Position numbers and translations under genes: made by a program
Part shown: positions 1 through 64,000 of the stretch, piece after piece
Position numbering within the stretch: the stretch's first letter is position 1
Layout: the number at the start of each line of letters is the position of its first letter
Origin: Morinoia aosen
Lineage: Eukaryota; Arthropoda; Malacostraca; Amphipoda; Talitridae
Assembly: GCA_030386875.1 (NCBI GenBank)
Contig: CM059571.1
Span: 26,220,355 to 26,284,354, forward strand
Direction: 5' to 3'
Length of the DNA: 64,000 bases
The notes under the pieces: model-generated
What the model was told of the DNA's origin: nothing
Databases searched by the model: none
The model's input: the letters and a program-made list of their open reading frames with translations, nothing else

Positions 1-2545
1 TGTACTCTGAAATCAGTAGAAATAAAGCAGATTGCAGGTCGGCGAAGTTAATCAGAAAAGATAGAATAGTGATGCCCTGTCTGAGGTAAATTTGCTTAAA
101 ATCTTTACTTCTATGTACAGTATCTGCATCAGACATTGTTGATATTTTAATGCTTTTTCAGAGGGGTTCACTAATGAAAATTCGCTCATGACGGGCTTCA
201 TCACTGTCGATAACTCCTGCATACGTCGGTAATAATTCCTAGGACTGACTTGTGAAGAACATATCATTCTGCTGCATAGTCACTGCATCCCACCAAACTT
301 GACTTTCTTTTTAGCTGCACAGTAATTTTCTCCAATAATGGCACACCCAACGAAAATTTGACGGAATTTACGTTACGCTCACAGTAGGGTATGAATAAGC
401 CTTTGAATAACTCAAACATCCGGGAAAGCTTTAGCTTGTGACATGAATGAAACTGCAAATTTCAGCATTGGTGTACCAAACATTTCTCAAAAACTACTAC
501 ACCATAAAAGTACAGAACTCTTGCAGCATTAATTGGTTGATTTGGAAGTTTCATAACTGCTCAAATGCGGTGTGCTGAAATACTCCTGCTTCACATTCAG
601 TAACATGAAGGATACAATTTAACAGACGTAAAGAGGTAAATTGAGTACTTATCAGGCAGATGCACGAACAGCAACCTGGTTTAACGACACTGCTGGAGTT
701 CACAAACACTGTCATCGTCACAGCACTTGGCATTTTTGAATCGCTATTAACTCCCACATGCAAATAGAGCCTAAGCATTTTAATAAATGGTAACAAACTT
801 GATATTCCTTAATATTTTAGTGCATTTGTATATTTTTATGCATTTGTATATTTTTAAACATAATACAAATAGCATTTATTTTTTGCAATTGCCAGTTTAC
901 AATTTTTTGAAAATTTCTGATCAGTATCTACAACACAGTCTGAGGATGAACTCGGAGACTAGTGTCAGAGCCAATTTTCATTTTGTAGGCTGTGCGTTAC
1001 TCTTACAGCACGTTTCCGTCAACAATTCCTCTCTGGTACAGTTAATGTTTTCTCCGTTCCGCAAATGGACTCAAGTTGCGGCACACAGTGTTGTGTTAAA
1101 TTTTACTCGGTTTGAGCGGAGCTCGTGTTAATAAGTTGATTATTCGTTAAGCTAACCCCTCACTTACAGCTGCAGCTCTCTCACGGGTGCCAAGTTACCT
1201 CAGGAAATGCTCTGCTTTACGTGTCTTTCAGGTACTACAGATATGAATGTGAATTAAAATTGCAACCTCCAATTACAACTAAACGTTCAACTGAAAAAAA
1301 TTGCAATGTACTGAACATTTTACAGTTCATGAGAACTAAGGTAAGTAGCGGGTCCAAGGGATGCATTACATATTAAAACTTGCATTATTGAAATTCTGTG
1401 CTTAGCGTGCTTAATTAAGTAGCCTCCGAATTTCAACCTTCAAGCCCACTAACAAAATATGCTACAAGAAGCGTCCTCGCGCTGAAGCTTTCTAGAATGT
1501 GCCTATTTGTTGAAAATAAGGTAAAACCACTAAGCTTTGTGAATGAGATAAAATTCTGTCTTTGCCTCTACTAAAAAGTTTGTTCATAATTTAGAAAATC
1601 TAATTATACTGGTATTTCTATGACCACTACTGTTCTCTATAAAAATTGTCTTGCAATTTTTTTCTCTTCGAATCTAAGATTCGCATTGACTTCAGCGTTG
1701 ATGTGATAAACCAACTACAGTCAGACTGAGAGTGGAGTCCCCTTGGCATGTGCACCCTTATAGTTTAGATTTGTAGCTATAGTTTTTATTGTTAACTCAA
1801 CCTTTCTATCAGTTCATTTCCCTTAATTAAGTTTGGAAAATAGTGAGTTTCCGGAATGATAATTCCTTTTTTGAACACATGCAATTTCTCATAATTAGAC
1901 TTCCATGGTTTTTAATTTTTATTTTCTTAACTTGTTAATTTGATTGTAACATTTTCCGCAGTGTTCGTTCCCGTTAAGAATGACGGTCAAGCTGAAGGAA
2001 ATCATGCACTAATGGTTACCTATGAATTTGTGCGCTATTATAGTACCTCCCATAAGTGAGTTGTATTTCGAGTATCCAATATAGTAATAAGCATCGTGTT
2101 TTTATATAGAAAAATCCGTATTTACAAATTCACATGTGATAAAAATGTTGTCGATATATTTGTAGTTATTTTGCGTGTAACCATTGGCATATTTTGCCAG
2201 GACGGCATGAACCTCTTCATGAAGGCATCTGTGGTACGGGTGTCATTACCTTGCGGTTATAAATATTTTAAAATCACTGCTATTATTAGGATAGATTCAT
2301 TTGCCTGATGTGCACCACGGAGGGCTTAATATAAGGAAATTGAAATAGAAGACATGCTTGTGTCACAGATGCGCTCATCTCAAATTTCCCAGTGTTCTTG
2401 GAATCCGAGAATATTGCTGTCTAATATTAGCAATGGAATTACATGCTTTGTTGAACATTTTACAATCCTGTCTTTTTTAACGGCACCTGTACGCTTGTAA
2501 ATAATAATTATAACCACCATGTATAGCTACACACATACACAGGTA
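1..2545. other. AT-rich unique sequence, no gene seen
   Basis: Short open frames occur on both strands, the longest about 114 codons at 787-1131 on the plus strand. They have AT-driven composition, no recognisable domain and no convincing splice signals. I see no tRNA boxes, tandem arrays or terminal repeats here. Confidence 0.5.
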
Positions 2546-2547
2546 TA

Positions 2548-3322
2548 CCGGGCGTCCCACGTAAATTTCCCCGACTTTTTGATTGATTATATCTCCGCTA
2601 TAAATTAAAATATTTGAATTGACTTTATTCCCACAATGAAGTGAATTTTATTTCCTTTTCAAATAATTTGAGTTTTTAAAAATCAGTTGAATAACCAGTT
2701 TACAATGATCAATTTACTGAAAGGAGTAGAGAAACTAATTGCTCAGAGGAAAAGTTTTTAAAACAATATTGATATTCTTCTTTATTTTGCACTTTCCAAA
2801 ACCGAAAAAAAATTTAAAAGAGTAGCAAATCATTACCTGAAATAACGTTTAAATAAATAAAGTAATTTAGTATCCTTCGATAAACCCTCCATTTCTCTCA
2901 ATGCAAGTATTGCTTCTAGCCACCATTGAACGAAGAGTTTTGCGGATAATTTCACCGTTTTCTTTCAGTTCTTGAAACACTTCTTCAATTCGTTGTCGAA
3001 GAATTATTAATGATGAAGGCGATACATACTTGGTGGTATGTAGGATACATCATTGTGAAATCATTTTTAACAGCAGGTATTGAGAAATGAAAAAGAATAC
3101 CAGTGTTGTTTGTAAAACTTTTCCCTTGAGGCATTAGTTTTCTACCCCTTTCAGTAAACCAATCATTGTAAAATGGTCATTCAACCGATTTTCAAAAACT
3201 TAAATTATTCGAAAAGGAAACAAAATTTAAAACATCGTTCAAGGAAGACAATTCAAATATGTTAAATTAAAGCGGAGATATAATAAACTAAAACGTCGGA
3301 GACCTTTTTGTGGGACACCTGG
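2548..3322 (-). mobile_element. Long-TIR Tc1/mariner-like element, internally deleted
   Basis: The element is bounded by TA on both sides (2546-2547 and 3323-3324). It begins CCGGGCGTCCCAC and ends with the inverted form GTGGGACACCTGG. The inverted similarity continues inward for roughly 260 bp per side, including shared tracts such as TATATCTCCGCT. About 250 bp remain between the arms, and they encode only the C-terminus of a transposase on the minus strand. A second family member with the same layout lies in the opposite orientation at 40022-40799. TA duplication is known for the Tc1/mariner superfamily. The copy is non-autonomous and its arms differ by many substitutions, so it is not recent. 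Confidence 0.85.
2867..3003 (-). pseudogene. C-terminal transposase remnant (DUF4817-type Tc1/mariner)
   Basis: Read on the minus strand this stretch gives an open frame with LRSMVARSNTCIERNGGF and then a stop. It matches residue for residue, with few changes, the remnant at 40366-40476, and it resembles the CIERNGGHTEG ending of the longer transposase at 51177-52249. The catalytic core is absent, so the fragment cannot be active. Assignment to the insect DUF4817/mariner-like group is from memory of the ending '(C)I..NGG'. Confidence 0.7.
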
Positions 3323-3329
3323 TATATGG

Positions 3330-3490
3330 GTAGACATACGCTCATGTACATTTATATATATTCATACATATATATGTGTATGGCGATATACACATATATG
3401 TACTCATATATATATATATATTATCTGTACATATATATGTATGTTTGCGCGCACGTGTGTACCTGTATATAATATATATGTACAAATATA
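3330..3490. repeat. TA/TATATG-rich microsatellite tract
   Basis: A run of alternating TATA, TATATG and ACATATAT motifs directly follows the transposable element. It is imperfect, with no single fixed period. Confidence 0.7.
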
Positions 3491-3960
3491 CACATGAATT
3501 TTTTTAGTGGAGAGTGAAGCTAAGCTAGTTTACCAGCTCTTTATACAAATTCTGATGGTGTTCACTATATATTCATCCATGAGTTAAATACATATTCTAC
3601 GACTATCATACCTACATTCAAATTGACAATATTAACATTTCGATTCTACTTGATAGAATATAATCGGTATAAGATTTTCTTCCATCTAATTTATAAGGGT
3701 AAAATAAAACAATATTGCGCTTATACCCCCCCTTTAGTGCCTAAATTCTCCTAAGAAAACAGAGCGTTGATAAAGTGCAATCTGTGTATTTTTCCACCCC
3801 GTGATATTTCTAAATTGCATTAAATACCAACGCCTAAAGACGTACTCAGGAAATGCACTCGTGGAATTAGCTGTTAAGCACAATTCTCTATTGGCAAGAT
3901 ACTTCAATCAACTCTTTTCCCATTCTGACGGCTTCTCAAAGGGAACATACAAGTGTATAT
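3491..3960. other. No feature seen
   Basis: AT-rich sequence without repeats, RNA motifs or sustained open frames. Confidence 0.4.
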
Positions 3961-3967
3961 TTCATTT

Positions 3968-4183
3968 CTAAAAAATTGATGCTGCTGGTGAGAAGTGTTG
4001 GTCAGCAAAATCCTTCATAAAAGAAGAATGTCTTTGCATTTTCGCCGCTTTGTTTACTTTTCCAGTAAGGCCAACATGAAATATTTTTCCGTCACAATTA
4101 AGGCAGCAATCGGCCAAAAAGTTGCAGGCGAGTCCTCTGAAGCGGTCCCCCAGCGCGGCGGCTAAATTAGAGAAGAGGACCAA
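3968..4183 (-). CDS. Weak candidate coding exon, or conserved non-coding island
   Basis: This is a 71-codon minus-strand frame that is richer in GC and in G-first codons than its surroundings. It starts MVLFSNLAAALGDRF and contains a cysteine-rich stretch (LACNFLADCCLNCDG). I recognise no family. There is no clear acceptor or donor fixing exon edges, and the same island could be regulatory DNA. The support is compositional only. Confidence 0.18.
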   Translation of the reverse strand: MVLFSNLAAALGDRFRGLACNFLADCCLNCDGKIFHVGLTGKVNKAAKMQRHSSFMKDFADQHFSPAASIF

Positions 4184-4189
4184 CGACCG

Positions 4190-5330
4190 TGACGGCGATG
4201 TAGCTTTTTTGTTTGAACAACCGCGTTAAAACTGTTTTTAGTCCCGCCCTCCAGAATCAGTTCAAGAATATGTTTCTGACCCACTAAATAATGTTACTTT
4301 ACGTTTAAAATCCTTCTCAATCGACAGTTTCTGATTGGTTGATCCATTTCATGAATCCTTGTAAAATTTAAATTTTCTTTGAGATTTTCTCCCCACAAGC
4401 AAACTTATTCAGATCGTTCGTTGACGCCTGCCATTTGGTACGTGTAATATTCTGGTTATGGTGACGCACTTATTAGGATGCACTCTTTGTGTCCACATAT
4501 AAAAGTAAACTGAACATTGCCAGCGTTTGTTGATTTAATTGGAACCTCTTTACATGTCGTAGCTTAATTGACTCGAACTAATGAAGCTCTCCGTTGCAAG
4601 AACCGGAGGACTTCATTGAGTTCATAAATGAGAGCTATTTGTTTAAAACAGTACGCTAAATTGCGAATTATCTGAAGAAAGCGTTGTCAATGGTTGAGTT
4701 GATGTACTTGATGCTCAATGAATTTTTTGTGTTTGGAATAATTTCTATGATTCATTTTCCCATAATATGTAGGGTGATATTGGCGTTGGCGGTGGATATT
4801 CAAGGATCTTTTCCCACTGATAATTACATGATGAGTAGAAGTAGCTGTATTCAATGTCAATGTATAAAGAGACGAAAGAGTCAAGTTTCCTTACAATCCA
4901 TAATCGTAGAAGTTTATTTTTGTTAATGGCATTGCCACAGTTCACCCAATGCTCAACAAAATTTGGAATATTGATTCTTGTAGAGCTGCTCACTACTACA
5001 CTCGTAGGTGTACGGGTGAATTAAATCAAAAGTCATCTTAATTAAACAGCTCAAGCTATGGCCCCCAGTTCCAAAAGTTTGCTATGTAATTATTACTTTT
5101 CCGAATGACGTTTGAATGATCATTTCGCGTGATTTTCTTACTGCATGTCGAACATCCCAATGGTATTTTCCTAATAAATTTACTCCAGGAATTTACAAAG
5201 CGTCATAGATGTGCCACGTACATATCGATACCTCGTCTATGTATATTGATACCACATCGTGTGTGACCTCTTCGGATTGAATGAAATTAAACTTTCTTAT
5301 GAGGTTAGCATCTTAAAGATACTAAGAGGT
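4190..5330. other. No feature seen
   Basis: AT-rich sequence. The overlapping short frames at 4684-4993 on both strands have no coding signature. Confidence 0.4.
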
Positions 5331-5337
5331 ATCTTAC

Positions 5338-5485
5338 CTACCCAGTTGAAAATCAGCGCAATGTTTTTGGCAGTGTCTTGACGTTTTTGGCAGGGGTTAG
5401 AGGCGCCGCAGCGCAGTGCTGCGGTCGCTACGTCCGAGACTACCTCTGCCAAGGCTATCGGCGGCACTTGCGAGAACGCCTGCAT
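5338..5485 (-). CDS. Weak candidate first exon
   Basis: On the minus strand an ATG frame beginning MQAFSQVPPIALAEVV runs into a strong donor-like site, GGTAG followed by GTAAGATA, at plus 5337-5338. The block is clearly GC-richer than its flanks. Another frame of the same strand is also open for about 30 codons, and no downstream exon was found. I do not recognise the product. A decayed repeat is an equally good explanation. Confidence 0.2.
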
Positions 5486-5489
5486 AGAT

Positions 5490-8400
5490 CTGCCTAGAAC
5501 TGTTCTACATTTTTATGGAGTTTTTTAGTAGTTCTTGGTAGATAAAAGCAACTGCGTGGAGCATTTTTCAGTCTTCAAGACTACATGATGCAGCTTGAAT
5601 AATTTTAACATCAATATAACATTTAAAAATGATGCAACAACGAATAATTGCAAACAATCGATATATCTCAGGATAATCCCTGATTCGCCGGTTTACGACA
5701 GTTATCTTTCTTTACAATAAGCCTTGGTAACAAGAGATATCTGTCCCCTTGAACACCAATCAGGGCGATGTGAATCTTTAATAAGAATCCTTTTTTATAC
5801 GGAGTAAAGATATACACTTGATTTTTTCATTAATCGCCAGTAGTAAACCACTTTTATAGTGCCTCTTAAATCCATATATACAATTCAACTAATTTGAATT
5901 GTAATTTGACAGTAATTCATTTCCTTGCGCAAAAATAACGCAGACATAAACCACTGCACAGCACAACAAATGCACGGAAAATTGAATGTAAAAAATTTGT
6001 GTTATTCAGCTAGGTAATAATACTAACGTTGGGATGTTGAAATACAATACAAATAAAACAATAGAGCTAACTAAAGTAAATATACGGGCGCACATCAGCA
6101 GAAGCACACTTGTTACCGCCTGTTTTCGACCGAGGCATTTGCTGCTGCGAGCGACAAAGGCAAACAGAGAGCTTATTTGCTCCAATTCGACTGTAGACAA
6201 TTACTACAAATGTCTGCCAAAAAACGCTATTCGAATTGAGTCCCATGCATTTTGTCTGCGATAAACTGCTGGAATTCGTCTTAAAACTGCGATCACTGCG
6301 AAAAACTGCCAAAATTCTCCCGCGCAGCTGCGCTAATTTTCAACTGGTACAAATCTCAAAGATCCCAAAAATGAAAACAAAAGTTTTGTAAGTAAGCCAT
6401 ATGAGCAACAATGAAATTGATGGTGACTTTTTCAATAATTCGAGTTGACACATTATCGATACAAATCATCATTCCAACTATTGAAAATTATACTTGATTC
6501 ATTAATTATCCTGCATAATTAGGTCAGAAATAACCAGGTAGAAGCAAAAGAAACATCAGGGAGATCCTCGATTTTACCGAAAGAATACTTTATGAAAATT
6601 CAGAGCAGAGTAGGGCAAGAAACAACATGAGAGAATAAAAAATCAATAAAAATGAGGGTATAACTAGTAAAACACAAGTTCTAGCCGAAATCGTCATTCA
6701 CTTCGAATTGCATCAAAAAAAGGAGTCTACATTAGTACCATTCAATGGTCCAATTCAATGTAAGAGAAGGGCGTTTTTTAAATTCGTGCATGTTACAGGA
6801 AATTATTTTTCGAATGCATGACAATATTAATTGTCGCCTTTTTTGAAGACGCCGGCGTCGTCATGAGTTATATAGAAAGCAATTTTCATTTTGGTGAAAG
6901 ATGTACGATAAAAAAGTTTTGTTGAATCTCGATACTTATTTGGACTATCTTCTGATTACCTCGAGCTAATCAGGCAAATAGTTTAATTTTTAAATCAAAA
7001 TCTGCCTTCGAAATCAGTTGGGAAACGGAAGTTCATGTTGATTATTGTCTGACGACTCCGGTAGAAAATCAACCTTAAGCCGTACTAATGGCAATAAAAA
7101 ATAGAATCTCTAAATTGTACAGAGCCATGCCATAACTAAAGTGATAACAACCAAATTTTGTCCATAGTATGTACAATATGAATACCCAGTTCGACAGGGC
7201 CATCGATCCAGCGTTACACTAAAATTTTCATTAATAAAAAATGTTGCTTTTAGTTCTCGGTACCCGTGATATAAAAGAAATTCCATGTTTGCTCGCATTT
7301 ATTTAAATTCGTCTTAGCATCAAGATATATGGGTAGATATACCTTACATAGATCTATACGGATCATGACGGACATAAATCTCTACATTACCGAGACATGC
7401 ATCGCACCGTCATCTCGTCCTGTGAAGCGCAGGTGCAGACAGAGATGCTTCAGAATGAATTATTTTTATTCTTATGGTTTACGATCCTACGGTAACAAAT
7501 AGAAGCAAAGAAAAAATAAAAGCTCTGTTTTACTCATCAGATATTTTCTAAGTCTTTTTTCCCGCTATAAACAGCATTCAAATTTGTATTGAAACGACTA
7601 CGGTTAGAGCAAAGAAGATAATGCAAACTCAACAGCGTCACTGGCACCGTAACTCATTTTATTTAAATGTCTTCCACAGCGAGGCGCTCTCTGCTAGACT
7701 CTATTCCCAAAATCGCTTCCTTTGAATAAAGCCTTTGATCTCAGTGAGGGGAAATCAGATCAGTAAAAAAACACGCTTTGACACCTTGTTCGTAGAAAAT
7801 GAACATCACGCATTGTAATGTCTACGATCTCTTGAAACTGATTACTAGCTCTTTGATCAATGCGGTTTCTTTGAGTGCCCCTTTCCCGAGTGCCTGTTTC
7901 ACATCTGAAATCAAAAACTTTTCAAATAACATTCCAAATACTTTACTTCTATTTGCATGGAATGTGCTGCTGGAACTCAATCTTTTTTCAAAATTTTCAA
8001 AAGTCATTTTCTAAAAAAACAATGACGGTTATTTCAGTGAACATGAATAAATGCTTAATTATGCAGTACGGTGCAGACCGCAGTACAATATATCACATCA
8101 GGCCTTTGGCATATATCATTTCGCAGAAGAATTTCCATCTGTCGGGAGAAAACAGACCAATTTTTGCAGCGCAACGCCAGTCTTTGCGAGCTCGATGTGA
8201 GCCGGATGACATCGTTAAGATGCTTCAAAATATCCTTCCGCAAGCGAGCGAGAGAAATTGAATCATCTCGTGTTAGCCTAAGGGAAAGAGTAAAACGATT
8301 TAATCAAATAGTATCTCGCTCTGCAAGAGATTCCAAATGGAATTAAATTTACTTAGGCATATTGAAAGCACTAATTTTTGCACTTGAAATATCTACGTCA

Positions 8401-9485
8401 GTAATTGTAGCGGTCGACTCAGAGCAGCTGTTCCTGGAACATTTTATGTAACATAACATTTTGATTGACGTAGGGTATAAATAGCTTGTCTGAAGAGTAG
8501 AGCTATAGTTTTTGCTGTACTGTACTCATTGACATTGACGAGGTCTCATAACATAGTTTCATGCTTTGCACCAGCTCTAGTTTAATTGAACTAGCCAAGC
8601 CCGGGTATCAAAACAACTCAATAAAAAATATAGTAGTGTATCAAAAACAGAGTTATGTTCGTCGTCAAGTTCCTCTTCGGGAGGGCATTACTGAATCTGG
8701 AAGCTTTAACTTGAAACTTTGGCAATTTTTTTAAATGACCAGAAAGGTTTCCTGAATCAGCAAATAAATCAGCCCAGTCAATTGGATCATTCCACAACCA
8801 AAGAAATGCCTCCCTCATGCCCTACAGAGGTTTCTATCGTTTGGTAATCCACGCAAAGCTCAAATTTCCCTCCACGGAAACAATCAGCTCATTATTAGGA
8901 ACCAGGTACCAATGGTTTTGAAGCAAATTATTTGTATTACGAGATGAAGCAACCACTGGTAAAAATTTCGCAAGCATATTCTATTCCACAGCAATTTCCT
9001 TCGGTAGGTGTTGCAGCTTCACCATAAAAAAATCATCAAATTTATAAGAGAAAGCAGCACTGACAGTGAAATCATCACGACTGAGGCAAGATTCTTCAAA
9101 TTAATGCTAATAATTGCTCGTAAAATTCCAGATGTCCATGATGGCCTGAACATTTGTATTACTGCTGATCCGGCCCGTTTTTAGAAATGCTGCAATCAAA
9201 GGAAAAGGAGAAGGTAATTTGAGCAAATAGCTTGGCGATTTCCGAAATCAGTTTTGTATTTCATGCCAAATAACAGGTCTATTTTATTATTTGTACAAGG
9301 AGGGCTTAACTCGAAATCAATCGAAGTCTGAAGTAATTAATGCTGAGCTGCACTTTAATATTGGCTCTTAATCTAAGCCGTAAATTCTAATTAAACGGTG
9401 ACTTTTTAGTATATTCAATTTGTTGATATGTTTTCGAGCATTATAAGTTTTCTAAAACTCGACGTTGCATTAGATATACCGAGCT
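5490..9485. other. AT-rich stretch without recognisable genes
   Basis: Several overlapping 60-128 codon frames (for example 6034-6312 and 7875-8346) overlap each other on opposite strands and show no domains. No tandem arrays or terminal repeats were noticed. Confidence 0.4.
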
Positions 9486-9489
9486 TCTT

Positions 9490-9770
9490 TTCCATTTTGT
9501 TTCCATGCATTGAACTGTAAGCTTAGCTGCAGCGAATAGGCAATTCGATTAATGATGCTTAAGCCTTCTAAATAGAGCGAAGCTGAGGAGTAATTCCAGC
9601 GAGCTATTACTTCATGCTTAATAAACCTATAGGACCGAGACTAACTCTTAAGCATAACAATAAGCGTATTAAATGAAAATGTGACGGCCATTGAGCGGAT
9701 TAGCTCGAGAGAGTGCAATATTCCAGCGTCTCTGTTAAACGGGGAGTTGGATCCCGACCTGCATCAGAAG
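9490..9770. promoter_or_regulatory. Candidate conserved non-coding / enhancer-like island
   Basis: This stretch is less AT-biased than its surroundings and lacks sustained open frames. It carries repeated homeodomain-type cores (ATTAATGATG, GTAATT, TTAATAAA) interspersed with GC-containing segments such as GGCCATTGAGCGGATTAGC. The call is inference from composition and motif density alone. Cross-species conservation would be decisive and cannot be tested here. Confidence 0.2.
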
Positions 9771-12700
9771 AGTCGCATCTCTAGAAACCGACACAACAGC
9801 GCAGGAAAAACAAAACCACAACGCCACGTAATGCAAAGTTCATAGTAAACTCCTCGACAAATACCGTCGAAAAAAATTGCAAATCTCAGAAAGATGCAGC
9901 AATAAAGATTAATTTTCTACAGAGTAAGTCTCATGCATTAATATTTGCACAATTCTAAATGAGAGCGGCAGGTATTCACAGCGTGTTGAACTTTAATAAC
10001 TTGTCTGTGACATAGTTGCTCATAGTTTCACGACGGTTCAGCTTGGCTGTAGACCGCATATGCTTTATTTTATCCGATAAAATAAACTAATGATTCGCCA
10101 AATAATTTAAATTATTAACACAGTCTTAGCCTATTATTTTCTAGTGAAAAACGTTATGCCCTCTGCTCACCAACGAACGCCCTAGCTCTCCCTGCTTTTT
10201 TCTTGACCTAACACACAGACTTGCCTGTAAAGGAGTGAGCTATCTCCATAGAAATGGAATTCCGTGCTTTCATGTTACGAATATTTCTCTCACGTCTTTC
10301 GACACTAGCGCCAGATTGCTGCGCGTGCTGCCATTAAGGGTCAACAGCCCCGAAAGACAACTGTTTTGTGGCATTGCACTTCCCAGTAATTTCCTGTTTT
10401 TACAGCGATAACTCCTCCTTTTAAAAGGCATCTTTGTAACAAACTGTGCTGATAGAGCATTTGCTAGTACGTTCCTTGCCATTTGTGCTACAAAAACAGT
10501 TGCGGGGAAAACTGAGAGGTAAAGTAAGTCATTTTGTCTTTTATTTTCCTCGATTATTTTTTCGGTGAAAGAGAATGCGTGGGCTGCAAAGTATTTTTTT
10601 TGAATCTACATAAGCTTGCCCATGAACTTTACTGGTCAAATATACAGTTCCAAAAAAATGCAGTTAGCTACAATGTTTGAAAATATGTCCATAAATAAAT
10701 GATAAATAAATGCATACCATTGACAACAATAAACAGGTCGTTTTGACGATTTGTACGGAATGATCAACGCATTCAGCCTTCTAGAGACAATGGCACTTTA
10801 TGCGATAGTATGCTTGTATACTGATGAAGCATCTTTTACAACCGCATGGATTTCCATCCTGAGTATTGTGGTAATTTAAACAATACAGTAATCTAATGCA
10901 GGGAAACATTTTTTGGCATTCAAAATGAATTGCGGATGAGATGATATACTGACGCTAGCGTGTGAACCTCATGTACAGTTTGTAGAGACAATTTTTGTAA
11001 TTCCATGGCGATACCGTACACATAAAGAAAGCAAAGATGGTATCAAAGCGTCTGATGGCAAGAACAGCAGCACATGAGCGGCGAGGTGACCACGAGCATG
11101 CATGGTGGAAGAGTCACGTGATGCAGCCGACGTGACGTGCAGAACGTGGCAATTTCTCAATTTCTCACGCGTCAATTTCTCAATTAAAAACAAAAAATGC
11201 TTTAAAGCATAGAATTTATAAATCAAGTTATACTTTACAAAATGAAATATCATAATCTCTGATATAACGGGGCGCCAAATCAAAATAGCGCAGATTATAA
11301 ATACGTCACGTTTCGGGAATAATGGTTGTTATTGTAGCCGCGCTACGACTGTTTAAGCTGAAAAACTATTATTTCCTAGCTCAAAAACTACTGGCACATT
11401 ACTATGAGTTGTTGTCCATCTTGAGTTATTTATTAGAGATTGTACATCATTACAGCAGTTACGAGAAAACTGCAAACATAGGACACTTTTGTGACTCTCA
11501 ACAGGGAACTGCGATGGCTGGACTTATGTCAAATTATTTTCTCCCCAACGTAAATCGGAAAAGCTTCTCATTTTCTAGCACTTTGTGCCGGGTTTTTGTT
11601 CGTGTTAATAACAGTAAATAGGCTGTAAGCGCTGTTTTAAGAAGAATTATGCAGTAGGAAGACCCATGATGAATCAATGGACCGCGTAATCAATTTAATA
11701 CAATACAGAAAAATAATAAGTGAAACTGAAAAGCCTTTATAGTACCCGCTGTGAAATATAATGTTTTAGAATCAGTGCACGGCCCCATCTTCATTTCACC
11801 GTCAGCGTAGTTATGGGAACCAAGAATTTTTGAGTTGGTAATTTCATAGAAATTGAAAATTCGCTCTTTTCCCATAAATTTTCAGTTGGTTTCATAACAT
11901 TTTACCACCCTAATAATTTAATTTTTCACTGGAGACGTTTGCGACATATGAGATAAAGTATATTTTTTCACCTTGAGATCATGATTCTCCAAAATTTTAA
12001 TTTTAAAATTCTATGATATAAATATTTTTAATGCGTTCACTAGAGACAGCTGGAAAAAATCTGACAAAAAATATGAATGCATCTTAACAATATTTCCTGC
12101 TGGGGTACCATAGAATTATTAAACATATGACTTGCCGTACGTGGTCGTCTTACTTTGAGACAATTCTTATTCATTCGTTGAGAGCAAAAATGCAAGTCTT
12201 ACAAAGAGATCAATTAACGAAGTTGCAACTCGTGCCTCTTGATATGTGATTTGAAACCATATATCTGCTTGACAAGTTGACACTAACGAAGGGGTAAGTA
12301 GAGAAAAATCGACAAGGATTGCCGTGATATCAAGTTTCCTTCAAGTAAGATTAAAACTTCAGCAACTTATTTCTAATGAAAATAGTCAGCGACAAAACCA
12401 AAAGGCTCGTGAGGTAATCACGGGACTTACTGCTGATTCATAGATAAAAACACTAGGTAGTTCAAGTTCTACCTCGTTGAATTTTCAGCGAAAAAAGTAT
12501 GAAGTAAAAATTACATATTTTATCATTTAAATATAAACGATCTTCAGAAACCTCATTAAATTCGAATATTTACTGATAAATGGTGAATTCAGATGTTAAA
12601 CGAAATTGAAGTAAAATTTGTAACAAAAAAATAGCGAGAAATGTGTTCATATCATAAATGGTTGCCCATCTCACGTGCTTCGTTTCTCGAGAATTGTCAG

Positions 12701-14947
12701 TGTTTATTGGATATATTGGATAATTGAGTAAGCCAGAGAATATCTTGATCTGCTTTCTTTTGTCTTGAATGAAGCCTAAAAATTCCTTTCAAGTTCAAAA
12801 TGCCTATCGGCTCCGGGCTATTTAAAAAAAAAGTAAATCTGTTATGGGCTGCGAGAGAGGTCGGTGACAATTCTTGGAATTGGGTTGTCCTTTTATTGCC
12901 TCAATATTCTCTAAAAATTTTTATATTTTCAAAAAAGGAAGATTATTAAATGGTGCCCTGAAAATTTCAATCCCTGTTTTTCCAAGTACTGGGACAACGA
13001 ATTCTTACTTTTATTTGCAAATACTCCATTACGTACTGTTTCTCGAGTGAATATCGTCACGAACATGAGATCATGAGAAATAGAATTTAAATTTTGTTTT
13101 TAAATTCACTTTGATCCCCGTCATTTACCTTCAAAAATCAAGTGCAACGTATTGTTAAGGCATTTATCACAAGACATGAGAGGGCTTTCATCGCTTCTAT
13201 GGTATATTTTACACCCAATTCAGAAAGCCGTACTCTGTATGGATCTTATACTTTAACTTTTTGAAAACTAAATCTGAATCATTTAATAAATGTGTAAAAT
13301 TAATGTGTATTATTATCAAATAGAGGTTGCTACGACAAATCTTTACAATCGCACATTCTCCGCTCACTTTGCTTGGCATAATTCGCTTTCAATGAAAAGG
13401 GTAAAAAAGACATACCACTGTAGCCAAATGTGCAAAATAGAAATGGTAAAGTGGCATTTGTCTATAACTTCAATGCAAATTTTTCAAGTTTTCAAAAAAG
13501 CATCCAATCAAGATATAGGATCGAATTTCGAAAATTCACACTACACAATTGCACTTGAAGACTCCGATCGGTGATATCACTTACTATTCAACAGTGTGTC
13601 GTTAATGAAGTCGCTACACAAACATATATCAATCTGATTACACAGGAAAAACCCACAGATGGTTGATATTTCTTCGCATGCCTCTGAAAAGGGGTTGTTT
13701 ACCACATAGAATTTAACTTTTCTCCTCCATTCAGCCGTAATAGACAGCAGAACAGTGCAATATTGCTTTGGTTGAAGTTGTGACTTAGGAACTGCAAGTT
13801 ATAAAAAATCGGTTTTAAATTCTTCATTCATCATAAAAAATTGTTCAATTTCCAGTCAAATTATGTCGTAACAAACATAAACATTATTTTTCATTGGTCA
13901 GGTTTCATTTAATTTAAGTTTTTCACTTAGCATCTACGCACGAAAAAAATTAAGAATTCATTTTCTCAGAATAAACTTCAGTTTAAGGTGTACCAAAGCA
14001 CACAGAAGCTATGGGAAACTTTGCACAATTTTGCTGTCGTATATTACTTTGAACGATTACCGTGCACTAGCTTCAAAACGTGCCTCATTTTGAATGCTTA
14101 ATTAGATAATCATAAGATAATATAACTCTCCTCGGAAAAAGTATATGGAAAACAATTGCTAACATTTTTTCAACTGCTAACAAAGCTTTAAAATATGGGT
14201 TTTGAAGGGTTATTCAAGTCATCGCAAGACATTTATGTCTACTCGCAGAAAGGAGACGGAGAGTAGTCGCTAACATTGTTTCTGTTAAACTCGAATTAAT
14301 CAGGCAGAAACTTTACTTATTTCGATCAAAGAGAAACGGGGTTCGAATATTCCCGCGATTAGCGTTTTTATTGAAACTTAGAGGTTGGTTGTGAACGAAA
14401 AGGAACTAATACTGAAAAGTACTTCTATTTTGAGTGAGAAAAAATAGGATAACCTTTTTAATTCATCTGGGAATATATGGAAACTTATCTGGATGTATTT
14501 CTTTGGTCCCGCAATAGTGATCAGGTGATTTATATTTCAAAGGCAGCAGAACGGCACAAACAATGAACGCGTTTTTGCAGTGATCGCATTATAACCTCGT
14601 AAAAGGCTACGACAAATGTAACAGGAAAAGTTTACAAATTTTCATTAATCGGGTGTACAATTTTTGCAGCGTCGTTAGTGATTTTTGTTAGCGTTTGTAT
14701 CATTATTAATCAAATTTCGGGTTTGAGTTCTTCGAGTTTTCAAAATAAATTTTACGAAATGCAAATGGATTGGAATCGAAATCCATTTCTAGAACATGGA
14801 GGGCCACTAGCTAAAAAGTTGCTCAAAAAAGTGTTGTTTGTGCATTAAAATTCTTGCTTGTCTTCAGAAAATATTTTACTATACGTAAATCGACTATTGT
14901 GCAACGCCAGTCAGCCCTAGAACATTTTTGATGGTCCGCGGACCTGG
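9771..14947. other. AT-rich stretch without recognisable genes
   Basis: I saw no terminal repeats, tRNA boxes or coding signature. A moderately GC-rich patch at 11040-11130 contains CACGTG-like motifs but nothing more. The open frames at 10969-11283, 11322-11621 and 13290-13574 have no recognisable domain. Confidence 0.4.
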
Positions 14948-15383
14948 CAGACCTGATCTTCAATGCAGACCTGGTCTTCAATGCAGACCTGGTCTTCAAT
15001 GCAGACCTGGTCTTCAATGCAGACCTGGTCTTCTATGCAGACCTGGTCTTCAATGCAGACCTGGTCTTCAATGCAGACCTGGTCTTCAATGCAGACATGG
15101 TCATCAATGCAGACATGGTCTTCAATGCAGACCTGGTCTTCAATGCAGACCTGGTCTTCAATGCAGACCTGGTCTTCAATGCAGACCTGGCCTTCAATGC
15201 AGACCTGGTCTTCAATGCAGACCTGGTCTTCAATGCAGACATGGTCTTCAATGCAGACCTGGTCTTCAATGCAGAACTGGTCTTCTATGCAGACCTGGTC
15301 TTCAATGCAGACCTGGTCTTCAATGCAGACCTGGTCTTCTATGCAGACCTGGTCTTCAATGCAGACCTGATCTTCTATGCAGC
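14948..15383. repeat. 18-bp minisatellite, about 24 copies
   Basis: The unit is CAGACCTGGTCTTCAATG. It is repeated head to tail with substitutions only (for example CTATG for CAATG, ATGG for CTGG) and no length change. Because 18 is a multiple of three and the unit has few stops, several frames stay open on both strands and encode hexapeptides such as CRPGLQ, MQTWSS and VCIEDQ. These are by-products of the array, not evidence of a protein. The unit contains a near-palindromic AGACC/GGTCT core. Flanks are ordinary AT-rich DNA. Confidence 0.97.
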
Positions 15384-16065
15384 TTTCAAAACTCAAGACG
15401 CGAGCAGCAGTTTAGTAAGATATGGTCTATGAGCTGAGACACCTGATGAGTGCGAATTCTCCCTTCAGATAGCTTGTAAAAATAATCATAATTCCGATAC
15501 GTTCAGTAACAGTTGAAGAGTATTGAATGTTTGAATGCTCTTTTTTATAAATTCGAACTAAAATTTAACTGTACTGTATTAAGACGAACTGATCAATTTT
15601 GAACATAAAATGGAGACATTCGTTTTGACATTCATTTCTCATGATTTAACATTCGTTAAATCATGAGAACACGTAAAGTAACTTGAAGCCACTAATGCTG
15701 CTCGCTCAGGATAGGAATTCTGAAGTTCAAATTAATCTAAACTTGAATATTGGCATGTCGTTTTTAATAGATTCTACTAAATTAATACGGCAGGCCGAAA
15801 ATAATATAATAATAATAGAAATGTAGAAAAGTGAAACAATTACAAGATCTCACACGCAAATTGTCCCCGATAGCGTAAGAAAAAACAAGGTAAGCGCATG
15901 GTTGCAGAAAAAGCATTTCATTTTCCCAGTCTATAATATGTACAAGAGAATCAGATTGAAATTCCATGGAAGCAAATAATATATACCTAACATATGTTAT
16001 AGTAAATAATTACTAAAATAACCTTAATTAAAGTAAATGAAAATTTAGACGAAGCACACTGGTCA
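15384..16065. other. No feature seen
   Basis: AT-rich sequence downstream of the minisatellite, with no coding signature. Confidence 0.4.
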
Positions 16066-16068
16066 TTG

Positions 16069-16278
16069 TTACCATATTATATCAAGTTCACGAGATAACC
16101 TGAAGGAAGATACTTTAGGTTTAGCCACGAGATCACCTCCTTTTACAGTTCTGAGGTCAGCATCAAGCGTGAAGCAGATTCGAGTCAGCGATTCAGGAGC
16201 TCCGGCCCTCACTTCCTCGTCCACCGACATGCACAGCCACACTACGCGCCTGGGAACCTTGGTACAACTTTTTAACAA
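16069..16278 (-). CDS. Weak candidate coding fragment
   Basis: A 69-codon minus-strand frame from MLKSCTKVPRRVVWLCMSV to a stop, with balanced codon use (many G-first codons) against an AT-rich background. No splice sites are convincing and no family is recognised. It lies just upstream of the Penelope-like element and could be an old repeat. Confidence 0.2.
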   Translation of the reverse strand: MLKSCTKVPRRVVWLCMSVDEEVRAGAPESLTRICFTLDADLRTVKGGDLVAKPKVSSFRLSRELDIIW

Positions 16279-16384
16279 AAATTCCTGCCAATCGTCGCGG
16301 TCTGGCTAGCTCGACGAATTAACATTTCGCCAACCCTACAACCAATGGCCTTGCACCGCAAAACCATACTAAAAGAAATTTTAG

Positions 16385-16500
16385 CGTCTCTAAGTGTCTC
16401 AAGGCTGTTCAGGTGTCTCATATGTAGCCAAAACATTTCAAAAAAAAGAGCAGATGTCTCATCGGAAGTGCGACCCCTCGATGAGCGCTAAGTGTTTCAA
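16385..16500. repeat. TGTCTC-rich segment (left)
   Basis: The octamer-like motif GTGTCTCA and variants recur four or five times in about 110 bp. A longer segment with the same motif in both orientations lies at 18715-18935, on the other side of the Penelope-like element. The two may be parts of one older repeat split by insertion. Confidence 0.4.
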
Positions 16501-16532
16501 AGTGCTGCTTAGGTTTTATTGGCAATGATGAT

Positions 16533-16978
16533 GTAATTATAAATGAATTAGCATGGATAGTCACTTTTAAATTTGACATTATTACTCAACGAGTTTATTA
16601 TATCAGAACTAAAAATACACGAAAGATAAACGTTTCGACAACAAGGGTTATCAACAGCATCTAAGGAACACAGTTATTTTTATTGAGAGAAAAACAAACA
16701 ATATACATATGTATGGTTGAACATTTGCGAATGCTAACAAAAAATTTGCAAGGGGAAGGAAGATTGAGCATCAATTATAACCGGTTTATCTTTCATGATA
16801 AAAAGAGACTCTAAAATTCGAAGATCTGTTTGACTAGAAAAAGTTGCAATTATCTGTAAATCGTCTAAACGAACAGTCAAGCCGCACTTTTCTGCATGGG
16901 CACGTACAGAGGATTGAGAGGGAGAAGCAAGAGGCCTATTTGTTCGAAAGCTTCGTCCAGCATGCTCTGCTACACGGC
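16533..16978 (-). repeat. Inverted copy of the Penelope 3' end
   Basis: About 446 bp match the reverse complement of 17850-18294. Shared landmarks include the GGATAGTCAC edge, the CGTTTCGAC motif and the coding segment for the GRSFRTNRPL region. An apparent N-terminus of the downstream frame (from 16844) is translated from this antisense arm and is not part of the native protein. Confidence 0.9.
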
Positions 16979-16980
16979 AT

Positions 16981-18091
16981 GCTCTCTGTTCTACATTTAT
17001 TTTTTATTTATGAAAATATTTTTTATCAGCAGATGGACGGGTTAGGAATGGGCCTCCCGTTAGGACCCACCTTTGCTAACATGAACATGGCTTTTCACGA
17101 AAAAAGATGGTTAGAAATGTGCCCGGTTGAATATAAGCCTGTATTTTATAAACGGCACATTGATGACACACTACTTTTATTTAGAGATAGTTCTCACGGA
17201 AGCCTTTTTTTGTCGTACTTGAATTCTCAGCATCCGAATATTAAGTTTACAATGAAACTTGAAGAAGAATACTGTCTCCCATTTTTAGATTCTATGATTA
17301 CTCGTCAAAATAACAAATTTCATAGTTTTGTCTATCGTAAGCAAACATTTTCTGGGTTGGGTTTAAGTTTCTATAGTTTTTGTAACTTTCGTTTCAAATT
17401 GAATGGTATCAAAACTCTGTTATGTAGTACGTATAATGTATGTTCAAGTTTTCAGTCATTTCATAGTGATGTTGAATTTTTGATAAACTTTTTCCGTAAT
17501 AATAGTTTCCCCGCTTGACCCATACATTCCTCAATCAAGAAGTTTTTAAATTCAAAATTTTGTGGCCGCCCACGTATGACAACTGCAAAGAAAAAAGATT
17601 TATATTTTGTTAAACCCTATTTTGTTTACCAATCGGAAAAATTGAAAAAAGATTTGCTGACGCTTTTATCAAAACATTTCATGCATATTAATTTTCGAAT
17701 AATTTTAGTGACCTCATCCAAAAATAATTTTTTTTCCAATTACAAAGATAAGCTTCCGAAGGCTTTGCTCTCTTCAGTCATCTACAAGTATCGTGGCGCA
17801 CTGTGTGCGTCTGAGTACGTTGGGTCCACAAAAAGGGCCTTGCGTACTCGTGTAGCAGAGCATGCCGGACGAAGCTTTCGAACAAATAGGCCTCTTGCTT
17901 CTCCCTCTCAATCCTCTGAGCGTGCCCATGCAGAAAAGTGCGACTTGACTGTTCGTTTAAGCGATTTCCAGATAATTGTAACCTTTTCTTGTCAAACTGA
18001 TTTTCGAATTTTAGAGTCTCGTTTTATCATGAAACACGAACCAGTTTTGAATGATGCTCAATCTTCCTTCCCCTTGCCAATTTCTTGTTAG
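16981..18091 (+). pseudogene. Penelope reverse transcriptase - GIY-YIG endonuclease, 5'-truncated
   Basis: One frame runs through the whole segment with a single TGA stop at 17516-17518. The reverse transcriptase part shows QMDGLGMGLPLGPTFANMNM followed by the catalytic-type motif YKRHIDDTLLLF, which carries the paired aspartates of the palm. After a linker the GIY-YIG domain appears as SSVIYKY, then SEYVGSTKRALRTRVAEH and GRSFRTNRP. The protein would copy RNA at a nicked site, with the endonuclease making the nick. The N-terminal half of the reverse transcriptase is missing, so this copy is dead, although the rest is well preserved. Confidence 0.92.
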
Positions 18092-18167
18092 CATTCACAA
18101 ATGTTTAACCATACATATGTATATTATTTGTTTTTTCTCAATAAAAATAACTGTGTTTCCTCAGATG

Positions 18168-18193
18168 CTGAAGATGAACCTTGTGGTCGAAAC
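18168..18193 (+). ncRNA. Hammerhead-ribozyme-like core in Penelope 3' region
   Basis: CTGAAGA fits the conserved CUGANGA, and after a 14-nt segment that can form only a weak ACC/GGT stem comes GAAAC, which fits the second conserved core. Hammerhead motifs are established in the terminal repeats of Penelope-like elements. Here stem II is poor, and the inverted arm copy reads CTGTTGA, which breaks the core. This is therefore probably a decayed motif. Confidence 0.35.
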
Positions 18194-18459
18194 GTTCATC
18201 TTTCGTTTATTTTTAGTTCTGACATAATAAACTCGTTGAGTAATAATGTCAATTTTAAAAGTGACTATCCTTGCTATTTCATTTATAGTTAGACTTTGCA
18301 AACGGCAAAACATAGACGTAAATGCTGATGTAATAGTTTAGTCACCCCTCAAATCTAACTCTAGCCGTTTTAGTGTTCAGTAAATGTAACATGTTCGAAT
18401 TGAAATTTTTATATTGACTAAAATTTTAACATAATAATAATAAATATTACTATCAATGA

Positions 18460-18675
18460 TATATTAACACTGCTAGCTACCGCACTCATCGGAAAGGAAA
18501 GAATCGAGATAGGTGGTTTTATAATGCCTCACTGGTGGAGCCACACGTTACTCCTGGCGCTCCATTCTGGCAGGATTACCTTCAACTGGGGTACCCAGCA
18601 GCATCTACCGCTGCTCTTCACGTCTTCAGGGAATTTGTAAACGCTCCTAAATTTTTGGGGCACAGCAGGCTATAG
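18460..18675 (+). CDS. Exon-like open frame of unknown product
   Basis: A frame open from 18460 to a TAG at 18673-18675 reads like a protein. It runs through RKGKNRDRWFYNASLVEPHV, then TPGAPFWQDYLQLGYPAAS and ends FREFVNAPKFLGHSRL. Codon use is balanced and GC is higher than the flanks. It has no start codon, and the only acceptor-like site is a weak GCTAG at 18472-18476. A second plus frame is also open for over 55 codons, so direction and frame are not secure. I recognise no family. It could be a terminal exon, a retrocopy fragment or part of a transposon. Confidence 0.33.
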   Translation, partial: YINTASYRTHRKGKNRDRWFYNASLVEPHVTPGAPFWQDYLQLGYPAASTAALHVFREFVNAPKFLGHSRL

Positions 18676-18714
18676 GAGCGTCAACCATGCTGAGCAGCGG
18701 AATGCTACGCCCAA

Positions 18715-18935
18715 TATCAGTAGAGTTTTCTGTGAGACACTAGTTCTCTAAGTGCATCAAACTTAAGCCCAAGTGTCTCATCCATGAGACACTGAATCAC
18801 TTCTAGTGAGACCCAGGAGCATCTCTTAATCGGGTCTGGAGACACTGATATGCATCCTAATCTTGGGTGTCTCATAGATGATGCATCTGTGTGTCTCGGT
18901 TTTGGGAGAAACGTCAGATGCATCTGTGTGTTTCA
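18715..18935. repeat. GTGTCTCA/GAGACAC-rich segment (right)
   Basis: Some eight copies of GTGTCTC or GAGACAC occur in about 220 bp, in mixed orientation and with irregular spacing. Short direct repeats around GATGCATCTGTGTGT also occur. The same motif marks 16385-16500. Confidence 0.5.
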
Positions 18936-19497
18936 AAATAGGGCTATTATTTCTTTCAGTGCAGAGATACACCTGCAAGAACTGACCATGGTTTTACGAA
19001 AGCAGTAATTGAGATGAATGATGAGCGTTTCTAGAGGCAAAGCCTGTGCAATGCGTGACGACCGGGCTAATGAACGAAGGAGGCAGGTCGATGAATAATT
19101 GGATAACAACACAGTAACGTACCCGCACAGTTATTCGTTCAGCAAAGAATGCCGAGACTCGAACTCTAAGCGGCAGTAATGGTGGTCAGTCTCGGGACAG
19201 TGAAGTGATAGCTAGTTTTTCGAGCCAGTTTGAATCGCCTGTTGATGAGTCAGTCAAATGCGGGATGACCGATTGATATTTCAAATAATTGTGCAGATAC
19301 TATCGTTAGAATTCGCTTGAAAACTACCACACCACATCGGTCAATATTTAGTATGAAAAAGCCTTTAGTGAACTTGAGTTAGAATTTCATTTTTTGAATC
19401 AAAACACGGGTGCCATGACGCGCTGAGTGTCTGGCGACTAACATCGCACGCACGTTGGTGATGGAACTATAGATAAACATTTCTGGATGACGAAATT
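18936..19497. other. No feature seen
   Basis: Ordinary sequence. A tRNA B-box-like string on the minus strand near 19148 has no matching A box. Confidence 0.35.
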
Positions 19498-20230
19498 ATG
19501 ATTTACTCCAGAATAATTAATTCCGTTTTACCGTCGCTACTCAACTGGAAGCGAGAGCTGCGACGGAGGGCACCAGAACTGACGCTGCTGCGTCTCCTGC
19601 AGGTAGTGGTGGGCGCGAGGTGGCGGCGGACAAAAGACTTCTGTCGCGCTAGTAGCCCATGCCGCGTCTCCGTCGCCCGTCCGTACAGCAGAGACACCAT
19701 AGATTACGCTGTGGGCGACAGAGAACGTAAAGTCAACGGTGAGGACGCAACAGAAATCGCCTACAAAGACCATTAATTTGTCCGCAATAATCAACAGAAC
19801 TGCGACACCAACTCAGCAGCTCGGTCCTGTGAACATGCAGAGAGCCTCTGGTCACACCAGCAACAGCAGAGGCTGGGCACCACACGTCAGGGAAAATGAA
19901 TGACCTGAACACACGTCGTCGGTGACAAACTCAACACTCTCATACTGCAGGCAACAGAACGCAGACTCCAGCTACACGTCGTTGGCAACAGCGAGTGCAA
20001 GTTACACAGTAAAGAGTGTTTTCCACACGCCTCAGACAACAGAGAGCAGACACAACAAAGAGCGCCAATTCCAGACACGCTCGGGCCGGGCAGGGGCAGG
20101 AGCAGCAGACAGGGAAGGGGAACAGTTGTATATATACTTGCCTAAAGAGGGAAGAGAGAGCACCGGCGGGGGAGAGAAATAAAGAGCCTGGCGCAGATCT
20201 GTCGCTGAGACCCGATTAACCTGACGGCAA
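19498..20230 (+). promoter_or_regulatory. GC-rich island: possible solo LTR or promoter
   Basis: About 700 bp are markedly GC- and CpG-richer than the window average, and several fortuitous frames are open on both strands. Near the right end is a TATATATA box (20128-20136) followed about 45 bp later by an AATAAA hexamer (20178-20183). That spacing is typical of an LTR with a short R region. No TG...CA ends or 5-bp target duplication could be fixed, and no internal retroelement genes adjoin it. A host promoter or first exon is the alternative. Confidence 0.3.
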
Positions 20231-21395
20231 AAACTAAGGGTGCCCATTGCTGCTGCAGAGGAGCACAGATGTAATTGCGTCGGTGCCATAGATGTGGGTA
20301 GCGACTGCGTAGTGGCATAAGCGGATCCGTTCTTGATGGGGCTCCATCAAAGTGGTAATTCCTTTGACTCATTTGAGATTACCTGATAAGCGGCTTCACT
20401 CCTTTGAAATTACATAGTAAACAGGTTGCGCTTCAAGTCCTAACAGAAGTTAAACTTGGAGCTGATTGTCCCTAGACTTTCAGTGCTAGCGCCTTTCACT
20501 CGAATTCATCCTGCTATTGAAGGGGAAAATGCCAGCCCGTGCATGCGCACCTCAGCCCGTTTAACATAAAATGTTAACAGGCTGCCCTGGCCATGAGCAA
20601 CATATGCACAAAGTACGTTTTTGCAAGCTGCTTCACAGCGGCGAGAAGAAGGCTGAGAAGTTATTGATATGTTATTGTTCACATTTATCACAACAATCAA
20701 TGAATAAGTAGTGTATTTTTATTGAACCTATGTTTAGGTATTGCTGCTAGTATTACTAAAAAACGTTAGAATCATCTACAGTTTTTCTATTTACTCTCAA
20801 ATTTAGGCCATTATGCTACTCCATTGCGTTAATTTTACTTTAATACACAACTGCTGCAGCAATCGGAAATGTTACTCTTATTAATAAATTAAATTACCTT
20901 CCAATGTTCAAACTAAAACGACACCTCATGAAACAAAATATTATTGCCATAATACCTTCGATTTGCCCAGTTGACACAAGCTGTCATTCTATTCGGATGC
21001 ACCAACAGATGTAAGAAATCATTAAGGGTGAATATAATATTACATGGGCTGAAGAAGCTGCGCAACAAATTGATGAGGTCACGCACGGAAGATACAAGGT
21101 CGCGTTGAATAAACGTGTACTCGCTTTGCAGAAAGAAGTTAGCAAAAAGACAGAAATGTTTGTGATGCTCAAGTTAGAAATACAACGCACGCGGCTTCTG
21201 TCGCATTGATGTTCCTTCTGACTTCAGGACGGGCACGTCCTTTCAGTAACTATCGTAAAAGTCAAAACTACAGACTCGTGCTGCAATTTGCTGATGATCA
21301 ACTCTGTAATAAGCTGTGAAAAAATGTCAGTACCTGTGACATAAATGTGATTTAAAAATAGTCGCTCGTATCTCGCCGTGGAGCACAATTCAAAG
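20231..21395. other. No feature seen
   Basis: Sequence becomes AT-rich again, with no domains, arrays or RNA motifs recognised. Confidence 0.4.
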
Positions 21396-21399
21396 AAAA

Positions 21400-21640
21400 T
21401 TGCGATCTTTTCCAGTTAAGCCTGGCCACTATAATGTAACACATAAGTTCACCCATCTGTAACTTTCGAAATAATGCACCAATCGATTTCAAATTACTCT
21501 CAAACTAAAGAATGTTTCAATCTTTCGTTTGAGAGAATTTTGATGTCTATAAGTGCATTATTTCGAAAGTTACAAGGGGGTGAACTTGTGTGTTGCACTA
21601 GTGTCGGGGCTAATCTAGCTGGAAAAGATCCGAAAACTGA
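21400..21640. repeat. Hairpin-forming inverted repeat (MITE-like)
   Basis: The left arm, from GATCTTTTCCAG near 21402, reappears inverted in the right arm ending CTGGAAAAGATC near 21632. Inside, GTTCACCC...GTAACTTTCGAAATAATGCA is mirrored closely. The centre pairs CTCTCAAAC with GTTTGAGAG. The arms are about 100 bp with a short loop. No flanking duplication is clear. Confidence 0.75.
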
Positions 21641-22140
21641 TATCCTGATGATTGTCAGTTTCCTTGAACATAGCAAATACAGACACGGAAGGGAGCCATG
21701 GAATAATTTTCATAAAATATTTGGCAACACTTGAATTCATTTTACTGGTAATTATTTCAAGAATGAAGGATTCTTTGTATTGTCTTGTAGCTTTGTAAAT
21801 ATTACAAAATATTTATAAACCAAGGGTATGCCTGTCACTCTTATTGCGATAAAATAATGTAATGTTCCTTCGTTATTAATTAAACATTGTCAAGGAGTTC
21901 AAAGATGATTGCTGTATATTTTGATAAACGGTGGTTCAAATATCACACAGACTGCACTCTGATATCAATATCCAATCAAAATTTGGGTCATAATTGAGGA
22001 ACTTATGAAACTTTTCAGAAAAAAAATAATTTTTCTCCGTAATGGGGGAATCTTTAAGCAGAAGAAGTGCTCTTAAAACTGTTCAGTTGAAAAGAAATAT
22101 TAAAATTGTCAAGTCTTATACTTTAACAAATCCAGCGTCT

Positions 22141-22544
22141 AATTCCAGATTCTAATTTTAAGTTACTTCGACAATGTTTTATAATGTAGGATTGTTAGAT
22201 CCTCGTATCAGGGGGATTCCCACTCTCTTACAGCCGTCCATAAGAACACCTGCACTTGCAGAGGGAGTCAGTTGTAGACAGATTCACGGTCAGGGTCAGA
22301 CCGCGAGACCTCGGGCTGCCGAGTATAGGAGCTCGTGCTGCCGTACAAGGGATGTTGGAAAAGGGGGTAATATCAAAAGCTCGCGGTCTGACCCTGACCG
22401 TGAATCTCTCTACAACTGACTACTCTGCAAGTACAGGTGTTCTTGTGAACGGCCGTAAGAGAGCGAGATGCCCCATGATAAGAGGATCTTACACTCCTAC
22501 ATTACAAAACATTGTCGAAGTAACTTAAAATTACAATTTGGAAT
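22141..22544. repeat. Long near-perfect hairpin, ~165-bp arms
   Basis: The left arm (22141-22307) and right arm (22380-22544) are inverted copies at roughly 85-90 percent by eye, with a 72-bp spacer. Landmarks are AAGTTACTTCGACAATGTTT, the AAGAACACCTG tract and GATTCACGGTCAGGGTCAGA next to the loop. The inner arms are much GC-richer than the surrounding DNA. No TA or 8-bp flanking duplication is obvious. It could be a palindromic MITE or a hairpin-RNA locus. Confidence 0.85.
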
Positions 22545-24905
22545 GATCTTGAATGAATAACAACTTCCTAAGTCCCCCGCGAAATGTCCGGAAAGTAGAA
22601 CCCGCATGCTGCGATGCCGGGAGCCACAGATAAATAACTGACAATACTTGATTGACAACTGGTCTTTAGTCAATGATTTAAATAAGGAATGGATTTTACA
22701 CATATTTCCGTTCACATTTAATTTGCGATTAAAAGTAAAGTTTCATGATGAAAAGAAAAAATTAGTACAATGGTATTACTGAGAAACTTGGTACGAAGGC
22801 TAAGTATTATTACAAATTACTAAGACAAATTCTGGCAGGTCTATTGCATGAGGACATAATATGAATGAAAATATGATAATTCTAGTGATTTGACTCTATT
22901 TACATTGCCTGATTTTTATTTTCTAACATTAGTATGTAACTCTAAAGACTTGGAAGAAGGCTGCTCCAAATTAACCTCCAAAATTTTCGTCAGCCATCTT
23001 TTGTTATACGAGTACAACGCAAAATATTTTCAAGTCAAAACACTTCCTAGAGACTTGGACGATCATGCAAGCGTGATTTCAGCTGTATGTATAGCATGTT
23101 TTTCATAATTTTTCTAAGTGGGTATTATATGTACCCACCAAGAACTTGAAGTGAGGGTTGAATTCTGTGTTCACCCTCGCATTATGAAGGATTGTTCATT
23201 GACCTTTTATAAAAATTAATACGAAACATTCTGCTCAATCCATATCATTATTATACACCCGTAAAAAGTAAACCATTATTTGTATATTTTTGGAACGATG
23301 CCTACAATGAAAGAACAACCAGTGAAAGAGATGCGAATTAATTAAAATTAATTCGCCGATCAATTTGATTACCTATTTTGTAAAGAACTTCGTTTTTCTT
23401 TAGTTGCCTAAAGGGTAGTTCGAAAACGCACTGGCTTGTCCAAACAATTTCAGTAACAATATTATACAAAAATTTAACATTTAGCACTAAAACCAAATTT
23501 TAATGAAGTCGCTCTGACAGTCCTTTGGAGGACACGTGCCGCATTAGGTAGTGTTCATATGTTTTGGTCAACATTGTTGTTTCTCGTTAAGTATGCACTT
23601 TAGTTTCACAAATAATATGCTTTAATGAACTGATTCACCGAAGAATTCTAAAACCAATCAAATACATCGAATCTCTTTAGGAATTATTACAAGCTATAAG
23701 TAGGCTATGAAGGACCGGCAGAGAAGGTTCAAAATCTTACCGGATTATTAGCTTCTTTCGTGCGTACTCTTCCGTGGAACGACATCAAATGAAACAAGTA
23801 GGGCGCGAACCCCGACTTCAATTTGCCTCGATAAAATATGCTTACCACACACGCGTGAGCATCGCTGCGTATTTCCTATCCTTATTCATTTCTCATCATT
23901 TTTTTAGAAACTGACCGAAATATTAGCAAGTCTCTGTGATATCAGAGGTTATGTACATTTTTTCCATTTTTTTTGGGTAGAATGACTGAAGGGTTAACCA
24001 TATTATTTTAGATGTGTTTATTTCGTTCTGTCTTCATTTACACTGGCTAAACTTCTCTGCACAAGAGATATTTCGAAATTACTCGTAGGATTCGTGTTTG
24101 GAAAAACTATCGTCGAGAAATTTAATTCTTCAGTCGAGGGACATTGAATGTCAGCTTTTGGGCTCTAAGCACTAGCGATCTCGGTTCAATTTCATTTTCA
24201 GTTTTCTTAGAGACAATTTAACTTGATGCTGATTTGGCTGATGTATTTAAATGGCTTAAGCCGGAGCCAATTACGACCATTTCGAGTACATTGTGCAAGA
24301 CGTTTTTACTCTTCCATCGCTCGTATAACACATGAATCTCAATTTATTGCACAGTAGAAGCTCCTGTCAGAAGTAGAAGCTCCTGTAACCTGTACACAGC
24401 TACGAACAAAAACGTCATCTGGAACTGAAAAGACTAAAATGTTTGCAGTAAATATGTATGATATTTCTGAGACACTACTATAGGCCCTCCTTCCTGTAAA
24501 TTCTGATCTTGAATACGGGACTGTTTCACCAAACTTATAGTTCACGTACACTTGATCATACTTCGGTAATTTTCCCTCTTCTGCTCAATTTTACAGATAT
24601 GTAGCCATCATCACCACTCTTAATTAATTTCTCTTTTCGCACAAATTTTATCAAATAAGTTAGAATTCTGTTAGCGAGCAAAACATTCTAAAATGGCCTT
24701 GAAAAATCTAAATTATAAATAGTTAATGAGCGTTTTTAGTATCTCTTCAGTAGAATGAGAAAGATTTTTCAGGCAGTTTCATCATCAAAGGACAACACTG
24801 GCTTCATTGCATTTTGGACTGCATCAGAATATCATGAAACTGAGCATGGCATTAGAATGATTGCGTCACTTGCCCAACTACTTGTAGTACACATTCCTTT
24901 TACTA
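22545..24905. other. No feature seen
   Basis: AT-rich sequence. A direct duplication of AGAAGCTCCTGT about 19 bp apart occurs near 24356-24388. Nothing else is recognised. Confidence 0.4.
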
Positions 24906-24976
24906 AAAATTTTAAAGCGAAGAAAATGCTAACAAAATTAGTCATTTTTATTCAAAAAAGAACGAAAAATTGAATA

Positions 24977-25003
24977 CGTTTTGGAGACCAGCTCCATCAT
25001 CAG
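24977..25003 (-). ncRNA. Hammerhead-ribozyme-like core, mutated
   Basis: On the minus strand CTGATGA matches the CUGANGA core exactly. It is followed by TGGAG-loop-CTCCA, a perfect 5-bp stem II, and then AAAAC where GAAAC is expected. The G-to-A change at the general-base guanosine would abolish cleavage. Hammerheads in this position are known for Penelope-like elements. Confidence 0.5.
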
Positions 25004-25151
25004 TTCTGTAAAATACAAGGTATAATTAATCTAACGTAAGGACGAAAACACGGTCGGTAATAAATTCCAGAATATACAAAAAAATAACAACTATGCATTA
25101 ACTATCTGGAGGGGATAGGAGCTAAGCATGATGTTTATAATGGGCTTTTCC

Positions 25152-25490
25152 TTAATAATAAGCAAAGATTCTATAAATCCTAAGGTCAAACTCTCGGAAA
25201 GAATTGTCAATTATTTTAAAATCACCATCACGAATTATTGCACTACACTTCTCGACGTGGCTGCGTATTGCTGAATGAGGAGGATGAGCCAACAAGTTAC
25301 CAGTACGAAAACTTCTTCCGCGGTGCTCCGCCACTCTTGCGTAAAAATTGCGAGACGTCATGCCGACGTGCGCCAATGCGCACTGCGGAAAACTATAATT
25401 ATACACAACAGAAGAGCTCATGAGCCCGGGAATCAAGTCCTTGTACCGAAAAAATGAACCAATATTTGCTTTGCTAGTAACAAGCATCAT
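25152..25490 (-). pseudogene. GIY-YIG endonuclease domain of a Penelope-like element
   Basis: The 112-codon frame shows SSVVYNY, then LAHVGMTSRNFYARVAEHRG and GRSFRT. This is the same order as in the copy at 17763-17910, with the GIY-YIG strand (AHVGMT), the conserved arginines and the EH pair. The N-terminal reverse transcriptase is absent. The frame is undisturbed over the domain, so truncation is the main damage. Confidence 0.85.
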
Positions 25491-25500
25491 CGAACCCTTT

Positions 25501-26212
25501 TTTATTATCTGTTCCTTTGATCATCTGCAAAATAAAATTGTTTCATTCCAAAATACATCTAGCACAGCTTACATTCCACCCGCATTTATTACGCGCTGAA
25601 AAAGCACGCTTCTCATCGCTAGATAACTATGACCGACGTTGCGCCGTACGTCTTCTGCGTGTTCTTACTTCCAATCATCCTCAACTGGAAAGCCTCACCT
25701 AATATTCCAAACAGCCCCTCGTTCTAGATCCTTCTCTAAAGACTGATGCCTATTCCGGCACTGTGACTATCCCTAGAGAAGCCCTTAGCATTCTTCCGCG
25801 TAAACATATCAATTTTATATGTACTGTATATCTATTACCCTCATCCCCAAGTGTCGAGCACCCCTCAATTCAGAATTGAATTTACAGGATATCATTCATG
25901 TTTAAAAGTTCAATTGTGCCCACAAAGTCTGCTCTTGAGACAGCATCCCCACGCTTCACCCCCTGAGCTGTCATAACATATATACCTTCCCACGCCTCGG
26001 GGTAACTCTCATTTCTTCTTCCCCAAATCGAATAATACCCGAGTACTTCTGGCGTCGCTGTTTTTCTGGCGCTTTAATTCTTTTGCTTCATACAATGAGA
26101 TGACAAAGTTTCTAATATATATTACGCTTATGTTTTCGTTTCGTAACGCTAAACGTTTCGAGGCCGAGGGTAAGGGACGGCCAAGCATACATAGCTCTGG
26201 GATGGAGGTATA
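25501..26212. other. No feature seen
   Basis: Slightly GC-richer at 25560-25780, but frames are short and no domain is recognised. Confidence 0.4.
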
Positions 26213-26215
26213 CTT

Positions 26216-26286
26216 CGTGTTCGGGTAATTGATTGAGGGGGCCTCTATAGCAAGCTAGCGGAGGAAGAACGCTCTGCACACCGTGC
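26216..26286. repeat. 71-bp dispersed repeat, copy 1
   Basis: A block from CGTGTTCGGGTAATTGATTG to CACCGTGCA is nearly identical to 28343-28421, while the flanks do not match. On the minus strand both copies encode PPLACYRGPLNQLPEH, but the near-identity at DNA level gives no sign of protein selection. Confidence 0.85.
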
Positions 26287-26289
26287 ATT

Positions 26290-28340
26290 CTTTTCGCAAG
26301 GACATTGGTTGTTCCTTTTGTATTTTCAAAATAGCTCATAATAGTGGAAATTAGTGTTGTGTGACTCACCATAAAAGATCAGAAGATCTAGACCTCCTCG
26401 ATTGTATTTGACATATTCAATTATAGTACGATTAGCTTCCCCGCATTCACATTATGTACCAACGCCCAAACAGACTCGTTGGATAAATCCTCATTATTAC
26501 TCTCATGTCTAATCTAGCTTCTTATGTATCAGTATAGTAATACACAATTGTCAGCGTTCATCAATTTCAATAGTGAAATAACTTCTTCCATGTTTTAATT
26601 CCCTTTGTAAGGTGGGATAAGTGAAAGCGAGGAATGGAAAAGAAGAGATGAAATCTGTGAATGATACGGACGAAACTGATTTCATTGAAGAGACGGTTGT
26701 ATTGATGTACTGGTCACGCTGACCTAAAATAGTAACTTGATCACTATGACTGAAATGAATTATTCGATCACGTTACTCATTAAATAAATTACGTAATAAT
26801 ATCATACTGATAATACATAGTTTGTCTCATTGGTGGTTAGAGGTAATGGATGGCAAAAAATTTCAGTAAAATGATTCCCGATAAAACGTAATTCGGATCT
26901 TGCTGAATCTTGCCTCAACAATTGATGCCGCAACAGTACGACCGAGAAAACTAATTAAAATAGCCTATAACGCAGTGCATCAAAAATATGCCTACTGCAT
27001 CGAAAAAATAATCCGACGAGGCAAAGACAATTCTACCCGCTAATAAGAGGCATAAATAATACTGACATGTGAATGCCGGCAAATAGTGGTACTTGACTCA
27101 TTCGTTCGCTTCCGGAAGACGATTGGAATGAAAACTTCCTATCTCGTTAATGAGTAACTTGGAGTTTGTGCATAACACTTCATATTTTATATCAAGAGGT
27201 TTTAGTTAAAATAATTTCTCGTCGTGCCCGAAAGGCAGGCGACGCGACAGCGACCTCCCGTGTCTCACAGCTGTGATCAAGAATGTCCCGTCTCAGTCTT
27301 AAGAAGGACGCGCGTTCTTTATCCCACGCTTGTAACGATACGGTTCAGATCGAACGTCTTTAGCAAGAATCATCCTCTGATGATTACACATTTAAGTTTG
27401 ATGTTATATCGAAACGTTGATATTCATAGAAATGATTCGCTGATAACATCTTAAATAATTTCGCTAAGAAATATACTATCGAATAATGACTGAAGGAGAA
27501 TATTAAAAATAGGACTCCCCCTTGCCGTCAAAAAACGGCATCTTCTATGAGTGGCGAGTCTTCGTTATAATTTGTTTGATCCGTCGTTGGAATTTGATGT
27601 CTGTACATGTAGGCCTCGCAGCAAGGAGAAATGTCGTCCGTTCGGTTAGAGTGAGGGGGAGCAGCTTACACTTCTTCATTCGAATATGATCCTTTCGTAT
27701 GGGAACGTATCTAGAGCCTCATGAAATGATTCATAACATATATTCCATGCGAATCATTGGCATTTTTAAGGCATTATTGGGAGAACTTGAACCAAACACA
27801 TTCCTCCTCTTCTAACATTGATTTGAATCTAATATATAAGGGGTCGTGGGATAATTACGACAAAAACTTCAGCATTGAAACACCGGGTCAACGTCTAACA
27901 CAATATTGACCCCATGAACGTTCAGGTAATTTTCTTTTCAAAATAAAGATTCAATTTTCACCTTATTGTAAAAACTTCGGCTCATGCTTGTAAAATAGTT
28001 TCTAGTAATCAACAGGAGAGCCAGTAGATCAAGTTTTGTCAACCTGACAAGCCAAGCTGTGATTGAAGTATATAGTGAAATATTTATACCATATGTACAT
28101 ATTCATTTACTCCTAATTACGAAAACTAGGTTAGAGGGTCAATGGCTGGTGGCTACAACCCTTCGTCATTCGCAGTGCTGACCCAGACTCAACACCAGTA
28201 AAAAACGTGAGCTACAGCCAACTTACTCTACAGTTAATTAAGTCGAACGAAGGCAGGAGCAGAGAGTTTGTTGTACAGAGCAGGCGCCAAAACAACAGAC
28301 TTGGGTAGCGACGTGAGAGCTCAGTGCGTTTACGCTGCAT
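26290..28340. other. No feature seen
   Basis: AT-rich sequence between the two copies of the dispersed block. No coding signature was found. Confidence 0.4.
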
Positions 28341-28342
28341 AT

Positions 28343-28421
28343 CGTGTTCGGGTAATTGATTGAGGGGGCCTCTATAGCAAGCTAGCGGAGGAAAAACGCT
28401 CTGCACTGTGCACACCGTGCA
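28343..28421. repeat. 79-bp dispersed repeat, copy 2
   Basis: Same orientation as the copy at 26216-26286. It differs by one substitution (GGAAAAACG for GGAAGAACG) and by a small TGTGCA duplication at its right end. The sharp boundaries suggest a short mobile or templated insertion. Confidence 0.85.
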
Positions 28422-31400
28422 AGTCAATGCTCTGCGAGAAAAGTGTCACGCAAAAAGAGAGGTAAGAGATGTAGGAGCCACGCGGTTCCTGCATCAACGG
28501 CAAAAAAAGTAATTTCCGAGCTGATGCTTACATAACCGAATTTACCCATGTGTTCTCCAAAACGACCAGATTACAGCGTTACGTAAATGGCTTCTCGAAT
28601 TTAGGCAGCTCAGTATTAGAAAAGCCACAATACGTGAGGATGTAGTTGCTCGTGCAAATCTGCAATACTACGGCAAATGTGCTTCAGTTAAGCTGGGTTT
28701 CTCGTTCGTTTTACGACGACGTAACGTCATTGAAGTTCAAGTTAGTGAAGATCGAGATATTGGATGTATTGAATATATTAGAACACATTGAGTATAATTC
28801 TTCATCATTTTCCGCTACAAGTAGCGCTGAAATTCTAACAGTAAAATTGTATAGTGAGTGTTTTTCGCAATAATTTTCCAATAAATACTTTACTTTTCAT
28901 TTTTTACTAGGACTTATGCCTTGAATTTCAACCTGTATTTTAACCCTTGACATGATGACCTGAATAAGATTTCCACAATTGATTCGACACTCACTGCGGT
29001 GGTGTTAGTTTGCGTACGTTTTAACAAGGAGTAATTAATAGTAAAAAATAGTGCAAATTTCACATTCAGCTTAATAAAATTATTTATGAATTAGTGTGTG
29101 AGTTGAAAAATTTACAAATTGACTACAAAGCAAGCTCTCCTCTGAGCTCTTAATATTTTGTTTATCAATTGGTCAATAACTCGCTTAATGAATGGTGTAA
29201 TTAAATACCATAATTGGGTATTGCGTAATATCATCTCAGTCATAATTTTACAATTCATGTCTAAGGATGAGATGGGGTGAGAAACTGAGAAATGTCGTTT
29301 GTGCAAATCGTACAGCGTCCGACCGCGATGTGGGTTGACGGCCTTGTGGCACTTCAGCTGCATGAGCACGGCCGGCAGCACTGAGCTTGCAAGGACACTT
29401 CAGATCTCCGCATCTAAGCTGCTGGTACCTTTATATTGTAACAGTGAGCAGGATATTACAAAAGAATTGGCAGCAGTGAGATCAACCGAAAAATTCTGAA
29501 ACCTGTATCATTAGAACGTTTATCTTGAAAAATTCGGAACTACAATTTCATGAACTCCACAAGAAAATCATCCTGAAAATGCGAAATTGCTGGAACTTAT
29601 ATGGCATAGAAAAGCTGCGCCCACTCGGAGGATAATGATGCTGCGGGCTGTTGGTGTAAAGGGAGTATGAAAGCGGTATGAATCATTCCGTAAGTTTGCA
29701 ACTAATTATGTCGAGTTGGTCTGACTGAACAACGTCGTCAGGTTACGCTAGAATGAATTGAAATTTTAAGATATCTGTAACGCGTTGCTGAGCAGCTTTT
29801 GTTTTTACAGTTTCCTGAAAAGACATAACCTACTTCAATTTCGCAAGATCACAACTTTTCCTCCGATGTTCTAATTTTGTATGATATTAAACTATTAAAC
29901 TGTTTTACATGAAATTTAATAAGAGTAGTTTTCTTCTTCAACTTTATTAAGCCTGGTTATTTGTATGCATATGGTTAATCTTGGGTATTTTTCATTCTTG
30001 ATAATTTTTTTTATCGCTACTCCTAATTTCATGTATTTGTTGACAACCGAACAAAATCGAGTCATTTTCGGTCCCCTTGGCCTAACGAAACAGCAAGCGA
30101 GCTTTTGGTAACAACGTTGTTAATGCCAAAACTGTTCAGAGATGTTGCAAAGATTCCTCATAGGAACCCCCAACCTACGGTCTCCAGGAAGCACAAGCCT
30201 CTAGAGCTACTGCCGACCAGTGGCAGCGTCTGATGGTGAAATTTAACCCCGTCCCCTCTATACTACTGAAATCTCTCATACTGATCATTACTAGTTCAAG
30301 CATTTCGAACTTTTTATCCGCGATAAAATATTCTTAAATAAAGAAAGTGTAGTTGAAGCATTTATACAGCAAATGCGCGAAAAAAATGACAAGTTCATTG
30401 CAGGTGGAATATGTGCTTCAGAAAAACGTTGGGCGAAGGTCATAGAGAAAGAATAATAATATTTTGATTAAAATGAACACTTTACGGTAATTATTTTCTT
30501 TTGCTTTCGCGAGACAGCCTGATATATGTGCTGTACCTCACAAAAAAACGAAAATCTACGGACGCTCACTTATTTTGAATTGGCGTTTATTCCTTGTCCT
30601 TTTTTCAAATTTACGTTTAAGTTAATTCTTGGGTTACTTTAATTCATGTAGTTTAATAATTTCTTTCAAGAATATTTTTCATCTTCGATGATTTGTTATT
30701 AATTGCCTATATCGGCTTAAAGACTGATTGCCTTGATGCTACATTATACGTCTTAAAAACTCGTTTTATGAAATCTTTTGTTTCAGCTCTTTTCTTTCTC
30801 TTTCCTAGAGATTTGACTCCCTCTTCGTGACCAGTCTCTCTTTATCCTCAATAGAGACCCAAAAGTCCCGTAACAATCAATTCAACATTTGACTCATGAG
30901 TCAAAAACTGAAAGCCGCCGTCTTTTCCTCAAAATGTGTCTATTTACCTCAGTAATGAGTCTCCTAATACAAACAGCAAAATATAGTGTACACACTTGAA
31001 CAGTAGTAAAGTTTTACTGCTGTTCAGCAGCTAGATTCTCCCTGGAAAACTCCCCAGCCCGCGTATTATTTTATTTTGTTCATTAGCCCCTGCGTTCTGC
31101 TCAATCAGGACTGAGCGGTATAGAGCGTAGCTCATCCCAACCGGACACACGTCATGGCATGACAGACGTCAACGTCAACAAGTGAGTGAGGTTTCGAGCT
31201 GATGTGCTAGTGCCTACCTCTGCGAGGGCAGTAAATCTCAAGGTGTTTCATGAAATAGTTTGGTCATACTATGCAGTAGTAGAGGTGATGGACTTAGGTT
31301 ACGTGATGTAATGAGCGACTGGAAAACCACTCCGAGAGCTGCAACAATTGAGGTGCATTATAGAGTAATTACGACTATTGTTGCAGCGCCTGAAATACAA

Positions 31401-31826
31401 GACAAAAAACCAAAATCGATTTCACAGTAATCTTGTTGTCAATTGTTTTGTCTGTGGTTATGCTACAGTTAACGCTGTCTTAATAGAAGGAGAAAGTGGA
31501 CGAGAAAACGACGGTAGACTTTAACTCGGAAAAAATTTAACAGTCTATCCAACGCTGATTGGAGAAACTGAAAATAGTATTTTCAAAATTGATGGGGAAC
31601 ATCCAAAATACATTCTACAAAATACAGAGTAAATTTAAGAATGATGAAATCACTGTTTCGTTAGTTGTGAATTTATTTTTATGTCGTAAAACCTCATGTG
31701 GATGACATTATAGCAGCGAGAAGCTGCAAAGTACACATGACATTTAGTTTTTTTTAAGTCTCGAAAAATTATTCAATAAATAAATGAGTTTGCTATTACC
31801 ATCACCATTTGAACGTAAGATATAAG
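28422..31826. other. No feature seen
   Basis: AT-rich sequence. A GC-richer patch at 29290-29420 is open for about 30 codons only. No transposon ends or RNA motifs recognised. Confidence 0.4.
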
Positions 31827-31828
31827 TA

Positions 31829-32514
31829 TTAGGTTTGGAAAAAGTTCATTCGTTTTTCGAATGTCATCTTTCCGACCTTCTAAAGGTTGTTTTTATACTC
31901 TTATTCTTTAAATCCTGTATTCGGTACAGCGAGCATTTTAACACTAATGTGTAATAATCCTCCGAGTAGAGAGGTTCTAACTTTTTGGATGACATTCGAT
32001 CCATTGAAAGTGTAATCTTTTTGAACTTCTTTCTTCGAATAGAGCCATCAATGCAGAGGTTTACCATGAACAACGAAAATTTGAGAGCTGTCCTCCATCA
32101 GAAACGGCCGAATCTGGTTACTCATGGCGTTGCATTTCACCACGACAGTGCAAGGCGACACACTGCTCTGACTACTAGGGAGAAGTGGTTGCGACGTGAA
32201 TTAATGGGAGATTTTGCCTCACCCTCCATGTACCCCAGATTTGATTCCTTCTTATTACTATCCATTTCGGTCACTGCAAAATTCAATGAATAGGAATAGA
32301 TTTGATTCTGGTGAAGACGCGACAAGTCTCTATGAAATATTCTCCACTAATAAAGACCCAAAATTCTTCGAACAGGGGCTTAAGAATCTACCTATAACAG
32401 ATGGCGAATTATGATAGAAAGAAATGGTAACTATTATGTTGACAAAATACATTCTTCCAATTTTGAGGGTTTAATTTCAGCTTAAAAAACGAACGAACTT
32501 TTTGGCCACCCTAG
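31829..32514 (+). mobile_element. mariner element, internally deleted
   Basis: The left end TTAGGTTTGGAAAAAGTTCA and the inverted right end (CTAGGGTGGCCAAAAAGTTC when reversed) match canonical mariner termini, and TA lies on both sides (31827-31828, 32515-32516). At 686 bp it is about half the usual 1.3 kb. The right half retains transposase coding; the left third does not read as the N-terminus. Confidence 0.88.
32069..32450 (+). pseudogene. mariner transposase C-terminal half, frameshifted
   Basis: A frame starting at NNENLRAVLHQKRPNL reaches FHHDSARRHTAL, which holds the second catalytic aspartate. After a frameshift near 32200 the other frame gives PHPPCTPDLIPSYYYPFRSL with the third aspartate, then FDSGEDA and, after stops near 32412, the expected IERNGNYY-type ending. 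The N-terminal DNA-binding part and first aspartate are absent. Confidence 0.85.
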
Positions 32515-33188
32515 TATTAATATTTTCGATACATCGCAAAGCGGTATTTTAATTCTTATTTTTGTAGTGTTACTTCATCAGATCATACATTCAGATAGAG
32601 ACAATTAACTGTGTTAAGCGGTCATCCTCAAAATTCTCGAAACGAACAAGTAATTAAGACACACAGGAAAAACATCAAAGATTAATTTCTCTTTAAGTAT
32701 AATGCTGATACACGCTGATATAGGAGAATAACAAGACGGATCACTCTGCTTTCTCTAAATACGTTCAAAGCACTCAACTTAAAAAAGTAAATGGCTGGAC
32801 GCCCTCCACGTGAATTGAAAAGCCAATGTGATATTGGAGAACCAAGTGTTAACCAACATAATGTCGACATTATGAGTGTTGATATCAAAATATCCCTGTA
32901 ATTAAAACATCTCATAGAACGCATTGATTGTAATTGCGATTTTACTTCAAATAACTGTTCAATGGTGAAATTAAATGCGTAATATCATGCAGGTATGCTC
33001 AAAAACTGTTCAGTTAATTCATGATGGATAACCAAAATCACTATTGGCATGAACGAGCTTTCAATGTTGATTCGCTGTTTTGAAAGCACGCCCCAACGGA
33101 CGCACCAAATTATGAAGGAGCTTCTTGCATTTACTTAGAAATTAACTGGCTCTGCGCTCCTACTCAGCTGACTATCATATGTGAGCAC
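32515..33188. other. No feature seen
   Basis: AT-rich sequence between the mariner and the GGAGTC-bearing element. Confidence 0.4.
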
Positions 33189-33204
33189 CAGGGTTCCAGA
33201 GTCG

Positions 33205-33360
33205 GGAGTCGGAGTCGCATTTTTTAGGGTAGAGACGGAGTCGGAGTCGGAGTCGCTTTACTAAATGTGATTGAATCGGAGTCGGAGTCGCCTTTCCTGA
33301 ATGTGGTGGAGTCGGAGTCGAAGTCGTTCATTCGGATGGGGTGGAGTCGAGGTTGGAGTC
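33205..33360. repeat. GGAGTC hexamer array, copy A left end
   Basis: Imperfect runs of GGAGTCGGAGTCG alternate with spacers such as CTTTCCTGAATGTGGT. The composition and spacers match the array at 36362-36532. Confidence 0.9.
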
Positions 33361-34205
33361 GCTATTTTTTGATATCTTCGATTCTAATTTTTGCTAAAAA
33401 TTATTTATTATTGTTTAAAACCGAAATTAAACAAAACAGAGTTAAAATACTTTAAGGAAAGGCTAAAAAACGCAATGTTTTTGTTGATAGTTTTGAACGA
33501 GGTTCAAAACAGCGTATTTATCCCTATTACCTAATAATGTCTTTAAAATCTAGCCATTGTGGGTTCGCACACATATATAAGTGATACCTACGAGTGTGAA
33601 ATGTAATTTTTCCGGAGCAATAATGTGTATTTTACGGCTAAAAAGCCGGACTTAGTAATCGAAAGCACCAAAAATTCATTCTCTTTACTTCTGTTTCGTT
33701 CATTTCCCCTTCAATTACACATAGGATGTAGAAACTAGTAGTAAATGTATTGCAAGTTACTTGTAGAACAGCTTAGCTGATGTAATACATTGCACTCAGA
33801 TAAAGAGTGGTAACTCTGTACGCTCTAAATGGGTCTATATTCCATACCAGAGGTTCCTTATAACGGTCTTTTCTCGTCTTTCTTTTGGTTATGCTTTGGT
33901 ATATGGATTGATAATGACTATATAGTCTTTGCCGAAACCTAGAGGTATGTTGTGATCATATATATTTCTAGTCTTTAGGTTGTGATATATTGATAACGAC
34001 TAGTCTTCGCCAAAACCTGGAGCTCTGGTCTGTCTGATACATAAAGACTTCTAGTTTTCAGATTAAATTATCACTGTTGATAATGAATATTTAACTAGCT
34101 TATTCCGATGTTTATAACTGGAATATTAGTTGATTTTTTCCGCAATATGTAGCACCTATGTACTTCAATTTAATCTCATTGTTTTTGTTTACTTCCTTGT
34201 CTTTA

Positions 34206-35391
34206 AGGACACCGTCTGGGTAGAAATCGGGATAAGTGTTGATTTTCTGTTTTTATATGCATCTTATAGAGGATTTTCTTGCGCTTCCATTAGTACTTTC
34301 CGTCTACGTCTACTCCGAATAGTGCGCCCACCAGAGGGGGGGAAAGCAATGGGGGTGGCGTGACCTTGACCCCTCCCCCCCTCATTATTGGGGGTCAATT
34401 GAGCGTGTTTCTATGCGGTAATGGCAATAGAGTTCGTTCATGGGCTACTCAAAGTGCTTTCATTATTCAAACGAAACACTCTAACGCTGAGTAAATATTT
34501 TTTTATAAGATTTTGACAATTTCAGAATTTAGCTGTTCTGCCGTATCTATGATACCGCAGCTTTCATTCATAGCTCGATGACAGCTGCAGTATCATAGCT
34601 ACAGCTATGGCGAGCACACCAATCCAAAGGGCTTGAAAAGAGCTACAAAACAGAGGAGTTGACTTGAAAAAAACGTATTTTGGTCGAAAAAAATGAAAAA
34701 ATAAAAAAAGTGGTTATTTTGAAGAATTACATGTATTGTCTTTTGTTGTATATTTTTTCCCAGAGTTACAGAGCTACAGCAATGTAAATTATATCAATCG
34801 AAAGGGCTTGAGAAGAGCTACAAACGCTCAAGAGTTCATTTTTGAAAATCTTTTAGTTCAAAAGATAAAAAGAAAAACAATTTTTTTTTGTGAAAAAACA
34901 CGTTTTCCTGGAAACTTGATAATTGGTTTCTCAAATGTATCTTCTTCCACAATTTTAGAGCTACAAGAGTGGTTTATTTACCATTCGATAGGGCTTAGCA
35001 AGGTGTATCCATAAGGGGATACATTTTTCGATACATCTATTATTTTGGAAATTACACGACATGAAAAAAAATGAAAAAACCTCACATTTTTTGAAAAAAA
35101 TATTCTCAAAATCCACAAAAAAAAGTTATCGAAATTCCCTAGCCCTTATGGTTATATAGACATATAAGCAATCTAAAAACGAAATTATGGTTCTGTAACT
35201 TCAAAATTGTAGAAGAAGATAGATTTTAAAAAACCCTATTTTATCATATTTTTCGAAAAAAAAATCTAGTGCATATACAAAAATTTTGTCGAAATAACAA
35301 ATGATCTTTGCACCATTTCACACCTACTGTGAAAATTTCAGAGAAATCCATCCATAAATAATGGACTTTTCTCCAACCCAGACGGTGTCCC
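34206..35391. mobile_element. TA-flanked element with short TIRs, inside copy A
   Basis: The left end is AGGACACCGTCTGGGT and the right end reversed is GGGACACCGTCTGGGT, with TA outside both (34204-34205 and 35392-35393). The aligned position in copy B (near 37187) lacks the insert, which confirms the boundaries. The interior contains about three diverged repeats of roughly 190 bp, each with a GAGCTACA...AAGGGCTT segment followed by A-rich stretches. No transposase is seen. Confidence 0.85.
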
Positions 35392-36346
35392 TAAGTTAAG
35401 TTATGGTGTATTAATGATGAAAATTTTGACTCATTTCTGAAGTTATTCCTTTAATGATGTTTTTTTTTCTTTAAGAGTTTTGTGGTTGACTATTTCATTT
35501 TCATGTTTAATTTTTATCTTCTAATCACTCCCCAGTTTCAAAGTAAGCATACGCTGCAATGGAGATTTGTATAATTATGTTTTTACAATTTTAAAAACTG
35601 AAATAGTATCTGTTTTTCGACATTATATAGTTAATTACTTTTTCTTAAGAAAGTTTTGGAATTGTTGTAAGGTAATCAATATCGGTATTGGGACACATGA
35701 AAAAAATAAAATACAATGTAAACGAGCTGCAGGGAAAATAATAACACAACACTAGCAAAAACTTCACTCACACACATGTTGTAACTGAAAGCAATGCACT
35801 ATTTCTGCTGCAATGATTGTTGCATCATGCGATAGTACAAATTTTCTTAGTTGAAACGTTCTAAATTGCACTAAAAATATAAAATGAAAAGGACATGAAC
35901 GTTTATTAAAATAAGAAAGTGTCAAATACAAAGTAAAAAGTCAGACGAAAATAAAAGACAGTATCGTATTACACACAAAGAAGCTAAAAGTGGCTTTTAT
36001 TCCTAAACATAACGTTTCGAAAACGTCATGCCCCTGCGACGAAAGCGGAACAACTGTTGCCCTTTGTAGCCGACATGTAACATAATGTTGAGCAATAATA
36101 TGCCACCTTTTCTGCATTGTTACTCTGCGTAGTGTAGATGCAGAGAAGAGGAGGCAGTGTGCGCATCTTGCCTACCTTATCTACATGTACAATGGTACAT
36201 CATAATTTTGGGGATTTTGAGCATAGAAATTGAATCAATTATTGCAATTTCGTTGAATTGGTGGATACTTAGTAAAAGAAAAAACGGTTGATGCTTATCT
36301 ATGCTTCTCAGGCTAAGCATTGCCGACTTGGCCTACTCAGAAAACA

Positions 36347-36354
36347 CTTGTCAG
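36347..36354. repeat. 8-bp target-site duplication, left
   Basis: CTTGTCAG lies directly before the CAGGGTTGCGG terminus of copy B and is repeated exactly at 42229-42236. Confidence 0.9.
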
Positions 36355-36361
36355 CAGGGTT

Positions 36362-36532
36362 GCGGAGTCGGAGTCGGGAGTCGGAGTCGCCGGAGTCGCA
36401 TGTTTTAGGGTGGAGTCGGAGTCGGAGTCGCTTCTCTGAAGTGTGGTGGAGTCAGAGTCGGAGTCGCTTTCCCGAATGTGGTGGAGTCGGAGTCGTTCAT
36501 TCAGATTTGGTGGAGTCGAGGTTGGAGTCGCT
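36362..36532. repeat. GGAGTC hexamer array, copy B left end
   Basis: Runs of GGAGTC with interruptions such as GCTTTCCCGAATGTGGT. It begins within the terminal inverted repeat itself, so the terminus seems to have seeded the array. Confidence 0.92.
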
Positions 36533-38161
36533 ATTTTTTTTTGGCTCTTCAATTCTAATTTTTGCTAAAAATTATTTGTATTTGTTTAAAACCGAAAGTA
36601 AACAAAACAGAGTTATACTACTTTGCAGAAAATCTAAAATATACGCAATGTTTTAGTTGATTGTTTTGTTTTAAATTTGAAACAGCGTATTTATACCTAT
36701 CACCGAATACCGTCATGTTATCTAGTCATTGAGGGTTTGCATACCTATATATATGATACATACGAGAAATAAATATAATTGTACCGAAGTAATAATGCAC
36801 ATTTTGCAGTTAGAAAGCAAGAATTGATAATTGAAAGCGTTCAAATTCATTCTGTGTATTTCTGTTTCGTTCATTTCCCATTCAGTTAATACATAGGAAG
36901 TGGAAAATAGTGGTAAATGTGTTGCAAGTTACTTGCAGAACAGCTCAGCTGATGCAATATATTGTACTCACATAAGGAGTGTAACTCTGTACGCTCATAA
37001 TGATGTATTGACTGGTAATGAATAGTCTTTGCAGAAACTTAAAGTTATGTTGTGATCATAAATATTTCTAGTCTTTAGGTTATGATTCATTGCCAATGAG
37101 TGGTCTTTGCCAGAACCTGGAGCTATGGTCTGGTACATAAAGACTTCTAGTTTTCAGGTTCTGTTATCAAATTGATATGGCTTCCTTGTCTTTATGTCAA
37201 GTTAACATGTATTAATAATAAAAATTTCTGATCATTTCTAAAGTTATTCCTTAAATGTGTTTGGTTCTTTCAGAGTTATATTGTATTTCACTATATCATT
37301 ATCATGTTTAATTTTTATCTTCGTTTAACTCCCCAGTTTCTAAGTAAGCATATGCTGAAATGGAGAATTTTATAATTATGTTTATACAATTTTAAAAACT
37401 GAAATAGTATCTGTTTCGTAGCATAATGCAATTAATTACTTCATCTTAAGGAAGATTTGGAAATGTTGTAAGCTAATAAATATCGGCATTGAGACACTTG
37501 AAAAAAATTGATATGCAATGTAAACGAGCTGCAATGAAAATAATAACACACAAATGCAAAAACTTCACTTATAGTCACACACATATAGTAACTGAAAGCA
37601 ATGCACTATCTCAGCTACAATGCTTGTTGCATTTATGCGATAGTACAAATTCTCTTGCTGGAAACGTTTCAAATTGCTCCAAAAAACATGAAATGAGAAG
37701 AGCATGGGCGTTTATTAAAATAAGAAAGTGTCAAATACGAAGTAAAAAGTTAGACGAAAATAAGAGATGGTATCATATTACACTCAAAGAAGCTAAAAGT
37801 AACTTTTATTCGTAAACAAAACGTTCCGAAAACGTCAGGCCCCTGCGACGAAAGCAGAGCAACCTTTGCCTATTATAGCCAAAATGTAACATAGTGTTGA
37901 GAAATAATATGACACCTTTTCTGCATTGTTACCCCGCATAGTGTAGATACAGAGAAGAAAAGGTAGTGTGCCAATCTGGCCTACTTTATTTACATGTCAA
38001 TCATAATTTTGGAGATTTGATGCATCGTCATTGAATTAACTACTATAACTTCACTGAATTAGTTCATACTTAGTAATAAAAAAAATGGTGAGACATATCC
38101 ATGCTTCTCGGTGTAGGCAATGCCTACTTTACCTACTCAGAAAACACCCGTCAGTAATATA

Positions 38162-38780
38162 CAGGGTGTTTCAGAATAAGAGGCAAAAAATTGCACACCA
38201 AGTAGAAGATATCCAAATAAAAACTTTTTCTTCTATGAAATTTTCGGAAGAAAGAGACATTGAGATAATAGCCGTTTGTTGTTTTAGAGGATGAAATTCA
38301 ATGACAAAATTACTCGCAATATTTATTTTGAATTTACGTTGATCGGGCGAAATGTTCTAGTTGCATGACCTCCTAGATCTCCTGACATGACTCCACTCGT
38401 TTTCATATTTTGGGGACACGTGAAGAGCCTTGTTTATGCTACACCCATTGAGTCTGAGGAAGATCTTGTGGTCAGAATAGCTGTGGCTGCAGGTGAGATA
38501 CCTTAATGCTAGACGAGTTTCCTAATATCCGGCAGCCGTTAAGGCTAACATTCGAAAAGTGCATTGATGTAGGTGGAACACATTTTGAACAATTTTTTTA
38601 AATTAAATTCCAAATAAATATTGCGAGTAATTGTGCCATTAAATTTCATCCTTTAAAACAATAAACAGCTAATACCTCACAACCACGATTTTTGGGGAAA
38701 ATTTCATAGATCAAAAAGTGTTCATTTAGTCATTTTCTACTTGATGTGCAATTTTGTACCTCGTGTTCTGAAACACTCAG
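38162..38780 (+). mobile_element. Long-TIR Tc1/mariner-like element (family 2), inside copy B
   Basis: TA flanks both sides (38160-38161, 38781-38782). The left end CAGGGTGTTTCAGAATAAGAGG is mirrored by the right end (CTGAGTGTTTCAGAACACGAGG reversed), and similarity extends about 180 bp inward. Copy A at 42236-42260 shows the approximate empty site. Between the arms lies a short transposase remnant. Confidence 0.88.
38339..38505 (+). pseudogene. DUF4817-type transposase remnant
   Basis: The frame reads IGRNVLVA, a stop where tryptophan is expected, then PPRSPDMTPLVFIFWGHVKS and YATPIESEEDL. The SPD aspartate and the WGHVKS motif are typical of this mariner-like group. The first two catalytic residues are missing. 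Confidence 0.8.
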
Positions 38781-40021
38781 TATATATAATTGTGTACACG
38801 ACCCGTCATAAATGACGGGATTCAATATTGTCTTTCTACAAATCTTCCAGATGTGGATCATAAAGAAATATATCCATTCTAATAGTACCCGCGATTAAAA
38901 TATTCTAGTGCTTGTGCTCTGGTGAAACTCGCATCACAGATACAGTCATTAAGCATCTTTATGAGCGTGAAAGGGAGACAGGCCAGCCAACAAAGACGGA
39001 CAGCCAATTTTATTTCTTCAATGAAATTTCCTGTTGAAAATCTTCCGTATTTCTGATGGCGGCTTTGTGGAAGAAATAGTTTTCTTCAGTTGGCCTCTCT
39101 TAGTTCACAGACAAGAATTTGAAACAGTTGAAATTAGTACTTTCTCAGCTTCGTTTTTTTTTGCAGCTGCATCTTTTCTTTTCGTTTTTTGTGTTTAAAT
39201 TTAAATTTCTATAATTTAGCATGTTTGAGCTTCTAGCAGACTTGCATTAACCTTAAATCGCTGTAATTAACATTAATCGTGACGTTTTGGCGTTCATTCA
39301 TTAAATTATCTTTGAGCTTGCTCTGCTTGGGCAGCATGTCGCCCTTTTAATAAAAGTGGGTCTGGTACCTCAAACTTATTTCTCTTGCGTAAAAAGCAGC
39401 CTCTATCTGCGACTTGAACTCTTCAACCCGGCTCATGCAGCCTCTTGAATAGGTATTTATTATTCAAGTTAATTAATTGTCAATTAATTGTTAAAATCTT
39501 AGTGCTATATGCAACCTTGCAAGAAGATACGATATTCAGCTAGTCGGCGACCAGACATCTTAAAACTCTGTATCTCTCTACTCAGAACGCCTTTAAAATT
39601 TCCTACCAGAGTACCATGCTGATGACCGGCCGCGTCCATTGGTTGTCTTCTATTTTTAGGGAGTTTCATTTTTAAAAACTAACCTTGCGTTAAAGAAGAT
39701 CTTCGGTCTCCGTTTAAAGGAATTTAATACTAAAACTACTACAGAGGATGCTCTTGTGCGTACTGTTGGAATCCTCAAGATACGCCTAACTTGGGTGATG
39801 TTTCTCTTTTTGCGAATCTCGGGAAACGACTTCCTGTTGTCCCTTTGAAGTTCTTCTGTATTTGAAATAATTGTTTGAACAGTTCCCCTTAAGTTTTCAA
39901 TCCTAAAATTCCATTGTAATAACATAGGAGAGATTACGCTCACAAAATACCTAAAACTATTTATTTATTTGTTTAAAGGAGACACTTGTCCTTTCATTGT
40001 TTAAGAACAATCAACACGATA

Positions 40022-40799
40022 CCGGGTGTCCCACAAAAATGTCCCCGACTTTTTAATTGATTATATCGCCGCTTTACATTAACATATTGTAATTGTCTTT
40101 TATTAGCAATGTTGTAAATTTTTTTCCTTTTCGAATAATTTAAATTTTTGAAAATCAGTTGAATCAGCACTTCACAATGATCGATTTACTGAAAGGGGTA
40201 AAAAACTAATTGTTCAAGGGGAAAATTTTAAAAACAACACTGGTGTTCTTCTTCTTTTCTTAATACCCACTGTAAAGAATCATTTCATAATGAAGTATCC
40301 TACATACCATCAAGTTTTTAAGCCCTCTGAGAGGTTTCAAGTTTCAAGTGTTTTCAATAACAGTGTTTCAAGAACTGAGAGAAAATGGTGAAATAATCTG
40401 CAAAACTCTTCGTTCAATGGTGGCCAGAAGTAATACTTGCCATGAGAGAAACGGAGGGTTTGTCGAAGGATACTAAATTGCTTTATTTGTTTAAATGTTA
40501 TTTACGGTCATGATTTGTTACTCTTTTAAATTTTTGTTTGTTCGGCTTTATGGAAAGTACAAAATAAGGAAGAACATCAGTATTGTTTTATAAACATTTC
40601 CTTTGAACAGTTAATTTTTCTGTCCCTTTCAGTAAATATGTCATTGTAAAGTGGTTATTCAACAGATTTTCAAAACCTTAAATTATTCGAAAAGGAAACA
40701 AAATTTACTTCATTGTGAAAAAAGACAATTTAAATATGTTCATTTAAAGCGGAGATATAATTAATTGAAAAATCTGGTGCATTTTTGTGGGACACCCGG
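40022..40799 (+). mobile_element. Long-TIR Tc1/mariner-like element (family 1), inside copy B
   Basis: TA duplication (40020-40021, 40800-40801) surrounds ends CCGGGTGTCCCACAAAAATG and the inverted CCGGGTGTCCCACAAAAATG, which match perfectly over 20 bp. Arms extend about 250 bp. Sequence and layout match 2548-3322. The better arm identity here indicates a younger insertion. Confidence 0.9.
40366..40476 (+). pseudogene. C-terminal transposase remnant (family 1)
   Basis: The frame FQELRENGEIICKTLRSMV then ARSNTCHERNGGFVEGY and a stop equals the remnant at 2867-3003. Only the end of the protein survives, and the arms provide the sole mobility signals. Confidence 0.75.
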
Positions 40800-41614
40800 T
40801 ATAATAAAAAGGCAGGTGTCCGTCAATTTATAAATAAGTATATGTTCTCGTGCGTAATTTCCCCTATGTTATTACAATGGGAATCTGCTTGCTTGGATAG
40901 TATCATGAATAAGATTGAAATATGAAAAATCTGGCATCTGCTCACTTTTATTTATAAGTAAAAAACATTGCGTGAAAATCGAATCTACGGTCAAGAAAAT
41001 TAGACTTATCGCAGTGAAAAGGTATTGCAATTTTTTTAAAAACTTCTTGGCGAACAATAATTTAAATTATAATGCACAGTTGTTGCTTGCTTCGTTGTTG
41101 TGTGCGTCTGTGACGTTTTAAAGATGCTTAATGACCGTAACTGTGATACGAGTTTTACCAGTGCACAAGTACGAGAATACTGTATTTTAATCACGCGTAC
41201 TATTAGGATGGATATATTTGTTTGTCATCTTTATCTTGAGATTTTTTAAAACGATAGCATTGAATTCCGTCATTTTTGACCAATCATGTACACTGGTAAC
41301 TTGATTATCAATATTCTGTAGTCAATTTAAAAGTCGTTCGTTAATAAAGAATATGATGAACATATGCACAGGTTTCAACTCCTGCAACCGTTCACTACTA
41401 AGAATGACCGTCCTGTGTTTATTGATATGTTTCGTGTCACGCTCTGAAGAATCGATAGAAAGAAATTAGCACTGGCGGTCTTGGTTTCACTTCACGATCA
41501 ATTAACACACACATTTTCGCTGTACAAGTGCTCTATAATGTCACTTACAAAACATTAGAGAGATCCAGAGCCGTATATACTCGAGTTCGTATCGTGAATA
41601 CCGAGTTCGGCGGG

Positions 41615-41720
41615 GTGTTGTATATTACAATGTACTGTATTGCATATTACAATATGCTGTATTATATATTAAAATATACTGTATTACTCTATACTGTATT
41701 GCATTTTACAATATACATAC
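41615..41720. repeat. TACTGTAT/ATATTACAAT short tandem repeat
   Basis: Four imperfect units of about 22-27 bp contain TGTACTGTATT and CATATTACAATAT. The period drifts. Confidence 0.6.
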
Positions 41721-41994
41721 ACAAGCTCGCAGTTGCTTTCAGTAATGCTGAATTTCTGTATCTAGGATACTACTCGAATGGCTATAACTACTTCTCTTGC
41801 TGCCCGAAAATACTATGTTCTGAGTGTTTATTACTCTAAGACAAAAATTAAGTTACCTTTGGAATAAGCTTTAGCATGGAAACTCCACAAGCACGAAAAT
41901 TTGTTGAAGAAAGGTATTGAATCCCGTCATTTTTGACGGTCCGTGTACACTAGTTAAGAAATAAAATATTTATCTCATAAATTATGAATAGGTG

Positions 41995-42204
41995 GAGTTG
42001 GAGTCACAAAATTTTGAATAGGCGGAGTCGGTGTCGGAGTCGCCAAATTCTGGAAAAGTGGAGTCGGAGTCGGAGTTGGAGTCACTGAATTCTGAAAAGG
42101 TGGAGTCGGAGTCGGAGTCGGAGTCGCCAAAATCTGGAAAGGTGGAGTCGGAGTCGGAGTCGCCAAATTCTGGAAAGGTGGAGTCGGAGTCGGAGTCGCA
42201 AATT
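41995..42204. repeat. GGAGTC hexamer array, copy B right end
   Basis: Five blocks of about 36-42 bp, each a GTGGAGTCGGAGTCGGAGTC run followed by GCCAAATTCTGGAAAG or a variant. This is a higher-order version of the left-end array and lies 24 bp inside the right terminus. Confidence 0.92.
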
Positions 42205-42228
42205 TATTTCTCCGATTCCGCAACCCTG

Positions 42229-42236
42229 CTTGTCAG
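42229..42236. repeat. 8-bp target-site duplication, right
   Basis: CTTGTCAG follows the CCGCAACCCTG terminus of copy B. The sequence after it, TAATATATACTG, continues copy A. Confidence 0.9.
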
Positions 42237-42270
42237 TAATATATACTGTATATAATAGTGTACACGACCA
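42229..42270. mobile_element. Copy A resumes after copy B
   Basis: GTCAGTAATATATACTGTATATAATAGTGTACACGACC aligns with copy B at 38152-38806 if the nested element 38162-38780 is removed. Copy A is then interrupted again until 44135. Confidence 0.75.
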
Positions 42271-42374
42271 CTGCTAGGGGGTCCCAAGAAACCGAAGTGA
42301 ATCGGACACACTCCAGCACTTGTTGCCCTTGTTTCCAGTCGTGACAAATTAATTACTGGTCGCGCATTTTATTC

Positions 42375-43035
42375 TTAGTTCACTGAGAGCAGCTGAGAGG
42401 AGGAAGTTGGATGTGTTTGAGATGAAGTGTTTGAGGAGCATTTATGGAGTAACTAGAAGAGATAGGATCAGGAATGAGTTGGTTAGGGGGCAGACGGGTG
42501 TTATCAAAAAGTTGAGCAGGCGAGTGGATGAAAGAGTGCTTGGATGATTTGGGCATGTTGAAAGAATGAATGTTGAGCGGCTGGTGAAAAAGATATATAT
42601 GTCGGAAGTGAGTGGTCTTCGAGCGCGAGGTAGACCACGGATGAGTTGGATGGATGGGGTGCGACGTGCTTTGTATGAGAGGGGTCTGACTGTGGACGTG
42701 GCGAGAGGGATGGCTGCGGACAGAAGTGAGTGGGGGCAGTGTATGAGGAGGTAATTTTATTTTTGACGCGTTACTGGAAGCTGCCCGCGTGTGATGGGGT
42801 TGACCTGTCATGTGCGGGGGGAGGGGCTGCACTCAATGAAGCGGTCGGGGTAAACCAGCTGTGGCTGTCGGGCCTGACTGTGGAAGGTGGTTGTGCTGGG
42901 CTGCTGCTGATCCTGGCAGTTCAGGTGCGGCCAGTGCTGCCTCTCTCGCCTCCTAGTGACTAAGTGTGGTGATTGTGGCCTGCTGTCGGCTACCCTCCCA
43001 TAGGGAGGATAAGCCCGGTATATGTATGTATGTAT
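42375..43035 (+). mobile_element. 5'-truncated LINE with TATG tail
   Basis: A 661-bp insertion is flanked by an exact 11-bp duplication GCATTTTATTC (42364-42374 and 43036-43046). It holds the C-terminus of a LINE open frame, a short 3' untranslated region with CTCCCATAGGGAGGATAAGCCC forming a small stem-loop, and a TATG microsatellite tail (43019-43036). All fit target-primed insertion with 5' truncation. Confidence 0.9.
42380..42754 (+). pseudogene. LINE reverse transcriptase ORF, C-terminus
   Basis: The frame reads AERRKLDVFEMKCLRSIYGV, then a TGA stop in place of tryptophan before FGHVERMNVERLVKK, then ARGRPRMSWMDGVRRAL and ends DRSEWGQCMRR. The FGHVERM and RGRPR..W.DGV motifs are the common C-terminal signature of several LINE clades. 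The clade is not determined. Confidence 0.85.
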
Positions 43036-43046
43036 GCATTTTATTC

Positions 43047-43306
43047 AGTTTTCTACTGGGCGTCAGGTTGTGCAGCGGTCACTGGCATAGCGTGCAGCGG
43101 TCAATGTTGTAAGGGCATTAGGTGAGCTCTATTTTACAACAACAAATATTTTTCTTGTTTCTTGAACTTATTTCTTAGCTTACTATTTCTATGCACCTTT
43201 TGCAATGTGCATAGATTCCGCATTCCCTCAACTCCATACTAAATGGTGCCTTGATCCTTCCTCTCTTTAACATCTTTTTCGCAGTAAAGGGAGGTTAAAA
43301 TTTTAT

Positions 43307-43310
<4 letters not shown>
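43047..43310. other. Unassigned insert sequence within copy A
   Basis: Part of the roughly 1.87 kb (42270-44135) present in copy A but absent at the matching point of copy B. Apart from the LINE and the repeats listed, nothing is recognised. Confidence 0.4.

Positions 43311-43356
<46 letters not shown>
43311..43356. repeat. (TAA)n microsatellite
   Basis: About 15 perfect TAA units. Confidence 0.97.
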
Positions 43357-43357
<1 letters not shown>

Positions 43358-43496
43358 CTTCCATAGGATAAACTGAGCTCGCGTATCGTAGATACTTGCG
43401 AATCAGACTTCTGTCACGATTTAGAAATTTTCGTTAGCTTGTCTGTTGCTTTTTCACCGGACTTATTGCGGAAATTTAGCTTTCACTCGTCTTATG

Positions 43497-43672
43497 GTGC
43501 CTTATGGAGTGAATGGAGGTGTGAGTGGTGCCTTATGGAGGTGTGAGTGGTGCCACTCACCTTTCCACAGCACGGCACCCCTCACCTCTCCACAGCAAGG
43601 CACCACTCACCCCTCTACAGCAAGGCGCAGTGCACCACTCACCCCAAATACCTCTCACCTCTCTACAGCAAA
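43497..43672. repeat. 25-bp tandem repeat with inverted leader
   Basis: Units such as CACCACTCACCTTTCCACAG occur about four times with spacers around GCAAGG. They are preceded by two GGAGGTGTGAGTGGTGCC units that are their inverted complement, so the block can fold into a hairpin. Confidence 0.75.
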
Positions 43673-44134
43673 AACACTTTGTTTTCTGCAGGAAATCAGA
43701 AGTCGAGGCATTAGTTACATTACTGATAAAAATTTAGTTGTCTTGAGACGTAATTGTTGATGAGGTAAAATATCTTGCCTTACGATGATTATATTATCAA
43801 TATATTGAAAAGGGAAATTTGATGGAGTTTATATTTATTTCCTTGCAATGGTATTTTATAATAGTTTCAATAAATGTCAAATTTCTGCAGCCATTAGTTG
43901 TCGGTCTATATGCAATAGAAGAAAAAGCCAGAATTTTATAATTTGATGGAAATTCAGGTCGAATCTCACAAGAGCTATAAAAAAACGTTCGTTTTGCGCG
44001 ACCATTAAATATTGCCCAAAGTTAATGAAAATTTGGTGGAATGATTTTCATTTGACAAGGAACCAGAGCAGCGTGTGCTGGATTTGCTATCAGAACTTTG
44101 AATTTTTACCTATATACGCTTTGGACGCCCTAAG
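43673..44134. other. No feature seen
   Basis: AT-rich remainder of the insert in copy A. Confidence 0.4.
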
Positions 44135-44455
44135 ATTCGATATTGTCTTGTACAAAGCTTCCAGAAGTGGATCATAAAGAAGTCTGTTCATCCTAAGAGC
44201 CCACGAGATTAAAATATTCTTATACATGTGCACTGGTGAAACTCGTAACACAGATACGATCATTAAGCATAATTTAAGAGCGTGAAAGGGAGACAGACCA
44301 GCCTACCAAGACGGACCAATTTTATTTGCTTATTACTCAATTAAACATTGTAATCACATAGAAGTTATGTACAGGAAATACCCTGATTTATTTATTTACC
44401 TTTTTGTTTAAGGAGACACTTGGCATTTTATTTTATAAGAATAATCAACACTACA
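44135..44455. mobile_element. hAT-like GGAGTC element, copy A, third part
   Basis: ATTCGATATTGTC through GAGCGTGAAAGGGAGACAGA aligns with 38818-38993 of copy B. AAGGAGACACTTG through ATAATCAACAC aligns with 39976-40017. Copy A lacks the roughly 870 bp found at 39020-39905 in copy B. The alignment stops where another sequence (TAGGGTGTTTATTTGTGCGG) begins. Confidence 0.7.
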
Positions 44456-44456
44456 T

Positions 44457-44915
44457 AGGGTGTTTATTTGTGCGGACAAATTTCAACTATAGGTACTAAA
44501 ACTCAAAATATATCGAATTTCGCGAATGATAAAATGCTAAAATCTCCTTAGTTTTCGAGTTATAAGGACTTAGAGAAACTTCAAAACTCAAAGTGGGATA
44601 CCACGTGCGCGCAAATGTTAGCGCTAGTTTTGTTAGTTCCTACCTAACCACAGCAGATTTTTGTTATTTTTAGAATAAAACCTGCAAGCATTTTACAGTT
44701 GCAAAAAATTTTGCAATTTAAATGTTCGTTAGGAAATTAACACTAAGCCATCAATGATAAACTTCAGTAGTTATTTTATTAAATCAATAAAACGTAGAAA
44801 CATTATTAAATGCTTCATAGCTTGAAACTGCAGATATTTTCCCTAACCGAAAATACTTGAAATTTTTATAATAAAATGTCAAAAATCTGCTTTAGTGCAG
44901 TCAGAACTATCACTA
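44457..44915. other. Possible terminal part of another transposon
   Basis: It starts AGGGTGTTTATTTGTGCGG at nearly the same position where copy B carries its family-1 element, and it has the 'GGGTGT' look of Tc1/mariner-like ends. No matching inverted end or coding was found. Confidence 0.35.
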
Positions 44916-44916
44916 C

Positions 44917-45690
44917 CCCTTTTTCACCTCAAATTAATCCAGTCAAGTTCAATTTAATCCAAGTCAAGTTCAATTTAATCCAAGTCAAGTTCAATTTAAT
45001 GCAAGTCAAGTTCAAATTAATCCAAGTTAAATTGAAATTAATCCAACCCTAAGTTGAATTAAAAATTGACATAATCACGCGTTAATTTGAGCGAGCGTTT
45101 TTTGAGTTAAATATGCATCTATTGGATGTGATGAGCGAGACAATCGATTTTCCTTTCAGCGAGGAATACATAAAATTTCTGCCGGTGTTGCACTCTAAAG
45201 AGACAAGCTGTCGTAAAATGTGCTAAGTATCCACCATCAGGAGGCAGAGTGTGATTCAAATCTATGAATGACGTAAAAGATACAAGTCAATTATACAAAT
45301 TTCGTTTCATGTACTACTCATTGAAATTATTTTAAAATTCTACATTAATGGTAGTTTGCAGCCATTCAAATATTTATATCCGAAAGGTAATTTTACGTTA
45401 CACATAGAAGAAGTGAGAATTTATTTACTCTCAAATGTAGATTTATACGCGTGAAATTTCACTTTATCACACATATGAAGTCACATATACATGCAGCTAC
45501 ATAAGAATACCATTAGACGATATTCAAATTTAATATATAAAAGAAAAATAGCAACGAAGTTCTTCCTTCGCTCGTCAAAACAATTTTCGTAAGAACAAGT
45601 TACAATTTATTTCATCGACATAGATGATATATATGTCTTGGCCTATCCATTTGAAGGGATGGCAACACTTTTATTGCTAATGCAGGAATG
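44917..45690. mobile_element. Foldback-like element, solo arm
   Basis: The outer edge CCTTTTTCACCTCAAATTAATCC is followed by several CAAGTTCAATTTAATCCAAGT units. Sequence shared with 56938-57490 and with the inverse of 57660-58400 follows: the AAGCTGTCGTAAAATGTGCTAAG, CATTCAAATATTTAT and GATGATATATATGTCTTGGCC landmarks. It ends near GGATGGCAACACTT. The opposite arm is missing. Confidence 0.75.
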
Positions 45691-46865
45691 TATCTGTGTG
45701 ACTAAATAAATCCCGAATTATTGCTCGAGCCACGGTAAACAAATGTCTTCAGTGAGTGGTACATCTGCGGTGGAATGAATCCGAAACAAACCGAACCGAA
45801 AAAACATGCAGTCTGAACGTTAGATCTCCGTAACCTCATGTTTATGCCACAAATGATAGTGTCCTGATTGCTAGGAAAATTTTTCCCATACTTGCAAAAA
45901 TAGCTTATAACTTTACTACGATCAAAACTGTTTTAGATTTTGTAAAAGTCGTAACATTTATCTAATATTGAATATTTTATCAACGTAAAATTACTTCCTA
46001 TATTCTGGTGGTACATAATAGTGGATTTGCATGAGCAGATTCAGGGAGAAACTGGCATTATAAAATGCTGGATAAAGGAGTTTCAAGTTGCTGGATACAT
46101 TCACATATGCACAGTACGTATATATCTTCTATAACATCATGCTCAACTCACTGAAGCTCTTTCATAACACTGCGTGCTACCATTTTCCATGCATGACTAA
46201 CCATAAATTTCAGGCTAAGCCCTTAAGCTCCCGCATAAAGAACATTTGTTAAACTAATACTTGCTATTGAAGAGCATTAAAGACTCCTTTGGTTCTGTTC
46301 ACGTAACTGTCATAAATCTATAACACCATAGCTCATATGATCTAACCTACATTAGCGCCAACGTAAATTCGACTAGAGCTGAAGGAAAATTAGAATCGAG
46401 TTGTGGAAGTGCTACACTGCATTGTTTGCAGTGTAGCAAACAATGTACGTGCATACACTGACTGCAGTTAATTTGATCAAAGCATAAAGACAAGGCCACG
46501 AAATTGAAGAGACGTTCACATGGTACAGAAGTGCGTGTTGGGTCAACGGAAGGAACGAGTTATCATCATGCCAGAATTATCCGCACGCAAGAAAGGCGTT
46601 TCTTTCCCCAGGTATGGCCTCCTTCGGGCAATGCTAATTGCTACCATTAATTTTGCTTCAATCTGAGACGCAAGACCTTTAAACGTCTTATTGGCAGTCA
46701 TTGCTTTGCCACGTATTCTGATCAGGAAAAATTGAGGCCTATTTTCCGTCAAATTCTCCCAAGTGATGGACATTTTTTGTTCTATGATTGAACACGTAAT
46801 TGATACAGACTAACGAACATCAAAACGTCATTGTCCTTTACCCTCACAGCATTCCTGTCGAAGCT
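45691..46865. other. No feature seen
   Basis: AT-rich sequence. A small inverted repeat ACTGCATTGTTTGCAGTGTAGCAAACAATG occurs near 46416-46445. No gene was seen. Confidence 0.4.
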
Positions 46866-46869
46866 ACGT

Positions 46870-47245
46870 CGAAGTAAATTGTTACCCCTTCCGTGCTGCA
46901 GATGAGCTGGTGGGGAGCGGCCTTTTAATTCAAGGATGTCGTGAGGGGACGAGCGAGGCTGGGGACAACGCGCCATTAATGGAGCAAAGCCCAGAGCGAG
47001 AGAGCGACCCGCCGGAGCTGACGCGATGAATAAGGCGAAGGGCAAAGGTTAATGATAATCCTATTGATAACAAAAGGCTTAATGCGTTGCGATAGGAGGC
47101 TTGCGCTCGCTTTCCAAATCTGATGTTGGGTCCATTCTCCTTTAATGAGCCAGAGATGCTTTTCTTGAGCAGTAGAAATTAACTCGCGAGCAAGGTGTTC
47201 CTACGTCCCAGTAACCGTGATATTTGATACGACTAAACAAATAAT
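46870..47245. promoter_or_regulatory. Candidate enhancer-like non-coding island
   Basis: Higher GC than its flanks, with repeated homeodomain-type cores (CCATTAATGG, GTTAATGATAATCC, GCTTAATGCG, TTTAATGAGCC) and a SOX-like AACAAAAGG. No splice signals were found, and the open frames are not protein-like. The regulatory role is inferred from motif content only. Confidence 0.25.
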
Positions 47246-49228
47246 TTCATATCGTATCATGCATGAAATTTCTTACACGTGCAATACCCAGAATATCTAT
47301 GTATAAAATATACATAAATTAAAACTTGTAAACTATTCTAAGGTACTTAAAAATACACAACTAATTAAACACAATAACATTTTCTGTCAGTAGTCATCTC
47401 AAATGTTTTTGATGCTCAATTCACGCTTGCGTTTCTTGTGTTAGAACGAAAACTCCGTTTACCTAAACACACTTCTTGTATTGATGTCATGCAATAACGT
47501 AATCCCAACTTGGGTTGAAACATTTCAGAGATCAAACAGTTTTATCCAGTCATCTGCAAATGATGATAACCATGCTAATGGTCAATGATATTAGCCACCA
47601 GTGTTTGTTTGAAGCGAGAGTGGCTTCATGTAAAACCCTCGAAGTTATGGGAAAACTGCATTTGAACAGCTTAATTTCATAACAGAGAAGCAGTTTTCTC
47701 AATGAATGGTATTAATTGGAATGAAACTTTAATCTTACTACGCCATTTATTCGCAGCCTGAATTCCCGCTAATTCGATTGTAATGGGAGCAAGTTTGGCC
47801 CGAGGTCTGGCGGGAACAGGAGGGAAAACAGCGTGTAAGGGCGAGAGGGTGTGTGTGTGTGTGTGGGCATCTTATCGACCAGGGCACCGACGCCACGCGA
47901 CACGAGGCTGCTCTTCTCTGACCGCCATGGTTGCATGCATTCTTCTTGGTACGCCGCTGTGCCGAGGTCAGGGCACAACTACGTGTTGTTCTGAAACGTT
48001 TTCAAGTGAAACTAAGCGTTTCCAAGCAAGTGTCAGTTTGAGAAAAGTTGCACTTTCCCCAGTGTAGTAATTAAGACTGTAGTATCATGACAGCGATAAT
48101 TTGAGCATAGTAGTTAGGACAGCGGTAGAATTCATATTTAACCAAACTGTTCAGTTAAAGCAGCATTTCGTGGGTCTAACCGAGCGATGTTCACTGCATT
48201 GATATTTAAAGAAAACGAAAGTTTTACTCAAACGCTTTTTGATACTAACAGTATAGTAACCTTTCACACGCAACCTGTTTTTTAGTCAAATAATGTGTGA
48301 CCCTGCCCTCTCCGGTTGTGTTTTTTTGTGTCAGATACTGATAAGCTTGGTAAGATCTGCAAGTCAGCATTAGTGCTATGAACATTAAGTTGTGAGCCAT
48401 ATAAAATGATTAGTTAAAACCGAATTGTTCAGAAATTACTTTTAGGGGTGAACTTACATTTAGTTTTCGCTTGTTTTTTTATTAAGTGCTCATATTCTCA
48501 TACATCTCGTGACCTTACGGAATATTCGTACATAATTTTATTTAGTTTATTCTGTTTACCCATCTAGTCAATTTTTGTTTTCGTGTTATGAATCTACAAT
48601 AAATTTCCAGTCTATTCAATACGTTGAGCTTTGTCCAGTTACTTCCTTGTATTTCAATTTGTTTTAGAATAAAAATTCTTGCAAAAATATACGTAGAATT
48701 AATGGTTTAAAAGATTAAAGGTTCATCATCTTGGTATTCAGTAACGGACTGAACAGACGTTTGGGTGAAGTTATTGCGAGTAATTTCAAATTATCATACC
48801 CTACATTTCATTTCAAGTTAAATTGTACATAAATCTACTATGCTTTAATGTTTCAATCAATATTTCTCTAGTGATGTTGAAGGAGGAATTCATGTTAATC
48901 GGTGGCTAATCGTTTACCAATAATGGGTGTATTGAAGACTCGTTTTGACGATACGAAGCAAAAAGTGGCAAACAATTGCGGAACTGGGGTGAGGACTCAA
49001 TGATTGATTATAGCAACGTTGATGATTAAAGAAGGATTGCTAAGTTTACTTAACTTATGAATACAGTTTAAGAACGAAAAATATGTTTATTTTTATTTCG
49101 TAAACCGTCTACAGGCCTTGAAACACTTTATTCAGCAGAAGGACCATAAATCTTAGGACTTCCACTGAGTTTTATATATTCCAAGAAAATAGCATCTTCA
49201 GAACAAGGTAGAGACCATGCGAAGACGA
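47246..49228. other. No gene seen; short GT microsatellite
   Basis: A (GT)8 run lies at 47849-47865 in a mildly GC-rich patch (47770-48060). A second patch at 47560-47600 has ATGCTAATGG and GATATTAGCC motifs. Otherwise AT-rich. Confidence 0.4.
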
Positions 49229-49840
49229 TAGGGGCTCATACACGGTCAAAAAAAACTTCAAAGTTTTGCAGCAAAATATTGAAATCAAGATTTTGATGCA
49301 AAATTTGACTGTGTGTTTGACGTTTTGATGTCAAACAAATATTTAAAGCAAAATTTTGATGGATCAAATCCGTTTGATATTTTTGACGAGTCGACAAATT
49401 TTTGATGCGTGTGTGGGCTCCTGTAAAAATTTGGATCAAACTTTTTAGTTCGCAATGGACTGCCGTGGAGACAGGATCACCATGGCTGGGAAGAAGGAGG
49501 CCGAAAAGAAAATTTTGATTGAAGTTTTAGGCGTGTATCAGACCTTGCCAGCCTTGTGGAGTATCAAGTCGGATGATTATAGCAATCGTGCTAAGAAAGC
49601 CGAGGCCTATGACATTCTACTGCAGAAAAATCGTGAGAGTTTTTATTTCCGCCACATTAGAAGATCTGAAGAAAAAATAAATAACCTGTGAACAAATTTT
49701 CTCAATGAGCTTTCAAAAATGGACAAAAGTGCCAAATCAGGTGCCAGGACTGCAGGCCCACCTGTACGAGTCACAGGCGGGGTTCATGGAGGCTATGATC
49801 GATGCTTGTAATGCTGCGTTTAAACTGACACTCTTTCCGA
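49229..49840 (+). mobile_element. MADF-encoding transposon remnant (Harbinger-like?)
   Basis: GGGGCTCATACACGGTCAAA at 49229 looks like a transposon terminus. It is followed by about 200 bp dense in TTTTGATG/CAAAATTTTGA motifs in both orientations, then the MADF frame. The motif GTGTGGGCTC recurs at 49411. PIF/Harbinger-type elements often carry a second gene with a MADF/Myb-like DNA-binding protein. The right end is not found, so the superfamily is an inference. Confidence 0.45.
49455..49811 (+). pseudogene. MADF-domain protein, interrupted
   Basis: The frame KKILIEVLGVYQTLPALWSI then KSDDYSNRAKKAEAYDILLQ is a MADF domain (leucine-rich start, LW, DY.NR..K...Y). After EEKINNL comes a TGA at 49689-49691 where arginine is expected. 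The frame then continues TNFLNELSKMDKSAKSGA, which is the usual continuation of this family. Beyond about 49811 the usual LWYFDEM-type segment is absent. MADF domains bind DNA. This copy is broken by the stop and by loss of the C-terminus. Confidence 0.8.
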
Positions 49841-51170
49841 CACCCACATCCTTGGGTCGCAGGGCAAGTGTACGTTGCAAAAGAGTGACGAGTGTTCACA
49901 CTAGAAGAACGCAGTGCAGGGCGCACTACAGGCGGGCAGACGAAGGCTCATTTGCCTTTCAGACGTGATGTGGAGTTGTGTTGCGCTTCGCGCACAAGCA
50001 ATCCTCGTCAAGAAGGTCTTTTGTTAATGTTCCGGTTTATACATGTTTCACTGGAGTTCCGTCATAAACATTCATGGTTGCAGTTGAGATGTATCAGTGT
50101 CTCAACTCCTGGGCGTGTCCAAGCGTATTCTGATGATACGCTGTGGGCTACGGCGCACATAACCTCCCTCTCCCACATCAAGGCACCGACTACAGCTCGA
50201 GTGAGTGACGGATAGAATGTTGCAAAGAATGGTAAGGGAGAATGTCAAAGTGAGCCTCACGGTGCCCGCCTGCAAGCCCGGCAACAGTGTATGTGCCCGT
50301 CGCACCGACACTGAGTGGCGAAAAAATGTCAATGTGAACGCAGCTTAAGAGACCAGGAGACTCCTGCCCACTCGCTAAGCACCTTGTTCATAAGTGATGA
50401 TAACGACACAAGCGATATACAAGGAACAATTCAGATTAGTTCACGATATGTAATTTTTTTTTTGTTCAATTTGTTACAGTCATAAATATCGCCAGTGAAT
50501 ATCCGTACCTTCTGTCCAAACATGTTTTGTTCGAGAATTGGGACTTATTCTAGTAATATTGCTAAAATCTACCAACACATATATATTTTCGTTCAATGAA
50601 ATGTTATTTTTTAGCTTCATTTTTTAAAATGTCAATGTTCCTATTTGCCAATATAGCTGATAATACCATGAAAGATATTATGTGAATTTAGACACAATTT
50701 TACATTCTCACGTTAAGTAGTATAGATTATATGAAGCGTAAATATTGAATGTATAAATTTAGCAAATGCAATAATTTAACACAATTTTGACTCTGCTATC
50801 GAATGTGTTCATATTTGGGATGAACATTATTTTTAGTGCGGTAAATTTCCAATTTTTTAGAGTTACCTTATTTTCTACGCACCCATATTACGCTGTTTGG
50901 GAAGGGAATAATACAATATATTAATTGACATATGTATACTTATACTACAGGGCTGGGACTTGGGACTTATACTACAGTCCCAAAAAAAGATGCCCAATTT
51001 TCAAGGGCTGTAACTCAAAACTATTAAACTTGAAAAAAATTGGAAAGTCCCATTTTGTTTTAATATGCTTTGCAAACATTGATACGGCTTCAAGTCGTAA
51101 GTTGAATTACGTATGAATACAAAAGAGTGATTTATAAACTATTCAAGATTTTTACCGATCGAAGAGCAAC
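49841..51170. other. No gene seen
   Basis: A GC-richer stretch (49850-50345) ends with AATGTGAACGCAGCTTAAG. It may be the rest of a decayed transposon. After 50346 the DNA is AT-rich. At 50930-51110 short motifs precede the transposase and may be its 5' end, but no terminal repeat could be matched. Confidence 0.35.
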
Positions 51171-51176
51171 CCCATT

Positions 51177-52249
51177 ATGCAACTCATAAAAGAACGAAGA
51201 ACATTCATCGTTGAGAAGTATTTTCAAGTGAAAAGTTTCCAACAGGTCATTCAATCATTTCAAGAGAATTTTCCTCAAAGACAGTCTCCAACAAAGATGA
51301 CTATTTGAAGAAATGTTACTAAGGACAGAACCGAAACAACAAGCCTGAATCTCAACAAAAGTCGATCAGGACGGAAAAAAACGGGGTGGTCAGAAGAAAA
51401 TGTTCGAAATGTTCACGAAGCACTAACACAAAATCCGCAAATCTCTGCAAGAAAAAGTGAATTAGATGTTACCAAATCTACATTTAAGAGAATTATAACT
51501 TTGGGTTTGAAGGGGCATCTTTACAAGAAGCATGAGCGGAGCAAACTCGTCGATAACGATCTTCTTCGGCGGCTGAATTTTGCTCAATGGTTTTTGCAAA
51601 GAAATGTTCAGTTTGTGGACGACATTGCGGTCGGCGATGAGGCCGCTTTTCATTCGAATGACAAAGTAAATGATCCCAATGCTTGTACATGTGCACCGAA
51701 GAACTAACCTACTAATTTCAACTTTGACGTAGGAATTTCATGAGAGAAAGTGTCTGTGTGGATGGGACTTAGTGGCAATGGACATGTCATCGGTCCTTAT
51801 TTTTACGACAATAACTTAAATGGAGTTAAATACCTTGATCTAATAGATAACAGGATCGTTACAAGGCTTCAAGAAACCCATGGAAACAGAATCAATCGAA
51901 CCTTGTGGATTCAGGACGGTGCTCTTGGGCATAGGACTGTTGCTGTAAGGGAAAAACTGAAAGAGCTATTCTGCAATCGCATTATCGCCTTGAATCATCG
52001 TATCGAGTGGCCCCCCAGATCGCCTGATTTGACGCCGTGTGATTTCTTCCTTTATAGGGACACCTAAAGAGAAATGTTTATAGCTCTCCACTACGCGATA
52101 CCGATGAAGTCAAGCAAAGAATTGAAAATGAGGCCAATTTGCTGCAACAATATGATGCTCTCGTAAGATGAGTGTTGGCGGGAATGAGGAGGCAAATGCA
52201 ACTGTGCATTGAGAGAAACGGAGGACACACCGAAGGAAACGAACAATAG
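51177..52249 (+). pseudogene. DUF4817-type Tc1/mariner-like transposase, nearly full length
   Basis: From MQLIKERRTFIVEKYFQVKS the N-terminal helix-turn-helix is readable (QRQSPTKMT, then NKSRSGRKKTGW). The first catalytic region is AVGDEAAFHSND, the second LWIQDGALGHRT, the third WPPRSPDLTPCDFF; I count 36 residues between the second and third aspartates. The C-terminus is MRRQMQLCIERNGGHTEG. All blocks to about 52060 are in one frame, with stops at 51306, 51705 and about 51738. A one-base frameshift near 52062 and another stop near 52170 follow. The element is dead but structurally intact. It is a longer relative of the fragments at 2.5, 38.2 and 40.0 kb. Matching terminal repeats were not identified. 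Confidence 0.9.
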
Positions 52250-52394
52250 GAGGAACATTTCGATTGTTTTTTTTTTCATTTTAGTGGCATTTTCCACTTA
52301 AATTAACGGTTGAAATATATTAAAAACATGGTTTCAATATCATAAAATTCGAAGTTTAACAAAAGTGTGCAAACAAGTTTTCAGTACCGCACTC

Positions 52395-52435
52395 AGAGAA
52401 ATCTTGACACACCCAGGTGTGTCAACCTTGACGCA
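52395..52435. repeat. TGACACAC palindrome
   Basis: CTTGACACACCCAGGTGTGTCAA is an inverted repeat. Similar GTGTGTCATG/CATGACACAC palindromes and an adjoining CTCAGAGAAA or CTCAGTG edge occur at 62090-62215, suggesting one small palindromic repeat family. Confidence 0.5.
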
Positions 52436-55400
52436 CTCACAGGTCGGGCGAGAATGTAAAGTCACGGCCAGTAAGACAATAAAGTATCGGTTGCCTGTTT
52501 GGGGGTTTTGTTGATCCAAATTTCACATTTTCAAAAAAATGTTCAATTCATAAGTCATAACAGCTAAATGTAAGCAAATATATGGTCAGCTTCTTTCACT
52601 TTCGTAGTTAATACGATGAATAAAGGAAAAAAACATTAAGTTGTGGCATAATTTTTTTACATGCATAAACATATTTATTCAGTTCATTCCAAGATGAAAG
52701 ATATTCACTTCAAGTGACACGTTCCTTGCGTTTTGAGACTATGTGTGCCACTAGGTAAATTACTTATTCGCATACCCGTATAAATTATTGACAGTTTATC
52801 TGTGTCAAGATCTTTTTAAAAGAAAAACATTTATATTATAAGGTGAAATACCATCACGCAATTGTATTTCTCCTATATCTCAGGAAGAATAAGAATGCAT
52901 TCAAGCAGTAAAATCTATTTCCCAATTCTGCTACTTACAACGTAACGAAACCAACCTTTAACAACTGCAAAAACGCGGTAAACGTGTTTATAACTAAAAT
53001 GCAAGATATTAATGCCGATATACTTAAAGGAACTAATTATGAAAAATTTATAATGCAACACTTTTGTTAAAGACTCAAGCTTGTCAGTGTAATAAATAGA
53101 CATACACTTTTCAGCAGGATTATGCTGTTAAATTAGACGTCGCCTTTCTTCCGAAGATAATGAAGTACTTGCTAGAATGAAAACTATAAACGAACAGCGC
53201 ACGATGTGTGCAATTATCTTCAGTTCGTCGATCACTGATCTATTTATCAAGTACTGAAGTATATAGCTCATTTATGTTCCTTTTAACTTAGTGAGCAGAA
53301 ACCGCAGCTAACGCACATATCCCGCGGACCATGCGTGCATCAGTCAGCCTGTCTTTGCGAGCAGTCACGCGTGCTGTGTAATCCGCGAATCACCCATATC
53401 CAGCGTACTTTTCGTAAGAAAGTGGAGTCCACTTTCTTAGTGGTCTCATTTTTCAAGATCCGAGTGATTTTTTTGTGTATAATGAAAGCCATATGTACTT
53501 TTACATCTGTTATAACATATTGCATTCAATTACGTAACAGTGAAACAGTGTGGCATCTTCATTTCTGCCTGCCATTTTTGTTGTATCCGGGCTAGTTCAT
53601 TCGGTTCACGATGATAACCTGAAAGTCATTCGTTCCGAGGCCTGTTTAATGTTTTGATTTCACTGCTTTTCTAAAGAGGATATGTATTTGAGCGTGAAAA
53701 GTGATTGTTTTACGCATCAGCCGAAATACGGGCTCGTGAATTGATAGATTACTGGTTACTCATGTTAAAAGTCGTTTTGCGATCTTGGCGTTCAAGTTCA
53801 AGATCGCATCCTCGACGGTTTGAATTTCTTGATCGTTTTCGGAAGAAACAGTGTAATAATTTAAGTTGGCATATGAATAAATGAGTTTGAATCGCCGGTT
53901 ATTAATTTTCAATGATGCAAATGTGTAAAGAAGTAATTAATTTAAATGAAAAGGATCAGGAATGACATTCAAAACATTTTTTTTTACAACTTCTGCAGTC
54001 AGAATTTATTTTATTATGTTAAAGGTAATGAATGAATAATCAGCGACAGTATTATGATCAGATAAAATCAGGTATGATGACATGATTATTTCACTGAAAA
54101 TTATCTTTCATGTGAAAATTCATTTAAACGTAGCCATGGTATATGTATCTTGCTTTGGAAATTCATTTATCCAACCCTGCTCATGAAATTTTCGTTTCAA
54201 TATTTTATTCAACAATGGCCTTATGTTTTCAAAAACATAGCTTTGAAGGAAACCAAACAAGCAAGTATAAAACTATATTATCTGACTTTTTGGACAAGGC
54301 CAAAGTCATTGTCCACATTAAAAGAACCTAGTGAAACCATGAATGTAATTTTTTTACAATTATTATTGGATTTAGCCATAATGTTGGATAGCCTGACTTT
54401 CTTCTTTTTGCTTACTTTTTACCTTTTGAACCTTACTTTATACTCATTTTGGTGTGTTCTTTTTCAATAACTATATCCTAATTTGTTTTAAGAGTTTTTG
54501 ATGTTTTTTCCAGCATTTAAAAATCAATTACAAACAGGGTTCCCTCTATTCTTGCAAGTCCAGATATATAGCTTCCCTAGAATATTATTCAACTAAACAG
54601 AGCATTAACCCAGTAATGGCTTGATAAAATTAATGTTTGACTTACCAATTCCATCAACTGGTGCTTACAATGAGCCATCTCCATCAACCATTGGTTTTGA
54701 GTTCACTCAATCAGGGACAAAAAACTCATATAAAAACTACCGCTGATTATTAGTGCTTCCATTTTCTCTTCATGAAATTCTTATTACAATTGATAAATGG
54801 ATTACCCTATATTAATTATTAGGTTATCAACTTATTAACTTTTGTATATGGTACATAAATTATTGAAAATGGTTTTCTTTCGAATTCAATTTCAGTAGTG
54901 TTTACTGATTAGTAGGTATGGGAAAGAAAGGCTTTTACTTAAGCGTAATGTAGGACCCAAACACAATCAAGTATTTTGTTTGCACGTGAAAGTATTTATA
55001 TTAATTTTCTCTAGATTGATGTTTTAAACTGGTTATTGTTAATGTAAATATCTATAAATAATGACTTTATAGCCGCCCTCTCCAGGATATATACAGAATA
55101 GGATATGAAAAAACTGTCCTCCGAAGGGTTTGTTGTAATGAAATAATTGGAGAAAAGCGATGATAACGACAATTTTTGTGAATTTTCAATTAACAACTTC
55201 AACTCAAAAGTGCTTGATGATCAATTGCAGTTTGAATCTTTGTTACAGTCAACAATTCACTTTCACATGTTCAGGCTACAGATAATTTTTTCCATGCAAA
55301 ATGAAGAAAAGTAGAACTAACTTCTTTGTAATCTTCAAAATAAATGTTTTGACTTACTGCAAGTTCTTATGCGAAACCCGAGTTCAGACTGGAGATAATC

Positions 55401-55960
55401 AAAGCAACAAATATGTTGAACATGGAGTTGACAGTTTGCTTTAAGCAATTCAAAATTCAAGATAGAAAATTTTTGAAACTTTGAGACAATCGATCCAATC
55501 AGAAGATTATCTTGATAAGAACATGTGGATTGCACTCAATTTTCTATACAAATAAACAAATAATAAATATAGTGCAAAGTATATCAGCTTGAATAGGTAT
55601 GTTGGAAGAAGTACTTTAGTATTAATTTCTACCCAATAATTATGTCTGACAATATAGAGTTACAGTCTACATTTTCATGCTCCAGAATAACTGGATTGAA
55701 CAAATCCTGAATGTTTGTAAATTTTAGCATTGGGTTTCAGCATGTATGCTACGCGAATTCCGCACATGCACAGCGAAAGCGGGCGAGCGTTGACGTTCGG
55801 CCACAAAATGAAAATTTTGGCCATCGGATGTTTCACATTGTGATGATGAAAATAAAAACAAGAATAGTTGTTAGCCGACAACTTTCGAGATAAGGAAAAA
55901 TCATGCGAGAATATATTTTTTGTTGTTTTTCCTGCATAATAACATAACCTTAATTTTTTC
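52436..55960. other. No feature seen
   Basis: AT-rich sequence with short frames only. A GC-richer patch at 53300-53440 has no protein-like frame. Confidence 0.4.
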
Positions 55961-55962
55961 AG

Positions 55963-56110
55963 ATATGCATTAAATTCGTGGGAATCACTGAGATGGATAT
56001 CATCGATGCAATGCGAGCTAATCTCCTGGAAACATGCAGCTGGAATACCAGAAGTATCCTGCACGCCGTGTGAGGTGTCCATACCTCGCGCTGTGAAGAC
56101 AAGTAAGAAG
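55963..56110 (+). CDS. Candidate internal exon (unknown gene)
   Basis: It is bounded by a strong acceptor (TTAATTTTTTCAG) and a consensus donor (AAGAAG then GTAAGA at 56111). The frame from 55964 is open throughout, 49 codons, ending PEVSCTPCEVSIPRAVKTSK. Its end phase fits the start of the candidate exon at 56716. The opposite strand also has an acceptor-like pyrimidine tract near 56100 and a 160-codon frame (55675-56157), so strand is uncertain. No family recognised. Confidence 0.33.
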
Positions 56111-56715
56111 GTAAGAACTTCATTGACATTGTTACTTTGGCAGTTTTCGTCCCTCAATTATTTAGAAAAAATGAAACATTCGTCTTCTAAAGGCAGTTGG
56201 TAAAAATCTAAGGGAACGCAAAAGTGAAAGCGAAAATTTCATTTAAAAAAAGAGAAATCATTCGTTCTAATTTCATAATTGTTCCTTCATTGTAGAGTTG
56301 GCATGCAGAGTACAAAGTAAATTACCTGCACTTATGAAAAAATCCTGGATTTCGCTGCTGTCTTGGAGATAAATATTTTTTAACTAAAATTGACTTAATG
56401 TTAAATCATGACCAGTTATTACCCATTAAGTCGGGCTTCATGTGGAAAAAATTAGAGATGTGAATTTCAATATAAACAAGAATTGAAGCCCAACATGTTC
56501 GTACTACATTGGGAGGAAATTCATTTTAACCAAACGTTATTACTGAAAATTTAGTCGAACGTTATTCTCATAAGCCGTGCATGGATGCTAATGAACTTAC
56601 AAACGACCAAGCAAGCATTTAAACAAACTAGATTATGAAAGTTTTATTGTTTTCAGGTCAAATTTCTCAAGATTATAAGTGACACGCATGCTAAACTTTT
56701 TCTTTTTTTACCCAG

Positions 56716-56871
56716 GAGCCATTACCGATGATCATCATTGATAGTCCAAATTTGGCTCCAGCCACACGCGAGAGACTTGAGGCAGATGGAGAAGAGGTCT
56801 ACGTTTTTGAGGGACGCTGGCATAGCAGTCGGGCTTGCAAGTTGCTACGGTTTAGATTGCTGCCATCCTAA
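56716..56871 (+). CDS. Candidate terminal exon (unknown gene)
   Basis: A very strong acceptor (CTTTTTCTTTTTTTACCCAG) precedes EPLPMIIIDSPNLAPATRER, then LEADGEEVYVFEGRWHSSR and a TAA at 56869-56871. Codons are rich in G-first triplets, as in real exons. With 55963-56110 it would form a phase-compatible pair separated by a 605-bp GT-AG intron. A donor-like CAAGTAAGT at 56906 leaves open further splicing. No family recognised; an RNA gene is possible. Confidence 0.35.
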   Translation, partial: EPLPMIIIDSPNLAPATRERLEADGEEVYVFEGRWHSSRACKLLRFRLLPS

Positions 56872-56937
56872 CTGCTGCTGCACGACTTTCCATAAGATAA
56901 AACTCAAGTAAGTGACCATTATGTCTCATCTTCAGAC

Positions 56938-58400
56938 TACACCTTTTTCACTTCAAATTTATCCAACACAAGTTCAACTTCATCCAAGTCAAGTTCAATT
57001 TCATCCAAGTCAAGTTCAATTTCATCCAATTCAAGTTCAATTTCATCCAATTCAAGTTCAATTTCCTCCAAGTCAAGTTCAATTTCATCCAAGTCAAGTT
57101 AAATTTAATCCACGTCAAGTTCAACTTGATCAAAGTCCAGTTCAAATTAATTCAAGTAAAATTCATATCGAGATAACCCTAAATTGGGTGATTATTGACA
57201 TAATCACTCGTCAATTTGAGCGTTTTTGTGTTAAATCTGTATCTATTGGGTGTAATGAGCAAGATAATCGTTTCCGCCGGTGTTGCAATGTAAGCATAAG
57301 CTGTCGTAAAATGTGCTAAGCATCCAGCATCAGGAGGCTGAGTGTGATTCAGATCTTTGAGCGGCGTAAAAGATACAAGTCAATTTCAAAAACTTTGTAT
57401 TATACTACTCATTAAAGTTTTTTTTTAAATTATACATTAATGGTAGTATGCATCCATTCAAATATTTATGTTCAAAAGGTTACACTCAATATGTTACACA
57501 TAGTAGTATCAAGGTTTTATTCATAAGATTACTATTGGACCACACATGAATTTAATCTTTGAAAGCATTATACAAATGCGATTCAGTGAGTACTTATGGA
57601 CGATTCGGTTTGATTACAATTTATATAAGTTCATTACTAAGATACATTCATGCTAAGATAAATTCATTACTAAGATAAAATAAGAATGTTGCCATCCCTT
57701 CAAAATAATCGGTCAAGGCAAATATATCATCTATGTCGATGAAACAAATTGGAACTTGTTTTTTCGAAAATCATTTGAACAAGCGAAAATAGGACTTCGT
57801 TACGATATTTCTTTTGTAGATTAAATCTAAATATCGTCCAATGGGAATCTTGTGTAGTTGCATGCATATACAGCTTCATATATGTGATAACGTAGAATTT
57901 CACGCATGCAAATCTCTATTTGAGTGTGAATAAATCCTCGATACTACTATGTGTAACATAAACTTACCTTTTGAACATAAATATTTGAATGGATGCATAT
58001 TACCATTAATGTAGAATTTTAAACAACTTTATTGAGTAGTATAATGCGAAGTTTTTGTAATTAACGTTTTAATTATTTTTAATTTATAATTTTATAATTA
58101 ACCTTTTACTCCTCTCGAAGATCTGAATCACACTCTTCATCCTGATGCTTGATGTTTCGCACATTTTACGACAGCTTGTGTTTAATTAAATTGCAACACC
58201 GGCGGAAATTTTACATATTCCTTCTAGAAAGGAAAAACGATTGTCTCGCTAATCACATCCATAGTTACATATTTAACACAAAAAACGGTCAAATTAATGG
58301 GATTATATCATTAATCACTGAAATTTGGGTTGGATTATTTGAATTTGACTTGGATTAAATTAAACTTGACTTGGTTTAATTTGAAGTGAAAAAGTGTGGT
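56938..58400. mobile_element. Foldback-like element, two arms
   Basis: The outer edges CACCTTTTTCACTTCAAATT (left) and its inverse AATTTGAAGTGAAAAAGTGTG (right, near 58378-58398) bound two long inverted arms. The inner arms share CATCCATTCAAATATTTATGTTC and GAATGGATGCAT-type segments. The left arm is shorter because the part matching 57660-57900 is absent. Subterminal 21-bp repeats are expanded on the left only. The structure resembles Foldback/Galileo-type elements, but no transposase is present and the target duplication is not resolved. Confidence 0.75.
56965..57155. repeat. 21-bp tandem repeat, about 9 copies
   Basis: Unit CAAGTTCAATTTCATCCAAGT, with variants ending AATT or ACGT. It translates as repeated VQFHPSQ, which is incidental. 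The same unit, fewer copies, lies at 44940-45050 and near 58330-58380 inverted. Confidence 0.93.
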
Positions 58401-59385
58401 TTGTTTTAAAAATGGGGAAAATAATCGCATCAAATTGAACAATCATATTTTTTTTTAGAAAGGGAAAGAAATAATGTATAAATAGTTGACAATCGAATAA
58501 CTGAGTCGAACTCATTAGCTGTACAACTGTGATTAAATACTTGTTAGAAAATGTAGGTATTGACTGCCCAGCTCTTAATGCAAGGTACACCTAGCATTAT
58601 AATCCGTCTAACGAAGATAGTGATATTCACAGAATTCATTTCCAGAACAAACTTACCTATTTAGTGAAAGTCTTAATTATTCAAACAGTCCCCTTGTATC
58701 CTTCATGAACAAAGAATTAAAGTTTCATTTTCAAGCAGAATTCCCTTCCTAGTTCCAGGTTGCGACCTACTCTCTTCACACAGCTATGAATCTTTTACGG
58801 CTTACTCAAAATCACTGCGTCGATGTTTCCTTCAGTGTTGATCAGCTGATCTCTTAGCAGGTCAAACAACTCACAGCATAAGTTCTAGGAGGCATTAAAT
58901 AGGCAATAGGATACTGCTGGGTTAACTCAGCTATTGATAGGCCCTTGAGACTTCTTTCTTTCGCGCCCACCTTAATTTTTACAGTTGTCATATCCTCTTC
59001 GTTGACTTTTTTGCCTTTTCTTTTTCGATTGCTATCCTAACCTGCTGTTTCAATGCGCAGGGTACCCTTGGTGGGAACACTCTTTGTGCATAAGTTCAGT
59101 GTTTTTCAACAGCCGATACTAAATGTTTGTCTCTTCTCTCCGCTTTCTTTGGATCGCGTATGTTGTGGGTATAGAGAATCTTATTGTTTAGCGTAAGAAT
59201 AAATTATTAATGAAAATTAACGGCTGAACTTCAGCAAGACCGTGAATCTGACCCTTCAGGTTAATCACATAGTTATGAAGTTGTGTCTACATATGCCAAA
59301 TAGATGCTCATCAGAGCAACAGTTTTACTAACATCACAGAAAAATGTAGTAAATTTGTTGATAAAAATTCAGGTCATATATTCTT
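58401..59385. other. No feature seen
   Basis: AT-rich with a mild GC rise near 58880-59060. No protein-like frame or RNA motif. Confidence 0.4.
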
Positions 59386-59387
59386 AC

Positions 59388-59524
59388 TTGAGCAGAACAG
59401 TCTCGCATGATCCGGTGCCCGTGACTCGACCAGGAAAGCGACAACCTCGTACAGTCCTCATCTCCACAAAAAAGATCTCGGTATTGCTACCAGTGGCCGT
59501 CAACACATCCCGAGTGATGGCCAT
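59388..59524 (-). CDS. Candidate first coding exon, strand uncertain
   Basis: On the minus strand MAITRDVLTATGSNTEIFF then VEMRTVRGCRFPGRVTGTGS is followed by CTGCTCAA and the consensus donor GTAAGAATA. Codons show a strong G-first bias. On the plus strand the same block follows an acceptor-like TTACTTGAGCAG and is open to a TGA at 59526-59528. The minus reading looks better. No family recognised and no partner exon found. Confidence 0.28.
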
Positions 59525-59599
59525 TTGACATAGCTTGATGTTGCGTAGTGGAATTGTAGTTTGGTGGGATAATTTTTTTTATTGAGTTCCAAAGGAACA

Positions 59600-61110
59600 C
59601 GGTTGCTTTATAGTGAATGAGAATTTCATTTGTGCGATACTAAGTAATGGGAAATTGTTTCACCGTTTCAGAACAGAGAGAATGTTTCCTACTGTAGTAT
59701 GAGACCTTCTTTTTTCATGAACTTGAAGTAAATGTGATACTAAAATGATAAATGTAGCTTTTCGTTTGTTCCAACATTCTCTGATTTATGTATAAATATC
59801 CGTACTATTGTACAAAAAATTAATGGTCACTAGCAGGGTTGCCAGATGAATCAGTCACCTCATGGCCACATTTTAAGAAAAATTATGGTCAAAATGACCA
59901 CTACAAAATATATAAATATTTTTTCATTTAAAAATCACAAAAACAATAAACTTTCTACACACTTTGACAATATTACGACGAGAGCAATTTCTGGAGGTGT
60001 TGCAGCACTTCTGTTCCTTGAATCATGCGATGTTTTTATAAACAGCCAAGTGAGTTTCTCATGGCCACGGTGTTCAAAAAATGGCCAATTTTTGTGTAAA
60101 TTGGCCATGAAATGGCCAACCTGTCAACCCTGGACTCACCAGAATTATCTCATTTTATAGCGTCCATTTCTTTGAACTGCAATTAGTAATTTGTAATGTT
60201 CTATTTTGTCGTGTATAAAAATACTATTATTAAACTGTTTCGCCAGAGTTATTGATAAGAATTTTTATGCGTGATGATAATGGTGGAATTCTTTTGGCTG
60301 TTATAACTTAGAGAATATTTTCTCTACTGCAGTGAAAGACTTTGTCTAACTTTGAAAGAACTCCTGTTTTTATGGAAACCAAATGTAAAAAATAAAATGT
60401 TTACCGTTTGTTCGAAAGTTCCTGGATTTATTTGGGAACGTTCAAACAATCGTCTTATTATTTTATTCTTCTCTTTCATTTCGTTACTTGAGTAAAAGTG
60501 GATAACTTGACCGGTATAAATAATTATCAGATTTATTCTCTAATGAAAATAAAATCATTCTGTATGGAGAGAATCATGATTTCATTTGTGCGAGATAAGT
60601 GTTTGGAAATTTACTTTCTTTTTCACAATGAAATTTTTTCACCATTGCGTAAAACATGCGTAATTTTACAAAAACCTAAATTAATTATGAAACTAATAGC
60701 AGAACTGAATTATTTTTTTCCGTTTGAATATTTCTAGATTCACTTGGAAATGAGTATACAGATGTAGATTTTCTATTTCATTTACAGTTTTATAATATAA
60801 CAATACTATTCATTAACTTGTTCTGTGATTGATAGAAGAATATTTTTTTCTTTCGTGTTTAAAATGTGATATAACATTTCTAAAGGTATTACGGGAAAGT
60901 AGAATGTCATTTGCATGATTTTTTGTTTTGGGAATTTTTTGTTTCAAAATGGAGAATCTTGTACTGTGTAGCGTGAGACTTTTACTTTTCATGTTGAATA
61001 TGAAATTGAAAGTGAAAAATAGTATGTTATTAATTGTTAAAACATTTCTTGATTACGTATACGGAAAAGTGCTCAAAGATGTTGAAGAGTTTTCATCACT
61101 TCCAATTTGA
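59600..61110. repeat. Old diverged tandem repeats
   Basis: At least three units share a degenerate series: ATTTCATTTGTGCGA, then GAATnTTnnCTACTG(T/C)AGTG(A)GA, then TTTTCATGAA..TTGAAA. They lie near 59620-59760, 60290-60440 and 60900-61050, with a partial at 60570-60680. Unit length is about 350-620 bp allowing for the insertion at 59834-60132. The divergence is high, so the duplications are old. Confidence 0.55.
59834..60132. mobile_element. hAT-like MITE, 299 bp
   Basis: The ends are CAGGGTTGCCAG and the inverted CAGGGTTGACAG. Subterminal TGGCCA motifs recur near the right end. The 8-bp flanks (GTCACTAG, GACTCACC) do not match convincingly, so the target duplication has decayed or the edges are off by a few bases. 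Its termini share CAGGGTTG with the large elements at 33189 and 36355. Confidence 0.65.
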
Positions 61111-61890
61111 AGTAGATATACAGTTAGTGCTGAATTTGTTTTTACCTTTTTTACTCCTTAGAATACAATTATTGATTTTCTGAGAATTAAATACACAGGA
61201 AATATGTATTTCAGTGTTGAATAATATGGGCGAACTGAACTGATGCTGTTTTTATTTGAATGAATGAATGTAGGATGTGGTCATGTTGAAGCCTATTTTT
61301 AGTGCGCGAAAGTTTTTAGTTATTTGGAATACAATTCAATATAAAATCAAGGCTTTCTTCATTCAATGAATGTATAGGTATTGTAACCGTCACAATGATT
61401 CCAACTCATATATCGTGTTAATGTACATTTAACAGGAAGAAATTGAAGATGTTCTCAATTTATTTGCTGATTTCAATTCATCTGTTGAACTCAGAATAAA
61501 TTCTTGAACTCTAAACTTCGGTATACAATGTTTTAATGCTGTCTGTAAAATTGCTGAATACACTGACTTTATTAAGGACTGATTTTGTTCTGTGGAAATA
61601 TTGTGATAATTTCAATTTTGATAATCAAGAGTTGGTACACCATAAGCCTCGAATAGTTTGTTCAATAATTCTGTATAACCATTTTTCCTGATCCACAGGC
61701 AAGTCAGAGAGGTATGGTAAGAGTAAGTTAAATCTATGTTTTATGTTCCGTAGATTTCCCCTAGGTGTGTCATGACGGCTCTAAACAAACAAAACAAACA
61801 TCGGCATCTACGGATGCTTTATTTCAATCAAGCCTGATTCATATCATCTTGTGCATTGGTTTTTCAAATGCATTATATGTAACACTATAC
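61111..61890. other. No feature seen
   Basis: AT-rich sequence. GTGTGTCATGACGG at 61767 belongs to the same small palindromic motif group as 62090-62170. Confidence 0.35.
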
Positions 61891-61894
61891 ATAG

Positions 61895-62072
61895 GACACC
61901 ATGACGGTTTCCCCCGCAAAGCCGGTGCCCATTTCCAACACCTGGGTTGAGTGGGGTATTGTGCGTGAGTTTTCCCTTATACCCAACGGGGAAATCGCGG
62001 CGCAGCGCCGGGATTCGAACCCTCCACACCTTCATGGAAGGGCAATGCCTTAACCACTGTACCACGGCGGCT
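61895..62072 (-). mobile_element. tRNA-derived SINE
   Basis: On the minus strand the head (62072 to about 61999) has a pol III A box TGGTACAGTGG (62064-62054) and B box GGTTCGAATCC (62021-62011), 32 bp apart, with an acceptor-like GCCGCCG/CGGCGCT pairing. A GC-rich tRNA-unrelated body follows (TTGGGTATAAGGGAAAACTC, ACCGGCTTTGCGGGGGAAAC). No A-tail or target duplication was fixed at the left edge. Transcription would be by RNA polymerase III from the internal boxes. Confidence 0.85.
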
Positions 62073-62089
62073 AAACGTGTCATGTGAAA

Positions 62090-62215
62090 CACTAAAGTGT
62101 GTCATGTCGCCTCCATGACACACAATTGTGTGCCGATTTTGCGACAAACGTATGACACACTTAAAAGTGTCAAAATCACCTTATATTTTTCTCAGTGTAT
62201 ACATGTAATTTCTTT
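62090..62215. repeat. Palindromic TGACACAC repeat next to the SINE
   Basis: GTGTGTCATG and CATGACACAC alternate, ending TTTTTCTCAGTGTA, which mirrors the edge of the repeat at 52387-52435. The SINE may have inserted into it, since GTGTGTCATGACGG also occurs on the other side at 61767. Confidence 0.5.
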
Positions 62216-64000
62216 CCTATTTATTTTAAAAGTGACGAGACCAGCACAGGCTGCTCGACAGACAGGAAATGAACTGGCCCTGACCAAGACTATGTCTTAC
62301 CATCGCACTGCAGTCATGCGTTGCTGACGTCCAGAGGCGAGATGAGCAGAGTAGTGGAGGATAAGGAGTTATCCGGCCATGGTAGGTCGCAGTTCCATCA
62401 ACGAGGTGTTACCATCGCTATCGTGCACCTTCCAGGTAGGCAATAGCACACGGATGATCGAAGAAAAGCGAAGTCCGACCAGTTGCCATTCACTGTTTAC
62501 ACTTAGTCACACTGCAAGTAAAACTCGGCAAAGAACCATAGATGATAAGTATTAATGCAGAGCGCCTGACCGCTGAGAGCTCTGCTACCGGTCAGAGTCT
62601 GAACTCTGAAGTGTAACGCCGAGGGCGCTCTGATGTGAGCAGCCGCGGTCATTTCAGTCTTTTTATTCTGAGGGTGATTTAAGAAGCATAGAAATGGTCA
62701 GCACCAGAAATTTTAGATTGATGTTTGAACTTGAAAAATTTAAGGAAGTCACATATTATTTTTTTAGATTTAAGCAACGCAAATTACATTAGCCTCAAAA
62801 TTATCTTTAGTGAACTTTTTTCACACGTTTAGAAATTGTAAGAAGTATTGGCCAATACACGAGCTGCTCACTCAACTGATAGAAGCTGATTCTTTTCGAC
62901 ATTTTTCTCAGGTCATTAGAGGCCAGCAAAGTAATGTCTCTTCGCGTTCTCAAATGAAAACAATTCACAGAGGTTTAGTTCTCATTGATAGTTTGTAGGC
63001 TTATAGTGCTATAGACCACACTTTTATACACTGACCATAGGTCTGTGGGATAGGTCACCGAAATTTCTGTGGGATTATTTTTTCGCTTGTAAATGCATCA
63101 TTTTCCCCAGTGAATATTTAGACGCTAAGTGGTATATCGCAAGCCCAGTGCATGCCTGCAACGTGTCTAGATATTCCCTTTCTCTTGATTCGTAGATTGT
63201 TCAAATAGTGCTAGACGTCGTCCAGTTTCAATAACAGTTTTATATACATTCGAAAGCAGTGCTACTGGAAGTTGACGGTACCTAAATGTTTATCGTGGTT
63301 CACAGTGCAGAGCAATTGAATTGAAATGTTAACCTGACTACTAGATTTGTTTCACTGCTTGGGAATGAAAGGATTTCATTTATGACTGCATAAGCCTTCT
63401 CCATATAACAGACTTCCAACTCAGATTTCTGATCATTGAATGCAAAGCATATGAAATGCTAACGAAATTTCCTAATTTTGGCTTACTAGATGCAAAGTTC
63501 AAACTAAGAATAATGAAACTGAGAGGTAAATAATCTCTCATGTTTTCTACATTTGGGTAGTTGAGTAGGCGCTGACGTATGGTAGGAAGAGCCATCGTTC
63601 ATTTTATTTCCTCTAAAAGGCCGACTCGGAGAACACGATGGAGACCATAAGTTCTCCAGACTGCATGCGCGTCCCAGTTAAACTTGTCAGTCACGAGGTT
63701 GCCTTCTGATGAGTTTTGATTTTGACTTAGTCATCAGGTGTATAGTTGGACTTATTCATCAAACCAAAACACGGTGTTTTTCAATAAAACATTTTTGAGA
63801 GAAAACAGAATATAAAAATAAGATCAGAAGCACTACGAGTAGTCAGGAAACGCTACCAGGGCTGCATGGCCAAGTCCTGCTGAACAGAGTTTTGAAAAGG
63901 AATCCTGTTTCTCAAGGTGTGAATACGGAAATTGAACATTGATAATTTATTGAATATGGATTGAACGTACACGTTCTTCCGGTAATTATTTCATTATAGT
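62216..64000. other. No feature seen
   Basis: A GC-richer patch at 62240-62660 has a TTCCAGGTAGG splice-like string but no sustained protein-like frame. The rest is ordinary AT-rich sequence to the window edge. Confidence 0.4.

Follow-up and report, generated by a model that had tools for sequence, protein, structure and literature searches.

The window analysed here, a 64,000-nucleotide stretch of the Morinoia aosen genome (contig CM059571.1), contains a 5,874-bp segment with matching ends and arrays of the hexamer GGAGTC at both of them. This raises the question of whether the segment is a complete hAT-like transposable element, as an earlier note on this DNA proposed, and what its arrays might do. 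The features of the locus, by position in the window, are as follows.

33189..36354, + strand: left portion of an older family member, with tip CAGGGTTCCAGAGTCGG; target of the insertion
36347..36354, + strand: left target-site duplication CTTGTCAG
36355..42228, + strand: complete non-autonomous hAT-type element, 5,874 bp
36355..36371, + strand: left terminal inverted repeat CAGGGTTGCGGAGTCGG; contains the first GGAGTC
36364..36529, + strand: left compound array of GGAGTC blocks with spacers of ~17-18 bp
36530..41990, no strand: interior, no transposase recognised; frames between stops reach 126 aa
38157..38785, no strand: palindromic insertion, arms 38157-38336 and 38604-38785 (self-comparison)
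40019..40802, no strand: second palindromic stretch, arms 40019-40258 and 40561-40802 (self-comparison)
41994..42197, + strand: right compound array; GGAGTC strand as in the left array
42212..42228, - strand: right terminal inverted repeat, one mismatch to the left one
42229..42236, + strand: right target-site duplication CTTGTCAG
42237..45700, + strand: probable continuation of the older copy, interrupted by other sequence

The element is a complete insertion. As the earlier note had it, a perfect 8-bp duplication, CTTGTCAG, immediately flanks CAGGGTTGCGGA...TCCGCAACCCTG on both sides. The reported match between the termini stands over 12 bp and becomes imperfect over 17 bp, where the inverted ends are identical at 16/17 positions and the right end has GGAATCGG for GGAGTCGG. 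With up to three mismatches allowed, the 17-bp tip matches three places in the window (the two tips of the element and one tip of the older copy) against 0.03 expected. Each 17-bp inverted end includes one GGAGTC, which is mutated at the right end of the window copy. The left array does start within the terminus, as described; the right array, said to lie 24 bp from its terminus, has its last GGAGTC ending at about 42197, leaving a gap of 19 bp to the 12-bp terminal match, or 14 bp when the match is taken over 17 bp. The element is nested in an older copy of its own family, ~80-86% identical to it in matching pieces, and homologous interiors therefore supply the empty site. The joined flanks align to the interiors of related copies as one BLAST piece in 21/21 copies, reaching 5-21 bp beyond the junction and just 5-7 bp in most, and the site with a single CTTGTCAG is found in homologous interiors such as L026 and L013. 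In the sequence that probably continues the older copy, the stretch 44134-45700 is similar to the L011 subfamily (77-81%); no right tip of the older copy was found within the window.

The element is a member of a very abundant, large non-autonomous hAT-type family. The exact 17-bp ends occur 3,772 times in the genome (1,871 + 1,901), against 0 for the reversed control. The genome check for matching ends and 8-bp duplications proposed earlier gave perfect duplications at the same terminal bases in 16/20 further copies, or 17/21 including the window copy; L010, L017, L024 and L028 are the copies without one. Because L011 and L023 stem from a single insertion that was duplicated together with its flanks, and share one target-site duplication, the independent tally is 15/19 (16/20 with the window copy), and 16 of the 17 duplications are independent. 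Copies were chosen by exact 17-bp ends, so the tips appear more conserved than they are. The targets show a preference for GTTnnAAC, which fits the hAT pattern nTnnnnAn: when each of the 17 duplications (16 independent) is read in both directions, 24/34 readings have T at position 2 and 24/34 have A at position 7. This preference, the 8-bp duplications, the CAGGG tips, the empty site and constant boundaries elsewhere bear out the description of a complete hAT-like element.

Among the matches listed (100 places on C1), 42/43 adjacent +/- end pairs lie less than 20 kb apart, with 18 pairs at 5.7-6.1 kb, 12 at 6.85-7.05 kb and the shortest at 4.8 kb. With 30/43 listed pairs in these two size classes, the family is too long for MITEs, which are miniature non-coding elements usually under ~1 kb. 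The ~7 kb copies that were fetched (L010, L019, L020, L022 and L028) carry a common insert at one site, bounded by a 15-bp duplication in L028. A common insert in five copies indicates that their source, though devoid of a recognisable transposase, had been copied again. A ~6 kb mosaic of this kind can spread widely.

The absence of a recognisable transposase, already noted from the window, holds in all 21 copies read, the window copy included; the hAT transposase with RNase H fold and hATC domain that the earlier note proposed to look for in longer members was recognised in none of the 21. Our survey took frames of at least 110 aa and considered the longest four per copy; the longest frame among the copies, 286 aa, lies in the insert of L010 and L022. 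A Pfam scan of 15 element frames (two each from L009, L011 and the window copy, plus nine of the 16 listed frames of at least 160 aa) returned no family above cut-off, and the frame of L009 homologous to the palindromic insertion at 38157..38785, which by eye we take to be mariner-like, had no Pfam match. When 32 frames of at least 150 aa from L029-L064 were compared with the 21 copies by tblastn, there were five alignments, all in L011, L023 and L024 and all from one frame of L046 that is reverse-transcriptase-like (RVT_1, E 1.7e-5, below the curated cut-off). A transposase concealed in the interior is thereby ruled out within the frames scanned. Since the combination of BED finger, RNase-H fold and hATC was not found in the copies read, we file the family as non-autonomous, where such domains are not expected.

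The arrays are not simple repeats. They are built of compound units, each (GGAGTC)1-5 followed by a spacer of ~18 bp. The first 300 bp of the window copy hold 14 exact GGAGTC and no reverse GACTCC, the last 300 bp hold 16 exact GGAGTC, and the interior has none forward and one reverse; in 200 shuffles of the same copy, no tested 300-bp stretch had more than two. An 18-mer of GGAGTC, with up to two mismatches, matches 13 places in the window (nine in the element, four in the older copy) against 0.00 expected. One-strand clusters are present at both ends in 21/21 copies, with 14-23 GGAGTC per 300 bp on the left and 7-23 on the right, so that the family has the multiple subterminal motifs of a hAT. 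The earlier picture of a freely expandable array is not supported as stated: blocks range from one to five hexamers across the 21 copies and rarely exceed four, and the left block series, including 4-4-4-4, is identical in 8/21. We regard 'expandable' as weakly supported.

We consider it probable that this is a non-autonomous hAT-type cut-and-paste family in which the arrays are clustered transposase sites. Under this model, a hAT transposase encoded elsewhere, probably borrowed from a relative, would recognise the tips and excise the element, which would reinsert at GTTnnAAC-like sites through a staggered cut of 8 bp. The GGAGTC arrays are candidate clustered sites for the N-terminal BED zinc finger of that transposase. 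We infer the type of transposase, its binding to GGAGTC and the role of the arrays in pairing. That the array is a transposase-binding platform is likely in kind, given the similar plan of a second hAT in the same genome and the several short transposase-binding motifs published near the tips of Ac, Hermes and Herves.

The second hAT (L065/L066) is 4,646 bp long, with an 8-bp duplication CTTTGATT and tips TAGTGATGTA. One of its frames encodes a BED finger (E 5.3e-13) and a second frame an RNase-H fold and hATC (E 2.5e-26). TATCGG is present in seven copies in the leftmost 150 bp and in ten in the rightmost 150 bp, with none in the interior, and the left end also has two CCGATA in reverse sense. 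Like the GGAGTC family, it has an 8-bp duplication, same-strand arrays at both ends with an interior free of the hexamer, and a hexamer inside each inverted tip (CCGATA right, CCGATG left); it differs in its tips and hexamer, in the two reverse-sense left copies, in its shorter spacers and in encoding, across two frames, BED and hAT domains.

Published hAT systems have comparable ends. Hermes of the house fly has 17-bp imperfect inverted ends, 8-bp duplications and a preference for nTnnnnAn, as well as many short motifs near its tips (4-bp AAG(T/C), 17 left and 14 right) that differ in sense between left and right, all of which recall the GGAGTC family; the latter differs in its 6-bp word, tandem blocks and ~18 bp spacers, and Hermes encodes its own transposase (PMC10368747). 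Ac/Ds of maize has an 8-bp duplication, 11-bp ends and multiple AAACGG copies, bound cooperatively by transposase, in the 200 bp next to each tip; it shares with our family the 8-bp duplication, a repeated subterminal hexamer and non-autonomous Ds copies with filler interiors, whereas its hexamer is different and the multiple repeats are described, in the part of the source available, without tandem blocks (PMC3260210). In Herves of Anopheles gambiae the transposase binds a short subterminal motif, CG/AATTCAT, at both ends, and the left end has tandem repeats in three 100-bp imperfect copies; these features resemble ours, while the motif is another one, tandem repeats are described at one end in the available part of the account, and a transposase is encoded (PMC3143072). 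The hexamer-array hAT is thus less exceptional than the earlier note held, L065/L066 having nearly the same plan, and in placing its hexamers in tandem on one strand it varies a known design. Coral CMITEs (PMC2872659) and a review (PMC9659126), as far as their available parts go, offered no close parallel. In the literature searched, the tip string CAGGGTTGCGGAGTC was absent, two array strings had matches solely in work unrelated by title, and TATCGG-family strings gave two with unrelated matches and two without any; the family may be catalogued in repeat databases such as Repbase.

The same non-autonomous hAT could instead carry passive arrays, a slippage-grown minisatellite hitch-hiking beside a short recognition site, although we think this unlikely. 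Block length does vary from one to five hexamers between copies, the genome also has longer runs, such as an array of at least 28 units at C6:80881063, and slippage or gene conversion in tandem arrays could also yield uniform hexamers. Against a passive origin, 20/21 copies have GGAGTC runs of two or more at their ends only (L017, which departs from this, holds a nested second left end), the left block series recurs in identical form, and the second hAT family combines almost the same layout with another hexamer. In support of the transposase-site reading, the hexamers are less variable than the interior. In the 13 of 21 copies that are recent, variable cells number 2/1,624 in left hexamers against 168/7,147 in the interior, and 17/1,656 in right hexamers against 165/6,739; in 19 copies (omitting L011 and L017) the counts are 10/2,190 against 608/10,435 on the left and 47/2,242 against 698/9,720 on the right. 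The spacers, too, are less variable than the interior, left and right alike, which speaks against a passive origin. A point against the transposase-site reading is that the right-hand hexamers of the recent copies (17/1,656) scarcely differ from the spacers there (24/1,628). A count of 0/1,104 variable left-hexamer cells in eight copies was set aside as those copies had been chosen for equal block patterns, and homology between left and right spacers was inspected by eye and is not claimed.

An element from another superfamily is very improbable. P and Merlin elements also make 8-bp duplications, and because the family's own transposase was not seen, the superfamily is assigned solely from tips and target sites. 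These point to hAT: the tips start with CAGGG and the target preference is nTnnnnAn-like. hAT elements have short inverted ends starting CAG or TAG, as do CAGGGTTGCGGAGTCGG and the ends in L060, L062, L064 and L065. In addition, elements of this genome with hAT-like transposase frames share CAGGGTTGC (L064) or CAGGG tips (L060, L062) together with 8-bp duplications, and Pfam confirmed hATC in L062 and in L063, a relative of L064. The CAGGGTTGCC hAT represented by L063 and L064 has CAGGGTTGC as its first nine tip bases, identical to those of the GGAGTC family. L064 (2,575 bp) is also alike in having an 8-bp duplication, CTTGGCAG (L064 only), and repeats GTTAC/GTAAC near both tips; L063/L064 differ in this other subterminal motif without tandem blocks and in carrying a transposase frame. 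Chance or faulty assembly as the origin of the CTTGTCAG pair and matching tips, for which we found no support, is excluded for practical purposes by the perfect duplications at the same tips in other copies, the intact single-copy site in homologous interiors and the count of the 17-mer against its reversed control.

If the arrays are indeed clustered transposase sites, their arrangement bears on how ends are paired. As both arrays lie on one strand, they point inward in opposite senses; this would render the two ends non-equivalent and might promote the pairing of a left with a right end. We tentatively suggest that the arrays may be a polarity code, in which the transposase reads the opposite senses and assembles on a left-right pair only. 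Two hATs with different tips and hexamers and with most or all motif copies on one strand could conceivably reflect such a code. In Hermes, end asymmetry is an important requirement for activity and, in the solved complexes, the BED domains are contacted by left-end motifs only; a symmetrical element was not rescued when its motifs were made asymmetric again over the first 50 bp, which urges caution on the polarity idea (PMC10368747). If the idea is true, the array would amplify, and make tunable, the asymmetry between ends on which Hermes depends. The mechanistic question is why a Hermes transposase should form a ring of eight and require ~200 bp per end, and why a difference between left and right is needed. 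The GGAGTC family would offer a direct test of motif number and direction, with dozens of identical motifs in one orientation and natural variation in block number, to which at least 1,500 exact left ends, at least 1,500 exact right ends and a relative with transposase domains add.

A candidate source of the transposase was sought in the same genome. Among the candidates scored (150 of 2,753 hATC candidates, 62 of 6,124 candidates), none proved to be an element combining a transposase with GGAGTC ends, and neither a CAGGGTTG[CG] tip nor a double GGAGTC (or its reverse complement) occurred in the 30 loci L029-L058. L060, L062 and L064 were rejected as partners since their tips differ, and L059 and L061 since none of the sought ends was found in them; tblastn of both L065 frames against the 21 copies gave no alignment. 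By eye, no listed hAT place on C1 or C2 (C2 to ~71.5 Mb) lies within 15 kb of a listed right end, the hAT place at C2:77.4 Mb falling outside the right ends used for this comparison. L034 has one GAACCCTG inside the stretch of its hATC match, and relatives of L063 are present in the genome at 52-80% identity.

The element with GGAGTC arrays lies exactly where the earlier note placed it, complete with matching termini: the perfect 8-bp duplication CTTGTCAG flanks it on both sides, its left end CAGGGTTGCGGAGTCGG starts at window position 36355, and its right end ...CCGATTCCGCAACCCTG stops at 42228, with the second CTTGTCAG directly after. The two 17-bp ends differ by a single mismatch, and 17-bp ends with up to three mismatches occur three times in the window versus 0.03 expected. 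The arrays at its ends are likewise confirmed, and the right one is indeed near its tip, but at 19 bp rather than 24 bp from the 12-bp terminal match. The observation of the element stands.

We searched the 1.99-Gb Morinoia aosen genome (29 contigs, the window being on contig C16) and found 1,871 exact copies of the 17-bp end in forward and 1,901 in reverse orientation; its reversed control had no match genome-wide. Exact matches to longer left (788 + 749) and right (741 + 760) forms put both left and right exact ends at no fewer than 1,500. In the first 100 places listed, all on contig C1, 42 of 43 adjacent +/- pairs are less than 20 kb apart (18 at 5.7-6.1 kb, 12 at 6.85-7.05 kb), and only 4/42 opposite-order gaps are that short. 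The search for further copies with 8-bp duplications that had been proposed was carried out on 20 retrieved end pairs, and a perfect duplication sits at the predicted base in 16 of these 20 copies. Copies L011 and L023 represent a single insertion whose duplication included the flanks (99.7% identical), so the independent tally is 15/19, or 16/20 with the window's copy. The four imperfect cases are L028, where the failure looks like a small shift; L017, which contains a second, nested left end; and L010 and L024, with no clear duplication match. Target duplications favor GTTnnAAC: position 2 is T, and position 7 A, in 24/34 pooled duplication readings each, in agreement with the nTnnnnAn preference reported for Hermes (PMC10368747). 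The assignment to a non-autonomous hAT family is well supported.

The window's copy is itself a nested insertion, its host being an older copy of the same family. Its left flank (35386-36354) shares 82% identity with part of the interior of the element (37187-38154), and at 33189 there is an older left tip carrying arrays. This older relative probably extends over 33189-45700, with about 80-86% identity in the matching left-hand pieces, and is interrupted by further sequence; no right tip of it was found within the window. When the two flanks were joined with one CTTGTCAG kept and compared by BLAST with the interiors of copies, they matched in 21/21, with one piece spanning the junction. That piece extends 5-7 bp past the junction in 18 copies and 13-21 bp in L021, L023 and L011, and the interior of copy L026 carries an uninterrupted AACACTTGTCAGTAATATA at the corresponding site. 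Immediately past the point matching the empty site, the window's copy enters a palindromic stretch, which would account for the short match on the right and may do so in other copies too. Palindromic stretches in the window's copy are:

38157-38785, palindromic stretch
40019-40802, palindromic stretch

Each end is built of compound units, each made of one to five GGAGTC words and then a spacer of about 17-18 bp. Left and right clusters share one strand in 21/21 copies, with 14-23 words per 300 bp on the left and 7-23 on the right. None of the 21 copies has the reverse word GACTCC in its left 300 bp, and none has more than one in the right 300 bp or more than one in the interior. In 18 copies the interior is free of forward words; L016 and L024 have one each, and L017, the copy with a nested left end, has 14. 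One GGAGTC lies within each inverted tip, and thus the left array faces inward as its tip does, while the right array runs opposite to its tip. The left block series is identical in 8/21 copies. Variability was scored as cells differing from the majority. Across 13 recent copies, hexamers differ in 2/1,624 (left) and 17/1,656 (right) cells, spacers in 18/1,300 and 24/1,628, and interiors in 168/7,147 and 165/6,739; across 19 copies, the values are 10/2,190 and 47/2,242 for hexamers, 49/1,799 and 106/2,270 for spacers, and 608/10,435 and 698/9,720 for interiors. This low hexamer variability fits constraint, but also homogenization within the arrays. Runs of at least five GGAGTC give 643 + 1,090 overlapping matches genome-wide; the 100 places listed include five on C1 together with a small number of long arrays elsewhere in the genome. 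One of these arrays (C6:80881063-80881230) has at least 28 uninterrupted units, far exceeding the copies read; the arrays had been called expandable, and expansion does occur, but it is atypical of those copies.

Consistent with the earlier note, the element has no recognizable transposase. In the window's copy no frame exceeds 126 aa, a Pfam scan of 15 frames from nine copies (this one included) gave no family above cut-off, and no transposase frame was recognized in any copy read. Pieces of L011, L023 and L024 match a frame beside the hAT locus L046, but that frame is reverse-transcriptase-like. Identity between copies is 87-99% with gap columns omitted, except for L011 and L023 (66-72% to others), and the closest independent pairs reach 98-99%; part of the movement was therefore recent. 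Five copies of about 7 kb (L010, L019, L020, L022, L028) share an extra segment of about 1 kb in the same place, bounded in L028 by the 15-bp duplication CAGTATCATAAATAC; hence a source copy without recognizable transposase itself multiplied. Window 42384-43039, which lies about 150 bp away from the right duplication of the element, is 97% identical to part of this insert (L028 element coordinates 4572-5227) and is probably an independent retroposon-like repeat.

In the same genome, CCGATA/TATCGG clusters occur in at least 8 of the 30 best hATC loci (L029-L032, L034, L036, L050, L058). One TATCGG element, read whole, is 4,646 bp with duplication CTTTGATT and tips TAGTGATGTACCGAT, its right tip occurring 653 + 609 times genome-wide. 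Seven TATCGG lie in its left 150 bp and, on that same strand, ten in its right 150 bp; the left end also has two CCGATA, and the interior of the element has neither word. One of its reading frames matches a BED zinc finger (5.3e-13) and, weakly and below cut-off, DUF659; a second matches hAT RNase-H (1.6e-6) and hATC (2.5e-26). This element is thus of a design similar to the GGAGTC family, with predicted transposase domains. The 2,575-bp hAT L064 begins with CAGGGTTGC like the GGAGTC family, is flanked by the duplication CTTGGCAG, and has six GTTAC/GTAAC in its left 200 bp and three in its right 200 bp versus three in the 2,175-bp middle. L060, L062 and L064 each hold one hAT-like transposase frame (607-687 aa) and have perfect 8-bp duplications, AGATGGTC and GCGTGGAA in the first two. 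Among the loci read, no partner of the GGAGTC family was found; neither the TATCGG element nor L064 is that partner. On C21, 4-6 Mb and 62-83 Mb are dense in hAT C-terminal domain matches, possibly through tandem amplification; open frames of about 112 or 127 aa accompany many of these matches.

Multiple short motifs adjoin the tips in Ac, Hermes and Herves as in the GGAGTC family, and transposase binding is established in those three systems. Ac has multiple AAACGG hexamers bound cooperatively (PMC3260210), Herves a subterminal binding motif CG/AATTCAT (PMC3143072), and Hermes AAG(T/C) motifs (17 on the left, 14 on the right), of which the solved complexes show only those of the left end bound by BED domains (PMC10368747). 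A transposase-binding platform is by this analogy likely in kind, and on the simplest reading GGAGTC would be the sequence that the BED finger of a missing helper recognizes, the helper being a hAT transposase encoded elsewhere. The Hermes motifs closest to the tips point one way on the left and the opposite way on the right, as the GGAGTC arrays do relative to their tips, and the authors consider end asymmetry an important requirement (PMC10368747). A symmetrical Hermes element was not rescued when motif asymmetry was re-established in its first 50 bp alone (PMC10368747), which cautions against a polarity idea for the arrays. What is new is the arrangement: both ends carry tandem compound blocks on a single strand, and a second hAT family of the genome is laid out similarly. 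In the papers searched, the tip string did not occur, and array strings appeared only in papers unrelated by title.

The window also contains an 18-bp tandem repeat, GCAGACCTGGTCTTCAAT, at 14947-15382 (24 copies, 95% match). Arrays of a 21-bp unit (TCCAAGTCAAG...) lie at 44929-45062, 56952-57165 and 58330-58379, in both orientations, and occur inside L011 too.
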